Position numbers and translations under genes: made by a program. The notes beneath the pieces were generated by a model that did not search any database, was not told the origin of the DNA, and saw nothing but the letters and a program-made list of their open reading frames with translations. This document shows positions 1-64,000 of a stretch of DNA of 64,000 nt, one piece after another (position 1 is the first letter of the stretch; each line of letters opens with the position of its first letter). The DNA comes from Geoalkalibacter halelectricus (GTDB lineage: Bacteria > Desulfobacterota > Desulfuromonadia > Desulfuromonadales > Geoalkalibacteraceae): the NCBI RefSeq assembly GCF_025263685.1, contig NZ_CP092109.1, forward strand, positions 248,001 to 312,000, written 5' to 3'.

Positions 1-1149
1 CGACAACAGAGCAAACACCGCCAGCACCAGCAGGGGTGAATCGGTCAATCCCGACAGCCCGAGATCGGCCAGGTAGCGCGCGGCGCCGCTGCGTTCCAGG
101 GAGGCGGCCAGGGCGATGGCGCCGCCGTACATGAGGATCACCCCCCAGTTGACGTATTCCTCGATCTGCTTCCAGCTGACCACGCGAAAAGCAAAGAGCA
201 CCGCCACCGCAACGATGGCGATGTTGGCAAGGCCCAGGGTCCGGCCGAGGAAAATCCAGCACAGGATGGTCACCGTCATCACCACCGCCACGATCAACTC
301 GCGGTGGTTCATGCGGCCCATTTCAAGGCGCCTTTGCTTGAGATAGGCCTGGCCCTTTTCCACCGTCGCGATATCGATGGGAAACAGCAGGCGCAGCAAG
401 ACGAAACCGACGATCAGCAGCGGCACGACGATGGGCAGGGCGGCGGCGGTCCACTCGACGAAGGAAAAATCCAGGTCGGTGCCCTCGCGCAGCATGCCCA
501 CCGCCAGGGGCGCGCGGGCGCCGCCGAGAAAGGTGGCGATGCCGCCGATCACGCAGCCCCAGGCAATGCTCATGAACAGCAGCTTGCCGTAGCTGCTGCG
601 GCCCGGCTCCAGCCCCAGGCTGCGCACGATTTCCGCCACCATGGCGAACATCATCGCCGCCACGGCATGCTCGCTCATGGCAAAGGAGAGCAGCGCCGAG
701 AAGATAAACACCGTCAAAGCCAGGCTGCCGGGGGTCTTGCCGAACCGCGCCAGCATGGTGCGGGCCAGCCGCGCGGAGAGCCCCGAGCCGCTCATGGCGG
801 CGGCAAGAATAAAGGCGCTCAGAATGAAGAACACCGCCTCGTTGCCGAACAATGCATAGGTTTCGCGTCGACCGAGAATGCCCAGCAGCGGGATGGCCGC
901 CAGGGCCAGCAGGGAAGTCACCGCCAAAGGCAGCAGCCCGCTCACCCAGAGAAAGGTGCAGGCCCCGAACAGCACCAAGGCCCGGTAGCCTTCGCGCGAG
1001 AGCTCGGCCGGCGGCTCCAGGCCGAAGAACAGGAGGGCGAGAATCAGCAAAGCGGCTATAATCTGATAGCGGCGGGTGCGCTCGGCCAGAATCACCCACA
1101 TGGGGCGCCGGTCGATCTTGAGGGGATTTTTGAACTGGTTGGGATCCAT
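1..1149 (-). CDS. SLC13/DASS-type membrane permease, 3' end cut by window
   Basis: The frame is open from an ATG at 1149 to base 1 (383 codons, no stop), so the C-terminus lies outside the window. The product is a polytopic inner-membrane protein. After a short cytoplasmic N-terminus (MDPNQFKNPLKIDRRPMW) come alternating hydrophobic segments and the stretch FILSAFILAAAMSGSGLSAR, typical of the divalent anion:Na+ symporter / citrate transporter superfamily. The family moves dicarboxylates, sulfate or citrate with Na+; the substrate cannot be read here. The start codon overlaps the stop of the upstream gene (TGATG at 1151-1147), so the two are co-transcribed and probably translationally coupled. 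Frames on the opposite strand are shadows. Confidence 0.8.
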   Translation of the reverse strand, partial: MDPNQFKNPLKIDRRPMWVILAERTRRYQIIAALLILALLFFGLEPPAELSREGYRALVLFGACTFLWVSGLLPLAVTSLLALAAIPLLGILGRRETYALFGNEAVFFILSAFILAAAMSGSGLSARLARTMLARFGKTPGSLALTVFIFSALLSFAMSEHAVAAMMFAMVAEIVRSLGLEPGRSSYGKLLFMSIAWGCVIGGIATFLGGARAPLAVGMLREGTDLDFSFVEWTAAALPIVVPLLIVGFVLLRLLFPIDIATVEKGQAYLKQRRLEMGRMNHRELIVAVVMTVTILCWIFLGRTLGLANIAIVAVAVLFAFRVVSWKQIEEYVNWGVILMYGGAIALAASLERSGAARYLADLGLSGLTDSPLLVLAVFALLS

Positions 1150-1943
1150 CACAGGCCAGCCGAATCAAAGGATTCTTCGACCCGCCGCACCCGCAGCAGC
1201 CGCCGCAGGTCGCTGCCGGCGCGCAGACGCGCATCCTGGGCGCGCCCCAGAAGGGAACCGACCAGGGTACGCGGCACCGCGACGGCCAACGGCGTGGTCA
1301 GAACGATCAAAGGCGCCAAGGGGCGCAGCACCACGCCGGCGCGCCGCCAACATTGTTCCAGATGCGCGAAGAGCGCGCCGGTCGCCTCGGCATCCACCGC
1401 GCCGCAGTGCGCATCCAGACTAAGCAAGGGCAGGATGCGACGCCGCGCCAACTCATCCATGGCCGCCATCAGTTTTGGCGCCTCGGCGCCGCGCCAGCCG
1501 AGGGTCGCGCTCACCGCCCAGCGGGGGAAAATATCCCGGGCCAGTTCGAGAGCATGAAGCCTTTGCTGCACCGGGGGGCTGTCCCAGTCGGCCGCGCCGT
1601 CGATCTCCAGGTCAAGCAGATCGATTCCTTGGGTGTAGGCGAATTCGAGCTGGGCGCGCTGGGGAGCGAAACCCAGGCGCGCAAAAACGAAACCGCGCAG
1701 ATTTTTTTTGATCAGCCCGAGAAGTTCGGCGGTAGCCCCGAGTGTATCCGGGGTGGGGAGGTCAAAGAGAAACAGCTCGACGGGAGCTTGGCAGTCGCTG
1801 TCAAAAATGGTTTCCAGGGTGGGTTGCGGCTCCAGGCCGGCGCCCACCAGAAAGACCCCGTTCACCCTCCGCAATTCCTGCGGCCTGGGACGTAGGGGCG
1901 GCTGGTGGAGCAGATCGGGGATTCTGGACAGCTCAAGTTGCAT
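1149..1943 (-). CDS. Unrecognised 264-aa protein coupled to the SLC13 permease
   Basis: Complete 264-codon gene from an ATG at 1941-1943. I do not recognise the family. The protein is soluble, with no signal peptide or membrane segment. It has alternating hydrophobic strands and helices (for example ELFLFDLPTPDTL, GFVFARLGFAP, IDLLDLEIDG) that could be a beta/alpha barrel; this is inference. There are only two cysteines and no metal-binding motif. Its stop overlaps the permease start by one base, so the two products probably act in the same process. The 215-bp region upstream is unusually AT-rich and must hold the promoter. Confidence 0.65.
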   Translation of the reverse strand: MQLELSRIPDLLHQPPLRPRPQELRRVNGVFLVGAGLEPQPTLETIFDSDCQAPVELFLFDLPTPDTLGATAELLGLIKKNLRGFVFARLGFAPQRAQLEFAYTQGIDLLDLEIDGAADWDSPPVQQRLHALELARDIFPRWAVSATLGWRGAEAPKLMAAMDELARRRILPLLSLDAHCGAVDAEATGALFAHLEQCWRRAGVVLRPLAPLIVLTTPLAVAVPRTLVGSLLGRAQDARLRAGSDLRRLLRVRRVEESFDSAGL

Positions 1944-2158
1944 CGGCAGGTACCAGGGCTCAAGGCAGCGGCTGTATGAAAACGCAACCGCGCAGGAAAA
2001 TCAAAAAGCCTATCCACCATATAAAGAATAGAAATTTATTTCAACAAAAATTGTATTTTTTCTCCCTTGATATTTTCCCACCACTTAGGTGTAGTTTTTG
2101 CGGCTTGGTTGCCGTTGTCTCTACAAATCCGCGTGCAAACACGTAAAAACCTGCCCGC
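1944..2158. other. AT-rich intergenic region
   Basis: 215 bases between two minus-strand genes, far richer in A+T than the surroundings, especially 2030-2100. It should contain the end of the acyltransferase transcript and the promoter of the 1149-1943 gene. Short A/T-rich hexamers resembling -10 elements are present, but none is paired with a convincing -35 at 16-18 bases, so no promoter is called. No small gene with a ribosome binding site was seen. Confidence 0.4.
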
Positions 2159-2929
2159 TCAGCCTCCCCATTGCCGAAGTTTGTCCTGAATGAAGGAAAC
2201 AACGGCGTCCTGGGTCGCCTGCCCGTTGCCGGAGACCTCAAGGGGTGCGCCAAAAGCCATGTGCACGGTTTTTTCCGGGTCGATGCGGCCGCAATCCTTG
2301 ATCAGCCGCCCATTGCCCCAGGCATCGGTTTTCAGCGCCACGGGCAGCACCGGCACTCCGGCGCGCTTGGCCAATTTGACCCCGATGCTGTTGAATTCCT
2401 CGGGATCGAAGCGCGGGGTACGGGTAGTCTGCGGAAAGACCACCACTGACATGCCGCTCGCCAGGCGTGCCTGCCCCTCCTCAATCACCACCTTAAAATC
2501 ATCGCGCGGGTTGACGCGATCGACCAGGATCGGCTTGCGGCTGATCATGACGTGACGAAAGATGGGGTATTCCACCAGGCTGCGCTTGACCACGAAGGTC
2601 AGGGGCGAGTGCGGCAAAACCAGCGCGGGCAGCACGAAGGTTTCCAGAGTGCTCATGTGGTTGCCGACCATCACCCAGGGCCCCGGGTTGTTGCGCAAAT
2701 GCTCGACTCCCTCGATGGCCAAACGCACGCCGACGCGCTCCAGGGCTTCGACCACCCGCCAACTGGCGACCACCCAGGCGTCGTCCGAAAGCCGCCCCTG
2801 CTTGGCCTTGCGGCTGGCGCCGTAGACAATGCCGGCCAATCGGGTGTAGTAGCACAGGCTCGGCAGCCGGCGGCACAGGGGCGAGGCGGCACGCGGGTCG
2901 GTCAAATAGACATCATCGGTGGAGGACAT
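2159..2929 (-). CDS. PlsC-like lysophospholipid acyltransferase with altered catalytic motifs
   Basis: 256-aa protein of the 1-acylglycerol-3-phosphate O-acyltransferase superfamily, which transfers acyl chains to lysophospholipid at the inner membrane. Block I is present at residues 90-96 as NHMSTLE and block III at 165-170 as FPQTTR. The usual forms are NHxxxxD and FPEGTR, so the catalytic Asp is Glu (E96) and the Glu-Gly of block III is Gln-Thr. His91, the catalytic base, is kept. I chose the ATG at 2929; a TTG eight codons upstream (2953) lacks a ribosome binding site. It is divergent from the formate/nitrite channel gene. Superfamily is clear; exact acyl acceptor is unknown. Confidence 0.8.
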   Translation of the reverse strand: MSSTDDVYLTDPRAASPLCRRLPSLCYYTRLAGIVYGASRKAKQGRLSDDAWVVASWRVVEALERVGVRLAIEGVEHLRNNPGPWVMVGNHMSTLETFVLPALVLPHSPLTFVVKRSLVEYPIFRHVMISRKPILVDRVNPRDDFKVVIEEGQARLASGMSVVVFPQTTRTPRFDPEEFNSIGVKLAKRAGVPVLPVALKTDAWGNGRLIKDCGRIDPEKTVHMAFGAPLEVSGNGQATQDAVVSFIQDKLRQWGG

Positions 2930-3125
2930 CCTTTCCAAGGCTTCACACTCCAAGGGCTGGGCGGCCGGCGCGAAAATAAACCTGATGCTTCCGACCCGCG
3001 ATTTTTTTTGTCAACGCCGGGCAGCGGGCCGAAAAAAGCCCTCGCCTGGAAAAATCACTGTGCTAGACTGTGCGGCGAAACGAACGGGATTTGCATCTCT
3101 TCATACGGACAAGGATCACTGCCCC

Positions 3126-3971
3126 ATGACCTCTGGCTCGCCCTGCCCCCTGGCGGAGAAACCGCCGGAAAAGCGCTTTCTCACGCCCGCTGAAACCACC
3201 TGCCTGATCGCCGAAAACGGCAAGCGCGTGCTTAATCAATCGCTCTCGCGCACGCTGCTGCTGAGTTTGCTGGCCGGGGTTTACATCGCCTTCGGCGCCC
3301 AACTCGCCACCATCGTCACCCATGACGCCGCCCCGATCATCGGCGACGGGCTGGCGCGCTTCGTCGCCGGCAGTGTCTTCTCCCTGGGGCTGATGCTGGT
3401 GGTGATCTGCGGCGCTGAGTTGTTTACCGGCAACTCCCTGCTGACCAAGGCGGCGCTGCACGGCCACATCCGCTGGAGCAGCATCTGGAGCAACTGGACG
3501 GTGGTATTGGCGGGCAACCTGGTCGGTTCGCTGTTCTTCGCCTGGCTGATGTTTCATTCCCTGCTCTGGGAACAGGGCCAGATCGCCGAACGCGCCCTGA
3601 CCACCGCCCAGGCCAAGGTCGAGCTGTCTTTCGCGGCCGCGCTGATCCGCGGCATCCTGTGCAACTGGCTGGTGTGCCTGGCGGTGTTCATGGCCACCGC
3701 CGCGCGCGACGTCACCGGCAAGATCCTCGCCTGCTACGTACCGATCATGGCCTTTGTCGCCAGCGGCTTCGAGCACTCAATCGCCAACATGTACTTCATC
3801 CCCACCGGCCTGCTCCTGGCCGGGGTCCCGGGGCTGGAGGCGCCGGGTCTCACCTGGGGCGGCTTTCTCGCCAACATCATTCCGGTGACTCTGGGCAACA
3901 TCATCGGCGGCGTGATCTTCGTCGGCTTCGCCTATTGGTACATCCACCTCAAGGCCCTGCGAACCTCCTGA
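3126..3971 (+). CDS. Formate/nitrite transporter (FNT family)
   Basis: 281-aa FocA/NirC-type pentameric inner-membrane channel for formate, nitrite or related small monovalent anions. It has six hydrophobic segments, the family motif CGAELFTGN (residues 95-103) and the central pore histidine in ASGFEHSIANMYF (H217). The ATG at 3126 is preceded by AAGGA at about 10 bases. The frame is open further upstream, but those residues are not conserved-looking. No pyruvate formate-lyase or nitrite reductase is adjacent, so formate (FocA) and nitrite (NirC) cannot be told apart. The gene stands alone, divergent from the acyltransferase and convergent with the ZapG-like gene 16 bases downstream. Confidence 0.88.
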   Translation: MTSGSPCPLAEKPPEKRFLTPAETTCLIAENGKRVLNQSLSRTLLLSLLAGVYIAFGAQLATIVTHDAAPIIGDGLARFVAGSVFSLGLMLVVICGAELFTGNSLLTKAALHGHIRWSSIWSNWTVVLAGNLVGSLFFAWLMFHSLLWEQGQIAERALTTAQAKVELSFAAALIRGILCNWLVCLAVFMATAARDVTGKILACYVPIMAFVASGFEHSIANMYFIPTGLLLAGVPGLEAPGLTWGGFLANIIPVTLGNIIGGVIFVGFAYWYIHLKALRTS

Positions 3972-3987
3972 CCAAGCCGGGTCGGGC

Positions 3988-4530
3988 TCAGGATTGACGG
4001 CGCTCGTCGCGGTCCTCGCCCTCGGCGTCCCGCGGCTGCTGCTCCGGGCTCTCCTGCGCCGCCACGGTGTCGGCCGTCTCGCCGTCCCTTGCCGGCTCGG
4101 TCCCGGGTTCGCCCTCGGCGGCGGGTTCCGCGGCGGCATCCCTCTCGGGTTTCTCCCCGACCTGCTCCTCCCGTTGCTCGGTCGCCCGCGCCTTGGCCTG
4201 GTCGTGAAGGTCGGCTCCGGCCTCGAGTTCCGCCGGGGCGCCGGGAAAGAGTTTTTTCGCGGGAATCTCGGCCAATTTTTCACAGCCGTGCGCCAGGTGG
4301 TGATAGAGATCGCGATAGGAACCGGTGAGAGTCGCGAAAAGCTCGCCGGTGCGATCAAAATGCCGTGTCACATCGGCGCGGTATTCTTCCAATTCCTTTT
4401 TGCGCTCGGCGAGCTCCTGCTCCATGGCCTTGACCTTTTCGGAGCGACTCTCCGCGAGGCGCCCGAGAAAAAAGGCCAGGGCGCCCACACCAATCACCAA
4501 CACCACGACCAGCACGATCCACATTTCCAT
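3988..4530 (-). CDS. YhcB/ZapG family (DUF1043) inner-membrane protein
   Basis: 180 aa. One N-terminal membrane helix (residues 3-22) is followed by a cytoplasmic coiled coil with the DUF1043 pattern: E-L-x-x-x-K-x-E-L-E-x-Y-R, HF-x-R-x-x-EL and YR-x-LY-x-H-x-A. This matches the layout of E. coli YhcB/ZapG, linked to cell division and envelope synthesis. Residues from about 100 on form an unusually long, Glu/Ala/Pro-rich acidic tail, likely disordered. A very strong ribosome binding site (AAGGAGG) precedes the ATG at 4530. The tail is poorly conserved in the family, so its length is not surprising. Confidence 0.75.
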   Translation of the reverse strand: MEMWIVLVVVLVIGVGALAFFLGRLAESRSEKVKAMEQELAERKKELEEYRADVTRHFDRTGELFATLTGSYRDLYHHLAHGCEKLAEIPAKKLFPGAPAELEAGADLHDQAKARATEQREEQVGEKPERDAAAEPAAEGEPGTEPARDGETADTVAAQESPEQQPRDAEGEDRDERRQS

Positions 4531-4607
4531 TGCTCTATTCCTCCTTGAGACTGAGCTTCACATTTTTCATCTCACACGCCGCGCGCGCCGCCCGAGATCG
4601 CAACGGG

Positions 4608-4625
4608 AAAGGCCCGATGGCCTTT
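4608..4625. terminator. Short hairpin, possible terminator of the glycosidase gene
   Basis: A 7-bp perfect stem (AAAGGCC / GGCCTTT) with a CGAT loop lies about 40 bases beyond the stop of the glycosidase gene. The stem itself supplies a few U residues on either strand, but there is no long U tract, so termination efficiency is uncertain. Confidence 0.35.
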
Positions 4626-4662
4626 TCACCCAAAAAATCCATGCCCCTAAGGCCTTGGCCCC

Positions 4663-5856
4663 TCAAAAAGGCCGCGCGCCTTCAAATACGGCGCGATGGG
4701 CAGTCAGATACATGGCCGCGTTCCACGACTGGCCCGCCATGCCCATGGGGCGGCCGCTGCGGCCGTGAAACCATTCATTGAACTGCCAGTGGCCGACGGC
4801 ATTGGCCGCCGCCAGCCGCGCGAGCTGTTGCCGCGCCTCGCCCATGCGCCCCAGACGCGCCAGCAACATGACCCAGAAGCCCCCGGCAAAGGGCCAGCAG
4901 CCGCCATTGTGATACTGATAGGGCAGATTCTGCTGGTGGCGTCCCATGTAGGGGCGCCACAGGGCGCTGTCCCTGGCAATGGGGTGCGCTACCACGCGCA
5001 GGGGCCAGGGATCCTGGGCGCCGAGGCTCTGCACGCGCTCGCAGACCCGCACCGCGCGGGACGAATCGGCCAACCCGGTCAGGGCCGCCAGCACGTTGGC
5101 GAATAGATCGCCTTCCGCGCCCCAGTGGGAGAAGTTGACGAAGCTCAGAAACAGCCCGTCGCCGCGCGCCTTGTTGCGGATGTAGTGGGCCAGAAGCCGC
5201 GCCCGCCGATGCTCGGGCACCACCGGACCGAAGGGATCGAAGAGGGTTTGTGCATAAGCACGGGTCACTTCGATTCCCGGCAGATCGTAGAGCCGCTTGA
5301 CCAGGTACCAGAGGGCGTTGGTGTAGAGCACGAACCCGGAGCGCGGCATGATGTCCGCCCAGTCGCTGGCCTCGTTCTGCTGCAACAAGCCCCAGGTGGG
5401 ATGCTCCTGGCAGCTCAGCCACTGCAGGGCGCGCGCCGTCGCGGGGGCCAGAGCCACGCGCAGGGACGCATCACCCGAGGCCTTGTCGTGCACCGCCAAG
5501 GCGATCAACCACCACAGGGTCGCATCGATACAGCCGGTGTACCAGAAATCAACCTCTCCGGACTCGGGCTGCACGAATTTGGGGATCTGGCCGTTGGGCG
5601 CCTGATGGCGCGCCAGGGTGGTCAGGGAGCAGCGCGCCCCCTCCTCCAGCAGCGCGTCTCCAGAGCCGATCATGCCCAGGGCGCAAATGGCCGCATCGCG
5701 GCCGAAAATGCTGGTATAGTGACGCCCCCGGGCCTTCTCTCCCGGCGTACAGGCCAGAATGCCCTCGTCGCTGAGGTTGCGCTGCAAAAGCTCCTGCGAG
5801 CGTTGGTAGGCTTGCTCAAACAGCCCCGGGGGCGAAATGGTCAAGTCGCGCTTCAT
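4663..5856 (-). CDS. GH100-like (alpha/alpha)6-barrel glycosidase, invertase or debranching type
   Basis: 397 aa, no signal peptide, so cytoplasmic. It resembles alkaline/neutral invertases and bacterial amylo-alpha-1,6-glucosidase-like proteins. Diagnostic stretches are YTSIFGRDAAICALG (about 47-61), CIDATLWW with D111 at the position of the catalytic Asp, YHNGGCWPFAGGFW, and FNEWFHGRSGRPMGMAGQSW with E361 at the position of the second catalytic acid. By family, the substrate is sucrose or an alpha-glucan oligosaccharide; the sequence does not settle this. The start is ATG at 5856. No sugar transporter or sucrose synthase gene is nearby. Confidence 0.72.
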   Translation of the reverse strand: MKRDLTISPPGLFEQAYQRSQELLQRNLSDEGILACTPGEKARGRHYTSIFGRDAAICALGMIGSGDALLEEGARCSLTTLARHQAPNGQIPKFVQPESGEVDFWYTGCIDATLWWLIALAVHDKASGDASLRVALAPATARALQWLSCQEHPTWGLLQQNEASDWADIMPRSGFVLYTNALWYLVKRLYDLPGIEVTRAYAQTLFDPFGPVVPEHRRARLLAHYIRNKARGDGLFLSFVNFSHWGAEGDLFANVLAALTGLADSSRAVRVCERVQSLGAQDPWPLRVVAHPIARDSALWRPYMGRHQQNLPYQYHNGGCWPFAGGFWVMLLARLGRMGEARQQLARLAAANAVGHWQFNEWFHGRSGRPMGMAGQSWNAAMYLTAHRAVFEGARPF

Positions 5857-5996
5857 GTGTCCTGTTTCGAGAAGAGTTGCGGGCGATTATAGGGCAAATC
5901 CCCCCGTCCCGCCAAGCGCGGCCAATAGAAAACGCGCATTTCTCCGCAGAGATCCGCGCGCCCGTGGAGATATTTTAGCGGTCAACCCCGCCAAAC

Positions 5997-6194
5997 CTAG
6001 TGCCGGCAGCGATCCGCCTCATCGCCGTCCTCGCGGCCGCAGTAATCCTCGGGCCGGCGCCCCTCATCGGCGCACTTGCAGTCATCGGGCTCGCCACAGC
6101 GCCGGCGCAGGGGCGGACGGCGAAAAAACAGGCCGAGGCCCAAAGCGGCAAAGGCCAGAAGAAACAGCAACAGAACGGCAAGAAAGGTGGTCAT
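5997..6194 (-). CDS. nqrM: NqrM-type Na+-NQR maturation factor
   Basis: 65-aa protein starting three bases after the nqrF stop. One N-terminal membrane helix (FLAVLLLFLLAFAALGLGLFF) is followed by a short basic stretch and a Cys-rich tail (about C33, C39, C41, C51, C63). Helix plus Cys-rich tail immediately after nqrF is the arrangement of NqrM (DUF539), needed to insert the membrane Fe centre of Na+-NQR. The classical CGG(L) motif is degenerate here (RRRCGEPDDCKC), so this is a divergent member. It is too small for confident calling by length alone, but position and Cys pattern support it. Confidence 0.7.
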   Translation of the reverse strand: MTTFLAVLLLFLLAFAALGLGLFFRRPPLRRRCGEPDDCKCADEGRRPEDYCGREDGDEADRCRH

Positions 6195-6197
6195 GGC

Positions 6198-7424
6198 CTA
6201 CATGCCGAAATCGTCGTAGAAGATGCTCTCCGGCACCACGCCGAGGTTTTCCAGCATCTCGCGCGCCGCCATCAGCAGCATGGGCGGTCCGCACAGATAG
6301 TACTCGCAATCCTCGGGCGCCGGATGGTCCTTGAGATATTCCTTGTAAAGCACCTCGTGAATGAAACCGGTCAGGCCCTCCCAATTGTCCTCGGGCAGGG
6401 GTTCGGAGAGGGCCACGTGCCAGGAGAAATTGTCGTGCTCGGCTTCAAGGCCCTTGAAGTCCTCGTCGTAAAACAGCTCCTTGAGGCTGCGCGCGCCGTA
6501 CCAGTAGCTGATCTTGCGACGGGTTTTCACCCGCAGCAACTGGTCGAAGATGATGGAGCGCAGAGGCGCCATGCCGGCGCCGCCGCCGAGAAAGATCATC
6601 TCGGCGTCGGTGTCGCGGGCGAAGAAATCGCCGAAGGGGCCAGAAATGCTGACCTCGTCGCCGGGCTTGAGGCTGAAAATGTAGGACGACATGGCGCCCG
6701 GCGGCACCTTGGGGTGGTGCGGCGGCGGGGTCGCCACGCGCACGTTGAGCATGATGATCCCCGGCTCGCCGGGGTGGTTGGCCATGGAATAGGCGCGCTG
6801 CACCGGTTCGCGCACCACCGAATGAAATTGCCAGATATTGAACCGGTCCCAATCGGCGTGAAACCTCTCGTCGATGTCGAAGTCGCGGTATAACACCTCG
6901 TGGGGCGGCGCTTCGATCTGGATATAGCCGCCGGCACGAAAATCCAGTTCCTCGCCCTCGGGCAACTCCAGCACCAGTTCCTTGATGAAACTGGCCACGT
7001 TGCGGTTCGAGCGGACCTTGCAGGTCATTTTGCGCGCGGCGAAGATTTCCGGGGGTAATTCGATCTTCATGTCCTGCTTAACGCTCACCTGGCAGGACAA
7101 GCGCAGCCCCTCGCGTTCGGCGCGGCGCGTGATATGGGATGTTTCGGTGGGCAGAACGGCGCCGCCGCCTTCCGTGATTTTCACCACGCACTGGCCGCAG
7201 GAACCACCACCCCCACAGGCCGAGGGCACATAGATGCCCTGGCTGCCGAGGGTCTGGAGCAGCTTGCCGCCCGGGCGCACTTCCAGGGCCTTATCCGGAT
7301 CATCGTTGACGGTGATCTTCACCTTGCCGCGCGGCACCAGAAAATAGCGCGCGGTGACGATGACGGCCACAAGCAGCAGAATGATGCTGGTAAACAGCGA
7401 AACGCCTAAGATGACTTCAAGCAT
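6198..7424 (-). CDS. nqrF: Na+-translocating NADH:quinone oxidoreductase subunit F
   Basis: 408 aa. NqrF takes electrons from NADH: an N-terminal membrane helix (about 5-27) is followed by a plant-type 2Fe-2S ferredoxin domain with ligands in [11 protein letters not shown] and LSCQV. Then come a flavin domain with the FAD-binding RAYSMAN motif, a nucleotide-binding segment ([15 protein letters not shown]) and the C-terminal CGPPMLLMA and YDDFGM. Length is normal for the family. It is separated from nqrE by 164 bp that hold an inverted repeat, unlike the other tightly packed nqr genes. Confidence 0.96.
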
Positions 7425-7470
7425 TTAAGATCCCGTTTGTATGATCGCATGCACGCCAAAATCCGTTTTT

Positions 7471-7570
7471 CACCGCTGAGGGCGCCGAGAACGCAGAGCC
7501 AAAACCTTAAGACGACCTTGAAATTGTTCTTTTCACGGTTTTCTCAGCGCCCTTTGCGCTCTCGGCGGTA
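7471..7570. repeat. Inverted-repeat element between nqrE and nqrF
   Basis: About 100 bp with imperfect inverted ends: ACCGCTGAGGGCGCCGAGAA at the left, and at the right a sequence whose reverse complement begins ACCGCCGAGAGCGC. The middle (about 40 bp) is AT-rich and not paired. The same type of element, with ends close to CACCGCAGAG...CTCTGCGGT, occurs at 24306-24406 in the nuo operon. Such repeats are common between genes in this bacterial group. When transcribed it can fold into a long hairpin inside the nqr mRNA. Confidence 0.75.
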
Positions 7571-7588
7571 AAAAGATGCTTTTTTGCG

Positions 7589-8200
7589 TTACAGCTGAAT
7601 GCCGGAAAAGGCCATGAACGCCAGGGACATCAACCCCACCACGATGAAGGTCATGCCGAGACCGCGCAACCCCTCGGGCACCTGGGCGTATTTGAGCTTG
7701 GTGCGAATTCCGGCCAGGGCGACGATGGCCAGCGCCCAGCCGAAGCCGCTGCCGAAGCCGAACACCAGGCTCTCGCCGAAATCATAGCGGCGCTCCACCA
7801 TGAACAAGGAGCCCCCCAGGATCATGCAATTGACCGTGATCAGGGGCAGAAACACCCCCAGGGCGGCGTAGAGGCGCGGCACGTACTTGTCGAGCACCAT
7901 CTCGAGGATCTGCACGATGGCGGCGATCACGCCGATGTAGCAGATCAGGCCAAGGAATCTCAGATCCGTATCCGCGAAGCCCATCCAGGTCAGGGCGTCC
8001 TCCCTGAGCAGATAGCGATAGATGAGATTGTTGACCGGCACCGTGATCGTTTGCACCACGATGACGGCCAATCCCAGGCCCAGGGCGGTATCGACCTTCT
8101 TGGACACGGCGAGGAAGGTACACATGCCGAGAAAAAAGGCCAGGGCCATGTTCTCGACGAAGACCGAGCGGATGAAGATACTCAGGTAGTGTTCAAGCAT
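7589..8200 (-). CDS. nqrE: Na+-NQR subunit E
   Basis: 203 aa, six membrane helices. NqrE and NqrD are inverted-topology homologues that hold an Fe centre between them in the membrane. Two of the Fe-ligand cysteines are seen here, in [11 protein letters not shown] (about residue 26) and VNCMILGG (about residue 120). It starts at an ATG three bases past the nqrD stop. Length is normal. Confidence 0.95.
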
Positions 8201-8203
8201 GGC

Positions 8204-8821
8204 TTATTCCTCCACCTGCTCTTTTTTCCAGCTTCGCAGCAGCCAGATCAGCAGCCCGATGATGAAAAAGGCGCTGGGCGGAAGCAGCATCAGGCCGTTG
8301 CTCACATACCAGCCGCCGTCCTGAGCCGGCACCATGACCTGTTGGCCGAGCAGGCTGCCCGAACCGAGCAGTTCGCGCACCGTCGCCACCAGCAGCAGCA
8401 CCAGACTGTAGCCCAGGCCGTTGCCGATACCGTCGAGAAAGCTCATTCCCATGGAGTTTTTGCTGGCGAAGGCTTCGGCGCGGCCGAGCACGATGCAGTT
8501 GGTGATGATCAGGCCGACGAACACCGACAACTGACGACTGATGGCCGGCAGAAAGGTCTGGATGACCTGGTCGGCGACGATGACCAGGGAGGCGATGATG
8601 GTCATCTGCACGATCAGCCGGATGCTGTCGGGGATGTGGTTGCGAATCATGCTGACCGCGGCGTTGGAGAAGGCGACCACGAAGATCACCGCCGCCGACA
8701 TGACCAGCGCCGTCTCCAGCCGGGTGGTGATGGCCAGCGCCGAACAGATGCCGAGAATCTGCAGAGCGATGGGATTGTTGTCGAAGATCGGCCCGAACAG
8801 GGTCTTGCGAATGTCAGCCAT
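8204..8821 (-). CDS. nqrD: Na+-NQR subunit D
   Basis: 205-aa membrane subunit, partner of NqrE. The expected Fe-ligand cysteines are in [12 protein letters not shown] (about residue 28) and [11 protein letters not shown] (about residue 111). The ATG at 8821 overlaps the end of nqrC by 8 bases, which indicates translational coupling. Confidence 0.95.
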
Positions 8822-9593
8822 CCAAACCCTCCGCGCGCAGTCGCTCGATATAGGGGCCGAAGCCGTCCTCGCCCAGCCAGTAGCGCACCATGTTGGTCAC
8901 CCCGCGCGCGGTGGCGGTGGCGCCGGAGATGCCGTCGACCTGAAAGCGCGCCTGGGGGCTATCGGGATCGACCCGGCCGCGCGCCACCTCGATGCGCGGC
9001 GTGCGGTCGTCGTCGAAGGCCTGTTTTCCCGACCAATTGGCCTGCCAGCGAGGGTTTTCGATTTCTCCGCCAAGACCGGGCGTTTCACCGTGGTCGTAAA
9101 TCGTCAACCCGGCAACCGTGGTCAGATCCGCCTCCAGGGCCAGATAGCCGTACATTGTCGCCCACAGCCCCTGACCACGCACCGGCAGAACCAGATAACG
9201 CGGCTCGCCGTTCTCGTGCACCCAGAACACCGGCGCCAGGCGCGAGCGGGTGCGCAGTCCGGCGGCATCCAAATCGGAAGGAATGTTGTAGCGCAGGTTC
9301 GCATCACGAGCGGCGCGCGCCTTGTCGAAGGTTTCCGGATCAAAGGCGTCGGTGTATTCACCGCTTTGCAGATCCACCAGGCGTGCCTCGACGCGCGCCT
9401 GCCAGACTTCGAACACATCCTCACCCGGCTTGGGCAGATCCACGGCGCTCAGCACGTTGCGATACATGATGCCCAGGGCGTCGCGCTCCTGTTTGGCGCG
9501 CAGCCCCGCGGCGGTGCCGGAGACCATCAGGGAACAGACGAAGCAGACCAGAAAGGCGACGAGGAAGGTGCGCCCCACGCTATCCTTGGCCAT
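8814..9593 (-). CDS. nqrC: Na+-NQR subunit C, covalent-FMN subunit
   Basis: 259 aa: one N-terminal membrane helix ([18 protein letters not shown]), then a periplasmic FMN-binding domain. The FMN attachment motif [12 protein letters not shown] is near residue 220; the Thr of SGAT carries FMN by a phosphoester bond made by the flavin transferase ApbE. No apbE is present in this window. It overlaps nqrB by 14 bases at its start and nqrD by 8 bases at its end. Confidence 0.94.
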
Positions 9594-10740
9594 AACGCAA
9601 CCTCCTGCGGCGCATCTGGGTTTTGAGCACGAAGCGATCGATCACCGGCGCCAGCACGTTGCCGAACACGATGGCGAGCATGGTGCCCTCGGCGAAGGCC
9701 GGGTTGACAACGCGCACCAGAATGATCATGGCCCCCACCAGCAGGCCGTAGAACCATTTGCCGGCGTCGGTCATGGCCGAGGAAACCGGGTCCGTGGCCA
9801 TGAACACCAGCCCAAAGGCCAAGCTGCCGAGCACCAGGTGCCAGTGCGGCGGCACGGAGAATAGGGGATTCTCGGTGCTGCCTACCAGATACAGCAAGGT
9901 GGCAAGACCCAGGGCGCCGAGCAGCACCGCGCTCATGGTGCGCCAGGACGCCACCCCGGTAAACAGCAAAATGGCCGCCCCGACCAGACAGAGCAAGGCC
10001 GAGGTTTCGCCGGGCGATCCGGGGATCAGGCCCAGAAACGCCTGGCCCCAAGTGAAATGCGCCTGTACTTCGCCCAGTCCGCCCTCAGCGGCCAAGGCCA
10101 GAGGGGTGGCCGCCGAAATGCCGTCCACGGGCACGAAGGCATTGTCGGCGCTGAAATTGGCGGGATAGGCGAAAAAGATAAAGGCATAGGCGGTGAGGGC
10201 GGGATTCATGAAATTGCGGCCCGTCCCGCCGAAGATCTCCTTGCCCAGCACGATGCCGAAGCTCATGGCCAGGGCCGCCTGCCACAGGGGCACGGCGGGC
10301 GGCAGGATCAGGGCCAGAAGCAGACCGCTCACTCCCCAACCCTCGCTCATCTCCATACCGCGCACCGCGGCGAATAGGGCTTCCCAGAAAAAAGCCGCGG
10401 CCCAGCACACCAGCAGTACGGGCAAAAAATACAGCGCGCCGAGCAACAGATTGTCGCCCAGGTAGGCCGGGTCGTTGCCGACCCCGAGCAGCCGAAAGAC
10501 CTCCTCACGCCAGGTGAATAATTCGGTGATGCCCTGGGCCTGCATGGCCAGGTGCATCTGATAGCCGGTATTCCACATGGCAAAGAGCGCACAGGGCAGC
10601 AGCGCCAGCACCACCACCAACATGATGCGCTTGAGACTCAGGGCGTCGCGCACGTGGGGAGCGCTTCGCGTGCCCCCCCCGGGGGGTCGCCAGTAACCGC
10701 CCAGGGCACGTTTTATGGGAGCAAGCCGATCCGCGGCCAT
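9580..10740 (-). CDS. nqrB: Na+-NQR subunit B, quinone and FMN/riboflavin subunit
   Basis: 386-aa polytopic membrane subunit. The FMN attachment site reads DGISAATPL (about residue 210), fitting the D-x-x-S-x-A-T consensus with Ala in place of the common Gly. It is the subunit thought to carry the Na+ path and the quinone site. The ATG at 10740 overlaps the nqrA stop in a TGATG junction; a TTG one codon earlier is less likely. It belongs to the NqrB/RnfD family. The presence of a true NqrA and NqrF makes this NQR rather than RNF. Confidence 0.94.
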   Translation of the reverse strand: MAADRLAPIKRALGGYWRPPGGGTRSAPHVRDALSLKRIMLVVVLALLPCALFAMWNTGYQMHLAMQAQGITELFTWREEVFRLLGVGNDPAYLGDNLLLGALYFLPVLLVCWAAAFFWEALFAAVRGMEMSEGWGVSGLLLALILPPAVPLWQAALAMSFGIVLGKEIFGGTGRNFMNPALTAYAFIFFAYPANFSADNAFVPVDGISAATPLALAAEGGLGEVQAHFTWGQAFLGLIPGSPGETSALLCLVGAAILLFTGVASWRTMSAVLLGALGLATLLYLVGSTENPLFSVPPHWHLVLGSLAFGLVFMATDPVSSAMTDAGKWFYGLLVGAMIILVRVVNPAFAEGTMLAIVFGNVLAPVIDRFVLKTQMRRRRLRYGQG

Positions 10741-12086
10741 CAACCCTCCTTCTCGATTTCTTCCAGAACGGCCCGCAGTTGCGGACCGAAGTCATTTTTT
10801 CCGGGACAGACGAAACTGCACAGGGCCAGATCCTCCTCGGCCAACTCCAGGCAGCCGAGGGCCGCCGCCTCGTCGCTGTCGCCGACGGCGAGGGCGCGCA
10901 GCAAATAAGTGGCGGAAAAATCAAAGGGCAGGACCTGCTCGTAGGTGCCGATGGGATAAATGGCGCGCGGCCCGCCGCCCAGGCTCGTATCCAGGGGACG
11001 CGGCGTGCGGCGCGACAGGGCTCCGGCAAACAGGCGGCGCGCCGAAAAGGCGCCGAAACCGGGGCGCAGCCATCCCAAGGGGGGCGACTGGGACGCGGCT
11101 TCGGGCAGCGCGCAGACTTGTTGGTGGTAGCGCCCCAGAAACGCCAGGGCATCACGCGCGGCATGACCGCTCAGGGGCGAGCCGGAGACGATGCGCTGCG
11201 CACCCTCGTGCAACTCGTCGCGCAGCAGATCACCGAGATGGGCGCCCGCCAGGGTGCGCACCAGGCGCGGGCGGCGCATGCCCGGGCCGCCCAGGGCGAC
11301 GACCCGCTCGTTGAGCAGGGCACCAGAAGTGAACAGATGGCCGACGGCGATAACGTCCTGATAGCCGATGTGCCAAGCGCTGCGCTCCAGGTGCGCCGGA
11401 TGCAGGTGATGGATGTGGGTTCCGGGCAGGCCGGCCGGATGGGGACCGGCGAAGGCCACCGCCTCGGCGCGGCCGGCCAGAGGCAGATCGGCGCCTGGCG
11501 CCTGACAGACATAGAGGGGCCCTGAGCTCAGATGCCCGAGCACGCGCAGACCGTCGGCAAACTCCTGGCGGCGCTCGCCGATAACCACCTGGGGATCGGC
11601 GGCGAGGGGATCGGTGGCCATGGCCGTGACAAACACAGCGGCGGGCTGCTCCTCGGGATCGGGCACCGCGTTGAAGGGCCGCCGGCGCAGCGCCGTCCAC
11701 AGACCCGAGGCGAGCAGGTTCTCGACCACCTCGGCGCGGGAGAGACCCTCCAGCCGCCCTTGGGGATAGGACTCAAAGCGGGGCTCATCCTCGCCTTCCA
11801 CGGCAATTTCCACCCCCAGCAGCACACGCTTGGGGCCACGGTGGATGGTAGTGACGCGCCCGGAAACGGGAGCGGGGTAATGCACGCGGGGCCAACGCTT
11901 GTCGGTGAACAACGCCTGGCCGGCACGCACCGAGTCGCCCTCGGCCACGTCCATGGCGGGCTTGATGCCGGGATAATCGGGGCCGAGGACCGCCACCCGG
12001 CGCACGAAGGGTCCGGAGTCGATGACCTGCTCGGGGGCGCCGGCGAGGGGGATGTCGAGTCCACGGCGGATGCGAATCGTTTTCAT
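10740..12086 (-). CDS. nqrA: Na+-NQR subunit A
   Basis: 448-aa peripheral subunit, first gene of the nqr operon. It begins MKTIRIRRGLDIPLAGAPEQ, typical of NqrA, and contains HYPAPVSGRV (lipoyl-like domain) and VVALGGPGMRRPRLVRTLAGA. The ATG at 12086 lacks a strong Shine-Dalgarno sequence. No promoter was found in the 56 bases to the ferritin-like gene upstream, so nqr may be read from the promoter at 12651-12678. Confidence 0.94.
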   Translation of the reverse strand: MKTIRIRRGLDIPLAGAPEQVIDSGPFVRRVAVLGPDYPGIKPAMDVAEGDSVRAGQALFTDKRWPRVHYPAPVSGRVTTIHRGPKRVLLGVEIAVEGEDEPRFESYPQGRLEGLSRAEVVENLLASGLWTALRRRPFNAVPDPEEQPAAVFVTAMATDPLAADPQVVIGERRQEFADGLRVLGHLSSGPLYVCQAPGADLPLAGRAEAVAFAGPHPAGLPGTHIHHLHPAHLERSAWHIGYQDVIAVGHLFTSGALLNERVVALGGPGMRRPRLVRTLAGAHLGDLLRDELHEGAQRIVSGSPLSGHAARDALAFLGRYHQQVCALPEAASQSPPLGWLRPGFGAFSARRLFAGALSRRTPRPLDTSLGGGPRAIYPIGTYEQVLPFDFSATYLLRALAVGDSDEAAALGCLELAEEDLALCSFVCPGKNDFGPQLRAVLEEIEKEG

Positions 12087-12142
12087 GGCAAATCTACGGG
12101 TTGGAGGGACAAAATGAACGACCAGAGCATCGCGATCAGGCC

Positions 12143-12598
12143 TTAGATGTCCAGCAGGCCCAGAGCGCTGCGGATCAGTTTCTGCTTTTCCTTCATCTCC
12201 TTGAGCAGCAGGCTGCTGAACAGATCCCGGACGTCGGCCGAAGTGCTGCGATCGACCATTTCCTGATAGAGTTCAAGCAGTTTGGCGTCGTTCTCAACGG
12301 CCAGATCGAGCACGTCGTCGAAGGTCGGGTCGCGCTCCACATCCACCCGGGCCAGGGGCGCGAAAATATCCTTGTCATGGGCGTACTTGAACCAGCTCGA
12401 CAGAAGTTGCGGGGAACACTCGGTTTTATAGCTCAAGACATTTCTGGCCAGGCTTTCCTCGTGACACACGATGTAATCAAGCAGCATGCGCACCCGCGGA
12501 TTGCTGGCGCGCTCGCGCAGTTTGCGGAACATCGCGCCGGCTTCCTGGTGGAAAAGCCCGACATGGTCCAGAACATCGCTGGTCTGCTCAAATCGCAT
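12143..12598 (-). CDS. Ferritin-like four-helix protein between nqr and nuo
   Basis: 151 aa, no signal peptide. It is all-helical in appearance, with regularly spaced Glu/His (FHQEAG, CHEESLARNVL, LAVENDAKLLELYQEMVD, LLKEMKEKQKLIRSALG), as in rubrerythrin-type or bacterioferritin-like domains. The full set of diiron ligands cannot be assigned with certainty, so iron binding is inference. The ATG at 12598 follows a GGGGAGAG ribosome binding site. It is co-oriented with nqrA (56-bp gap) and likely heads the nqr transcript. A role in protecting or maturing the Fe-S complexes on either side is plausible but unproved. Confidence 0.6.
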   Translation of the reverse strand: MRFEQTSDVLDHVGLFHQEAGAMFRKLRERASNPRVRMLLDYIVCHEESLARNVLSYKTECSPQLLSSWFKYAHDKDIFAPLARVDVERDPTFDDVLDLAVENDAKLLELYQEMVDRSTSADVRDLFSSLLLKEMKEKQKLIRSALGLLDI

Positions 12599-12650
12599 GC
12601 ATTCTCTCCCCCATTGGCGATCGCCCCAATCGGGCGCGTATCGGCTAACA

Positions 12651-12678
12651 AGTATAGCCAGAGATAAAGGCATGTCCA
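12651..12678 (-). promoter_or_regulatory. Sigma70-type promoter for the ferritin-like gene (and possibly nqr)
   Basis: Reading on the minus strand: TGGACA at 12678-12673, a 16-base spacer, and TATACT at 12656-12651. Each box differs from consensus at one position. The start of transcription would lie near 12645, about 45 bases upstream of the ATG at 12598. No other promoter was found before nqrA. Confidence 0.55.
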
Positions 12679-12711
12679 CCCGGGTCCGGCGAGAAGGACG
12701 CCCTGCGCCCC

Positions 12712-14127
12712 TCAGGGGATCAACGCGGCGATGACCCCGAGCAGCGGACCCGGAAGGATACCGAGAATCAGGGTCGCCGCCAAGCAAAATGCGATGACGA
12801 AACTTTCCTCCCCGCGGGCGGGACTCAACCCTGCCTCCTCCGCGTCTGGCGAGAACAAAACGATCACCACGCGCAGGTAGTAATAGACCGAGATCAGGGA
12901 AGCGACCACCCCCACCACGACCAGCAGCACCAAACCAGCTTCGAGGGCGGCGACGAAGATGACGAACTTGCCCATGAAACCCGCCGTCGGCGGAATGCCC
13001 GCCAGCGCCAGGAGAAACACCGCCAGGGCCGCGCCGCGCAGGGGATGGCGCAGACCGAGACCGCGATAATCCTCCAGCGCCTGGGCTTCGCCCGCAGCGC
13101 TGGAAAAGGAGGCGATGACGGCAAAAACGCCCAGACTCATCACCACATAGGCGGTGAGATAAAAAATCAGCGCGCCTGACCCGGCGCCGCCCTCGGCCAT
13201 AAGCGCCAGCAGCAGATATCCCATCTGGACCACCGCCGCATAGGCGAGCAGGCGCTTGAGGTTGTCCTGGCGCAGGGCGCACAGGGTGCCGACCAGCAGC
13301 GAGAGCGCGCACAGCACCCCCAACAGCGGCCGCAGCTCCGCCCATCCCGATTCGAGACCCGCTCCCAGCGTCACCAGAACGGCCAGCACCGCGCCCTTAG
13401 AGCCGGTGGCGAGCAGGCCGGTGACGGGCACCGGGGCGCCTTGATAGACGTCGGGGGTCCACAGGTGAAAGGGAACCAGGGAAAGCTTAAAGCCCAGGGC
13501 CACCAGCAGCATGCCCCAGCCGAGCAGCGCCAGAGGACGCAGGCCGCCCTGCGGATCAAGCCCGGCCAGGGCCTCGGGCAGCAAAAAGGTGCCCGAGGAG
13601 GTGTAGATCAGGGCGATGCCGAAGGCCAGAAACCCGGTCGCCACCGCGCCCAGAACCAGATATTTGAGAGCCGCCTCGGCGCCGCGCTCCTCCCGGCGGT
13701 GAAAGGCGATGAGGATATAGAGCACCAGGGTGAAGGCCTCCAGGCCGAGAAACAGCCCGACCAGGGAGATGGCGCTGGACAGCAGGGCCATCCCCGCTGC
13801 TGCGAACAGTACCAGGGCGCTGTACTCGCCCGCGGAAAAACGCCGCTCCCGGCCGTAACGAAGTGATATGAGCAGGGTGAGGGCGGCGACCAGGGACCAG
13901 AGCAGGGTGAAATAGCGCGCATAGGGGCCGGCGGAGAATAAGGCGCTGATCTCCTCGGTGGGCGGCTCGAGGACACCGGCGACCAACGCGGCGCTCAGGG
14001 CCGCCAGGCAGCCCAGCCCCATGAGCGCCTGCCGGCGCGGCCACCAGGCACCGGCCAAAAGCAGGGCCGCCGAGCTTAGGGCAAGAATCAGGATCGGGCT
14101 AAGAGCGATGAGGTCGTTCCAGGTCAT
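12712..14127 (-). CDS. nuoN: NADH-quinone oxidoreductase (complex I) subunit N
   Basis: 471-aa antiporter-like membrane subunit, last gene of the nuo operon. It begins MTWNDLIALSPILILALSS and has about 14 hydrophobic segments. The proton-channel motifs include KLSLVPFHLWTPDVYQGAP and the conserved loop LKRLLAYAAVVQMGYLL. The ATG at 14127 overlaps the nuoM stop (ATGA). Upstream open codons are antisense-type sequence and are excluded. Confidence 0.95.
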   Translation of the reverse strand: MTWNDLIALSPILILALSSAALLLAGAWWPRRQALMGLGCLAALSAALVAGVLEPPTEEISALFSAGPYARYFTLLWSLVAALTLLISLRYGRERRFSAGEYSALVLFAAAGMALLSSAISLVGLFLGLEAFTLVLYILIAFHRREERGAEAALKYLVLGAVATGFLAFGIALIYTSSGTFLLPEALAGLDPQGGLRPLALLGWGMLLVALGFKLSLVPFHLWTPDVYQGAPVPVTGLLATGSKGAVLAVLVTLGAGLESGWAELRPLLGVLCALSLLVGTLCALRQDNLKRLLAYAAVVQMGYLLLALMAEGGAGSGALIFYLTAYVVMSLGVFAVIASFSSAAGEAQALEDYRGLGLRHPLRGAALAVFLLALAGIPPTAGFMGKFVIFVAALEAGLVLLVVVGVVASLISVYYYLRVVIVLFSPDAEEAGLSPARGEESFVIAFCLAATLILGILPGPLLGVIAALIP

Positions 14128-15629
14128 GGCACCCCTCCCGGCCCGGGGCCAAGGGGCACCTGCCCGAGCAGATCCGCCACCGGCGCTTGTAGGGGTTGCA
14201 GCAGGGGCGCGGGATAGAGCCCGATCCAAAGGGCGGCCAGCGCCAAGGCGACGAGCACCACCCCTTCGCGCACATCGAGATCGGGCCAGAAATCGCGGCG
14301 GCGCGGCGGTCCCCAGAGCACTGCCTGGACCAAGCGCAGCATATAGGCGGCGGCGAACACCACCCCGACGAAGGCCGCCGCTCCCCACCAGGGGCGCGTC
14401 TGAAAAGCGCCGATGAGAATCATAATCTCGCCGACGAAATTATTGAGCCCCGGGAGTCCCAGGGCGGCCAGGCAAAACAGCAGGAAGAAAAAGCCCAGGC
14501 GCGGCACCCGACCCCAGAGTCCGCCCAGTTCGTCGAGGCGGCGGGTATGGGCGCGTTCATCGATCATGCCCACCAGGGCGAACAGGGCCGCGGTGGTGAT
14601 GCCGTGGCTGAGCAACTGCAGGATGCTGCCTTCCAGCGCGGTCTGATTCCAGGCCGCCAACCCGAGGACGACAAAACCCATGTGCGCCACCGACGCGTAA
14701 GCCACCAGCCGCTTGGCATCGGTCTGCACGTAGGCGATCCAGGCGGCATAGAAAATCCCCACCAGGGCCGGCACGGCCAGCCACGGCAGGCTGGCCGCCG
14801 CGGCGTTGGGAAACAGGGGCAGGCCGAAACGCAGCAGGCCGTAGACGCCGGTCTTGAGCAGCAGCCCGGCCAGAATCACCGAGCCGGCGGTGGGCGCTTC
14901 GGTGTGGGCGTCGGGCAGCCAGGTGTGCAGGGGCAATAGCGGCACCTTGAGGGCGAAGGCGAGCAGGAAGGCCGCGTAGAGCCAGGGCTCGACCCGCGCC
15001 GGAAGCGCCGTGCCGCGCAGGGCCTCCAGGGCGAAGCTCGGCGCGCCGCCCGCTTCGACATGCACCAGATGCAGGCCGATGATGGCGATCAGCATGAGCA
15101 GGCTGCCGGCCAGGGTGAAGAGAAAGAACTTGACGGCGGCAGGCGCGCGCCCCGCATGGCCCCAGATGCCGATGAGAAACAGCATGGGAATGAGCATCAG
15201 CTCCCAGAACAAGTAGAACAGCACCAGGTCCAGGGCGAGAAACACGCCGAGGATGCCCGCCTCCATGCCGAGCAACAGGGCGAAATAGGCCGCACTGAAC
15301 CGCGTGACGCGCCAGGAAACCAGGACCGCCACCACCATGAGAAACCCGGTCAACAGCACCAGCAGCAGGGAAATGCCGTCCAGGCCCAGGGTGTAGCGGA
15401 TACCCAGAGGCGCGATCCAGGCGTGATCCTCGTACAGCAGCCACCCGGCGCCGCCCTGGCGAAAGGCGGCAAACAGCCCCGCCGTCAGGGTGAACACCCC
15501 CCAACTGGTCGCCAGGGCCAGCCAGCGGCACAAGGCCGCGCTGTGCCAGGAAAGCAGGCACAACAGGGCCCCCACCAAAGGCAGAAAAACCAGAATCGTC
15601 AACCAGGGGATGGAGGTCATATCGGTCAT
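14124..15629 (-). CDS. nuoM: Complex I subunit M
   Basis: 501-aa antiporter-like proton-pumping subunit. Typical features are GLDGISLLLVLLTGFL, FFLFTLAGSLLMLIAI, KVPLLPLHTWLPDAHTEAP (key Lys and the channel Pro/His region) and KRLVAYASVAHMGFV. Start ATG at 15629, 7 bases after the nuoL stop; an ATG three codons later is also possible. Confidence 0.95.
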   Translation of the reverse strand: MTDMTSIPWLTILVFLPLVGALLCLLSWHSAALCRWLALATSWGVFTLTAGLFAAFRQGGAGWLLYEDHAWIAPLGIRYTLGLDGISLLLVLLTGFLMVVAVLVSWRVTRFSAAYFALLLGMEAGILGVFLALDLVLFYLFWELMLIPMLFLIGIWGHAGRAPAAVKFFLFTLAGSLLMLIAIIGLHLVHVEAGGAPSFALEALRGTALPARVEPWLYAAFLLAFALKVPLLPLHTWLPDAHTEAPTAGSVILAGLLLKTGVYGLLRFGLPLFPNAAAASLPWLAVPALVGIFYAAWIAYVQTDAKRLVAYASVAHMGFVVLGLAAWNQTALEGSILQLLSHGITTAALFALVGMIDERAHTRRLDELGGLWGRVPRLGFFFLLFCLAALGLPGLNNFVGEIMILIGAFQTRPWWGAAAFVGVVFAAAYMLRLVQAVLWGPPRRRDFWPDLDVREGVVLVALALAALWIGLYPAPLLQPLQAPVADLLGQVPLGPGPGGVP

Positions 15630-15636
15630 GATGGGA

Positions 15637-17499
15637 TCACCAGGCCCGGATCAGCAGATATATCAGGATGGCCGCCGCGCCGCCGGCCAGGCTATAGAGA
15701 TAGGTGCTGAGGCGCCCCGTGGTCCAGCGGCGCAGCAACTCGCCCCCGGCCAGGCACAAGCGGCCCGTTCCCTCCACGGCGCCGTCGATCAGGCGGCGGT
15801 CGCCCCAGAGCCACAAGACTTCACCCACCCACTGAAAGGGGCGCACCACCAGTCGCGCCACCAGATCGTCGACCCGCCAGGCGCGCAGGAGAAAATCGCC
15901 GAACCTACCGCTGGGCGAGCGCAGTTCGTAGCGCAGGCGCAGATGCACCAGGGCCCAGCCGAGGGCAAAGAGCGCCGTGGCCAGCAGCAGCAAAAACCAT
16001 TCGACGGCCAGCCCCACGTGCAGGGTCGCCCCGGCCAGGTCACCGAGAAACATCGTCAGCCGCTCGGTACCGCCGAACAGAGGCGGCAGATTGAGCAACC
16101 CGCCCAGAAGCCCGGCCAGGGCCAGGGGCGGCAGGGTCCAGCGCATCGTATCGGGCAGATAGGGGCTCTTGGTGCGACGGTCGCGCGGCTCACCGAGAAA
16201 CACCAGGTAGAGCAGGCGAAACGCGTAAATGGAGGTCAGCAGGGCGGTCAGACTGCTCAGGGCCCAGGTCGTCCAATAAAAGGGGGTGGCGCGCGCGAAA
16301 TCCGCCAGCAGAATGCCGTCCTTGGAGAAAAACCCGCCGGTCAGGGGCGCTCCGGCCAGGCACAGCACCCCGATCAGAAACATCCAGAACAGAAAAGGCG
16401 ACTCCTTGCGCATCCCGCCCAACCTGGTGAGGTCGTTTTCCCCGGCGGCCAGGTGAATGACGCAGCCGGCGGCCAAAAACAGCAGCGCCTTGAAAAAGGC
16501 ATGGGTGAGCAGGTGAAAGAGGGCCGCCGAAACGCTGCCCACCCCAACCGCGAGCATCATGAAACCGACCTGGCTCATGGTCGAGAACGCCAGAACCCGC
16601 TTGATGTCCGTCTGCACCAGGGCGCAACTGGCCGCGTAAAGGGCGGTGAGAGCCCCGACCAGGGCGATGCACGCCAGCCCCGTGGGCGAGAGCGATATCA
16701 GGGGAAAGAGCCGGCACAACAGATAGACCCCGGCCGTGACCATGGTCGCCGCATGAATCAGAGCCGACACCGGCGTCGGCCCGGCCATGGCGTCGGGCAG
16801 CCAGGTCATAAGCGGCAGCTGCGCCGACTTGCCGCAGGCGCCGCCCAGCAGCAGCAGGGTCAAGAGCAGCAGAGTACCGCTGTCGAGGAGCGGTGCCTGG
16901 GCGTTGATGGAGCTGATGCTCAGGGTGCCGAACAAGGAGAACAACCACAGCAGGGCGATGCCCAGAAAAACATCGCCGACCCGCGTGACGAGAAAGGCCT
17001 TGCGTCCGGCGGCGGCGTTTTGCGTCTTGGCGTACCAGAAGCCGATGAGCGCGTAGGAACACAGCCCCACGCCCTCCCAGCCGAGAAACAGCAGCAGCAG
17101 ATTGTCCGCCAGCACGATGAGGAGCATGGCGAAGACAAACAGATTGAGCAGGGTGAAAAAGCGTGCCGTGTCGACCTCTTCCTCCATGTATCCCGCGGCG
17201 TAGAGATGGATCAGGGTAGACACCGCCGTCACCATCAGGGTCATGGAGGCCGAGAGGGGATCAAAGAGAATCTCCACTGGCACCTGCAAGCTGCCGCTGT
17301 CAAGCCAGGTAAACAGGGTCGCGCGGGTGCCGGTGCCCGCCGCCAGGGGCCAGAGCACCAGGGTCAGGACACAGCTTGCCGCCACCGCCCCCACCGCGAT
17401 GCCGGCGCGCAGGGCGCGCGGCAGCAGCCCGCCGAGCAGGCCGTTGACCAGGGCCCCGGCGAGGGGCAGCGCCGGTATCAGAAACAGCAAAACGTCCAT
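15637..17499 (-). CDS. nuoL: Complex I subunit L
   Basis: 620 aa, the distal proton-pumping subunit with the long lateral helix. Motifs: FFTLLNLFVFAMLLIVLADN, LPDAMAGPTPVSALIHAATM and KRVLAFSTMSQVGFMMLA. The C-terminus has the amphipathic helix and a last membrane segment (AGGAAAILIYLLI). Two bases separate it from nuoK. The plus strand opposite is open for about 680 codons, which is a GC-bias shadow. Confidence 0.95.
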   Translation of the reverse strand: MDVLLFLIPALPLAGALVNGLLGGLLPRALRAGIAVGAVAASCVLTLVLWPLAAGTGTRATLFTWLDSGSLQVPVEILFDPLSASMTLMVTAVSTLIHLYAAGYMEEEVDTARFFTLLNLFVFAMLLIVLADNLLLLFLGWEGVGLCSYALIGFWYAKTQNAAAGRKAFLVTRVGDVFLGIALLWLFSLFGTLSISSINAQAPLLDSGTLLLLTLLLLGGACGKSAQLPLMTWLPDAMAGPTPVSALIHAATMVTAGVYLLCRLFPLISLSPTGLACIALVGALTALYAASCALVQTDIKRVLAFSTMSQVGFMMLAVGVGSVSAALFHLLTHAFFKALLFLAAGCVIHLAAGENDLTRLGGMRKESPFLFWMFLIGVLCLAGAPLTGGFFSKDGILLADFARATPFYWTTWALSSLTALLTSIYAFRLLYLVFLGEPRDRRTKSPYLPDTMRWTLPPLALAGLLGGLLNLPPLFGGTERLTMFLGDLAGATLHVGLAVEWFLLLLATALFALGWALVHLRLRYELRSPSGRFGDFLLRAWRVDDLVARLVVRPFQWVGEVLWLWGDRRLIDGAVEGTGRLCLAGGELLRRWTTGRLSTYLYSLAGGAAAILIYLLIRAW

Positions 17500-17501
17500 G
17501 A

Positions 17502-17807
17502 TCAGCCTTTCATCCCGGCATAGGCATCGGCCTCAAGGGTCGCCTTGCGGCGCCGCAGGTAGACCACCAGGGCCAGGGCAATGGCGACTTCCGCCGAGGT
17601 GACGGCCATGAGGAAAATCACGAAGATCTGCCCGTCGACCTTCTGCCACAGGGCCGAGGCGCCCACCAGGGTCAGCCCCACGGCGTTGAGCATGATCTCG
17701 AAGCCGATCAGAATCCTGATCAGGTTGCGCTGCGCCAGCACGCAGGCCAGCCCCATGACGAACATGGCGGCCGAGATGGCGAGGATGTGGGTCATGGGCA
17801 CGATCAT
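17502..17807 (-). CDS. nuoK: Complex I subunit K
   Basis: 101 aa, three membrane helices. The conserved Glu residues for proton transfer are in GFEIMLNAVGL and SAEVAIALALVVYLRR. It starts within the nuoJ stop (ATGA, 17807-17804). Confidence 0.95.
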   Translation of the reverse strand: MIVPMTHILAISAAMFVMGLACVLAQRNLIRILIGFEIMLNAVGLTLVGASALWQKVDGQIFVIFLMAVTSAEVAIALALVVYLRRRKATLEADAYAGMKG

Positions 17808-18322
17808 GGCTCAGCCTCCTCGCCGGCACGGCGCAGGGCGCCCTTGCCGAGGTAGTAGGCACCCACCGCCGCATAGAGCAGCTGAAAGGAGATTACCTGC
17901 ACCGCCAGGGCGTAGTGCTCGAAAAGCGCGACGCCGAAGGCGCGCGGCGACACCCAGAAGGCCGGCACCTCGCGCGGCGGGGCCGCCAGGGCGATCAGGG
18001 CCAGGGTACAGCCGAGAATCACCAGGGACAGACCCACCACCGGTCCCCAGCGCCGCCAGCCCGGCCCTTGGGTCTCGGGGCTGTCGGGCGCCAGCTCGAA
18101 CATCATGATGACAAACAAAAACAGCACCATGATCCCCCCGGCGTAGATAATCACCTCCCAGGCCGCCACCAGGGGCGCACCGAGCAGGTAGAACATGAGC
18201 GCCAGGGCGAACAGGGCCTGGACCAGGTAGACCACGGCATGCACCGGATTGCGCCGGGTGATGCACAGGGCGGTGGCCGCCAGGGCGTTGAAGCCGAGAA
18301 TGTAGAAAATGATGGAAGCCAT
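17804..18322 (-). CDS. nuoJ: Complex I subunit J
   Basis: 172-aa membrane subunit. Start ATG at 18322 (MASIIFYILGFNALAATALC). The conserved EVIIYAGGIMVLFLFVIMM segment carries the pi-bulge helix. The upstream 60 bases are the inverted repeat at 18332-18381 and are not coding. Confidence 0.94.
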   Translation of the reverse strand: MASIIFYILGFNALAATALCITRRNPVHAVVYLVQALFALALMFYLLGAPLVAAWEVIIYAGGIMVLFLFVIMMFELAPDSPETQGPGWRRWGPVVGLSLVILGCTLALIALAAPPREVPAFWVSPRAFGVALFEHYALAVQVISFQLLYAAVGAYYLGKGALRRAGEEAEP

Positions 18323-18331
18323 AAAATTCCC

Positions 18332-18381
18332 CCGTAGGGGCGCACCGACGTGCGCCCAGGGCGGACGCAGTCCGCCCCTAC
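18332..18381. repeat. GTAGGGGCG...CGCCCCTAC repeat, copy 1 (nuoI-nuoJ gap)
   Basis: About 50 bp made of two adjacent hairpins: GGGCGCACC-GACGT-GCGCCC, then GGGCGGACGCAGTCCGCCC, with ends GTAGGGGCG and CGCCCCTAC forming an outer inverted repeat. A near-identical copy in the opposite orientation is at 22413-22461 in the same operon; the two differ by one substitution and one base of length. It fills most of the only gap between nuoI and nuoJ. Confidence 0.88.
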
Positions 18382-18386
18382 ACATT

Positions 18387-18917
18387 TCACGGCAGATTGG
18401 ATTTCACATCCACCGGTCCGTATTCATCGTCGTTGCCGCCGCGCGGATTGACCACCCCGATGCCGGCGTGACGGTAGAAGTTGTAGTCCCGGTTCTTGCC
18501 GCCGTGGTCGACGAGCAGATCCTGTTTTTCATAGACCAGATCCAGGGGATCGTCCTTGCAGAAGGCGAATTCGGGCGACATCTGGATGGCCAGGGTCGGA
18601 CAGGCCTCGGCGCACAGACCGCAAAAGATGCAGCGGGCGAAGTTAATGCGGAACCAGGCGGCATAGCGACGGCCGTCGGGCGCCTCGGCGGCCTGCATGG
18701 AAATGCAGTCGACGGGACAGGCGGCGCTGCACAGGTGGCAGGCCACGCAGCGCTCGCCCCCGTCGGGATCGCGAGTCAGAATCATGCGCGCCCGGGCCCG
18801 CTCCGCCGGCGGGCGTTGCTCCTCGGGGTACTGCACGGTCACCGGCTTGCGCAGCATGGTGCGCAGGGTGATCCAGAAGGGCTGGACGGTTCCTTTGATG
18901 TCGCGGAAAAGAGTCAT
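18387..18917 (-). CDS. nuoI: Complex I subunit I, 2x[4Fe-4S] ferredoxin-like
   Basis: 176 aa, peripheral-arm subunit carrying clusters N6a and N6b. Two 4Fe-4S motifs are complete: CVACHLCSAACPVDC and CIFCGLCAEACPTLA. It starts at an ATG at 18917 and is flanked on both sides by inverted repeats. Confidence 0.95.
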   Translation of the reverse strand: MTLFRDIKGTVQPFWITLRTMLRKPVTVQYPEEQRPPAERARARMILTRDPDGGERCVACHLCSAACPVDCISMQAAEAPDGRRYAAWFRINFARCIFCGLCAEACPTLAIQMSPEFAFCKDDPLDLVYEKQDLLVDHGGKNRDYNFYRHAGIGVVNPRGGNDDEYGPVDVKSNLP

Positions 18918-18924
18918 AATTTTT

Positions 18925-18992
18925 GGTCCTTTGTCATTGGTCCTTTGTCATTGGTTTAAAAGCAAATGACCAATGACAAAGGACCAATGACA
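18925..18992. repeat. Hairpin repeat of GTCATTGG units (nuoH-nuoI gap)
   Basis: About 68 bp. The left half contains the unit GTCCTTTGTCATTG twice. The right half is its reverse complement, after a short TTTAAAAGCA centre. The RNA would form an almost perfect stem of more than 20 bp between nuoH and nuoI. Related units, less regular, lie at 63208-63256 before modB. Confidence 0.85.
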
Positions 18993-18997
18993 GCCTT

Positions 18998-19993
18998 TCA
19001 TCCTTTCAACCACAACAACACCGCCCCCGTCACCAACACATTGAGCAGTGACAGCGGAATCAGGACCTTCCAGCCGAAGTGCATGAGTTGATCATAGCGC
19101 AGGCGCGGCAGGGTGGCGCGCGTCCAGATGAAGAAAAACGCCACCGCCAGCACCTTGAGCATGAACCAGACAATCGGCGGCAAGAAGGGGCCGTGCCAGC
19201 CGCCGAGGAAAAACACCGTGACCATGGAGCCGAGGATGATCAGGTTGATGTACTCGCCGACGAAAAACAGCCCGAAGCGCAGGCCGGAATATTCGGTGTG
19301 AAAGCCCGCCACCAGCTCGTTCTCGGCTTCGGGCAGATCAAAGGGAAGGCGTTTGCACTCGGCTGCCGTGCTGATCATGAAAACGACAAAAGCCAGGGGA
19401 TTGAGCAGGGCGAAGGGCAGACCTTGCTGGGCCAGCACGATGTCGGTCAGGGAAAAGGAGCGCGCCATGAGAACCACGGGAATCAGCGCCAGTCCCATGG
19501 CCAACTCGTAGCTGAGCAGTTGGGCGAGACTGCGGATGCCGCCGAGCAGGGCGTATTTGGAGTTGGAGGCCCAGCCGCCCAGGGCCACGCCGTAGACCGC
19601 CAGGGAGCTAAGGCCGAGAAAATAAAGCACGCCGATGTTGAGATCGCACACCACCATGGGCAGCTCGCGCCCGAACAGGTTGACGGGCGGGGCAAAGGGC
19701 ACCACGGCGAAGGCCAGCAGGGCGGTCAGGGCCGCCAGCCCCGGCGCCAGAAAGAAAATCGCCCGGTCGCCCTGGGGGGGAATGAAATCTTCCTTGGTGA
19801 TCAGCTTGATGACATCGGCCAGGGGCTGAAACATGCCGCCGGGACCGGCCCGGTTGGGCCCGTAGCGCATCTGCATGCGCCCGAGCAGCTTGCGCTCCAT
19901 GAGCACCAGGTAGGCGGCGGCGCTGAGCAGCACGCCGAGGATGAGAAGAAGTTTGGCCAGAATCAGCGCCAGAGTGATCAGTCCCTCAGTCAT
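18998..19993 (-). CDS. nuoH: Complex I subunit H
   Basis: 331-aa membrane subunit at the junction with the peripheral arm, near the quinone chamber. Start ATG at 19993 (MTEGLITLALILAKLLLILG). Motifs: ERKLLGRMQMRYGPNRAGPGG, the quinone-site loop DLPEAENELVAGFHTEYSG, and GGWHGPFLPP. The ATG overlaps the nuoG stop by 8 bases. Confidence 0.95.
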   Translation of the reverse strand: MTEGLITLALILAKLLLILGVLLSAAAYLVLMERKLLGRMQMRYGPNRAGPGGMFQPLADVIKLITKEDFIPPQGDRAIFFLAPGLAALTALLAFAVVPFAPPVNLFGRELPMVVCDLNIGVLYFLGLSSLAVYGVALGGWASNSKYALLGGIRSLAQLLSYELAMGLALIPVVLMARSFSLTDIVLAQQGLPFALLNPLAFVVFMISTAAECKRLPFDLPEAENELVAGFHTEYSGLRFGLFFVGEYINLIILGSMVTVFFLGGWHGPFLPPIVWFMLKVLAVAFFFIWTRATLPRLRYDQLMHFGWKVLIPLSLLNVLVTGAVLLWLKG

Positions 19994-22403
19994 GGCGCGC
20001 CTCCGCCTCGATGCGGCAAAACCGCGCGCCGCCGCCGGGCACCAAGGTTGCCGTGACACCGCCCCGCACCCGCGGCACAACCACCGTGCCGGGGGCGCCC
20101 TGGGCACTGAGGACCGCAGGCAGCACCAGCTCCTGGTCCGCCGCGAGCAGCCGCACTTTTTGTCCCGCCAGGATGTTCAGGCGGGCGGCATCCTCGACGT
20201 GCAGCTGCACGCAGGGCGCGGGCCGCACCCCATCCAGGGGCGCGGAGTAGCCGCCGATCTCCTCGCTGCCGAACAGATCCTCGCAGACCAGCAGGTTGAA
20301 CTCCCCCTGCGGAGCCGCCTCTTTCTCCCCCACCCCTGCCCCGCTCCGGGCTTCGGTCGGCGCGGCAGGCGCGGCCGCACGCACACCTTCGCCGTCCGAC
20401 GCAAGAGCGGCCAATCCGGATAGGCGCGGCTCATCGGCTTCCATGGCCGAACGCACGGCGCTCAGTGAAATTTGCTCTCCCAGCAATTCGCCTAGCACGT
20501 CCCAGGCGTGTCGCGGCAAAGCGCCGGGCGTCTCGGCGGAAAAAACCCGCGGCGGATGGTCGCCCGCGCCGGTTTCGCGCAGCGGGATGCCGGGCGCCAG
20601 CACCGGATCAAAAGCCTGCATGCGCCCCTCATTGTTGACGAAGCAGCCGGCGCTTTCCGCCGGGGCGGTGGTCGGCAAAAAAATGTCGGCGACCCGCGCC
20701 GTGGGTGTGGGCAGATAATCGAGCACCGCGAGCAGTTCCAGCCCCTTGAGCGCCTCGGCGGCTTGGGCAGGATCTGCCGACTGGCTCAGGGGATCGGCTT
20801 CCAGGCACACCAGCGCTTTTACCTCCCCGGCAGCGGCCGCCTGGAGCAGATCGTCGAAATCGGGCCCGGCCGCGGCGAGAAGCGCCGCGCCGTAGCTGTT
20901 GGGCCCGACGGCGATTCCCATGAATCCACAGGGGCGTTCGGCGCTGCTCAGTGTTTGCGCCAGATGCGCCAGCTCATCCAATCCCGGCGCCCCGAGCAGA
21001 TCGCCGCCGCCCACCAGCACCGGCCGCCTTGCCCTGTCCAGGGCCTTGCGCGCCCCTTCGAGAAACACCCCCTGTTGGCGGCTGAAGGCTGACCAGTCCT
21101 CAGCACCCAAGGCCCTCAGGGCGGCGCGCAACCGATCCGGCGGCAGAGGCAGATGCGCGGCACGGAAGGGCAGTTTCACCGGGCGTGGATCGAGCAGCAG
21201 AGCGCGCGCTCCGGAGCGCACCGCCTGGCGCACCGCCAGGGCCAGCACCGGCGCCTCGGCGAGGGGATCGACCCCGACCAGCACGATCAGATCGCTGCTG
21301 CGCAAATCGCCGAGGCTGCGCTGCTGCTCCGAGCCCACCTGGGTGAGAATCCGCGCCGCGCGATCGCGCGGACCATGGGGATTGAAGACGATGCGCTCGC
21401 CGCCCAGACTACGCGCCCAGCGCAGCAGTTGGAAATTGGCCTCCAGGGAGGCGCGCGGCGAACCGAGAAACGCCACCGCACCTGGGCCTTGGACGGCGAG
21501 GATTTCGGCCAGGGCCGCCTTGAGGACTTGCAGCGCCTGGGGCCAGGAAGTTTGCTCACCGAACAGGCGCGGCGCGCGCGGCCGCTCGGGATGGTTGACG
21601 TGGTCGTAGCCGAAACGGCCGCGATCACAGATGAAAAACCCGTTGGTGCGGCGATTGACGCCGGCGCGAATGCGTTGCAGTTCCCGGTGGCGCGCCCCGG
21701 GAATGGTGGCGCAGCCCAGGGAGCAGTGCGGGCAGATGGAGGGTGCCTCCTGCAGATCCCAGAAGCGGCTTTTAAAGCGAAAGGTCTTGTCCGTCAGCAC
21801 GCCCGTCGGGCACACATCGACCAGATTGCCCGAGAACGGGCTCTCCAGGGGGCCGTCCCGAAAGCGGCCGAAATAGACGCGCTGGCGGCTGCCGAGAACG
21901 CCGAAGTCGTCGCCGCCACAGTAATCCTGGTAGGTGCGCACGCAGCGATAACACTGGATGCAGCGGTTCATCTCATGGGCGATGAAGGGTCCGAGATCCT
22001 GGTTGCGGTAGGTGCGCTTGCGGCCACGATAGCGCCGCCGCGAATGGCCGCCGGCCAGGGTCATGTCCTGCAACTGGCATTCGCCCCCGGCATCGCACAC
22101 CGGGCAATCGTGGGGATGGTTCATCATCAGCCACTCGACCACGTGAGCGCGCAGTTCCACCACGGTGCGGTCGGTGGTCGAAACCACCATGCCGTCCTGC
22201 ACGGGCACCATGCACGCCATCTGCACGCCCAGCACCGGTCCCTCCTCGAAGCTCATGGCGCACAATCGACACGAGCCCACCGCCCCCAGGGCCTCGTGGT
22301 AGCAGAAGTGGGGAATGACGATCCCCAGCTGTTTCGCAGCCTCGAGTACGCTGGTGCCGTGAGGCACCTCGACGCTGCGGTTGTCGATGGTCAGTTTGGG
22401 CAT
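19986..22403 (-). CDS. nuoG: Complex I subunit G (Fe-S / molybdopterin-like)
   Basis: 805-aa peripheral subunit. The N-terminal 2Fe-2S domain has ligands in PHFCYHEALGAVGSCRLC. A His-containing 4Fe-4S motif follows (HPHDCPVCDAGGECQLQ), then NRCIQCYRCVRTYQDYC. The off-path N7 cluster site CPHCSLGC plus a downstream Cys (FICDRGRFGYD) is present. The C-terminal molybdopterin-oxidoreductase-like domain has no bound Mo expected in complex I. Start ATG at 22403; the codons before it are the repeat at 22413-22461. Confidence 0.94.
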   Translation of the reverse strand: MPKLTIDNRSVEVPHGTSVLEAAKQLGIVIPHFCYHEALGAVGSCRLCAMSFEEGPVLGVQMACMVPVQDGMVVSTTDRTVVELRAHVVEWLMMNHPHDCPVCDAGGECQLQDMTLAGGHSRRRYRGRKRTYRNQDLGPFIAHEMNRCIQCYRCVRTYQDYCGGDDFGVLGSRQRVYFGRFRDGPLESPFSGNLVDVCPTGVLTDKTFRFKSRFWDLQEAPSICPHCSLGCATIPGARHRELQRIRAGVNRRTNGFFICDRGRFGYDHVNHPERPRAPRLFGEQTSWPQALQVLKAALAEILAVQGPGAVAFLGSPRASLEANFQLLRWARSLGGERIVFNPHGPRDRAARILTQVGSEQQRSLGDLRSSDLIVLVGVDPLAEAPVLALAVRQAVRSGARALLLDPRPVKLPFRAAHLPLPPDRLRAALRALGAEDWSAFSRQQGVFLEGARKALDRARRPVLVGGGDLLGAPGLDELAHLAQTLSSAERPCGFMGIAVGPNSYGAALLAAAGPDFDDLLQAAAAGEVKALVCLEADPLSQSADPAQAAEALKGLELLAVLDYLPTPTARVADIFLPTTAPAESAGCFVNNEGRMQAFDPVLAPGIPLRETGAGDHPPRVFSAETPGALPRHAWDVLGELLGEQISLSAVRSAMEADEPRLSGLAALASDGEGVRAAAPAAPTEARSGAGVGEKEAAPQGEFNLLVCEDLFGSEEIGGYSAPLDGVRPAPCVQLHVEDAARLNILAGQKVRLLAADQELVLPAVLSAQGAPGTVVVPRVRGGVTATLVPGGGARFCRIEAEARHD

Positions 22404-22412
22404 GACATGTCC

Positions 22413-22461
22413 TGTAGGGGCGGACTGCGTCCGCCCGGGCGCACATCGGTGCGCCCCTACG
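22413..22461. repeat. GTAGGGGCG...CGCCCCTAC repeat, copy 2, inverted (nuoF-nuoG gap)
   Basis: Reverse-complement copy of the element at 18332-18381, almost identical over 49 bases. Two stacked hairpins (GGGCGGAC-TGC-GTCCGCCC and GGGCGCACATCGGTGCGCCC) lie within GTAGGGGCG/CGCCCCTAC ends. It occupies nearly all of the 62-bp gap between nuoF and nuoG. Confidence 0.88.
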
Positions 22462-22465
22462 ATCA

Positions 22466-23800
22466 TTAAAACGGACAACGGCCTTTTTTCACGTGCTCTT
22501 CCACTTCGTCGCGAAACAGGCGCAGCAGCGCCTCAACCGGCGCCATGGCGCCGTCGGCCAGGGGGCAGAAGGCGCGGGCGCCGACCTTGAAGACGTAATC
22601 CTTGCGCATGGGCCCCGACATGGCGCCGGTCATGGTCTGGCCGCTGATGTTGCGCGCCTGATCCTGCAGCATGTGGATGTCGTCCTGGTTCGCCGTGCCC
22701 CCTTCGATCTTCTCCAGCAGCCACACGACCATGGCCAGGCCGTCACGGCAGGGCGTGCACCAGCCGCAGCTCTCACGCGCGAAGAAGCGGGTGAGATTAA
22801 GCGTGGCGGCCAGCATGCAGGTGCGATCGTCGAACACGGTGATGCAGGCCGTGCCCAGGCGGCTGCGGGCCGCGGTCAGGGCATCGAAGTCCATGGGTAC
22901 CGAAAGATGCTCCCTGGTCAAAAAGGCGGTGGATGCTCCCCCCGGCAGGCAGGCCTTGAAGCGCCGCCCGCGCCACACGCCACCGCCGTGGTGCTCGATG
23001 ATTTCGCCCAGGGGCACCCCCAGGGGCAGCTCGACGCAGCGGGTTTTTTCCAGATGTCCGGAAAGACCGACGATCTTGGTTCCCGCGCCGTCCTCGGTGA
23101 GGGCCAGCCCCCGGTACCAGGCGGCTCCGCCGCCGATGATGTGCGGCACGTTGGCCAGAGTCTCGACGTTGTTGATGACCGTCGGCCGACCGAAAAGCCC
23201 CTCGTTCACCGGAAAGGGCGGCTTGGCGCGCGGATTGGGGCGCCGCCCTTCCAGGCCGTTGAGCAGGGCGGTCTCCTCGCCGAGGATGTAGCGCCCGGCG
23301 CTGCGGTGCAGACGCACCTCGCAGGAGAAACCCGAACCAAGGATGTTGTCGCCCAGAAAGCCCGCCTGCCGGGCCTCGGCCAGGGCGCGCTCGACGCGGC
23401 GCGCGCAATCCTCGTAGGCATAGCGCAGGAAGATGTAGGCGACCTCGGTCTGCAGGGCATAGGCGGCGATGAGCAGCCCCTCGATAAGCTGATGGGGATC
23501 GGCCAGCAGTAATTGGCGATCCTTGTAGGTGCCGGGCTCCATTTCGTCGCCGTTGCACACCAGATATTTGATGCCCGGTTTGCCCCGGGGAATGAACGAC
23601 CACTTCTGCCCGGTGGGAAATCCCGAGCCGCCCCGACCGCGCAGCCCGGCCGCCTTGACCTCTTCCACGACCTCCTCGGGCGTCATCCGCGTCAGGGCCT
23701 TTTTGAGCGCCTGATACCCGCCGGCGGCTCGGTAGCCGTCGAGGAACAGGGTTTCGCCGGGGCGACGGTTCTTGAAGAGAACCTGCACATCCTCCCTCAT
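22466..23800 (-). CDS. nuoF: Complex I subunit F, NADH/FMN subunit
   Basis: 444 aa. It binds NADH and FMN and holds cluster N3. Motifs: GLRGRGGSGFPTGQKW (nucleotide/FMN), CNGDEMEPGTYKDR, GAGAYICGEE-like GRYILGEETALLNGLEG, and the 4Fe-4S site ESCGWCTPCRDG with a later Cys. Start ATG at 23800, overlapping the nuoE stop (ATGA). Confidence 0.95.
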   Translation of the reverse strand: MREDVQVLFKNRRPGETLFLDGYRAAGGYQALKKALTRMTPEEVVEEVKAAGLRGRGGSGFPTGQKWSFIPRGKPGIKYLVCNGDEMEPGTYKDRQLLLADPHQLIEGLLIAAYALQTEVAYIFLRYAYEDCARRVERALAEARQAGFLGDNILGSGFSCEVRLHRSAGRYILGEETALLNGLEGRRPNPRAKPPFPVNEGLFGRPTVINNVETLANVPHIIGGGAAWYRGLALTEDGAGTKIVGLSGHLEKTRCVELPLGVPLGEIIEHHGGGVWRGRRFKACLPGGASTAFLTREHLSVPMDFDALTAARSRLGTACITVFDDRTCMLAATLNLTRFFARESCGWCTPCRDGLAMVVWLLEKIEGGTANQDDIHMLQDQARNISGQTMTGAMSGPMRKDYVFKVGARAFCPLADGAMAPVEALLRLFRDEVEEHVKKGRCPF

Positions 23801-24285
23801 GGCCGCGCCTCGCCACCCTCGGCCGCCAGAATCTGATCGATGCGCTCCACGGTCAGGTTGCCGTGAAGTTTCAGGCCGATCATCATGGCCGGCGCCTCGC
23901 CGCAGGCGCCCAGACAGCAGCTCGGCAGGAGCGTAAAGGCGCCATCGCTGCTGGTTTCGCCCAGGGTGATGCCCAATTTCTTCTGGAGATAAGCGGCGAT
24001 GTCCTCGCCACCACGGCTCCAGCAGCAGATGGAATCGCACAACCGGATCACCCGCCGCCCCACCGGCCGCCGGTAGATCTTGTCGTAGAAGGTGGCCAGT
24101 TCCTCCACCTTGAGGGGCGTGGTGCCGAGCAGCCGCGCCGCCAGTTCCACCCCCTCATCGGGCACCCAGCCGTGGTGGTGCTGGATGGCGCGCAGCACAT
24201 CCACCGCCAGTTCCATGGGATGCTGATGGTCGGCCAGCTTTTCCTGCCAGGCGTCAATCTGATCTTGTGGCAATATCTGCGACAT
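23797..24285 (-). CDS. nuoE: Complex I subunit E, 2Fe-2S thioredoxin-like
   Basis: 162-aa peripheral subunit with the thioredoxin-like 2Fe-2S domain. Cys ligands fit C-x4-C (LCDSICCWSRGG) and C-x3-C (CCLGACGEAP). The N-terminal helical part includes the family stretch QHHHGWVPDEG. Start ATG at 24285. The gap to nuoBCD upstream holds an inverted repeat. Confidence 0.95.
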   Translation of the reverse strand: MSQILPQDQIDAWQEKLADHQHPMELAVDVLRAIQHHHGWVPDEGVELAARLLGTTPLKVEELATFYDKIYRRPVGRRVIRLCDSICCWSRGGEDIAAYLQKKLGITLGETSSDGAFTLLPSCCLGACGEAPAMMIGLKLHGNLTVERIDQILAAEGGEARP

Positions 24286-24305
24286 GAAGCAAGCCCTTAC
24301 TAAAT

Positions 24306-24406
24306 TTCACCGCAGAGCACGCGGAGTACGCCGAGAAACCCTGATGAGGCTTTGTTTTTTCAATTTTTAGAGGTTTCTCCCCGCTCTCAGCGCTCTCTGC
24401 GGTAAA
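24306..24406. repeat. CACCGCAGAG...CTCTGCGGT inverted repeat (nuoBCD-nuoE gap)
   Basis: About 100 bp. Left end TTCACCGCAGAGCACGCGGA; the right end is its approximate reverse complement, ending CTCTCTGCGGTAAA. Inner arms GAGAAACC / GGTTTCTC pair as well. The central 25 bases are T-rich. It is the same family as 7471-7570 and fills the 135-bp nuoBCD-nuoE gap. Confidence 0.8.
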
Positions 24407-24420
24407 TACAATGCTTTTCC

Positions 24421-26808
24421 TTACCGATCCAAATCCGCCAACACATAGTCGATGGAACCCAAAATGGCGATGAGATCCGAAAGCAGCCAGCCCCGGCTGA
24501 GCAGGGGCAGCATCTGCAGGTGCGCGAAGCTCGGGGTGCGGATGCGCAGCCGATAAGGCACGCTCTCGCCGTCGCTCACCAGGTAATAGCCGCATTCGCC
24601 CTTGCTCGACTCGATGGCCCGGTAGCATTCTCCCTTGGGCGGCGTCGGGCCGCGCGAGACGTTGAGAAAATGGGCGATGAGGCTTTCGATGTCGTTGAGG
24701 CCATCGGCGCGGCGCGGATAGGCGTAGCGATAATCCTTGGTCATCCAGGCTCCGTCGGGCATGTGCGCTGCGGCCTGCTTGACGATGCGCAGGCTCTGGC
24801 GCATTTCGCCGAGGCGCACCAGGTAGCGAGCGAAGCAGTCGCCGCCCGTGGCGGTCACCACCTGGAACTCGAACTGCTCATAGCCGCCGTAGGGCATCTT
24901 GCGGCGCAGATCCCAATCCAGGCCGCAGGCGCGCAGATTGGGACCGCTCATCCCCCAGTCGATGGCTTGCTCCTGGCTCACCACGCCGACGCCTTCGGCG
25001 CGGGCACGAAAGATCGGGCCGTCGCTGAGCAGCTTGTCCAAGGCGTCGAGGCGCTGCTCGAAATCGCGGGTGAAGGCCTCCACCCGCGCCTGCCAGCCCT
25101 CAGGCAAGTCCTCGGGCACCCCGCCGATGCGCAGCCAGGCGGGATGCATGCGCCCTCCGGTCACGGCTTCGACCACGTCGAAGATTTTCTCGCGTGACTC
25201 GAAGGCGTAGAACACGGGAGTCATGGCGCCCAGGTCGTGGGCGAAGGTGCCGAGCCACACCAGGTGACTGGCGATGCGGAACAGCTCACCGAGCAGAATG
25301 CGGATGTATTGGGCGCGTGGCGGTACCTCGACGCCGAGCAGGGTTTCCAGGGGGTGCAGGTAGGCAAGGTTGTTCAGCGTTCCGGCCAGATAGTCGATGC
25401 GATCGGTGTAGGGAATGAACTGGCCCCAATGCTGCCGCTCCCCGGTTTTTTCGGCGGCGCGGTGGTGATAGCCGATATCGGCATCCACGTCCACCAGCTC
25501 TTCCCCGGTCAGCTTGAGAATCAGGCGCAGCACGCCATGGGTGCCGGTGTGCTGCGGTCCCAGGTTGAGGAGCATGGTCCGTTCATCGTCCTTAAGACCG
25601 CGTCCCCGGAAAAATTCTCCCGCATCCAGGGGCGGCAAAGTTGCCGCGGTCGCCGCAGTATAAGGCGGCATCTCGGTGCCGCGCGCGGGATGCTCCTTGC
25701 GCAGGGGATGCCCCTTCCAGTCCGGGGGCATGAGAATGCGGCGCAGGTCGGGATGGCCGGCGAAGCGAATGCCGAACATATCGAACACTTCGCGCTCATA
25801 CCAGTCGGCCGCCGGCCACAGCCCCGTCAGGGAGGGAACCTCGGGCGCCTCCTCCGCGACCGGCACCTTGACCCGCGCGTAGCCGGGCGCCTCGAAGCTC
25901 AGGAGATGATAAATCAGGGTGAAGCGCTGCGCGCCCGGTTGCTTGCGCGCACTCTCATCGACGGCGGTGAGATCCTCCAGGCGCCGAAAGCGCTTGGGCG
26001 CTTCATGCTTGAGAAATCTCAGCAGTTCGGGAGCTGTCTCGGGCGCGGCGACGAAGGTCGGCATATCGCGTGCCTCGGCGTCGCTGCGCACGCGCGCGCC
26101 GAAACGCTCCTCCACGGCGCCCTGCAAATCCCGGGCGCCGGGGCCAAACGCCACCCGTGGTTGCGGCGGCCGCCACACCAACTCCGAGCGGCTCTGCCAA
26201 AAGCGCGGCGCCTGCATGGAGGTGCCGCGCGGCGGGCTGTTGCCGTAACCGGGACCGCGCGGGTCGCGGCTCTTGCTCACGCCGTCGACCAGCACGGCAC
26301 GGGTGGTGCCCTCGCAGCCTCCCGGGCGGCCGAGGAGCGCGCGCGCCGGGCGTTCCTCGCGGCGGATTTTGTCCTGCAAGCGCATCAGCCCCTCGATGAA
26401 CGCCTCGGGGCGCGGTGGACAGCCAGGAATATAGACATCCACGGGCAGGATCTGGTTGACCCCCTGGATGACGCTGTAACAGTCGTACATGCCGCCTGAA
26501 TTGGCGCAACTGCCCATGGCGATGACCCATTTGGGATTGGCCATCTGCTCGTAGAGCCGCAGGATGGTCGGCCCCATCTTCTTGAAGGGCGTCCCCGAGA
26601 TCACCATCAGGTCGGCCTGGCGCGGGCTGCCGCGCAGCACCTCGGCGCCGAAACGGGCCAGGTCATGGCGCGGCGTCATGCTCGTCATCATCTCGACAAA
26701 ACAGCAAGACAGCCCGAAGAACATGGGCCAGAGGCTGTTGCTGCGCGCCCAGTTGACCGCTTCATCGAGACTGGTGAGCCAGATATTGTCGGGCAACGCC
26801 TCCCTCAA
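24421..26808 (-). CDS. nuoBCD: Fused complex I subunits B, C and D in one polypeptide
   Basis: 795-aa fusion without a stop. Residues 1-160 are NuoB with the N2 cluster ligands ([32 protein letters not shown]). A Pro/Gly-rich linker leads to NuoC (about 215-385; [22 protein letters not shown]). NuoD (about 400-795) has [29 protein letters not shown] and the C-terminal [11 protein letters not shown]. Start is TTG at 26808, preceded by GGAGGCGG and overlapping the nuoA stop (TTGA). NuoCD fusions are common; adding NuoB is much rarer. All quinone-site residues that I can recognise are kept, so it should function as the normal subunits. Confidence 0.95.
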
Positions 26809-27251
26809 GTCCCGCCTCCCCTACCCCGCTCCTGCGCGCGGGGATGCCAGTCCAGCCCACCGGTTTTCCACAAATGCGCCAATCCCACGAACAGGATGAG
26901 CGCAAAAAAGCTTACCTGGGCGAAACCCGCCCAGCCGAGCAGATCCCAGGCCACCGCCCAGGACAGGATGATCACCGCCTCGACGGCAAAGATCAGAAAG
27001 AATATCGCCACCAGGAAAAACGGCGCCGGAGCGCGCATGCGGGCTGCGCCGCTGGGCGCGACTCCGGATTCGTAGGGGGCGTCCTTGAGAGGAGTGTGGG
27101 TCTTGCGCCCCAGCAACCAGGCCACGCCCAACAGCAGGGCGATCAGAGCCGCGGCCAAACAGGCGTACAGAACCAGGGACAGCAGTGCTTCAGGAGAGGC
27201 GGGCGCATCCATGGAGAGCGCCACAGGAGAAACTGCCAGGGCCAGAAACAT
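26805..27251 (-). CDS. nuoA: Complex I subunit A
   Basis: 148-aa, three membrane helices, first gene of the nuo operon. Motifs: [18 protein letters not shown] (the quinone-site loop; here Glu-Ser-Gly follows Tyr) and [23 protein letters not shown]. The ATG at 27251 is used; one at 27212 would remove a plausible N-terminal hydrophobic stretch. No clear sigma70 promoter was found in the 100 bases to rnhA. Confidence 0.92.
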
Positions 27252-27352
27252 GGGGATTCCACCGCTTGCATGCGACTAGAGTCAGGGCGCCGACCACGCG
27301 CGGCGACGGCTCCCGCGAAGGCATCAGGCAATGGGGAAAGGATAGCAAAAGA

Positions 27353-27820
27353 TCAGGGTGTGTAAAGACGGGGTCGTGCGGCATTGGAGATGGCTTGGCG
27401 CGCCAGCTCATCGCAGCGCTCGTTTTCGGGATGGCCGGTGTGACCACGCACCCACACCCACTCGACCTGGTGCTTGGCGCACAAGGCCAAAAGCGGCTCC
27501 CACAGGTCGCGGTTGGCCACATCCTTTTTCTGCGAATTCTTCCACCCGCGCCGGATCCAGCCCGGCGACCATTCGGTGATGCCTTTTTTGACATATTCCG
27601 AGTCGGTGGTCAGGCGCACGCGGCAGGGCCGCTTGAGGGCGGCGAGCGCCTCGATGGCCGCGGTCAGTTCCATGCGGTTGTTGGTGGTCTGCTCCGCGTA
27701 GCCCGAGAGTTCCTTCTCGTGACCGTTGTAGCGCAGCACCGCGCCCCAGCCCCCGGGACCGGGATTACCCGAACAGGCGCCGTCGGTGAAGATTTCAACG
27801 ATTGTTTCGCGATCAGCCAT
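27353..27820 (-). CDS. rnhA: Ribonuclease HI
   Basis: 155 aa. It degrades RNA in RNA-DNA hybrids. All catalytic residues are visible: D13 ([16 protein letters not shown]), E51 ([11 protein letters not shown]), D73 (TTDSEYV), H127 ([17 protein letters not shown]) and D137. Start ATG at 27820 ([11 protein letters not shown]), the normal family length. It lies between the tRNA pair and nuoA. Confidence 0.95.
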
Positions 27821-27851
27821 GGCAGAGGATGGATTTCTTTCCCGAAATGCA

Positions 27852-27886
27852 AACAGCCCCGCCGCCAAGATGGCAACGGGGCTGTT
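27852..27886 (-). terminator. Terminator after tRNA-Glu
   Basis: Ten-bp perfect stem on the minus strand, AACAGCCCCG / CGGGGCTGTT, ending in TTTGCATTT. It lies 6 bases past the 3' end of tRNA-Glu and before rnhA. The U run is short. Confidence 0.6.
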
Positions 27887-27891
27887 GATGT

Positions 27892-27969
27892 TGGCGTCCC
27901 CAGGGGGATTCGAACCCCCGTCGCCGACGTGAAAGGCCGGTGTCCTGGGCCGGGCTAGACGATGGGGAC
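27892..27969 (-). tRNA. tRNA-Glu (UUC)
   Basis: Cloverleaf on the minus strand: acceptor 5' GTCCCCA pairs with TGGGGAC, T-loop GTTCGAATC, anticodon loop CTTTCAC with TTC. Discriminator G and encoded CCA. It lies 4 bases downstream of tRNA-Lys in the same transcript. Confidence 0.95.
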
Positions 27970-27973
27970 TGAG

Positions 27974-28049
27974 TGGTGAGCCGCGTAGGAGTCGAACCTA
28001 CGACCATCTGATTAAAAGTCAGATGCTCTACCAACTGAGCTAGCGGCTC
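27974..28049 (-). tRNA. tRNA-Lys (UUU)
   Basis: 76 nt on the minus strand with encoded CCA. Acceptor GAGCCGC / GCGGCTC, D-arm with AGCTCAGTTGGTAGAGC, anticodon loop CTTTTAA with TTT, T-loop GTTCGACTC. First gene of the two-tRNA transcript. Confidence 0.97.
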
Positions 28050-28064
28050 GCGCAACGGAAGCCT

Positions 28065-28093
28065 GTTATATATGAACCGCCGGTGCGCGTCAA
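28065..28093 (-). promoter_or_regulatory. Sigma70 promoter of the tRNA-Lys/tRNA-Glu transcript
   Basis: On the minus strand: TTGACG (28093-28088), 17-base spacer, TATAAC (28070-28065). Each box differs from consensus at one position. The start point near 28058 is about 9 bases before the tRNA-Lys 5' end, a normal leader for a tRNA operon. Confidence 0.75.
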
Positions 28094-28160
28094 CCTCTTT
28101 TTTTCTTTTTTTTCGCTTTTTGTTTTTCGGGAGCGCTTTGCTCCTGGTCCGACAGTGAAC

Positions 28161-29477
<1,317 letters not shown>

Positions 29478-30773
29478 TCAATCGGTCAGAAAAGCGAAAT
29501 CACCTGCGAGAATATCCTGTAAATCGGCCTGCAGGCTGACCCCGTCCGCCATGCGGATGATGCGCACCGCTTCATCGTCGCGGCCGAGAGTCATGACGTA
29601 GCGAAAACTCATCTTGCGGGCATAGTCCAAAGTTTCTTCCAGGCCGCGCGGGTAGATGTCGCGCGCGGCGCTGAAGCCCGCGGAGCGCAACAGGCGCGCC
29701 AAACGCTGGGCGAGAACCTTGTCGGCGCCCGACTGAAAAATCAGCACATCGGTGCAGCGCCGGGTCTGCTCCTCGATTTCCCCTTCCAGGGCAAAGAGCA
29801 GGTTGAGAAGGTTGAATGCGAAACCCGTGGCGGGCGCGGGATACCCGTAGCGCGCGGTGAGGTCGTCGTAACGGCCGCCCGAGCAGACCGCCCGGCCGAT
29901 GCCGGGCAAAAATCCCTGAAAGGTGATGCCGGTGTGATAGTCAAGGCCGCGGATTTCGCCCAGATCAATGGTGACATGCTCCTCGACCTCGTAGACCGCC
30001 AGGATGTCGAGAACCCGGGCCAGGTTGTCCAGGGCGCGACGGGAGCGCTCGTTGCGCACCACGGCGGCGGCCTGCTCCAGAACCTCGCGGCCACCGAACA
30101 GCCGCGGCAGCAGGCTGATTTCCTCGCGCGCCTGGGTCGAGATGGGCGCCTCGGCCAGCAGCGCCTGCAGGCCCGAGGTGTCCTTGTGGCCGATGGCGTG
30201 GGCGACTTCGCGCGCGAGTTCGCCGGACAGAGACAAACCGTCCATGACGCCACGGAAAAACTCGACCTGGCCGATATCCACGGTGAATTCGCGCGCCCCG
30301 ACGGCCTTGAGTCCCTCCACCGCCATGGCGATCATTTCCGCGTCGGCCTCGGGGCTTTGCAGACCGATCAGCTCCACGCCGGCCTGGAGGATTTCACGGT
30401 CCTTGCCGGTCTGTTGCTCGGCATGCCGCAGCACCCGCCCCGCGTAGCACAGGCGCAAAGGCAGGGGAAACTCGCGCATGCGGGTCGCCACGATGCGCGC
30501 CACCTGCGGGGTGATGTCGGGAGGGATGGCCACCAACTGCCCCCCCTGACGATCGTCGAAGCGAAAGGTGCGCTCGCGCAGACCGGCACCAAGGGCCTTC
30601 TCCAGAACGTGGAGATACTCCAGGGAGGGCGGCAGAACGGGCCGAAAGCCCCACTGCGCGAACACATCGAGCAGGCTGTGCTTGAGATATTCAATCTTGG
30701 CCGCCTTGACCGGAAGAAAATCCTTGACCCCGCGCGGGAGCATGTTTTCTGGAACGGCGGATGGAAGCTTCAT
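29478..30773 (-). CDS. hisZ: ATP phosphoribosyltransferase regulatory subunit
   Basis: 431 aa, a class II aminoacyl-tRNA-synthetase paralogue (HisRS-like) that partners the short form of HisG in histidine synthesis. Motifs: LPRGVKDFLP, DDRQGGQLVAIPPDITPQVARI and YAGRVLRHAEQQTGKDREILQ. It lacks the HisRS anticodon-binding domain and the canonical HisRS histidine motif, which separates it from HisS. ATG at 30773 follows GAAAGGA; a TTG seven codons upstream is less likely. It precedes purA. Confidence 0.92.
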   Translation of the reverse strand: MKLPSAVPENMLPRGVKDFLPVKAAKIEYLKHSLLDVFAQWGFRPVLPPSLEYLHVLEKALGAGLRERTFRFDDRQGGQLVAIPPDITPQVARIVATRMREFPLPLRLCYAGRVLRHAEQQTGKDREILQAGVELIGLQSPEADAEMIAMAVEGLKAVGAREFTVDIGQVEFFRGVMDGLSLSGELAREVAHAIGHKDTSGLQALLAEAPISTQAREEISLLPRLFGGREVLEQAAAVVRNERSRRALDNLARVLDILAVYEVEEHVTIDLGEIRGLDYHTGITFQGFLPGIGRAVCSGGRYDDLTARYGYPAPATGFAFNLLNLLFALEGEIEEQTRRCTDVLIFQSGADKVLAQRLARLLRSAGFSAARDIYPRGLEETLDYARKMSFRYVMTLGRDDEAVRIIRMADGVSLQADLQDILAGDFAFLTD

Positions 30774-30867
30774 GGAAGTGCGAATTCCTTTCAAAACGGT
30801 AACTGTTCAACCTGGGGTCGCAACCCCACACCCGATGAATAGATTCTCAAAACGATCCGAGGGCGCC

Positions 30868-32454
30868 CTAAAGCTCGACCTGAACGGCGGAGAGAATGCT
30901 TTCATGGCCGAGCAGCCGCGCCAGCACGGCCTCGGGCACCGGGCTGTCGACGGTAATCAGAGACACCGCCTCACCGCCGCGGCGGGTGCGCCGCGAGAGA
31001 TTCATCATGGCGATATTGATGTCGGCCTCGGCCAGCACCTGGCCGATGAAACCGATCACCCCGGGACGATCGACGTTGAGCAGCACCAGAATGTGACCCT
31101 CGGGCATGGCCTCGAGCTGATGGTCGTCGATGCGCACGATGCGCAGGTCACGCCCGTCGAACAGCGCCCCGGCCACCACCCGGCGCGTTTCGCCCGTCTC
31201 CACGGTGAGCCGGATGAGGTTGGAGTAGCCCTCGGCCGAGGGGTTGCTCACTTCGACCACCGCCACGCCGCGCTCGCGCGCCAGATGAGGAGCATTGACG
31301 TAGTTGACCACCTCGCCGAGCAGGGGCGCCATGAGGCCTTTGAGCAGCGCCATGGTCATGGGCGCGGTGGGGAAATCGACGATGTCGCCGGCATATTCGA
31401 TGGTCACCCGCTTGAGCCCGCGCGGGCTGAGCTGGGCCTGAAAGGCGCCGAGCTTCTCGGCCAACTCGAAATAGGGCCGCATCACCGGCAGCAACTCGGC
31501 ACTCACGCAGGGCACGTTGAGGGCATTGACGATCACCCCGCGCAGCAGAAAGTCGACCACCTGATGAGCCACCTGCAGCGAGACGTTGATCTGCGCGTCC
31601 ACCGACGAGGTGCGGATATGGGGAGTGCAGATCACCTGATCGAGCTTGAGCAGGGGATTGTCGGGCTCGGGCGGCTCCTTGGCGAACACATCGAGGGCGG
31701 CGCCGGCGACCCGTCCCGCCTCGATGGCGCGGGCCAGGGCGGCCTCGTCGATCAACCCGCCCTGGGCGCAGTTGATGATGCGACACCCCGGCTTGATCTG
31801 GCTCAGGTTTGACTCATCGAGCAACTGGAAAGTTTCGGAGTTGAGGGGGACATGCAGGGTGAGGAAATCGCTGCGCGTCAGGATGCGGGGGAAATCCTCC
31901 GGTTCGGCCCCCAACTGGCGCACCATCTCGGGACTCAAATAAGGGTCATGCACCAAGACCCGCATCTTCAAACCAACGGCACGCTCGATCACCAGCCGCC
32001 CGATCTTGCCGGCACCGATGACGCCGAGCACCTTGCCGGAGATCTCCACGCCGGCGGAGACCGCCCGCGACCAGGTTCCGTCCTTGACGGCCCGATCGGC
32101 GGCAGGAATATTGCGTGCCAGGGCCAGGAGCATGGCCAGGGTGTGTTCGGCCGAGGTGATGGCGCTGCCGAAAGGGGTGTTCATGACCACCACCCCCTTG
32201 CGGTTGGCCGCGGCCAGGTCCACGTTTTCGACGCCGATGCCGGCCCGGCCGACCACTTTCAAGCGAGTTGCGGCCTCGAACACTTCCGCGTCCACCTGGG
32301 TTCCGGCCCGCACCACCAGGGCATCGGCCTGCGCCACATGGCGCAGCAGCTCCTGACGTTCGGCGCCGGGCAGATAGTCCACCTCGATGCCTTCGGTTTC
32401 CTCGAAAATGCGCAAACCCTCCACCGAGAGTTTGTCGGAAACCAAGACTCTCAT
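30868..32454 (-). CDS. serA: D-3-phosphoglycerate dehydrogenase family protein with catalytic Arg replaced by Gln
   Basis: 528 aa with the long SerA layout: substrate/NAD domains, an ASB intervening domain and a C-terminal ACT domain (ILVLLNVDRPGVIGFIG). The NAD motif is GKVLGVIGAGKIGRLV. The catalytic Glu (DVFAKEP) and His (TPHIRTSS) are kept. However, the normally invariant N-x-[STAGC]-R-G reads INCAQGGLIDE, so the carboxylate-binding Arg is Gln231 (codon 31762-31764). The sequence after the His is also unusual (IRTSSVDAQ versus the typical LGASTxEAQ). It could be a working SerA variant or a paralogue with another hydroxyacid substrate. It is upstream of hisZ-purA. Confidence 0.8.
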   Translation of the reverse strand: MRVLVSDKLSVEGLRIFEETEGIEVDYLPGAERQELLRHVAQADALVVRAGTQVDAEVFEAATRLKVVGRAGIGVENVDLAAANRKGVVVMNTPFGSAITSAEHTLAMLLALARNIPAADRAVKDGTWSRAVSAGVEISGKVLGVIGAGKIGRLVIERAVGLKMRVLVHDPYLSPEMVRQLGAEPEDFPRILTRSDFLTLHVPLNSETFQLLDESNLSQIKPGCRIINCAQGGLIDEAALARAIEAGRVAGAALDVFAKEPPEPDNPLLKLDQVICTPHIRTSSVDAQINVSLQVAHQVVDFLLRGVIVNALNVPCVSAELLPVMRPYFELAEKLGAFQAQLSPRGLKRVTIEYAGDIVDFPTAPMTMALLKGLMAPLLGEVVNYVNAPHLARERGVAVVEVSNPSAEGYSNLIRLTVETGETRRVVAGALFDGRDLRIVRIDDHQLEAMPEGHILVLLNVDRPGVIGFIGQVLAEADINIAMMNLSRRTRRGGEAVSLITVDSPVPEAVLARLLGHESILSAVQVEL

Positions 32455-32610
32455 TGCCGCTCCCATCTCCCGAAATAACCGGAAACACGCCGTATCCGGC
32501 GAGTTTACCGAAGCTCGTACACTAGCAACAGCAGGGGGGGATGTCAAGACCAAAGCCGGAGCCTGAAGCGGTGGTTTGAGGCGTGAACAACAGGCTCGGC
32601 AAGGACCACG

Positions 32611-32637
32611 AAAAAGGCCCCGCCCGAGGGCGGAGCC
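32611..32637 (-). terminator. Rho-independent terminator of the cold-shock gene
   Basis: On the minus strand, the 10-bp stem GGCTCCGCCC / GGGCGGGGCC (one G-U pair) with a 3-base TCG-type loop is followed by TTTTT. It lies 42 bases past the cold-shock stop codon, before serA. Confidence 0.88.
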
Positions 32638-32678
32638 TGAAATGCACAGAATAGATTCATCCTGGGTTTTGCTTGCGG

Positions 32679-32879
32679 CTAGGCCCTCATCACGTTTTGC
32701 GCCTGCAACCCCTTGGGCCCCTGAATCACAGTGAACTGCACGGCATCGCCCTCGACCAGGGTCTTGAAGCCTTCCATCTCGATCGCGCTGTAGTGCACGA
32801 ACACATCCGGGCCGCCGTCCTGTTCGATGAACCCGAAACCCTTGGTCTCATTGAACCACTTCACTTTTCCCTGTTCCAT
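32679..32879 (-). CDS. Cold-shock domain protein (CspA family)
   Basis: 66-aa single CSD protein, an RNA/ssDNA chaperone. RNP1 KGFGFIEQ and RNP2 DVFVHYSAI are intact. Start ATG at 32879 ([14 protein letters not shown]), preceded by GAGAGGGAG. The long upstream gap (about 190 bp) would give the extended 5' leader usual for csp mRNAs. It has its own terminator. Confidence 0.95.
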
Positions 32880-33070
32880 TACTCCCTCTCCCTGCATACG
32901 CGCTGTGGTTCCGCCGGCGGCGATCGAACCGACGGAAAGCCTCCTGTGAATTTGCAGTTAAATGATCGCCAGGTTTGATATTTTGACCCAAGGCAAGAAA
33001 AAGAGAAAAGACGAACGCGGCTTCCGGCTCCCCGGAAACAAATGCTGGCAAGACATGAGCGTTTCGGGGT

Positions 33071-33253
33071 TCAGGAAAGTGAATCGCGTCCGACGTCCAA
33101 GGGCGGAAGAATCTCCCGCGCCAATTTGACGTAACACGGCGGGCAGATGGTGGCCGTGTCGATTTCGCTGCGATTTTCCCGCACCTGATGTCCCCTTCCG
33201 GCTTTGACTCCCAAGAAACTGTCGCACCACGCGCAATAACGAAGCAAGCGCAT
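33071..33253 (-). CDS. Small two-CxxC zinc-ribbon-like protein
   Basis: 60 aa. Two knuckles, YCAWC (C7, C10) and ICPPC (C37, C40), could bind one Zn. The ATG at 33253 is preceded by GAGGGAG at good spacing, which supports translation. There is no recognisable DNA-binding or enzymatic domain, so the function is unknown. It may be one of the many stand-alone zinc-ribbon proteins of this group. It lies between pepA and csp on the same strand. Confidence 0.6.
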   Translation of the reverse strand: MRLLRYCAWCDSFLGVKAGRGHQVRENRSEIDTATICPPCYVKLAREILPPLDVGRDSLS

Positions 33254-33344
33254 CTCCCTCTTCCGCCGCCTGGCCGTGCCGTCCCAACCGTACGGACCTT
33301 ACCGCGGCCAAACCATATAAGCAGCATTCTAGCAGAATTAATCC

Positions 33345-34853
33345 TTACTTCAATCCTGATTCCGCCTGCAGAAACCTCATCAGCAAACGAACACCGAAGC
33401 CGCTGGCGCCCCTGGGGATCCAGGCCTCGCCTTTTTCCTCCCATGCGGTGCCGGCGATATCGAGGTGCGCCCAATTGAGGTCATCGGCGAATTTCTTCAG
33501 AAAGGCCGCCGCCGTGATGGTTCCGGCCGGACGTCCTCCCAGATTCTTGACATCGGCGATCTCGCTCTTGATCTGGCCGGCGTATTCCTCCCACAAGGGC
33601 AACTGCCAGAGCTTCTCGCCGCTGGCGCGCCCGGCGGCCAGCAGATCCTCGATCAGCTTTTCGCCGGTACCGAGAACGGCGGCGGCGTGATGACCCAGGG
33701 CAATGATGCAGGCGCCGGTGAGGGTCGCGAGATCGATGACCGCGCGCGGTTTGAAGCCTTTGACGTAGGTCAGGGCGTCGGCCAGGATCAGTCGGCCCTC
33801 GGCATCGGTGTTGAGCACCTCGATGGTGCGCCCCGACAGGGAAGTCAAAATGTCCCCCGGCCGCATGGCGGTTCCGGACGGAAGATTTTCCACTGCCGGA
33901 ATGACCCCCACCAGATTGACGGGCAACCGCGCCTGGGCGGCGGCCTTGAAGGTGCCGAGGACCGCTGCCGCGCCGGCCATGTCCATCTTCATCTCATCCA
34001 TTTTCTCCGCCGGCTTCAGGGAAATGCCGCCGGCGTCGAACACCACACCCTTGCCGACCAGGGCGACGGGTGGCTGCTCCTTTTTCCCGCCCTGATATTC
34101 CAGGACAATCAGGCAGGGTTCGCGTTCACTGCCGCGCGCCACTCCCAGCAGGGCGCCAAATCCCTGGCGCTCCAGTTCCTCGCGCCCGAGCACGGTGCAC
34201 GCGAACCCCAATTCCTTGGCCAGGGCCTGGGCCTGGGCGGCCAGATAGAGGGGCGATTTGACGTTGCCGGGCTCGTTGACCAGATCGCGCGTCAGATACA
34301 CCCCGGCGGCGACCGCCTGGGCGACGGCCACGCCCTGTTCCACCGCCTCGACCGCCGCGGCCTCATCGACCAGGCAGCACACCTCGCTGACCACCGGCGG
34401 CAGCTTGTCGCGCTGTTCGGTGCGATAGCGATCAAATCGGTAGGCGGCCAACAGCAGGCCTTCGCCCACCGCCTGCGCCACCTCAGCAGCCGCGGCGCCC
34501 TTGACCCGGACCTGGGTCAGATTGGTGGACAAGGTCGTGAGGCGACGCTGTTGCAGCAGCGCCGCCGCGACGGCGCTCCCTTGACGCAGCCGGTCGAGGT
34601 CGGCCTCGCCCTCACGGCCGAGGCCGACGGCCAAAATGCGCTGGGCCGAAATCTTGCCGGCGGTGGCCAGCAGCAGGGTTTCCTTGAATTCGCCGCGAAA
34701 TTCGCCGCTGCGGATGGCCTGCTGCAAGAGTCCATCGAGGGCGGCATCGAGCTTTTTGAAAAATCCGCCCTTGAGCTTGTCCTCGAAAACGCCCACGACC
34801 AGCACCGGCGTCTTGCGCTTGAGCGGATCAGCCTTCTTTACCTTGAATTCCAT
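33345..34853 (-). CDS. pepA: Leucyl aminopeptidase, M17 family
   Basis: 502-aa cytosolic dimanganese/dizinc aminopeptidase. The metal and catalytic motifs are complete: VGKGVVFDAGGISLKP, MDMAGAAAVLGT, and the family signature NTDAEGRL. The ATG at 34853 (MEFKVKKADPL) is preceded by AAGGAAAGGA; an upstream in-frame extension is not conserved-looking. Normal length. It is divergent from the lipoprotein/channel operon. Confidence 0.95.
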   Translation of the reverse strand: MEFKVKKADPLKRKTPVLVVGVFEDKLKGGFFKKLDAALDGLLQQAIRSGEFRGEFKETLLLATAGKISAQRILAVGLGREGEADLDRLRQGSAVAAALLQQRRLTTLSTNLTQVRVKGAAAAEVAQAVGEGLLLAAYRFDRYRTEQRDKLPPVVSEVCCLVDEAAAVEAVEQGVAVAQAVAAGVYLTRDLVNEPGNVKSPLYLAAQAQALAKELGFACTVLGREELERQGFGALLGVARGSEREPCLIVLEYQGGKKEQPPVALVGKGVVFDAGGISLKPAEKMDEMKMDMAGAAAVLGTFKAAAQARLPVNLVGVIPAVENLPSGTAMRPGDILTSLSGRTIEVLNTDAEGRLILADALTYVKGFKPRAVIDLATLTGACIIALGHHAAAVLGTGEKLIEDLLAAGRASGEKLWQLPLWEEYAGQIKSEIADVKNLGGRPAGTITAAAFLKKFADDLNWAHLDIAGTAWEEKGEAWIPRGASGFGVRLLMRFLQAESGLK

Positions 34854-34956
34854 GAAAGATCCTTTCCTTGTGGTGCCCCAGAAGCGGACAGGCATCCCCT
34901 CCTGCGGGCCGACCAGTCACCGGCCGGAGCCGGCGAAAATATGAAATACCGATTTC

Positions 34957-34975
34957 GTCCTTTATTACCAAGGAC
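34957..34975. promoter_or_regulatory. Inverted repeat abutting the lipoprotein promoter
   Basis: GTCCTT-N7-AAGGAC, a 6-bp dyad ending two bases before the -35 box at 34978. Its position suggests an operator for the divergent pepA/lipoprotein region, but no protein is known to bind it. Confidence 0.3.
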
Positions 34976-34977
34976 TT

Positions 34978-35005
34978 TTGACTTTTCAAGGGCAGCCGGT
35001 AAAAT
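34978..35005 (+). promoter_or_regulatory. Sigma70 promoter of the lipoprotein-channel operon
   Basis: TTGACT at 34978-34983, a 16-base spacer and TAAAAT at 35000-35005. Transcription should begin near 35012, leaving a leader of about 58 bases before the ATG at 35070, which has AGGAGG at 35058. Confidence 0.7.
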
Positions 35006-35069
35006 TTCCGGACGTCGAGATGTGCATCAGGATCGCCCTTTCCTGCATTTAGACTCAGGAGGCTGACAG

Positions 35070-35909
35070 ATGAAACGCGCCCTTTTGCTGCAATCCCTGC
35101 TCATCGCATTGGCCATGATGCTGCTCAATGGCTGCCTGCCGGCGGCTCCGCCCAGCGAAACCCGGCACTTGACCCACTACACTGAGCAAGACGGGAAAAC
35201 CGGCGTGACCGGTCAAGTCCTGTTACGCGAAAACGCCGCTCCCCTGCAAAGTGCCTACGTCAGCCTCTATCCCGGCGCCTTCAGCAACCTGCTGGGACCG
35301 CCGCAGTTCATCTCCGGCCCCACCGACGCCCAGGGCCGCTACCAGATCGAGGACGTCCCGCCGGGAACCTATTACGTAGTGGCCCGCAAGCGCCAGAGCG
35401 GCCAACCCACCGGACCTCTCTCCCCGGGCGACTACTATTCCGAGCATCAGCGCATCACCACCGAGGTCATCTCCGGCAAACTCGCGGTGGTCGACCTGCC
35501 GGTGGTCACCATCAAGGCCCCCATGCTGTTCAAGCGATCCGTCGGAGAGGTTCGCACCGACACCGGCATCCGCGGCAAACTCACCGACGCCCAGGGTCAT
35601 CCCGTTTCGGGCAGCTTCGCCATCGCCTATGAGGACGCCGACATCAAACGCGCGCCCGATTATGCCTCGACCCTGGCCGACCAGGAAGGCCGGTTCGTTT
35701 TGTATTTGCCCAAGGGCGGCACCTATTACCTGGCCGCGCGCGTGCACGCCTGGGACATGCCGCGCCCCGGCGAACTCTACGGTATGCACGGCGAGGACGA
35801 GCCGCGCCCCCTGGACATCGCCGACGGGCAATTCATCGAGGATCTGCACATCGTCATGAAACCCTTCGAGGGTGAGTACAAGCCTGAAAAAAGCCGCAGG
35901 CCGTTCTGA
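35070..35909 (+). CDS. Lipoprotein with two carboxypeptidase-regulatory-like beta domains
   Basis: 279 aa. The lipoprotein signal peptide ends in the lipobox LLNGC (C22), so the mature protein is anchored in a membrane, probably facing the periplasm or outside. Two Ig-like CarboxypepD_reg repeats follow: about 45-125 (GQVLLRENAAPLQSAYVSLY, DAQGRYQIEDVPPGTYYVVA) and about 165-250 (GKLTDAQGHPVSG, DQEGRFVLYLPKGGTYYLAA). AGGAGG precedes the ATG. Its stop overlaps the ATG of the channel gene (TGATG), so the two are coupled. It may be an accessory or ligand-presenting partner of the channel; this is inference. Confidence 0.8.
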   Translation: MKRALLLQSLLIALAMMLLNGCLPAAPPSETRHLTHYTEQDGKTGVTGQVLLRENAAPLQSAYVSLYPGAFSNLLGPPQFISGPTDAQGRYQIEDVPPGTYYVVARKRQSGQPTGPLSPGDYYSEHQRITTEVISGKLAVVDLPVVTIKAPMLFKRSVGEVRTDTGIRGKLTDAQGHPVSGSFAIAYEDADIKRAPDYASTLADQEGRFVLYLPKGGTYYLAARVHAWDMPRPGELYGMHGEDEPRPLDIADGQFIEDLHIVMKPFEGEYKPEKSRRPF

Positions 35910-37027
35910 TGCCCAAGCGGCTGCCACAACCGGGCCGCGGAAGGGGCGTTCGGCACCTTCGCGCGGCAATCCTGCCGGCTCTGATCCTGGTGCTGCTGGT
36001 CGGCGGCGCGGCGGCGGCCTTTTCCCCGCCCGAAACCACGCTGCGTGTCGCCACCCGCGAGGTGCCGCCCTTTGCCATGCGCGATCTTGACGGCAATTGG
36101 CACGGCATCAGCATCGATCTGTGGCGCGCGGCGGCCGAGGATCTGAACCTGAGGTTTGAGTTCCACGAGGCCTCTCTTGCCGAGATGCTCGAAGGCACCC
36201 GCACGGGGCGCTTTGACGCGGCGGTCGCGGCCATCACCGTCACCGCCGAGCGCGAGCAGCTACTGGATTTCACCCATCCCTTCTACACCACCGGCCTGGC
36301 CATTGCCGTACCCACCGCGGACAGAACCCAGTGGCTGGGGGTGGCGCGCGCCCTTCTCTCGCCGGAGTTCTTCCAGGTGGTCACGGTGCTTGCCCTGGTG
36401 CTGCTGGCCTTCGGCGCATTGACCTGGCTGTTTGAACGGCGGCGCAATCCCGAGCAGTTCGGTGGCGGCAACCTGCAGGGCATCGGCGCGGGCTTCTGGT
36501 GGGCGGCTGTGACCATGACGACCGTCGGCTACGGGGACAAGGCGCCCGTGACCCTGGGCGGGCGCCTGGTGGCGCTGGTGTGGATGTTCGGTGCCATCAT
36601 CATCATTTCGAGCTTCACCGCGGCGATTACCTCGGCGCTGACGGTGTCGCAACTCAGCGGCGCCATCGGTGGGCCCGAAGATCTGCCCCGTGCGCGCGTC
36701 ACCAGCGTTTCCGGGTCAACCAGCGCCGCCTACTTGGAGCGCAACCACATCGGCTTTCGCTCCCTCGCCACCCTGCCTGAAGCCATGCAGGCCGTTGCCG
36801 CGGGCAAGGCCGATGCCTGCGTTTACGACGCGCCCCTGCTCAAATATCTCGCCAGCACCCGCTTCGCCGGGCAAATCCGCGTTTTGCCGGGCACCTTCGA
36901 GCGCCAGGACTACTCCATCGCCCTGCCGCGCGACAGCGAATTGCGCAAAGCCCTCAACCAGGAAATTCTCACCCGCATCAACTCCCGCTGGTGGCAAGAC
37001 ACCCTGTTTCGCCATCTTGGCGGCTGA
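35909..37027 (+). CDS. GluR0-like ligand-gated K+ channel (prokaryotic ionotropic glutamate receptor)
   Basis: 372 aa. After a signal/TM segment (18-38) come ligand-binding lobe S1 (45-135; TAEREQLLDFTHPFY, with R115 at the ligand-carboxylate position), M1 (about 153-175) and a pore loop with a K+ selectivity filter (TVGYGD, 205-210). M2 (about 219-245) ends in SFTAAITSALTV, reminiscent of the SYTANLAAF gate of animal receptors. Lobe S2 (about 262-372; GSTSAAYLERN, ADACVYDAPLLKYL) follows. This order S1-M1-P-M2-S2 is that of Synechocystis GluR0. It lacks the M3 helix found downstream in animal receptors. It should open a K+ pore in the inner membrane on binding an amino acid in the periplasm. 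The ligand is unknown. Confidence 0.9.
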   Translation: MPKRLPQPGRGRGVRHLRAAILPALILVLLVGGAAAAFSPPETTLRVATREVPPFAMRDLDGNWHGISIDLWRAAAEDLNLRFEFHEASLAEMLEGTRTGRFDAAVAAITVTAEREQLLDFTHPFYTTGLAIAVPTADRTQWLGVARALLSPEFFQVVTVLALVLLAFGALTWLFERRRNPEQFGGGNLQGIGAGFWWAAVTMTTVGYGDKAPVTLGGRLVALVWMFGAIIIISSFTAAITSALTVSQLSGAIGGPEDLPRARVTSVSGSTSAAYLERNHIGFRSLATLPEAMQAVAAGKADACVYDAPLLKYLASTRFAGQIRVLPGTFERQDYSIALPRDSELRKALNQEILTRINSRWWQDTLFRHLGG

Positions 37028-37158
37028 GGCGGCGGCAAATTCAAGCAGCCATCATTAAACTCATTGTAATTTCCACATAAAAACGACTAAGATGGCAGGG
37101 CGCAAATTCGGCCCACGACACTTTGTGATTGAATGTCTTGCCACTTCCTCAGGTTTCA

Positions 37159-38028
37159 ATGGCGCCCATGTTCAACGACTACCAAACAATCGTCAAACAT
37201 CTCGGCGATCTGCCGCCGATGCCCGCCGTGGCCATCAAGGTTCTCGAACTGCTCAAGAACCCTCATTGTTCGGCGAAACTCCTCGCCAAGGCCATTTCCC
37301 ACGACGCGGCCGTCTCCGGGCGCATTCTGCGCATCGCCAACTCACCCATCTACGGCCGCCAGAAACGTGTCACCACCCTGGAGGGGGCCATCGTGGTGCT
37401 GGGCGAGAATATCCTGCGTACCCTGGTTCTCGAAACCAGCCTGCGCGGTATCAACAAATCCTTCGGGCGCCTGGAACGCATGCTCTGGGAAGACTCCATC
37501 GGCTGCGCCATCGCCGCGCGCATCATCGCCCGACGCCTCGGCCAGGCCGACCCCGAGGAAACCTTCATCGCCGGGCTGTTCCGCCACATCGGCAAGGTGG
37601 TCATGAGCAACCACGACAAGGAGACCTACCAGCACGTCCTCGACACGGCGCGCACCGCCCGCGAGGGGCTGATCGATCTGGAGCGGGCCTTTTTCGCCTT
37701 TTCCCACGAACTGGTGGGCGCCGCGGTGCTGGACAACTGGAATCTGTCTCCAGCCCTGGTGCAAAGCGCCCTTCACCACCACGACCTGCGCCTCGACGCC
37801 CAGACCGACCCGCAAATCTGGCACCAGGTGGCCATCGTCAATGTGGCGGGCCGCATTTGCCAGCGCCTCGGCATCGGTCAGGAAGAACCCCTCGAGCACC
37901 TCGAGCTCACCCAAACCCCTGGTGCTCTCTACCTTAAACTGGCCCCGGAACTCCTGGAAACCCTCCAGCAGGAGGTTGCCGCGCTGTTTGAAAAAGAGCG
38001 TGACTTCTTCCTGTCCCCGGGACGCTGA
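37159..38028 (+). CDS. HDOD-domain signalling protein
   Basis: 289 aa from the ATG at 37159 (TTG at 37129 and ATG at 37168 are alternatives; none has a strong ribosome binding site). The HDOD domain covers about 10-210 (LPPMPAVAIKVLELLKNP, SHDAAVSGRILRIANSPIYG, AGLFRHIGKVVM). This is an HD-related output domain that has lost full phosphodiesterase ligands. HDOD proteins act in c-di-GMP, chemotaxis and stress networks. It has no partner domain here. It lies 130 bases after the channel gene, possibly a separate transcript. Confidence 0.85.
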   Translation: MAPMFNDYQTIVKHLGDLPPMPAVAIKVLELLKNPHCSAKLLAKAISHDAAVSGRILRIANSPIYGRQKRVTTLEGAIVVLGENILRTLVLETSLRGINKSFGRLERMLWEDSIGCAIAARIIARRLGQADPEETFIAGLFRHIGKVVMSNHDKETYQHVLDTARTAREGLIDLERAFFAFSHELVGAAVLDNWNLSPALVQSALHHHDLRLDAQTDPQIWHQVAIVNVAGRICQRLGIGQEEPLEHLELTQTPGALYLKLAPELLETLQQEVAALFEKERDFFLSPGR

Positions 38029-38045
38029 AAATTTTTCGCCCCCCG

Positions 38046-38079
38046 GGACATTTTGTCCATCATTTGGAGCAAAATGTCC
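38046..38079. promoter_or_regulatory. Perfect 10-bp inverted repeat, possible operator
   Basis: GGACATTTTG (38046-38055) and CAAAATGTCC (38070-38079) with a 14-base centre. The left arm is itself part of a smaller palindrome (GGACA-TTT-TGTCC). It is 18 bases past the HDOD stop and about 170 bases upstream of the small membrane protein gene. No U tract follows, so it is more like a protein-binding dyad than a terminator. Confidence 0.4.
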
Positions 38080-38251
38080 ATCGCCTCCCCTCCGCAACTC
38101 CATCAAGCACAAAAACAGACTATTTTCAGACGGTTGCACCTAACAAAACAGCCTGTCCGCGCGGCATGCTCCCTGCAAAGCCATTTACCGAACCCCTGAA
38201 TTTCGTTGCCGCGGCCTCGGGACGCGGCCAATTTTGCGCGGAGGCTCTGCC

Positions 38252-38452
38252 ATGCGAAGATTTCTTGAGATGTCCGGCGTTTTCTTCTTTCTGCTGCTCA
38301 GCAGCAGCGCGGCCTTTGCCGCCTCAAACCAGGTTCAGGGACCCGGCAGCCTGCTGTTCATTTTGCTGACGGCATTTCTGGGTTACTGCGCGTTGCTGGT
38401 CGGCCTGCAGTTATTTCGCGCCCTGCGCCCGCGACCCGCGAAAACCTGCTGA
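38252..38452 (+). CDS. Small 66-aa membrane protein
   Basis: It begins MRRFLEMSGVFFFLLLSSSA with a probable signal peptide cut near AFAA, then one membrane helix (SLLFILLTAFLGYCALLVG) and a basic tail (RALRPRPAKTC). GAGG sits 7 bases before the ATG. A strong terminator follows at 38484. I do not recognise it; function unknown. Confidence 0.6.
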   Translation: MRRFLEMSGVFFFLLLSSSAAFAASNQVQGPGSLLFILLTAFLGYCALLVGLQLFRALRPRPAKTC

Positions 38453-38483
38453 GACAGGCCCCTCCCCCTGCCCTGTCTCCACC

Positions 38484-38513
38484 GGCGAGAAGCCCTGCTT
38501 CTCGCCTTTTTAT
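38484..38513 (+). terminator. Rho-independent terminator after the small membrane protein
   Basis: Ten-bp perfect stem GGCGAGAAGC / GCTTCTCGCC with a CCT loop, followed by TTTTTATT. It isolates the upstream genes from the fapA-like promoter. Confidence 0.93.
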
Positions 38514-38539
38514 TATCCGCGCCGCACACAAATTATTAT

Positions 38540-38568
38540 TTGACTTGCACCCCAGCCGTGGCTAAAAT
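38540..38568 (+). promoter_or_regulatory. Sigma70 promoter of the FapA/DUF342 gene
   Basis: TTGACT (38540-38545), 17-base spacer, TAAAAT (38563-38568). Leader of about 60 bases to the ATG at 38637, which has AGGGGAGG just upstream. Confidence 0.75.
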
Positions 38569-38636
38569 TGAAAATAATTTCATAAATCTTATCTTACTAT
38601 CTTGACGATTCATCGCCAGGAAGGGGAGGTGCGAAC

Positions 38637-40169
38637 ATGAGCGAGGCTCCTGGCGCCGCTGCGGGCAGGCAGGGCAATCAAGCGGAGATTCTTCTTGAGG
38701 AAGATACCGAGCGCCACACCCTGCGCCTCGAAATGCTGAAAAATGCCCACGAATGCCGCTGCTCCATTACCCCCAAAAGCAAGGACGGGCAGATCACCAA
38801 GGAAGAGGTGGCGGAGCTTCTGGCGGCTCAGGGCATCATTCGCGGCGTCAATGAGGGTCAGATTCAGGCCATGTGCCGCACCCTGGCCAAGGGAAAAACC
38901 GCCGGCAATTTTCTCCTGGCCGAAGGTCAGCTGCCCCAGCCCGGTCCGGACGGCTACCTGGAGTTGTTCGTCAAAACCTCCTCCGATCTCCCCGACTACA
39001 CCGAGGACGAAGACGGCAACATCGATTTTCGCACCCTCAACTTTTTCTCCAACGTCGTACCCGATCAGGAAATCGGCATCCTGCGCCCCCCGCAACTCGG
39101 CGACGAGGGCTACACGGTGCGCGGCGACATTCTGCCCGCCGTCTCCGGCAAGCCGCTCAAACTCAACGTCGGCGCCGGCGCGCGCCTGGAGGGCGAGAAG
39201 GTGGTGGCCGATCTGGAGGGGCGGGTGCTCTTCGACGGCAAGACCGTCTCGGTGACCGAGGAATATCTGGTGCAGGGCGATGTGGACCTGAGCGTCGGCA
39301 ACATCGATTTTCGCGGCTTCGTTCAGGTGCGCGGCGACGTACTGGACGACTTCGACATCCATGCCGTCAAGGGCCTTCAGGTCAACGGCAACGTCGGCGT
39401 GTGCCATATTTCCTGCGCGGGCGACATCGCCTTAGGGGGCATGGCGGGCCTGGGGCGCGGCACCATCACCTGCGGGGGCAATCTGGCGGTCACCTACCTC
39501 AACGATGTGACGGTGGAATGCGCCGGCGACATGGTGGTCAAAAACGAGATCCGCAACTCGCGGGTCTATTGCTCGGGCACGCTGATCCTGGCCAACGGCA
39601 ATATTTTCGGCGGCGAAACCTATGCCCTGGGCGGCATCGAGGTCAAGAATGTCGGGGCGGTGAGCGGCATCAAGACCCGCCTATACGCAGGCATCGACTA
39701 CACCCAGATCAAACTGGCTGAGCAACTCGACGAAATCCAGATGGAGTTCATCGAACTCAACGACGAGCTGGCGGTTCTGAGTCAACAGCTCAAGGTCAAC
39801 AAATTCCTGGGGCCCGACGACAAGAAAAAGGTTCTCGCCCTCACCAAGCGGCTAGACGAGATCAACCAGACCAAGGCCGCCATCAACGAAAAAATGCAGG
39901 CCGCCCGCGCCTTCGCCACCCAACACGCCAACGGCAAGATCAACATCAAGGCACGTCTGGGCGAGGGCGTGGTGCTGAACATCGGCGAAAACGCCGAGGA
40001 AATCAAACTGGAGCGCAACGGCGCGGTGTCCATCATCGAAAACCGCAAGGGCAGCGGCTTTCACTTTCTGCCCCTGACGCCGCTGGCGAAAACCGCGCAA
40101 GCCCTGGAGGAAGAACTCCAGGAGGAAGAGACCAGCGAGGAGAGCGGCAATCTGGAGTGGGGTAGCTAG
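38637..40169 (+). CDS. FapA / DUF342 polymerising beta-helix protein
   Basis: 510 aa. The DUF342 core (about 85-370) is rich in Gly and short beta turns (GYTVRGDILPAVSGKPL, GNIDFRGFVQVRGDV, CAGDMVVKNEIRNSRVYCSG), which predict a right-handed beta helix. A coiled coil follows (about 355-430), then a C-terminal beta part. The ATG at 38637 has a strong AGGGGAGG. FapA-family proteins have been tied to c-di-GMP-linked cell-surface and motility control. Neighbouring Hpt and GGDEF-EAL genes fit this. It ends inside a TAGC tandem repeat. Confidence 0.85.
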   Translation: MSEAPGAAAGRQGNQAEILLEEDTERHTLRLEMLKNAHECRCSITPKSKDGQITKEEVAELLAAQGIIRGVNEGQIQAMCRTLAKGKTAGNFLLAEGQLPQPGPDGYLELFVKTSSDLPDYTEDEDGNIDFRTLNFFSNVVPDQEIGILRPPQLGDEGYTVRGDILPAVSGKPLKLNVGAGARLEGEKVVADLEGRVLFDGKTVSVTEEYLVQGDVDLSVGNIDFRGFVQVRGDVLDDFDIHAVKGLQVNGNVGVCHISCAGDIALGGMAGLGRGTITCGGNLAVTYLNDVTVECAGDMVVKNEIRNSRVYCSGTLILANGNIFGGETYALGGIEVKNVGAVSGIKTRLYAGIDYTQIKLAEQLDEIQMEFIELNDELAVLSQQLKVNKFLGPDDKKKVLALTKRLDEINQTKAAINEKMQAARAFATQHANGKINIKARLGEGVVLNIGENAEEIKLERNGAVSIIENRKGSGFHFLPLTPLAKTAQALEEELQEEETSEESGNLEWGS

Positions 40170-40182
40170 CTAGCTAGCTAGC
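40163..40182. repeat. Five tandem TAGC units at the fapA stop codon
   Basis: Five perfect copies of TAGC; the second supplies the TAG stop (40167-40169) of the DUF342 gene. A change of copy number by slippage would leave the reading frame stopped, since TAG occurs in every register of the repeat within 12 bases, but would change the last residues. Confidence 0.85.
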
Positions 40183-40246
40183 TCGATCTATTTATCTTCT
40201 GCTGCAACCGGCCATTGCGCCATTGAGGCCGCTAAAACAGCCGAGT

Positions 40247-40579
40247 TCAGATCAGCTTTTCATCAGTGAGAAAGCGGCACAACTCTTCCCACTGGCGCCA
40301 CAAATCGGCGAAGCGCTCCCGCGCTTCCAGAAGCTGCTCCCTGGCGCATGCGGCCTCCAGAGCGAAGGCGCAATTCTTCAGCCCCACGGCGCCCACCACC
40401 GCGACCGAGCCCTTGATGGCATGGGCGATGCGGGCCGCATGGCCGAGGTCACCGGCGGCCAAAACCTTGCGCAGATCCTCAAGCCGCAGGGGTAAATCCT
40501 CCATCAGCAGCGCCAGACAGTCCTGCAACAACTCGCGATCGCCCTCCAATGCCGCCAGTGCACCCTTGAGATCAATCAT
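40247..40579 (-). CDS. Histidine phosphotransfer (Hpt) domain protein
   Basis: 110-aa stand-alone Hpt domain. The phosphoacceptor is H53 in the motif AHAIKGS. A four-helix bundle is predicted. Single Hpt proteins relay phosphate between a hybrid kinase and a response regulator; the hybrid kinase at 46329-48866 is a possible partner (inference). It lies 30 bases after the GGDEF-EAL gene and probably shares its transcript. Confidence 0.85.
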   Translation of the reverse strand: MIDLKGALAALEGDRELLQDCLALLMEDLPLRLEDLRKVLAAGDLGHAARIAHAIKGSVAVVGAVGLKNCAFALEAACAREQLLEARERFADLWRQWEELCRFLTDEKLI

Positions 40580-40609
40580 TCGCCTCGCCCTTCATTAACC
40601 GCTACGGAT

Positions 40610-43090
40610 TCAGTGCAGTGCCGTTTCAGGAAACGGCAGGTAATCGGCGCGTAGCAGCGCCGGCAAGTCCTCGGCCTTGAGCGGATGCGCCCAGAAGAAT
40701 CCCTGAACCTCATCGCAATGGCGTGCCATGAGAAAATCAACCTGGGCCTTATCCTCCACCCCCTCGGCGATCACCCGCAGACCAAGACTGTGCGCCATGG
40801 CGATCATGGCCTCGATGATCGCGGCCTGCCCGAAGGGGCTTTGCAGGTCGGAGAGAAAGGAGCGATCAATTTTGATCTGATCGATGGGAAAGGAGCGCAG
40901 GTGATTGAGGCTCGAATAGCCGGTGCCGAAATCGTCCAGGGACAGGCCGATGCCCCGGACCTTGAGATCGGTGAGGGTCATGATCGCCTCTTCGGTTTCC
41001 TCCATCACCGTGCTCTCGGTCATCTCCAACACCAGGCGCGTGTGATCGAATTCGGTTTCGGCAAGAATGGCATCGACGCGATCAATGAAGTCGGGCTGCC
41101 GAAACTGTCGCGCCGCGATGTTTACCGCCAGGCGCAGGCCGGAATAGCCGGCCCTGTGCCAGGAGCCGACCTGCCGGCAGGCCTGCCGCAATACCCATTC
41201 GCCCAGGGGCAGGATCATGCCGGTTTCCTCGGCCAGGGGAATAAAGCGCTCGGGATCCACGGCGCCCAGCACCGGACTGTGCCAGCGCACCAGCGCCTCC
41301 ACCCCGACCACCGCGCCGGTCTTGAGATCGAGCTGCGGTTGATAGTGCAGGGAAATCTCGCCACGCGTCCAGGCCAGGCGCAGATGCTGCTCGAGCAGCA
41401 ACTTGGCCTGAATGCGCCGGTTCATCTCCGGCGAGAAGAAGCGATAAATCTGCCGTCCTTCGGCCTTGGCGGTATACATGGCGGCATCGGCATGGCGAAT
41501 CAGGGTGTCGACATCGGCGCCGTCGGAGGGGTGCAGGGCGATGCCGATGCTGGTGCTGCTGTACACCTCGCGGCCGTTGATCAGAAAAGGCTGGGAGAAG
41601 CTGTCGAGGACTTTCTTGGCGACGGGCTCAACCTGGCTCTGGTCATGGACGCTGTGCAGGATGATGACGAACTCATCACCGCCGAGGCGCGCCACGGTGT
41701 CACTCTGGCGCACGCAGCCCCGCAGACGCGCGGCCACCGCCTTGAGCAACTCATCGCCGCCCTCGTGGCCGAGGGTGTCGTTGATGTCCTTGAAGCGATC
41801 GAGATCCAGAAACAGCAGGCCCATGGAGCGGTCCTCGCGCCGCGCCAGGGCCAGGGCCTGTTCCAGGCGCTCTAGAAACATGCTGCGGTTGGGCAGGCCG
41901 GTCAAGGCGTCGAAATAAGCCAATTTCTGCACCTGCTCCAGGGCTGCGCCGTGCGCGGCGCGTGTGCGCAGGGCGAGCAGGCCGAAGGCGAGTTGATTGG
42001 CCAACTCCATGAGCAGCTGCTCTTCATCGGCGTCGAAGACGCCCACCTCGCGGGCATAGATGCCGAGGACGCCCAAACAACGCCCCTCGGCCAGCAGCGG
42101 CAGGGAAATACAGGAGCAGAGGCCGCGGCGCGCCGCCTCCCGGCGCAGGGAGCCGAACACCGGGTCATCGGCGATATGGCCGCAGACGACAGGCTGCCGC
42201 AGACGCACGGCGCGTCCGCTGGGGCCCTGGCCGCTGCGTCGCTCGCCCCAGGAGAGGTTGAGCCCGCGCACGAAATCGGCATGCTCGCCATGCACCGCCA
42301 CCGGCCGAATGGGCTGCCCCGCGCCTTCCTCCACCAAGCCGACCCAGGCCAGGGCGAACTCACCCTTCTCCACGATGATGCGGCAGATTTCAGCAAACAA
42401 GCTCTCTTCACCGCCGGTGTGCAGCAAGGCGTGGTTGCAGGCCGCCTGCACCTGGTAAGCGCGGGAGGTACGCTCCAGAGCCCGCTCCTGAAGCAAGCGC
42501 TCGCTAAGATCCAACATCGCCGTGCGACAGCGAACCACCCGCCCCGCTCCATCGCGTTCCGGGGAACTTTGGAAATGGGCCTCGAAGCTTGTTTCGTCGT
42601 GCCGCAGCATCCGCACCTGCGCGGCGCCCTCCAAGCCGCTGAAAACCTGCCGCAGATGCTCCGTGACGGCAGTGCGCGAAAGGGGGTGGACATGGGAAAG
42701 CAAGGAGCGGCCCGGAAATAAATCACGCGGCCGGCCAAGGAGGCGCGCCGCGGTCAGGTTGAGCTCAACCACACAGGCCTGAGGGTCCAGGGAAAAGTAG
42801 CCGATCGGCGCCGAATCGAACAATTCCTGGTAGCTGCGCTGGGACAGGGCGAGTTCCTGCTGGAAGAGCAGCAGGTTGTCGTTCTGGGCCTGCAGCTCCT
42901 CGCGGTGCAGCTCCAGCTCATGCCGCAGGGCTTGTTGGTGCGCTTCTTGATGACGGTATTGCATCCGCTCGCGCTCGTATGCCGCCAGAAGCCGCCGCAA
43001 TCTGAGGGCCCTGGATTTCAGTCCTTCGGCCGAGTCGGGCCGGCGAGTTGCCGGCGCACCGCGTCGAACCCTGCCTGAGCGCTTGACCAT
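40610..43090 (-). CDS. PAS-GAF-GGDEF-EAL c-di-GMP signalling protein
   Basis: 826 aa, no membrane segments. A basic N-terminus and a coiled coil (about 30-85) are followed by PAS (about 85-205), GAF (about 225-385), GGDEF (about 395-555) and EAL (about 570-815). GGDEF is intact with an upstream RQSD inhibitory site. EAL has VEALVRW, DDFGTG and AEGVE. It therefore has sequence features for both making and degrading c-di-GMP. I chose the ATG at 43090, which has GAGG 6 bases upstream; TTG at 43111 and ATG at 43096 are alternatives. Confidence 0.88.
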   Translation of the reverse strand: MVKRSGRVRRGAPATRRPDSAEGLKSRALRLRRLLAAYERERMQYRHQEAHQQALRHELELHREELQAQNDNLLLFQQELALSQRSYQELFDSAPIGYFSLDPQACVVELNLTAARLLGRPRDLFPGRSLLSHVHPLSRTAVTEHLRQVFSGLEGAAQVRMLRHDETSFEAHFQSSPERDGAGRVVRCRTAMLDLSERLLQERALERTSRAYQVQAACNHALLHTGGEESLFAEICRIIVEKGEFALAWVGLVEEGAGQPIRPVAVHGEHADFVRGLNLSWGERRSGQGPSGRAVRLRQPVVCGHIADDPVFGSLRREAARRGLCSCISLPLLAEGRCLGVLGIYAREVGVFDADEEQLLMELANQLAFGLLALRTRAAHGAALEQVQKLAYFDALTGLPNRSMFLERLEQALALARREDRSMGLLFLDLDRFKDINDTLGHEGGDELLKAVAARLRGCVRQSDTVARLGGDEFVIILHSVHDQSQVEPVAKKVLDSFSQPFLINGREVYSSTSIGIALHPSDGADVDTLIRHADAAMYTAKAEGRQIYRFFSPEMNRRIQAKLLLEQHLRLAWTRGEISLHYQPQLDLKTGAVVGVEALVRWHSPVLGAVDPERFIPLAEETGMILPLGEWVLRQACRQVGSWHRAGYSGLRLAVNIAARQFRQPDFIDRVDAILAETEFDHTRLVLEMTESTVMEETEEAIMTLTDLKVRGIGLSLDDFGTGYSSLNHLRSFPIDQIKIDRSFLSDLQSPFGQAAIIEAMIAMAHSLGLRVIAEGVEDKAQVDFLMARHCDEVQGFFWAHPLKAEDLPALLRADYLPFPETALH

Positions 43091-43257
43091 ATGCATCCTC
43101 AAAGAAATCAAATAAAGTGCATTTTATCCGGTTTTTTCAGTTTTGCAGCAGCTCTTGCGCAGTCCACCGAAAAAACAGCGCGCCCCTGGAAAATTTACGC
43201 GCATTATGCGTCAAGAATGGAATTTTTGCAAAAACTTGCCGGGTCGTCGGGCTACAG

Positions 43258-44562
43258 TTACAGACCGCTCGACTCCAAGGAGGCCGCCAGAGCCAGATCG
43301 CCGAGGCGCAGAGCCATCTTACGCCTCACCGCGGTGGGTATTTCAACATGCAGGCACACCGCCTCGGGCCGCAAGCGGCGCGCCTCCAGGCGCTGCAGGG
43401 CGTTGCCCCCCGCGCCGGGCAACCAGCGGATATTCTCGACGGGCAAAAAAGTGCGTTCTTCGCCCGCGAGCAGACTGCGCACCTCGACATGGGGATCGAG
43501 GGCGCGGCCGATGAGCTGCAATCCACCCAGCACCGCAAAGTGGTAACCCCGATGGGGAGTTTCGCAGAACTGCACGTAAATCTCCTCGGACAGATCCCGC
43601 AACAAGGCCAGGCCCTGGCGATAGGCGGCGCGCGGAAAGACATGGAGCACCTCGCCGCGCTGTTCGACCCGGCCGATATCCGCTGGCCCGAGGTAGGGCG
43701 GCAGGCCGCCCAGGCCGACGATCAGGCGGGGATCGTCAGGGGCCGTGCCGACGCAGCCGTGAATATCGACCACCAGGCTCGGGGCCGCGCCCTCGAGCAG
43801 GTCAGCGTAGCGGGCGAAACCTTTTTCCAGCTTATAGCAATAGGGATGACCGGCGGCATCGACATAGGGGTAGATCACGTCGATGTTGCTCGGATTAAGC
43901 GGCAGACCCCAGCTTTTGAGCTTGGCGAGATTTTCGTCCGTGAGCGGCTCGCGCCCGGCAAAGCCGAGATTGACCAGCGCAGCGCGCGCCTTGCCGGTGC
44001 GCAGAAAGTAAAGGGCCACCTCGAAGGTATGGGGATCATAGGGTCCGTGGGTGGCGGTCAGCAGGGGCAGATTCTCCGGCGCCCGGGGTCGGCGCAACAA
44101 CAGCACGCCGCCCGCCTCGTCGGACAGGAAACGCGCCTCGGAGCCGGGCAGCAGAGCCGGACCGGGTCGCCAGCCGCTATCCTCGACCGGCAGCCGGCCG
44201 AAAAAGCGCCGCAGCACATTGGCGCGCCACAGAGGCGAGAAGCGCACGGCGCGGTCCGGCAGGCGATACCAGACCTCATACAACCGGCGATCCAGGTAAA
44301 CGCGAATCCCCAGCCGCAGCAGCAACTGGCGATTGTAGTTGTTCTGCGTGGTCTTGAGCAGCCGCTCGGTGATCTCCTCCATGGCGGCAAAACGCTCTTG
44401 TTCCGGACCCGGCTCCAGCAATTCGACCCGCTTGAGGTGGCGATAGTCCTCGCGCCCGATTTCCACCTCGAGGCGATTGAGGTAGCGGCGAAAGGGGTCT
44501 GCCTCGTCGACGGTGAAGCGGTTGAGGAAAAGCGGTGGAATCTGTGCTCTGTGCTCGGCCAT
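43258..44562 (-). CDS. Uncharacterised protein with possible zinc amidohydrolase motifs
   Basis: 434 aa. I do not recognise the family with certainty. The N-terminal half is helical and Arg-rich. The C-terminal half holds TATHGPYDPHTFEVA (H172) and SLVVDIHGCVG (D266, H268). These resemble metal sites of N-formylglutamate amidohydrolase-type or carboxypeptidase-like enzymes; this is inference. The ATG at 44562 has GAGGCG upstream. An earlier ATG at 44646 lies inside the 165-bp repeat and would add repeat-encoded residues, so it was rejected. It lies downstream of selU but separated by the repeat. Confidence 0.6.
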   Translation of the reverse strand: MAEHRAQIPPLFLNRFTVDEADPFRRYLNRLEVEIGREDYRHLKRVELLEPGPEQERFAAMEEITERLLKTTQNNYNRQLLLRLGIRVYLDRRLYEVWYRLPDRAVRFSPLWRANVLRRFFGRLPVEDSGWRPGPALLPGSEARFLSDEAGGVLLLRRPRAPENLPLLTATHGPYDPHTFEVALYFLRTGKARAALVNLGFAGREPLTDENLAKLKSWGLPLNPSNIDVIYPYVDAAGHPYCYKLEKGFARYADLLEGAAPSLVVDIHGCVGTAPDDPRLIVGLGGLPPYLGPADIGRVEQRGEVLHVFPRAAYRQGLALLRDLSEEIYVQFCETPHRGYHFAVLGGLQLIGRALDPHVEVRSLLAGEERTFLPVENIRWLPGAGGNALQRLEARRLRPEAVCLHVEIPTAVRRKMALRLGDLALAASLESSGL

Positions 44563-44624
44563 GAGCGCCTCGTCGCGTGCCGTTTTGCGGTCCCTGATTC
44601 TAAGTGTAGCAAATGCGCCACCCC

Positions 44625-44789
44625 AGGAGTCTGTCGGACTATCCATGAGCCGGCTGCAAATCCGGCTGTTTGGCCCGAATTCCGGCTCCTTTTCGGTACG
44701 TAGCTACGGCTATGCACTCTCAAAGGAGCCAAAATCCGGGCTGAAACATCCAAATTTTCGCTTCGGCCCGGATAGCCCGACAGACTCCT
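44625..44789. mobile_element. 165-bp MITE-like inverted-repeat element, copy 1
   Basis: The ends are near-perfect 20-bp inverted repeats: AGGAGTCTGTCGGACTATCC at the left and, reading inward from the right, AGGAGTCTGTCGGGCTATCC. An inner stem GGCTCCTTT / AAAGGAGCC surrounds TACGTAGCTACGGCTATGCA. There is no coding capacity. Copy 2 lies in opposite orientation at 55634-55796. It separates selU from the gene at 43258-44562. Confidence 0.85.
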
Positions 44790-44802
44790 AGCGCGGCGCC
44801 CA

Positions 44803-45885
44803 TCAGGCGGGCAAAACCTCGGCGACCCCGATGGGAGCAACCCCGCCAGCCAATAATTGGGCAATGGCCGCGGCAATATGCCGTGCCGCCCCATCTTCGT
44901 CGTCGACGTCGATCTCCAGGCGTCGCGCCGGCAGGCTGTGACGATAAAGGGGATCGTAATAAAGCACCATCAGCTCGCGCACCAGGGCGGACCAATCCTC
45001 GTCATCAAGCAATCCGAGCAGACGCTCCACCACCTCCGTGCCCAAGCGGGGACGCAAGGCGCAAATAGGGGCACGATACAGCTCGCGCGCGGCGGCCGCG
45101 ACGGGATAATCGCGCAAAATGCGCGCAACGCGCGTGTCCAGGGAGGCATTCAGCCACAGGGAGGTTTGTTCCTGCATCGCCTGGTAAACCCGGGGTGGAA
45201 GCTGGCACTTGCCGATATGGCGGCTTTCGCCCTCCACCAGACAATAGCCGTCCTCGGGAATGCGCCGCAGAGCGTCCCACAGCAGTGCCTCGAACATCTT
45301 CTGGCTGGGCTGAACGCCCAGGCCCAAAGCCCCGAAAGCGCTGCCGCGATGATTGGCCAAGGCCTCCAGGTCGATGACGGGATGCCCTTGCGCGCCCAGG
45401 CGCCCGAGAAAAGCCGTTTTCCCCACCCCGGTCAGGCCCCGCAGCACCAGCAGTCGCCCCCAGCGCACCTGGGCGAAAAAATCACTGACCTGACGGCGGA
45501 ACCCCTTGTGGCCCTGCCGCAGTTGCACCGCGGGCAGGCCGGCGAGGCGCAAGAACGTGGTCAGGGCGCGACTGCGCTCGCCGCCGCGCCAGCAGAACAC
45601 CACGATTTTTCGGTTGGCGCGGCCCTGCGCGGCTAGGGCCGCACGCACCAGTTCCGGAATCCGCGGCGCCACCAAATCCACCGCCAGAAGCCGTGCCGCC
45701 CCGGCACCCTGGCGCTTGTAGGCCAAGCCCACGCGGGCCCGTTCCTCATCGCCGAGCACCGGCAGATTCAACGCGCCGGGCACCGTCGCCTCGGCAAATT
45801 CCCTGGGCGAGCGCGCGTCGAGAAACAGCGCGCCGCTATCCCGCAGGCCCAGGGCCTCCTTAAGGTCAACCAAAAAATCGTCCAT
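44803..45885 (-). CDS. selU: tRNA 2-selenouridine synthase
   Basis: 360 aa. SelU (MnmH, YbbB) replaces sulfur by selenium in the wobble 2-thiouridine of tRNA-Lys, -Glu and -Gln, using selenophosphate. The N-terminal rhodanese domain has the essential Cys in [11 protein letters not shown] (C98). The C-terminal half has a P-loop GLTGVGKT (about 150-157) and [11 protein letters not shown] at 45885 ([13 protein letters not shown]). The window's tRNA-Lys and tRNA-Glu with UUU and UUC anticodons are substrate types. It implies that selD is present elsewhere. Confidence 0.92.
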
Positions 45886-46008
45886 TGCGGAAAGCCTCGA
45901 TTCGAGGTGAAAATCTCTCGACTTTCTATCACTTCCGCACGCGTCTGGCAACCAATCCGAACGGGTTGGTGGCTCCTGGTAAAACCACCCAGGGCACTAA
46001 AATTGTTC

Positions 46009-46037
46009 TTGACATGCCTTCAGGATCAGACTATAGT
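46009..46037 (+). promoter_or_regulatory. Sigma70 promoter of tRNA-fMet
   Basis: Consensus TTGACA (46009-46014), 17-base spacer, TATAGT (46032-46037). Transcription should start near 46044, five bases before the tRNA. Confidence 0.88.
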
Positions 46038-46048
46038 CGCCCTTCTGT

Positions 46049-46126
<78 letters not shown>

Positions 46127-46136
46127 AAAAACATCC

Positions 46137-46173
46137 AAGGCCGGGATCCTGTCGATCCCGGCCTTGTTTTTTT
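46137..46173 (+). terminator. Rho-independent terminator after tRNA-fMet
   Basis: Twelve-bp perfect stem AAGGCCGGGATC / GATCCCGGCCTT with a CTGTC loop, followed by GTTTTTTT. It is 11 bases past the tRNA 3' end. Confidence 0.95.
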
Positions 46174-46328
46174 CCCACTTTGTTTCTCGCCCTTGCATTC
46201 CTTGCCCGCGCCGGAGGTGCCGCCCGGCCTTGTTCAATCCCCCAGGCAGTGGTAGGATTTCTCATTGCCGCTTTCACGCCCCACTGCCCGCACCCGTTCC
46301 GGCGCCAGGACGGGACCCCTCGCCGCCT

Positions 46329-48866
46329 ATGCCCGAGTCCTTGAACGATCGTCAACTCTCCGAGCTGCGGGCCGAACTGCACCGCCTGCGCGCTGAGAAT
46401 TCGCGCCTCTATCGCCAGCTACGCCACCAGGCGCCGCCCCAGCGCCATCCTCTGGAAGCCTTTGTGCGCGGCCTGCGCGGCTGGTTGTTTCAACTCTGCG
46501 TGCAGCCCGACCAAAGCTGCGAACTCCTGCTTATGCGCCCGCAGTTCTTCGATGCCCATCAGCAGCGCCGCCCCTTCAAGACCCGCAGCATCGAGGAGTT
46601 GCTGCGGCGCATCCATCCCGAGGACCGCGCGGCGACCCAGGCGGCCCTGGAAACTTCGGCGCGCGACCTAAGCCAGATATCCCTCAAGCACCGCTTGCTG
46701 GAAAACCGCGGCGAAGTCCGCTGGATGCACATCCTGGCGCAGCCCGAGCGCGGCACTCAGGGAGAAACCCTGTGGAACGGCATCGCCCTTGATATCTCCG
46801 AGCAAAAGCTCTCCGAGCGGCGTCTGAATTCCCTGTGGAATCTGGCGCGCATGGCGGACGCCGACTTTGAGACCCTGTGTGGGCTGGTCGTCGCTGAAGC
46901 CCAGGCCCTGACCGACAGCCCCTATGCCCTGTTCGGCCAGCTCGATGAGGAGGCCAGGGTGATGACCCTGCGCGCCTGGACGCCGCAAGCCTACCTTGGC
47001 CCCAGCCAGGACGAGCAACCGGCCCAGATCAGCATCGGTCAGGCCGGCTTGTGGGCCCGGCCCATTTCCTCGGGCAAGGCCTTGATTGTCAATGACTTCG
47101 ACAGCCTGGAAGCCGGTCGGAGCAGTCTGCCTGATGGCCATGTGGCCATCCGCCGCCTGCTGTCGGTGCCGACCCTGCATCAGGGGCGCGTGGTGGCCAT
47201 CACGGCGGTGGCCAACAAACTCTCTCCCTATACCGAGGAAGACGCACGTCAGATCGAGGCGTTTGTCGCCCACGTCATTAACACCCTGGAAAAACGCCGC
47301 GCCGAGCAGTCCCTGCGAAAAAACGAGAAGCTGCTCAACGCGGCGCAACGCATCAGCCGCATGGGGGGCTGGGAACTGGACGGCGCCACCCATCAGGTGA
47401 CCTGGACCGCGGAGGTGGGACGCATTTTCGAACTGCCGCCCGGGGTGGTTCCCGACCTCTCCGGCGCCATCGGCCATTACCATCCCGAGGAACAGCCGCG
47501 CGTGCGCGAGGCGGTGGAACGGGGCCTGCGCGACGGAACACCCTTTGACCTGCAATGCCGATTCATCACCGCCCTGGGCAATCACCGTTGGGTTCGGGTC
47601 ATCGGCGAGCCGGTTCGGGAACAGGGGCAGATTCGCGCCCTGGAGGGCACCATTCAGGACATCACCGAGCGCCGCGAAATGGAAGAGAACCTGCGCCGCT
47701 CCAAGGAGCAAGCCGAGGCCGCCAGCCGCGCCAAGAGCGAATTTCTCGCCAACATGAGCCACGAAATCCGCACGCCCCTCAACGGCGTGCTCGGCATGCT
47801 GCAACTGCTCAAGCGCACTGCGTTGGATGCCGAACAGCACGACTACGTTGAAACGGCGGATTTCTCCGGACACAGCCTGCTCAACCTGATCAACGACATC
47901 CTGGATCTCTCGCGCATCGAGGCCGGCAAACTGCAACTCGACGAAAAGCCCTTTGCGCTGTCCGAGTTGATGCAGGCCACGGTGAAAACCTTTCAAGGCC
48001 AGGCGGCAGCGAAAAACCTGTCCCTGAGCCTGGATCTGGCGCCCGATCTGCCCGCGCGGGTAATCGCCGACGAGGCACGCCTGCGCCAGATCCTGTTCAA
48101 CCTCATCGGCAACGCCGTTAAATTCACCGAGCGGGGGGAGGTGCGGGTCAGCCTCGACCGGTCGTGCGCGCAGGGCACGGCGACCGAAATGCCCATGCAG
48201 CTGCATTTTGAGATCGCCGACACCGGCATCGGCATAGCCGCCGAGCACCGCGCGCGGATCTTCGAACCCTTCGCGCAGGTCGACGGATCCCACTCGCGCC
48301 GTCACCAGGGCTCAGGGTTGGGCCTCTCCATCGTCAAGCGCCTGGTGGAGCTTCTGGGCGGACGCATCAGCCTCTCCAGCACTCCCGCCGTCGGCACCAC
48401 GGTCTCGGTCGTCATCCCCTGCCGGGCCCTATGCGAGGCGCCCTCGGCAACGCTCACCGGGCAGCTCACCCAAGGTGGCGCGCTGCCCGGAAAGGGCGGC
48501 CGGGTTCTGGTGGCCGAGGACAATCCAGTCAACGCGGTTTTCATCACCCGGGTTCTGGGCAAGTGGGGCTATGAGGTCACTCATGTCCATAACGGCAGCG
48601 AAGTGATGAGCGCCCTGGCGCGCGACCCTTATGACCTGATCCTCATGGACGTTCAGATGCCGTCCATGGACGGGCTGGAAACCACCCAGCGCATCCGCTC
48701 CGGAGAATCGGGACGCAACCCGCGCGCCATCCCCATCATCGCTCTGACCGCCCATGCCATGAAGGGCGACCGGGAACGCTTTCTCAATCTCGGCATGAAC
48801 GGCTACCTGACCAAGCCCGTCAACCTCGAGGATCTGCGCGAAACCCTGCGCAGGCACGCCGGCTGA
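46329..48866 (+). CDS. Hybrid sensor histidine kinase with receiver domain
   Basis: 845 aa, cytosolic. Order: short coiled coil, PAS (about 60-160, [14 protein letters not shown]), GAF (about 170-320), PAS (about 335-460, [15 protein letters not shown]), HisKA with phospho-His H478 ([14 protein letters not shown]), HATPase_c ([31 protein letters not shown]) and a C-terminal receiver with D774 ([13 protein letters not shown]). The ATG at 46329 has a weak ribosome binding site and no promoter was found. The Hpt protein at 40247-40579 could take phosphate from D774; this is inference. Confidence 0.9.
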
Positions 48867-48886
48867 CCTCCTCCTTCATCTGCGCC

Positions 48887-50041
48887 TCAGGCGACCTGGG
48901 CGTGGCGCCGCGCCAGGGTCAGCAGCTCCGCATCAGTCAGGGCGCGCTTGTTGCGCTCGGACATGCTGCGCACACGGTCGAGCAGCGCCATGGCCTCGAT
49001 GCGACTGACCTCCACACCCAAATCCTTGAGGCGCTGCACCAGGGCCTGGCTGCCCGAATGCTTGCCGAGCACCAGATGCCGCCCCAACCCCACCTCGCCG
49101 GGATCAAAGCCTTCGTAATTGATGGGATTCTTCAGCACGCCGTCGGCATGCAGGCCCGATTCGTGGGCAAACACCCGCTCACCCACCACCGCCTTCCATT
49201 CCGGCACCGGCCGACAGCTGGCGCGCCCGACGAAGCGCGACAGCGCAACGAAGCGGCGCGTATCCAGACCCAACTCCAGGCCGCAGGCGTGTTTGAGACC
49301 CATCACCACCTCTTCGAGGGCGGCATTGCCGGCGCGCTCGCCCAGGCCGTTGACCGTGGTGTTGACAAACCGCGCTCCGGCCTTGATGCCGGCGATGGCA
49401 TTGGCGGTGGCCATGCCCAGGTCGTTGTGGGTGTGGATCTCCAGGTCCAAATCCACATGGCGCCGCAAATAGCTGATCTTTTCAAAGGTGGCGAAGGGAT
49501 CGAGGATCCCCAGGGTGTCGCAGAAGCGGAAGCGGTCGGCGCCGCGCTCCTTGGCGATCTGCATCAGTTCCACGATAAAATCGAGATCCGCGCGACTTGA
49601 ATCCTCGCCGCCCACCGATACATAGAGATCGTGCCGGGCGCAAAAATCCAGGGCGCGCTTGAGCTGATCCCTGACCCAGGCGCGATCCTTGCGCAGCTTG
49701 TGGGCGATATGGATGTCGGACACCGACAGGCTGATGTCCACCGCGCGAATGCCGCAATCGAGGGACGCCTGGATGTCGCTGACCAGGGCCCGGTTCCAGG
49801 TGATCAGGCGTGCGCGCAGCCCCAGATCCACCAGGGCGCGCACGCTTGCCTGCTCGGCGGCGCCCATGGCCGGAATGCCGCACTCAAGCTCTCCCACCCC
49901 GATCTCGTCGAGCATGCGCGCGATGGTGATTTTTTCTTCCAGGGTAAAGGCCACCCCGGCGGTTTGCTCGCCGTCGCGCAGGGTGGTGTCGTCGATCACG
50001 ATGGGCTGGTCGGCCAGATTTTGCCACGAATGAAACGCCAT
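48887..50041 (-). CDS. nifV: Homocitrate synthase
   Basis: 384 aa. It condenses acetyl-CoA with 2-oxoglutarate to homocitrate, the organic ligand of the nitrogenase FeMo cofactor. Motifs: DDTTLRDGEQTAGV, metal ligands in EIHTHNDLGMATANA, VNTTVNGLGERAGNAALEE and HESGLHADGVLKNPINYE. It is assigned to NifV rather than isopropylmalate synthase by overall length (no C-terminal regulatory domain) and by the nitrogen-type promoter upstream. ATG at 50041, with GAGGTG upstream. No other nif gene is in the window. Confidence 0.9.
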   Translation of the reverse strand: MAFHSWQNLADQPIVIDDTTLRDGEQTAGVAFTLEEKITIARMLDEIGVGELECGIPAMGAAEQASVRALVDLGLRARLITWNRALVSDIQASLDCGIRAVDISLSVSDIHIAHKLRKDRAWVRDQLKRALDFCARHDLYVSVGGEDSSRADLDFIVELMQIAKERGADRFRFCDTLGILDPFATFEKISYLRRHVDLDLEIHTHNDLGMATANAIAGIKAGARFVNTTVNGLGERAGNAALEEVVMGLKHACGLELGLDTRRFVALSRFVGRASCRPVPEWKAVVGERVFAHESGLHADGVLKNPINYEGFDPGEVGLGRHLVLGKHSGSQALVQRLKDLGVEVSRIEAMALLDRVRSMSERNKRALTDAELLTLARRHAQVA

Positions 50042-50056
50042 GGGACACCTCGCTTG

Positions 50057-50081
50057 CACCTGGCTGGGGACAAACCAGGTG
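50057..50081 (-). promoter_or_regulatory. Hairpin just before the nifV ribosome binding site
   Basis: Seven-bp inverted repeat CACCTGG / CCAGGTG enclosing 11 bases, between the leader terminator and the GAGGTG ribosome binding site (about 50046-50051). Function unknown; it could stabilise the mRNA or affect translation. Confidence 0.35.
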
Positions 50082-50085
50082 AATA

Positions 50086-50119
50086 GAAAAGCCCCAGGGA
50101 AAATGATTCCCTGGGGCTT
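50086..50119 (-). terminator. Intrinsic terminator inside the nifV leader
   Basis: On the minus strand: a 13-bp perfect stem AAGCCCCAGGGAA / TTCCCTGGGGCTT, 5-base loop, then TTTTC. It lies downstream of the sigma54 promoter (start near 50170) and about 45 bases upstream of the nifV ATG. It would therefore stop nifV transcription unless prevented. Its 5' strand begins GAAGCCCC, which can also pair with upstream GGCTTC. Confidence 0.8.
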
Positions 50120-50150
50120 CGTTGCCGTGGAAGCCGGCGGCGTTGCCGGT
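50117..50150 (-). promoter_or_regulatory. Candidate ANTAR-type antiterminator hairpins in the nifV leader
   Basis: Hairpin P1 (50149-50134): CCGGC-AACGCC-GCCGG, a 5-bp stem with a 6-base loop having A at position 1 and G at position 4, as in ANTAR target RNAs. Directly after it, CTTC (50133-50130) can pair with GAAG (50120-50117), enclosing CACGGCAAC. This second hairpin is less regular: the hexaloop ACGGCA also has A1 and G4, but its closing pair is mismatched. The GAAG strand is part of the terminator stem, so the two structures exclude each other. Confidence 0.5.
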
Positions 50151-50179
50151 GTCGATTTTGTAAGTCTCTTGTCCCTATT

Positions 50180-50197
50180 TAGCAGATTTCATGCCAA
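50180..50197 (-). promoter_or_regulatory. Sigma54 (-24/-12) promoter of nifV
   Basis: TTGGCATGAAATCTGCTA on the minus strand. GG and GC are exactly 12 bases apart, as in consensus TGGCACG-N4-TTGCW; the one notable change is T for C in TGGCAC. The start should be near 50170, leaving a leader of about 130 bases. It fits nitrogen-regulated transcription. Confidence 0.8.
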
Positions 50198-50279
50198 CCA
50201 CCATTAACCGGAAAAGCCGGCGTTGCGATGGGCTTGCGCGCGAAAATCTGGCGCAAATTTAAGCAGGTGTGCCCGCATT

Positions 50280-52595
50280 CTACCCGGCGCGGCGTGCTTC
50301 GCCGCATGCTTGCGGCCGCCGGTCGTGCAAAAAGCCGGTCAGCTCCGCGGCAGGCAGGGGGCGGCTGTATAAAAAGCCCTGCACCTCCTCGCAACCGCGG
50401 CCGCCGAGAAAATCGAGCTGGCTTTGGGTTTCCACCCCTTCGGCGATTACCTGCATGCCCAGGGAATGGGCCATGGCGATGATCGCCGAGGCGATGGCGG
50501 CATCATCGGGGTCGTTGTCGATGTCACGCACGAAGGAGCGATCGATCTTGATGCGATCCAGGGGAAAGAGCTTGAGATAGCTCAGGGATGAATAGCCGGT
50601 TCCGAAGTCATCGACCGCCACCTGAATTCCGAGATAGCGCAGGCGATGAAGGATGGTCTGCACCTCGCGGGGATTGTCGACCAGGCAGCTCTCGGTCAAT
50701 TCGATTTCCAGGCACCGAGGTGCCAGCCCCGTTTCCGCCAAAATCCCCGAGACCAGCTCCGCGAAGCCCGGCTGACGGAACTGACGCCCGGAAACGTTGA
50801 CCGCCATGCGCAGGCCCTCCAGGCCCGCCTCCTGCCACGCCTTGGCCTGGCGGCAGGCGGTGCGCAGGGCCCACTCGCCGAGGCGCAGAATCAGCTCGCT
50901 CTCCTCGGCCAGGGGAATGAACTTGTCCGGCGGCACCTTGCCCAAGGCCGGACTGGTCCAGCGCATCAGGGCTTCCACCCCCACCACCTCCTGGCCGGAC
51001 AGGGACACCTGGGGCTGGTAATGCAGGTCGAGTTCGCCGCGCTCCAGGGCCTGCAGAAGATGCGATTCGAGCATCTGCCCGTAAACCGCCCGGGCATGCA
51101 TCTCGATGGAATAGAATTGGTAGCTGTTGCGCCCCTCACTCTTGGTCTGATACATGGCCATCTCGGCGTTCTTGAGCAGGCTTTCCACATCCTGGCCGTC
51201 CATGGGCAGCATGGCGATGCCGATGCTGGCGCTGATTTCGAAGACATGCTCCTCGACTTCCAGGGGCTGAGAAATCCGTCGCAGGATCTCCTGCGCCAGG
51301 CGCCCCGCCTCCTCGGCCGACTGCGCGCCGCCGAGCAGCAGGCCGAATTCGTCGCCGCCCAGGCGCGCCACGGTGTCCGCGGCCTCGGGCACCTCCAGCA
51401 GCCGTCGGGCGATTTGACGCAAGACCTCGTCGCCGGTGGGGTGGCCGATGGTGTCGTTGATGCGCTTGAAGCGATCCAGGTCGAGAAACAGCACCGCCAG
51501 GCTGCCGCCCTCGGCCTCGAGCCGCTCCACCGCGAGTTTCAGGCGCTGCTGGAACAGGTCGCGATTGGGCAGCCCGGTGAGCTTGTCGAACTTGGACAAC
51601 TGCTCGGCGCGCTGCTCGGCCTCGCGATGGGCGGTCAGATCCTGCAGCAGGCCGATGCCGAACTGCACCTCGCCCTGCTCGTCCCTGACCCAGGCCACCG
51701 AGGCATGGCCCCAGACCACCTCGCCGTCCTTGCGCAGATAACGTTTGTGGTAGCTGAAGTGCTGGTCGCGGGTGGTACTGTGGCGGTAAAAGGTTTCGGT
51801 GGCAGCCAGATCCTCGGGATGGGTCAGCTCATGGACCCTGCGCCCCACCAGCTCGTGCGCATCGTATCCGAGCATGCGCACCGCGGCCTGGTTGACCTGC
51901 AGGATCTCTCCCACCGGTGAAAGGGTGCACATACCCACCGAGGCGCCCTCGAAGATGGAGCGAAAGCGCTGTTCACTCTGTCGCAACTGGGCCTCGGCGC
52001 GGCGGCGCTCGGAGATGTCGCGCACCAGGTAAAAGACCAGCGTCTGGCCATCCTGTTCCAGAGGGCCGGCATTGATCTCCACCGGCAGCAGGCGCCCGTC
52101 GACGCCCTGGAAAGAGCATTCATGCACCGGCGCCAGGCCGGAGAAATTGCCCACCATGCCTTGGCAGCCGCTTTCGCGGCACGGCGTAGGCAAGAAGTCG
52201 GGCCAACGTTTGCGCGCCAGGGCCTCGCGGGACAAACCGGCCAGGGCGCAGGCCTGCTCGTTGAAGTCAACCAGGCGCCCATCGGGGGCGACCAGAAAAA
52301 ATGCGTCGTTGACCTGGCCAATCACGGCGCGAAAGCGCGCTTCGCGCTCCTGCTCACGCCGCCGCACCCCGAGCAAGCGATCGGTAACAATGAACAGCAC
52401 CACTCCGGCGGGCAGGCTCGCCAGCAGATTCCAGCCCAGGAAATTATCAACCTTGAGGTGGGCGGGGCCAGGCGCTTGCTGCCCCGCGGGAGCAGCGGAC
52501 GGCACCAGCAGCACCCGTGAAGCCGTGAACAAAAACAGATGCAGGCCGGCCAGGGCGAGGGTAATCAGAAAAAAAAGTTTTAACCGCGTGCTCAT
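50280..52595 (-). CDS. Membrane-anchored PAS-PAS-GGDEF-EAL protein
   Basis: 771 aa. Two membrane helices (about 6-24 and 57-75) flank a short periplasmic loop. Then come PAS (about 85-200, with Cys in TPCRESGCQGM), PAS (about 210-335, IHPED-type HELTHPEDLAATE), GGDEF (about 345-505) and EAL (about 520-765). GGDEF is intact but the RxxD inhibitory site is lost (PEAAD). EAL has VEALMRW, DDFGTG and AEGVE. ATG at 52595 (MSTRLKLFFLITLAL). A TATAAT hexamer lies about 50 bases upstream, without a good -35. It lies upstream of the nifV promoter region, same strand. Confidence 0.87.
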   Translation of the reverse strand: MSTRLKLFFLITLALAGLHLFLFTASRVLLVPSAAPAGQQAPGPAHLKVDNFLGWNLLASLPAGVVLFIVTDRLLGVRRREQEREARFRAVIGQVNDAFFLVAPDGRLVDFNEQACALAGLSREALARKRWPDFLPTPCRESGCQGMVGNFSGLAPVHECSFQGVDGRLLPVEINAGPLEQDGQTLVFYLVRDISERRRAEAQLRQSEQRFRSIFEGASVGMCTLSPVGEILQVNQAAVRMLGYDAHELVGRRVHELTHPEDLAATETFYRHSTTRDQHFSYHKRYLRKDGEVVWGHASVAWVRDEQGEVQFGIGLLQDLTAHREAEQRAEQLSKFDKLTGLPNRDLFQQRLKLAVERLEAEGGSLAVLFLDLDRFKRINDTIGHPTGDEVLRQIARRLLEVPEAADTVARLGGDEFGLLLGGAQSAEEAGRLAQEILRRISQPLEVEEHVFEISASIGIAMLPMDGQDVESLLKNAEMAMYQTKSEGRNSYQFYSIEMHARAVYGQMLESHLLQALERGELDLHYQPQVSLSGQEVVGVEALMRWTSPALGKVPPDKFIPLAEESELILRLGEWALRTACRQAKAWQEAGLEGLRMAVNVSGRQFRQPGFAELVSGILAETGLAPRCLEIELTESCLVDNPREVQTILHRLRYLGIQVAVDDFGTGYSSLSYLKLFPLDRIKIDRSFVRDIDNDPDDAAIASAIIAMAHSLGMQVIAEGVETQSQLDFLGGRGCEEVQGFLYSRPLPAAELTGFLHDRRPQACGEARRAG

Positions 52596-52697
52596 ATCGG
52601 TGGCTTCGTGGTTTCCATCAGGAAAAAAAGTGAGAAAGATTATATATACCGAAAGAATTAGAAATATTTTGCATTGCTGGTTTTTTCGCGTCAACTG

Positions 52698-52735
52698 CAA
52701 ACGCCCATCACCCGCGAAGGGGCGATGGGCGTTTG
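52698..52735 (-). terminator. Strong hairpin between chemoreceptor and GGDEF-EAL gene
   Basis: Twelve-bp perfect stem CAAACGCCCATC / GATGGGCGTTTG with a 14-base GC-rich loop, 25 bases past the stop of the hemerythrin chemoreceptor gene. There is no proper U tract on either strand, so it may be a terminator or an mRNA-end stabiliser. Confidence 0.5.
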
Positions 52736-52759
52736 GTCTGATCAGGCTTGAGGGTTCTG

Positions 52760-55291
52760 CTAGAAAACCCCTCGATCATTGAGGTGGGGGCCGTACTTTT
52801 TATCCTCTCCCTGGATATGGTTGATCAGCCAGCCCTTGAGAAAATTGAACAGATCGCTCGACACCGATACCTTGCCGGCCTTGAATTTCTGCTGGAAGTC
52901 CGCTACCTGGCCGACCAGATGGGTGTGGGCCGCCTTGTGTTCCTCGAAATCAGGGAACTGATGGGATTTCATCAGCCGCTCTTCCTCGAAGAAGTGCTTC
53001 TGCGTGTAATCGACCAGGCGCCCAAGAATCTCGCCGATAACCGCATCGCCCTGGCCGGTTTTCATGGCGGCGAACATTTCGTTGACCATGTCCACCAATT
53101 GCTGGTGCTGGCGATCCAGGTGCGCGACGCCGACGCTCAATTCGTCGCTCCAGCGCATCAAAACGGCACCCGGCGCCGGAGACGGAGCAGGCGCCGCCGC
53201 CCTGGGCAGGGCCGGGGGGCGCACCTGGGTCCGAGGTTGTGCCATCGTCGTGGGTGCGGCGCCCTGGAGGCGGAAACGCCCGAGCATCTGCTTGAGCTGC
53301 ATGGCCTGGGCCGAGAGTTCCTCGGCGCTGGCTGCGCTCTGCTCGGCGCTGGCGGTGTTCTGCTGCGTCACCTGGTCGATCTGCGCGAGTCCCGTATTGA
53401 CCTGGCCGAACCCTTCGGCCTGCTCGTTGGCGGCGGCGGCGATCTCGCCAATCAGATCGGATACTTTGCGCACGCCCCCGACAATGCTCTCCAGGGAACG
53501 AGCCGTTTCATCGGCGATCTGCGTGCCGCGGCTGGTTTTCTCCACGGTGCCCTCGATCAGTTCCGCCGTCTCCTGCGCGGCCTTGGCGCTACGCGCCGCC
53601 AGGTTGCGCACCTCCTCGGCCACCACCGCGAAGCCCTTGCCGTGCTGCCCGGCGCGCGCCGCCTCCACGGCGGCGTTGAGGGCGAGCAGGTTGGTCTGAA
53701 AGGCAATCTCCTCGATGGTCTTGATGATCTTGGAGATACTCTGTCCAGCCAGGGATATTTCGCCCATGGCCTCGGTCATGGCGCGCATTTTCTGGTTACC
53801 GGTCTCCGCGGCGGACTGCGCCTCGCTGGAAAGCTGGTCGGCCTGGCGGGCGTTTTCGGCGCTCTGGCGGGTCTGCGCGACCATCTGGTGCATGGAGGCG
53901 GAAATTTCCTCCAGGGAGCTGGCCTGTTCGGTGGCGCCCTGGGAAAGCGAGGCGCTGGCGTCGGCGACCTCGCCCCCGGCACTTGCGATCTGGCCGGCCA
54001 CCTGCTGCAGGTCTCCGACCAGGGTATTGAGGCTGTGGTTGGCACGCGCCAAAGGCTCGCGAATCAGCCCCTGGGCCTCGAAGGTGAAATCGCCGTCGGC
54101 CAAGCGCTCAAAGGCCTCGAGCACCTCCTTTTCCAGGTTATCGGCAAAGCGGTCCATGGCTTGGCCCATACGCCCGATTTCGTCCTTGCGCTCCATGCTC
54201 AGCCGTCGGCCGAGACGCCCGGCGGCCAGATCCTCGATCATCGCCAGGGTCTGCCCCAGGGGCTTGGTCAGACTGCGGGTCAACAACAGCCCAAGCGCCA
54301 GGGCCAGTACTACTCCGGTGGCCATCCCGCCCAAAGCCAGCAACGTGGATCGGTGCACCTCGGCATCCGCCGCGGCCACCGCTTCTTGCGCGCCCGAGGC
54401 AGTCAAGGCGATAAGTTCATCGAGCAGTTCGTAGGTGCGGGCGCTGCGTTCCTGCACCGGCCCCAGGAGTTGGGCATTCATTTCCCGGTAGATGCTCGAG
54501 GCCTCCTGGGCGACCCGCAGCATCTCATCGAACGTAGCGAGGGTGGTTTCCACCGCGGGCATCATGTGGCTGCGATAATGCTCCTGGGCCTCGCTGAGAC
54601 GACCGGCCTGGACCAGCATCTTGATCCGCCCGACCGATTGGTGAAAGCCGTCGTGGACGCCGCGCACCTGCCGGAGCAGATCCTGCAGCCGCGGATTGGT
54701 GGTGGTGAAATTGGGCAGCCAGCGGCCGAAGGCGCACAGGGTGGGATCGTCGCCGCCCTCGAAACCCATCTGGGCATGGATAAGATCCTGGGTCATGACG
54801 GCGGCGCGATAATGGTCGCCGCGAAACTTCTCCAGATCGGCACGCAGACCGACCGGATCAAGAATACCCGTGGCATCGAGGCGCCGCGACAGCTCGGTGA
54901 AGTGATCCACCGCCTCGGCGCGCAGCCGCCAGGCGGCCATCATTTCGTCGTACAGAGCCTTCTCCCGGGCGGTGCGCGGCAGTTGCTCGTAGGCCTCGCG
55001 CGCCGCGGCAATCACTCCGCGGGTGCGCGCGTTTTCGGCATATAGGGCCTCGCGCTCGCCAGGGCTCAGGCCGGGATTGAGCAGCGAGCGATGCACAATG
55101 GTCGAGCCCTGGGCGGCCTCCTTGATGGCGGAGAGTTGCTGAACGGCAGGCAGGCGTTCTTCACCGATCCGATGCACGTCATCCGCGAGGCCGACGATGC
55201 CCCGCACACCCACCAGCCCGACGACCAGGGCGATGATCCCAACCAGGACAAACCCGCCAACCAATTTCACCCCCAAACGAACATTCTTCAT
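52760..55291 (-). CDS. Chemoreceptor with extracytoplasmic CZB-like domain and C-terminal hemerythrin
   Basis: 843 aa. TM1 (about 9-35), a periplasmic helical domain (about 36-315) with a CZB-type metal motif (H160, H172, CAFGRW with C186, VHDGFH), and TM2 (about 316-338) are followed by HAMP (about 339-395) and the MCP signalling domain with hairpin tip [20 protein letters not shown] complete bacteriohemerythrin domain follows (about 712-843) with HxxxE, HxxxH and HxxxxD ligand sets ([16 protein letters not shown]). Hemerythrins bind O2 at a diiron site, so it probably senses oxygen inside and a metal or redox cue outside. ATG at 55291 has GGAGGTG upstream. It is closely related to the gene at 58313-60490, which lacks hemerythrin. 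Confidence 0.92.
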
Positions 55292-55794
55292 GCACACCTC
55301 CAGCGGTGGTTCGGGAAAAAGGCTCATACAAATGACAAAGTGTCAATCTTGCAAATCACACACCAATTAAAGCGTATACAGAATTGCAAAATCCAATTCC
55401 TTACCGAAAAGATCCTCAATCCAGAGACAAAGGATTGATTTAACGAGAATATTTTAAACCTTATCGCCGGCCGAGCGAACGGCTGGGTTTACACGGAAAA
55501 GTTCAAGGCGGAGCTGGGACCGCAAAAAAATCAATCGCTATCTCAGCGCCAGGGAAAATGACAGGGAGGATTCAGTCAATTGACGGATAGAAAAAAGGTT
55601 CTCGCTACCACACCTCCCAACAACTTGTCGGCCAGGAGGCTGTCGGATTATCCGGGCGAAGCGCAAACTTGGAGGTTTCAGTCCGATTTTGGCTCCCTTG
55701 AGAGTGCATAGCCGTAACTACGTGCCGAAAAGAAGCCGGAATCCGGGCCAAACAGACGGATTTGCATCCAGCTCATGGATAGTCCGACAGCCTC
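55292..55794. other. 503-bp region without genes between two chemoreceptor genes
   Basis: The first 340 bases (55292-55633) are moderately AT-rich and hold the upstream region of the hemerythrin chemoreceptor. A 13-bp palindrome TGACA-AAG-TGTCA is at 55333-55345, 42 bases before its ATG; it may be an operator, but no promoter consensus fits around it. The rest (55634-55796) is copy 2 of the 165-bp repeat. No small gene with a ribosome binding site was seen. Confidence 0.5.
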
Positions 55795-55796
55795 CT
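55634..55796. mobile_element. MITE-like inverted-repeat element, copy 2
   Basis: 163 bp, the reverse complement of copy 1 (44625-44789) with scattered differences. Ends AGGAGGCTGTCGGATTATCC and, inward from the right, AGGAGGCTGTCGGACTATCC. It begins directly at the end of the 55795-57447 chemoreceptor gene, so its right-end CTAG supplies the TAG stop codon region. No coding capacity. Confidence 0.85.
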
Positions 55797-57447
55797 AGAC
55801 TAGCCGAAACCTGCTGATCATCTGCTTGAGCTGCTCGGCCTGGGCCGAGAGCTGCTCGGCGGCCGCCGCGCTCTCCTCGGCGCTGGCCGTATTCTGCTGC
55901 ACGGCGATATCGACCTGATCCACCCCCTGGGTAACTTGCTTGATGCCTTCGGCTTGTTCGCGCGAAGCGACCGTCACTTCGCCGATCAACCCGCTGACCT
56001 TGGCGATGCGCTCGGTAAGGTCGGACAGCGCGGCGGCGGTCTGCTCGGCGACCGCGACCCCTTCCCCCGTCTGGTCCACGGCTGAGGTGATGAGTTGACT
56101 GGTTTCCTGGGCGGCCCTGGCGCTGCGCGCCGCAAGATTGCGCACTTCCTCGGCCACCACCGCGAACCCCTTGCCGTGCTGGCCGGCGCGCGCCGCCTCC
56201 ACGGCGGCATTGAGAGCGAGCAGATTGGTCTGAAAGGCGATTTCGTCGATGCTCTTGATGATCTTGGAGATACTCTGTCCAGCCGCGGCAATGGCGTTAA
56301 TGGTCCCGACCATGCGCTCGACGTGATGGTTGCTGGACGCGGCGGCATCGCGCGCCTGCGCGGCCAGGAGGTCGACCTGGCCGCAATTCTGGGCGTTAAG
56401 CCGGGTCTGGGATTCGATCTCGTTGATGGAGGCGCCGATTTGCTGCAACGCTCCGGCTTGGCGCGTGGCCATCTCCGACACGGATTGGCTTGAGGACGAA
56501 ACCTGATTCGAGCCGCTGGTGATCTGGTCCGCTCCGTTGCTGATTTCATGCAACAGGTTGTTGAGATCGCCGCCAACCTTGGAGACGGCATTGCGCAAAC
56601 GATCGCCGGCGCCGCGTGGGCGGGCACTGAAGGTCAGATCACCTTGCGCCAGGCGCTCCAGGGCAGCCACGACTTCATTTTCCAGGCTCTCGGCAAAGGC
56701 ATCCAAACCGCGGGCCATCGTACCGATTTCATCCTTGCGCCGCATCCCGAGGCGATGGTGGAGGTGCCCCCGCTCCAGTTCCTGCAGCATGGCCAGGCTG
56801 CTTTTGAGGGGCCGTGAGATACTGCGGGCGATCAGCACCGCAAGAAGAGCAGCAAACACCAGAGCAAACAGGGACACCATCAGGCCAGTTTGGGCAGTAC
56901 TGCCGGCCAGGGCATCGATATCCTCGAGCCCCGAGTGCAATTCGCTCGCACCCGTTTGCTTGAGACGCTCGGCCTGGACCGAAAAAACCTCGCGGGTTTC
57001 GGCAAAGGCGGGTCGCGCTTCGATCATGCCCATGAAATCCTGGGCGATGGCGGTATCGGCCATGCTCTTGCCCGCGGCGAACATGGCGACCACGCTTTGG
57101 TCGAGGTCGTCGAGGCCGGCGCGCAAGGCAGGTGAGGGATTCAAGGCGCGCAGTTCCTCGAGGGCCTCGCGATACCCGGCAAGGGTTTCCTCGGCCTGCC
57201 GCAGCAGATCGGTTCGCTGGGCATCGGCCGCGGCAACCAGAAAATTAACGATTCCGTCGGCGTGATTCACCAACTCCAGAGCCGCGATGGCATGAGTGAA
57301 ACGCTCCTGCTTGAGCACCGTCGCCTGCGCCCCGATACGGTCGGCATTGACGTAGCTCATCAGGGAAAAGCCGAGAAAAAGCGCCAGCACCACCCCAAAG
57401 GACAGGAACAACTTGGTTGAGATTTTCAGGTTGTCGATGAGCCGCAT
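55795..57447 (-). CDS. Methyl-accepting chemotaxis protein
   Basis: 550 aa. TM1 (about 10-30), a four-helix-bundle periplasmic sensor (about 31-185), TM2 (about 188-208), HAMP (about 209-262) and an MCP signalling domain with the conserved tip [19 protein letters not shown]. It has no CZB or hemerythrin domain and no CheR-binding pentapeptide tail. ATG at 57447 (GTG one codon earlier possible), with GGAG upstream. Its stop TAG sits at the boundary of repeat copy 2, so the C-terminus may have been set by that insertion. Ligand unknown. Confidence 0.9.
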
Positions 57448-57476
57448 CACGTCTCCGCAAGCATTGTAAAGTTGAA

Positions 57477-57505
57477 GGAAAAGGCGCGGGGACTTGCCCC
57501 GCGCC
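57477..57505 (-). terminator. Rho-independent terminator of the rhodanese gene
   Basis: On the minus strand: 9-bp stem GGCGCGGGG / CCCCGCGCC, small loop, then TTTTCC, 9 bases past the TAG stop at 57514. Confidence 0.8.
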
Positions 57506-57513
57506 GGAGCAGG

Positions 57514-58245
57514 CTAGTTCCCGGTTTTTACGGGCATGCCCTCCACGACCCAGCGCTGCATGCCGCCGTTGAGAAACACCACGTCGGAAAACCCGCGCGC
57601 GCTGAGGAAACGCCCGGAAGTCGGTCCGCGCTGTCCATTGACGTCCACGATGATGATTTTCTTGCCTTGAGGTATCTCACCGACCCGCTCCAGCAGACTG
57701 TTGAAGGGAATCACCAGACGCTTGGGGTGGTCGATGTAATATTTGTCGACCTCCTGCTGAATACGAATGTCGAGGAGAACTAGATCCTCGCCCGAATTCA
57801 GGGCGCTCTGCACTTCTGCGGCGAGCAGCGCGGGGATGTCGACGCGCGGCAAGGGCTCGGGCGCATTGACGGGAAAACCGGCGCCGGCCCAGGCGGGCAG
57901 GCCGTCACGAAAGGTATATACGGATTGATAGCCGGCTTCGGCCGCCCGACGGGCGGCTGCGGGTGCGGCCAGTCAGGTTCGGCCCAGGCAGTAAAACACC
58001 AGGGTCTGATTCTTATCCGCCGGAAGAGCCGCGGGAATCTGGCCGAGTTCGATATGCACCGAACCGGCGATGTGCAAGCTGTTGAACTCGATGAGGCTCA
58101 GGGGAAACACCACCAGGGCCTCGCCTTTGTCCATCAGGGTCTTGAGATCCGCCGCGCTGATCTCGGGTGGATCTTCCACGGCCGCGACCGGGCCGCTCCA
58201 AGCCAGGAGGGCAAACAGCAGGGTGCAGAGCATAATGCGTCTCAT
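57514..58245 (-). CDS. Putative selenocysteine-containing periplasmic tandem rhodanese (in-frame TGA)
   Basis: The frame from the ATG at 58245 (AAGGAG upstream) is open to TAG at 57514 except for one TGA at 57975-57973, codon 91. Read as Sec, the product has 243 aa: a signal peptide (about 1-22), rhodanese domain 1 with FYCLGRT-U (C86, U91) followed by LAAPAAARRAAEAGYQSVY and FRDGLPAW, and rhodanese domain 2 (about 140-243; DVNGQRG, no Cys). The sequence after the TGA is the normal continuation of a rhodanese domain, so both halves are one gene. Homologous domains often read CxGxxC, placing Sec at the second Cys. A stem-loop follows the TGA at SECIS distance. If not Sec, it would be a nonsense-disrupted pseudogene. 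It lies between two chemoreceptor genes. Confidence 0.75.
57941..57972 (-). promoter_or_regulatory. Candidate bacterial SECIS element
   Basis: Directly after the UGA, the RNA can form an apical stem of 7 bp, GCCGCCC / GGGCGGC, with loop GUC (57957-57941). The loop starts 23 bases after UGA, inside the usual 16-37 window, and its first base is G, as expected for SelB recognition. CUGGC right after UGA can pair with GCCGG further down to form a lower stem. High GC makes chance hairpins common, so support is moderate. Confidence 0.5.
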
Positions 58246-58312
58246 GAATTCCTTCTCCTTTTTCATGGGGTTGAATGATGCGGCGAATCTTGCCGCCGGG
58301 ATTTCACCATTT

Positions 58313-60490
58313 TCAATAGCGCCCGAATTCCTCGTCGTCCAGGGCGATGCTCGGTTGTTTGGCGGGTGTGGCTTGGGCACGCGGCCAATCCTCGCTGCTT
58401 GAGCCTTGCGAAACCGGCGGCGCGCTGATCGCACGGGGCGATTGCTCCGACACAGGAGCGGCATCGAGGCGAAACCGCCCCAGCATCTGCTTGAGCTGCA
58501 TGGCCTGGGCCGACAATTCCTCAGCGGCCGCGGCACTTTCCTCGGCGTTGGCGGTGTTCTGCTGGGTCACCTGGTCGATCTGGGAGAGGCCGGAATTGAC
58601 CTGCCCGATGCCTTCGGCCTGCTCGTTGGATGCTGCGGCGATCTCGGCGATGAGGTCGGAGACCTTGCGCACCCCCACCACGATTCCATCCAGGGATTGC
58701 GCCGTTTCCTGGGCAATCTGGGTGCCGCGGCCGGTTTTTTCCACCGTTCCCTCGATCAGTTGCGCCGTTTCCTGAGCGGCTTTGGCGCTGCGCGCCGCCA
58801 GGTTGCGCACTTCCTCGGCGACCACGGCAAAGCCCTTGCCGTGCTGGCCGGCGCGCGCCGCCTCCACGGCGGCGTTAAGAGCGAGCAGGTTGGTCTGAAA
58901 GGCAATTTCCTCGATGGTTTTGATGATTTTGGAGATGCTCTGCCCGGCCTCGGAAATCTCGGTCATGGCCAGCGTCATATCCTTCATCTTGCGATTGCCT
59001 TCTTCCGCCGCTTTTTGCGCCTCGTCGGAGAGGCGATCGGCCTGCCCCGCGTTTTCGGCGCTCTGGCGGGTCTGGGCAACCATCTCGTTCATGGAGGCTG
59101 AGATCTCCTCCAGGGAACTCGCCTGTTCGGTGGCGCCCTGGGACAGGGACTGGCTGGCATCGGCCACTTCGCCCCCGGCGCCGGCGATCTGGTTGGCGAC
59201 CTGCTGCAGCTCGCCGACCAGGGCGTTGAGGCTGACATTGGCCCGCGCCAGGGGCTCGCGAATGAGACCCTGAGCCTTGAAGGTGAAATCCCCCTCGGCC
59301 AGGCGCTTGAAGGCTTCGAGTACCTCCTTTTCGAGATTTTCCGCAAACCGGTCCATGGCCTGCGCCATGCGCCCGATTTCGTCTTTGCGCTTCATGTTCA
59401 GGCGGCGACCGAGGCGCCCTTGGGCCAGGTCCTCGATCATGGCCAGGGTGCCGGCCAGGGGTTTGGTAATGCCGCGGGTCAGGAGCACGCCGAAAAGCAG
59501 AGCCAGAAAAACGCCCAGAACGATGCCCAGAAGACTCAATTGAACGGCCTGCCGCACCTCGCTTTCGGCAGCGGCCACGGCCTCTTCGGCACCGGCCCCG
59601 GTCACTGCGATAAGCTGGTCGAGCAGTTCGTAGGTGCGCGCGCTGTGCAGCGCGACGTCGCCCATGAGCAGATCCGACATTTCGGCCTGCAGAGCTTCGG
59701 CGCGGCCCGCCACCTGAATCATTTCATCAAACACTTCGAGAGTTCTGTCCACCGCCGGCATCATGGTCGTGCGGTAGAGTTCCTGAGCCTGCTCGGCATA
59801 GCCGCGTTGAACAAGGCTTTTGATGCGCGCGACGGCGCCGTGAAACTCATCGTGCACGCCGCTGACCTGGCGCAGCAGATTGCGCAGTTGCGGGTTGGTG
59901 GTCTCAAAGATCGGCAGCCAGCGCCCGAAGGCGCACAGGGTCGGATCCTCGCCGCCCTGAAAATCGGTCCCCGCATGAATCAGGTCTTGCGTTTGAACCG
60001 CGGCGCGGTAATGATCGCCGCGGAATTTTTCCAGATCGGCGCGCAGGCGGGCGGGGTTGAGGATGCCGGTTTCGTCGAGGCGACGCGACAACTCGGTGAA
60101 GCGGTTCACCGCATCGGCGCGCACCCGCCAAGCCGCCATGAGTTCGTCGTAAAGAGCACGCTCCTCGGCACTCAGGGGCAGCTCCAGGTAGGCTTCGCGC
60201 GCCGCCTGGATGACGCCGCGGGTCCGCACGTTCTCCTCGTAGAGCGCCTCGCGCTCAGCCAAGCTAAACCCTGGATTGAGCAGGGAACGATGCACGATGG
60301 TCGAGCCTTGCGCCGCTTCCTTGATGGTATAGAGATACGCGACGGCCGGCAGCTTTTCGCGGCCCAGGGTTTGGATATCATCCTGCAGGCCGGTCACCCC
60401 GAACACGCCCACCAGCCCCACGCCAAGTGTTACAACGGCCACCAGCACGAATCCTCCCAACAACTTCAATCCCAGTCCGACATTTTTCAT
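58313..60490 (-). CDS. Chemoreceptor with extracytoplasmic CZB-like domain
   Basis: 725 aa, clearly a paralogue of the 52760-55291 receptor along almost its whole length. TM1, periplasmic domain with the same CZB-like motif ([32 protein letters not shown]), TM2, HAMP and an MCP signalling domain ([19 protein letters not shown]). In place of hemerythrin it has a Ser/Pro-rich tail of about 50 residues ending [13 protein letters not shown] at 60490 with AAGGAG upstream. It lies upstream of the rhodanese gene on the same strand (67-bp gap) and may share its transcript. Confidence 0.92.
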
Positions 60491-60777
60491 GAACAGCTCC
60501 TTGAGTTAGGCAAAGCCTTGAGACAATCCCCGCGGAGCAAATACACAGCAAACGCTGCGCCAAAAAAAACTTAAGACGAGCCTATTCCCACATCCCCTAC
60601 CGTCCTTATCAACATTAAAGACTTAAGTGGTTTAAACTTAAATAATTTAATTTTTTTTAGGATTGACGGCCTTCCGACCCCCAAACCCGACTGCCCTGCT
60701 CCAGGAGTGTGTTTACGGGTCTTTTAGCGACAAAGTACTGGCGATTTAACCGAAGGGAATTGCAACCGGCGAGAGAA
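60491..60777. other. AT-rich intergenic region upstream of a chemoreceptor
   Basis: 287 bases. 60590-60665 is strongly AT-rich (TTAAGTGGTTTAAACTTAA and a run of T). It should carry the promoter of the 58313-60490 receptor. I see no convincing sigma70 or sigma54 pair; a TAAA...GTTGATAA arrangement has the wrong spacing for sigma28. No gene seen. Confidence 0.4.
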
Positions 60778-61446
60778 TCAGGGAAAAGGCAAGGTCAAGA
60801 ATCGGCGCAGCAGGTCCTGGCCGGTCCGCCGCAAGGCGGCGCTGTGACGAACGAAGTCGGCCACCACCGCCGCATCGCGTCCCGCGCGCCGGCGCCAATC
60901 ATCGACGATGGCGGCATCGACCTCGGGGTGAAATTGCAGCCCCCAGGCATTGCCGTGGCGAAAGGCCTGGCCCGGGCAGGTGGATGTGGAGGCCAAGTGA
61001 ATGGCCCCGGCGGGGATATCGAAGCTGTCGTTGTGCCAATGGAAGGTGGGAAAGGGCGTGGGCAGATCGGCGAACAGCGGATCGCGGCGCCCGGCGGCGG
61101 TCAGGTTGATGGTGTTGCAGCCGTGCTCGCCGCGCCGGCCGCTATACACGGCGGCGCCAAGGGCCTCGGCCAGCAGTTGCCCGCCAAGGCAGATGCCCAA
61201 AAAGGGAAGCTGCGCGGCGAGGGCGGTGCGCAGAAAGTCTTTGACGTCCAAGAGAAAGGGAAAGGCGTCGACGTCACCCACCCCCATGGCACCACCGAGA
61301 ACGATGGCGGCGCGCACCTGATCGAGGGGCGGCGGGGACGCCTGGTCATGGGCACGCCAGTACTGATGCACCTGGCCCCAGGAGCTGAGCAATTCGCCAA
61401 ACAGCCCGGCAGGGCAGCGGGGATCGATTTCGACGATGAGCACCAT
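60778..61446 (-). CDS. Class I glutamine amidotransferase-like protein
   Basis: 222 aa. The catalytic triad of GMP-synthase-like GATase1 proteins is present: Cys86 in GICLGGQ, then His and Glu in GLQFHPEV. By family it hydrolyses glutamine or, in related enzymes, gamma-glutamyl compounds. There is no synthase domain. The ATG at 61446 has AGGAAAG upstream. It follows modC by 23 bases, so it is in the mod transcript, which is unusual; no molybdenum role is established. Confidence 0.82.
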   Translation of the reverse strand: MVLIVEIDPRCPAGLFGELLSSWGQVHQYWRAHDQASPPPLDQVRAAIVLGGAMGVGDVDAFPFLLDVKDFLRTALAAQLPFLGICLGGQLLAEALGAAVYSGRRGEHGCNTINLTAAGRRDPLFADLPTPFPTFHWHNDSFDIPAGAIHLASTSTCPGQAFRHGNAWGLQFHPEVDAAIVDDWRRRAGRDAAVVADFVRHSAALRRTGQDLLRRFLTLPFP

Positions 61447-61469
61447 GGCGCTTTCCTGGTTCGCGCAAT

Positions 61470-62516
61470 TCAATATAGCGGCCGAAAAGCCGAGGCCTTG
61501 ATGATGGCGAAAACTTCGGCACCCGGTCGCAATTCCAATTCCCGTGCCGCTTCGTGCACCACCTGGGACACCAGTTTAGCACCACCGCAGGCCAAGTCGA
61601 CACCGACCCGGTTGCCGGCGGCGAAGGTGTCGACCACCCGGCAGGGCAGGATGTTGCGCGCGCTGGCCGCCGCGGGATGACGCTTGAACAATGATATGTC
61701 CTTGGAGGAGAGTTCAAAAACCTGGGCGCCGTCGCTGGTCAGGATCAAGCGGTGCTCGCCCCAGCGATAATTCCACAGATCCTCCTGGGCACGGCGATCC
61801 TCGAGCCGCAGCAGATTGATGTAGCCCGCCGGACTCTCCGCCATGCGCCGCCGCGCCAGTTCCTCGGCGCTGGACTGACTTACCAGCCGTCCACCCTGAA
61901 ATTCCAGCACCTGCTCGGTCATCAAACGCATTTCATTGAGGGAATGGCTGACGAAGATCAGCGGAATGCCGAACTCGGCAAAGGTTTTTTTCAGGTAGGG
62001 CAGCACCTGATATTTGAGGCCGTCATCGAGGCCGGTGACCGGCTCATCCATGAGGATCAGGCGTGGATGAGCGAGCACCGCCCGCCCCAGGGCGACGCGC
62101 TGGCGCTCGCCGCCGGAGAGGCGGGTGACGCCGCGCTCCAGCAGGGGACCGAGATTGAGCACTTCGTAGAGCGCCCCCGGATCGACGCAGCGCTCCTTGC
62201 GGGCCAGCCGCTTGTAGCCGTAGAGCAGATTGGCGCGCACGCTCAGGTGGGGAAAGAGATGGGCATGCTGAAACACCACCGCGATGCGCCGCCGCTCGGG
62301 AGCGACCGCAATGCCACGCGCGCCGTCGTAGAGGGTGGCGCCATCCAGGCGAATATGGCCCTCATCGGCGGACACCAGGCCGGCGAGCAGATTCATCAGG
62401 GTCGATTTGCCGCTGCCCGAGGGGCCGAAAACCCCGATGCGCCGCCCCTCGACGGCAAAATCGGCATTGAGGGAAAAGCCCTGATAACGCTTGCGCACCG
62501 AGACCTCAAGTTTCAT
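61470..62516 (-). CDS. modC: Molybdate ABC transporter ATP-binding protein
   Basis: 348 aa. ABC domain with Walker A GPSGSGKST, Q-loop VVFQHAHLFPH, signature LSGGERQRVALGRA and Walker B LILMDEPV; the C-terminal TOBE/Mop-like domain (about 280-348, NILPCRVVDTF) binds molybdate. The ATG at 62516 overlaps the modB stop (ATGA). Confidence 0.94.
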   Translation of the reverse strand: MKLEVSVRKRYQGFSLNADFAVEGRRIGVFGPSGSGKSTLMNLLAGLVSADEGHIRLDGATLYDGARGIAVAPERRRIAVVFQHAHLFPHLSVRANLLYGYKRLARKERCVDPGALYEVLNLGPLLERGVTRLSGGERQRVALGRAVLAHPRLILMDEPVTGLDDGLKYQVLPYLKKTFAEFGIPLIFVSHSLNEMRLMTEQVLEFQGGRLVSQSSAEELARRRMAESPAGYINLLRLEDRRAQEDLWNYRWGEHRLILTSDGAQVFELSSKDISLFKRHPAAASARNILPCRVVDTFAAGNRVGVDLACGGAKLVSQVVHEAARELELRPGAEVFAIIKASAFRPLY

Positions 62517-63202
62517 GAGCGCACTCCCCGCTCCCGCCGTTTGACCAGGCCCTCGTTGAACAGCAGCACCGCCAGGGCCAGGGCGATGGACACCAGGCAC
62601 AGAGCCAGGGCCATGCGGTCGCCGCCGGGGGTGTTGGTGTAGTCGAAAATGGCCAGGGGAATGGTCTGGGTCACGCCGGGAATGTTGCCGGCGACGATGA
62701 TGGTGGCACCGAATTCGCCCAGGCTGCGGGCGAACATCAGGGTCGCGCCGGCGATGAGGGCGCGGGTCGAGAGGGGCAGAATCACCGTGAAGAGGGTATC
62801 GTACCAGGGCGCGCCCAGGGTGCGCGAGGCCTGGATCAGATGGGTATCAATGCTCTCCATGCCCAGGCGAATGGCGCGCACCAGCAGGGGAAAGCCCACC
62901 ACCATGGACGCCAGCACCGCCGCCTTCCAGGTAAAGATGACCCGCACGCCCCAGGCATCAAGCACACCGCCGAGCCAGCCCTGGCTGCCCATGGCGAGCA
63001 GCAGCAGATAGCCCACCACCACCGGCGGCAGCACCAGGGGCAGGTTGACGATCCCGTCAATCAGGGCCTTGCCCGGCACGCGACTGAACACCAGCAGCCA
63101 GGCCACGGCAAACCCCAGGGGCAGCGAGAGCAGGGTCGCGGTGAACGCCACCTTGGCCGAGAGAAGCATGGCCTGGTAATCGGCGGGGGTGAAGTCGGGC
63201 AT
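62513..63202 (-). CDS. modB: Molybdate ABC transporter permease
   Basis: 229 aa with five or six membrane helices and the EAA-like loop ASRTLGAPWYDTLFTVILP that docks ModC. GARSLGEFG-type sequence (FARSLGEFGATIIVAGNIP) is typical of ModB. ATG at 63202. Confidence 0.94.
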   Translation of the reverse strand: MPDFTPADYQAMLLSAKVAFTATLLSLPLGFAVAWLLVFSRVPGKALIDGIVNLPLVLPPVVVGYLLLLAMGSQGWLGGVLDAWGVRVIFTWKAAVLASMVVGFPLLVRAIRLGMESIDTHLIQASRTLGAPWYDTLFTVILPLSTRALIAGATLMFARSLGEFGATIIVAGNIPGVTQTIPLAIFDYTNTPGGDRMALALCLVSIALALAVLLFNEGLVKRRERGVRS

Positions 63203-63207
63203 TAGGG

Positions 63208-63256
63208 CTGTCCTTTGTCCTTTGTCAGTTGTCAGTTGTCATTGGTCATTGGTTAA
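63208..63256. repeat. GTCCTTTGTC / GTCATTGG tandem units (modA-modB gap)
   Basis: Short direct units: GTCCTTT twice, GTCAGTT twice, then GTCATTG and GTCATTGG. It is related to the hairpin repeat at 18925-18992, but here only one arm is present, so it does not fold on itself. Confidence 0.7.
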
Positions 63257-63262
63257 AAACCT

Positions 63263-64000
63263 TTAGGGTGCGACGAGGAAACCATATTTTTCCAGCACCT
63301 GGCGGGCCTCGGGACCTTGCAGAAAGGCGAGGAAGGCGACCGCAGCAGGGTTTCCCGCGCCGGAGACGGTCAAGGCCAGGGGATAGGCGATCTCGTCATG
63401 GAGCTCGGGGGAAACCTCGTAAAGAATTTTTGCCTGCCGGGCGAGCAGGGCGTCGGTTTTGTAGACCAGGGCAGCGGCGACCTCGCCGCGGTCGGCATAG
63501 ACCACGGCTTGGCGCACATCCTGCGCCATGACCAGTTTAGGCGCGAGCCGCTCATAGAGCCCCAGGGCGCGCAAGGCCTGCTCGGCATACTCGCCCGCCG
63601 GACCGCTTCTGGGGTTGACGATGGCGATGCGCTCCAGTCGAACCAGATCTTCCAAGGACGAATTTTCCAGATCCCTGCGCCCGACCAGCACCAGCTTGTT
63701 GGAGGCCAGAATGCCCTGGGACGCTTCCTCCATCCGGCCCTGCGCCGCCAGATGCTCCATCCAGCGCCGGTTGGCCGAAACGAACAGGTCCACGGGCGCG
63801 CCCTGCTCGATCTGTCTGGCCAGGGCGCCCGAGGCGCCGAAATTGGGCAGCACCTTGACCTCAGGCTCCTTTTGCTCATACAGGGCGCTGATTTCCCGCA
63901 TGGCCTCCGCCAGCGTGGCGGCCGCGGACAGCCGCACCTCACCAGCCTGAACTGCAACGACGGCGAAGACCTGGAGGAACAGGACAACCAAAAGAACTCC
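63263..64000 (-). CDS. modA: Molybdate ABC transporter periplasmic binding protein, 5' end cut by window
   Basis: At least 245 codons; the frame stays open to the window edge, so the start and part of the signal peptide (VLLVVLFLQVFAVVAVQAGE) are outside or at the edge. Mature motifs: LSAAATLAEAMREISALYE, NFGASGALARQIEQGAPVDLF and NPRSGPAGEYAEQAL, typical of ModA-type solute-binding proteins. First gene of modABC. No molybdenum riboswitch could be checked, since its upstream region is not in the window. Confidence 0.9.
   Translation of the reverse strand, partial: GVLLVVLFLQVFAVVAVQAGEVRLSAAATLAEAMREISALYEQKEPEVKVLPNFGASGALARQIEQGAPVDLFVSANRRWMEHLAAQGRMEEASQGILASNKLVLVGRRDLENSSLEDLVRLERIAIVNPRSGPAGEYAEQALRALGLYERLAPKLVMAQDVRQAVVYADRGEVAAALVYKTDALLARQAKILYEVSPELHDEIAYPLALTVSGAGNPAAVAFLAFLQGPEARQVLEKYGFLVAP

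Follow-up and report, generated by a model that had tools for sequence, protein, structure and literature searches.

A tandem rhodanese gene with one in-frame TGA, paired with a chemoreceptor gene in Geoalkalibacter halelectricus: a predicted selenoprotein and candidate periplasmic sensor

The locus

The window, a 64,000-nucleotide stretch of the Geoalkalibacter halelectricus genome (contig NZ_CP092109.1), carries on its reverse (-) strand, as it does every other window feature given below, a tandem rhodanese gene (57514..58245) of 243 codons that is read through one TGA and closes with TAG. The frame from 58245 to 57514 is open apart from codon 91 (57973..57975), just as the first-pass annotation had claimed, and the listing of open reading frames gives the two halves of the gene as separate ORFs. 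Residues 1-22 (58180..58245) resemble a leader, probably a signal peptide to judge from their sequence and from a helix at residues 2-16 of the structural model; this hydrophobic N-terminal helix suggests that the protein is exported.

Two stretches of the protein match Pfam PF00581 (77.1 bits against a cut-off of 22.2), and an AlphaFold model (mean pLDDT 94.3), for which 13 relatives were supplied, has two rhodanese domains. Domain 1 (approximately residues 27-127; 57865..58167) carries C86 (57988..57990), which occupies the rhodanese catalytic position directly after strand 81-85, starts the active-site loop and is invariant in alignment A1. Codon 91, the predicted site of selenocysteine (Sec91, U91) and a Cys codon in Cys homologues, closes that loop directly before helix 93-103 of the model. 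The loop reads C86-L-G-R-T-U91, the longer motif CLGRTULAA. Domain 2 (approximately residues 138-240; 57526..57834) has Asp201 (57643..57645) at its catalytic position, which is Cys in one Cys clade (CLKGKR). Apart from C86 the protein has a single Cys, C7 of the leader, which bears out the earlier statement that domain 2 is without Cys.

A structure search returns rhodaneses, with a tandem rhodanese from Francisella (6mxv) as the best match. Single domains of other entries fit well, but the whole protein reaches only TM 0.43, so that the mutual arrangement of the two domains seems to be different. Domain 2 matches the Wolinella protein Sud in a sequence search. Within the close family only, Sec members have Asp at position 201 and Cys members have CLKGKR. 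A general rule by which a Sec in domain 1 would take the place of the domain 2 Cys was rejected, because the Cys clade with the GPKC motif also has Asp there.

The rhodanese gene lies between two chemoreceptor (MCP) genes of the same strand, approximately 60-70 bases from each. The partner chemoreceptor on its downstream side (55795..57450; 551 aa) consists of a periplasmic helical domain, a HAMP domain and an MCP signalling domain (Pfam; alignment A2). The second MCP, upstream (58313..60490; 725 aa), has 4HB_MCP_1, HAMP and MCP signalling domains by Pfam and a weak CZB-like zinc-binding match (23.7 bits, below the cut-off of 29.4). A third MCP of the row (52760..55327; 855 aa), whose membership of the same unit is uncertain, has a C-terminal hemerythrin domain (Pfam). 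Its periplasmic part also shows weak CZB-like similarity (LCAFGRWL), which the MCP at 58313-60490 shares.

Selenocysteine at codon 91

The first-pass annotation had placed the TGA at the second Cys of a C-x-G-x-x-C motif, and the relatives of the gene agree. Among the 25 close-family genes, exactly codon 91 is TGA in 13 and Cys in 12, with nothing else at that place and with C86 invariant, and same-length homologues in the order likewise have either TGA or Cys there. (A single-protein query against genome contigs found no close relatives; a query by alignment did.) The same TGA is kept in many genomes, down to ~40% identity; additional Sec members occur in other classes, and a few distant relatives in the wider family carry other residues, Gly or Val, at position 91. 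The wider-family tree requires a minimum of 6 changes of Sec/Cys state, and well-supported branches make at least 4 of these unavoidable. A genome of the same genus (G041, 84% identity) has the TGA at the identical position, and between it and the window the codons that follow the TGA differ by 15, 8 and 57 changes at codon positions 1, 2 and 3; the downstream part therefore behaves as protein-coding sequence. Unlike the rest of that part, codons 92-103, which contain a hairpin, are without change (Fisher P 0.004).

That hairpin (57941..57957), SECIS-like by the comparative tests that follow, begins 15 bases past the TGA and pairs GCCGCCC with GGGCGGC in a 7-bp stem around a loop, GUC in the RNA (57950-57948), that is headed by G. 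Taken singly it is not exceptional against the GC-rich background (z -1.24): 22% of synonymous shuffles of the window gene fold as well as the real hairpin, and when the upstream flank is folded with it, a rival structure appears and the z-score is unremarkable. The case for it consequently rests on comparison. A hairpin with at least 6 of 7 pairs and a G within the first two loop positions stands at the same distance in 31 of 35 distinct Sec gene sequences, as against 4 of 49 Cys homologues. Its stem pairs covary by compensation, with C-G, G-C, A-U and U-A all found at one position, for example, and 226 of 245 pairs are formed, against 186 expected when the 3' letters are dealt anew, a shuffle in which relatedness remains. 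Hairpins of Sec genes average -9.7 kcal/mol and those of Cys genes -5.3, according to our own simplified energy model, the distance and loop rules of which are reportedly those of the published bacterial SECIS model. The strong G-loop hairpin of the earlier note thus proves to be conserved and covarying among Sec genes, and weak on its own.

The genome, a single contig of 4.13 Mb, encodes the whole of the Sec machinery: selA (610 bits, cut-off 268), selB (391 bits, cut-off 242), selC, the tRNA-Sec (75.6 bits, cut-off 47), and selD (370 bits, cut-off 125) are all present above their cut-offs. The genes selA, selB and selD lie together (G000:C1:692433-696755, L106). A second candidate Sec rhodanese of the same genome, single-domain and with the motif FYCRGYTUGLAIEAAVA, lies at G000:C1:3409976-3410374 (-) (L091:4627-5013), and its relatives in three further genomes (G085, G086, G088) have a TGA at the matching position.

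Codon conservation, machinery and hairpin together make it almost certain that the gene encodes a selenoprotein, with Sec predicted to be incorporated at codon 91. The frame would also be open under any code in which UGA is read otherwise, whether by a near-cognate Trp or Cys tRNA or through general reassignment, but such a reading is very improbable: the homologous residue is Cys and never Trp, the frame holds a single TGA followed by a SECIS-like hairpin, and the genome has tRNA-Sec, SelA and SelB as well as a SelD that itself contains one in-frame TGA. Less credible still, to the point of being negligible, is an ordinary nonsense mutation or sequencing error that leaves a pseudogene or only a 90-residue protein, for although standard annotation would end the gene at the TGA, that TGA recurs across many genomes, to ~40% identity, gives way in the close family to Cys alone, and is followed by a conserved hairpin and by sequence under coding constraint.

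Pairing with membrane receptors

The Sec rhodanese gene adjoins an MCP gene, on one side or the other, in 11 of the 12 close-family loci that can be judged (the locus of G009, cut by a contig end, was left out). The MCP is downstream in G000 (the present genome), G041, both copies of G008, G100 and G376, and upstream in G050, G051, G052, G080 and G076; G000 and G041 have one on each side. The exception is G025, in which the Sec gene is without an MCP neighbour. Since these genomes show 8-20 MCP genes each in the same search, adjacency by chance would occur at approximately 1% per locus; no combined probability is given because the loci are related by descent and are not independent.

The partner's periplasmic sensor domain was traced by profile tests, a BLAST test for MCP domains having missed several known ones. 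A search of 134 genomes in the order located this domain at nine places (225-299 bits). All nine directly adjoin a Sec rhodanese, and the domain was found nowhere else; the next-best place scores 74 bits, and two of the nine (G052, G080) are outside the set from which the model was built. The genetic pairing of the Sec rhodanese with a membrane receptor, which the first-pass annotation had passed over, is conserved. The periplasmic domain of the partner contains no Cys (alignment A2), so that thiol exchange between rhodanese and MCP was rejected, and any signal must pass by non-covalent contact.

Pairings recur in the wider family. One group of Cys tandem rhodaneses combines the motif FYC[LK]GPKC with Asp in domain 2. 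In 14 loci of this group an MCP-type receptor comes next, and most of these receptors are matched (28-48 bits) by the Sec-partner model, which was built without them. A Myxococcota locus (L052) likewise precedes an MCP. Two loci of the FYC[LK]GPKC type, L116 and L134, have no MCP-type neighbour, and of the 11 Cys members that have an active-type domain 2 (CLKGKR) and usable flank, none has an MCP neighbour. Other Sec relatives have other neighbours. In one further Sec clade, two Sec rhodaneses stand in tandem with a response regulator on one side and a sensor histidine kinase on the other (L058/L086, L059/L087, L135 and L136), a putative two-component unit with two selenoproteins, or a single one precedes a histidine kinase (L099). 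In two genomes (L076, L077) 32-44 bases separate a Sec rhodanese from a large membrane protein that follows it; this protein, probably a sensor, has a CxxCH motif on its periplasmic side.

Further members belong to NrfD or cytochrome operons (L096, L125-L132, L061-L069), and signalling is not universal in the family, since several of these (L096, L125-L132) are Sec relatives. Sec rhodaneses with FFCKGPGU (or LPTU) lie beside a small membrane protein in L096 (6475-7204), L125-L130 and L132, that of L096 within an NrfD/multihaem cytochrome cluster; in L061-L069, Cys tandem rhodaneses (YCESxxC) lie beside multihaem cytochrome genes. Multi-domain CxGxxU rhodaneses with a matching hairpin were also seen in genomes of the same class (L152, L153, L154).

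A candidate sulfur and redox sensor

The combination of a Sec gene with a dedicated receptor suggests a selenium-based chemical sensor, for which the following sequence of events is proposed. UGA codon 91 would be decoded as Sec by SelA, SelB, SelC and SelD, steered by the hairpin just downstream. In the periplasm, C86 would take up a reactive sulfur atom (from polysulfide, persulfide or similar zero-valent sulfur or selenium) or would be oxidised, and U91, at the other end of the same loop, would resolve it as a Cys-Sec bridge, the selenenylsulfide pair suggested by the first-pass annotation; to judge from the position of the two residues and from known rhodanese and Sec chemistry, this could serve as a fast, reversible switch. 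Domain 2, in which the absence of a catalytic Cys is observed, probably offers a surface for docking or regulation. The periplasmic domain of the adjacent chemoreceptor would read the state of the rhodanese, and the cell would steer along sulfur or redox gradients; the observed genetic pairing is what points to this contact and to the taxis that it would serve. We regard the explanation as a whole (an exported selenoprotein with a C86/U91 switch that acts as a periplasmic sulfur/redox sensor and signals through an MCP) as likely. A broader proposition is that reactive sulfur, selenium or redox state is sensed first by a periplasmic tandem rhodanese, in many cases a selenoprotein, on behalf of a dedicated chemoreceptor or, in other lineages, of a histidine kinase that takes its input from two Sec rhodaneses in tandem; of this we are less sure, and lean only slightly in its favour.

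In the chief competing account the protein is a selenoprotein of metabolism: it would work in the periplasm as a sulfurtransferase, persulfide reductase or thiol-disulfide oxidoreductase, to feed or protect the respiration of sulfur or metals, and the neighbouring MCPs would respond to the same compounds on their own and be only co-regulated. Known rhodaneses do move sulfane sulfur, related Sec and Cys tandem rhodaneses do occur in NrfD and multihaem cytochrome operons, and ExtH, a rhodanese family lipoprotein, is encoded in an electron-conduit cluster of Geobacter (PMC6148476). Nevertheless, this account is unlikely: among the 134 genomes the sensor domain of the partner MCP is confined to the neighbourhood of the Sec rhodanese, the association has outlasted rearrangements of gene order, it recurs with a receptor in a distinct Cys clade and with a kinase in a different Sec clade, and the second domain of the protein is without a catalytic Cys. 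Sensing of reactive sulfur or redox state through the partner MCP remains the preferred reading.

Relation to known systems

Maltose-binding protein and Tar exemplify the way in which periplasmic binding proteins report to chemoreceptors. The logic proposed here is the same, a soluble periplasmic primary sensor that would be read by an MCP; the putative sensor differs in being a sulfur/redox enzyme fold with Sec. Sud, a polysulfide-carrying rhodanese of Wolinella, is a single domain without Sec that feeds polysulfide reductase and is not known to be a receptor partner. It (PDB 1qxn, sulfide dehydrogenase) shares the rhodanese fold and is periplasmic, as the window protein probably is. The ExtH-type Geobacter rhodanese lipoproteins (PMC6148476), likened here by description, are rhodaneses of metal-reducing bacteria and are exported, as the window protein probably is, but ExtH belongs to an outer-membrane electron-conduit cluster and is not beside a receptor. 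Possible relatives read FYCNGVKCGKS, and two of them read FYCNGFKUGKS.

Rhodanese-like selenoproteins had been said by the first-pass annotation to be known already in bacteria, and a 2026 review (PMC13188914) indeed describes five forms: UxxS, UxxG, CxU (= NF041203), a further UxxG, and UxxxxU. Because of these several forms, the same annotation's "probable new selenoprotein" stands as to selenoprotein and has to be narrowed as to novelty: the window protein is not a first, and represents a new subfamily of known rhodanese selenoproteins. Forms 1-4 likewise place Sec in or near the active-site loop of a rhodanese domain, but the window protein differs in its tandem domains, exported look and CLGRTULAA motif, and the review gives no receptor pairing for them. 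Form 1 is set apart by its motif description, UxxS, the window protein reading ULAA; it may nonetheless share the position of Sec, because rhodaneses of the Geobacter class read CxGxxUxxS and have the same hairpin. For form 3 (NF041203, rhodanese_LYCAU) the window protein scores 57.4 against a cut-off of 115, and its spacing is CxxxxU rather than CxU. Form 5, TsoB (NF045694; 49.3 against a cut-off of 805), is locally similar over the loop of domain 1, and its second Sec apparently corresponds to U91. TsoB, however, has Sec at both ends of its six-residue loop (UxxxxU) and a DsbD-like part, while the window protein pairs C86 with U91, adds a second rhodanese domain and lacks any DsbD portion. 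The window protein scores above the cut-off of no NCBIfam model, and a search of the papers available found nothing that links a bacterial selenoprotein or rhodanese with a chemoreceptor.

An exported-looking, tandem-domain C-x-G-x-x-U subfamily is thus added to the rhodanese selenoproteins, encoded by a gene that standard annotation would cut at codon 91 and that is tied, in nearly every genome of the close family, to one type of chemoreceptor sensor. If the proposed sensing function is correct, Sec would enter bacterial chemotaxis and two-component signalling, and there would be a reason for keeping it in a non-respiratory protein. It would also provide a testable account of the way in which sediment bacteria that respire sulfur and metals locate zero-valent sulfur or redox gradients.
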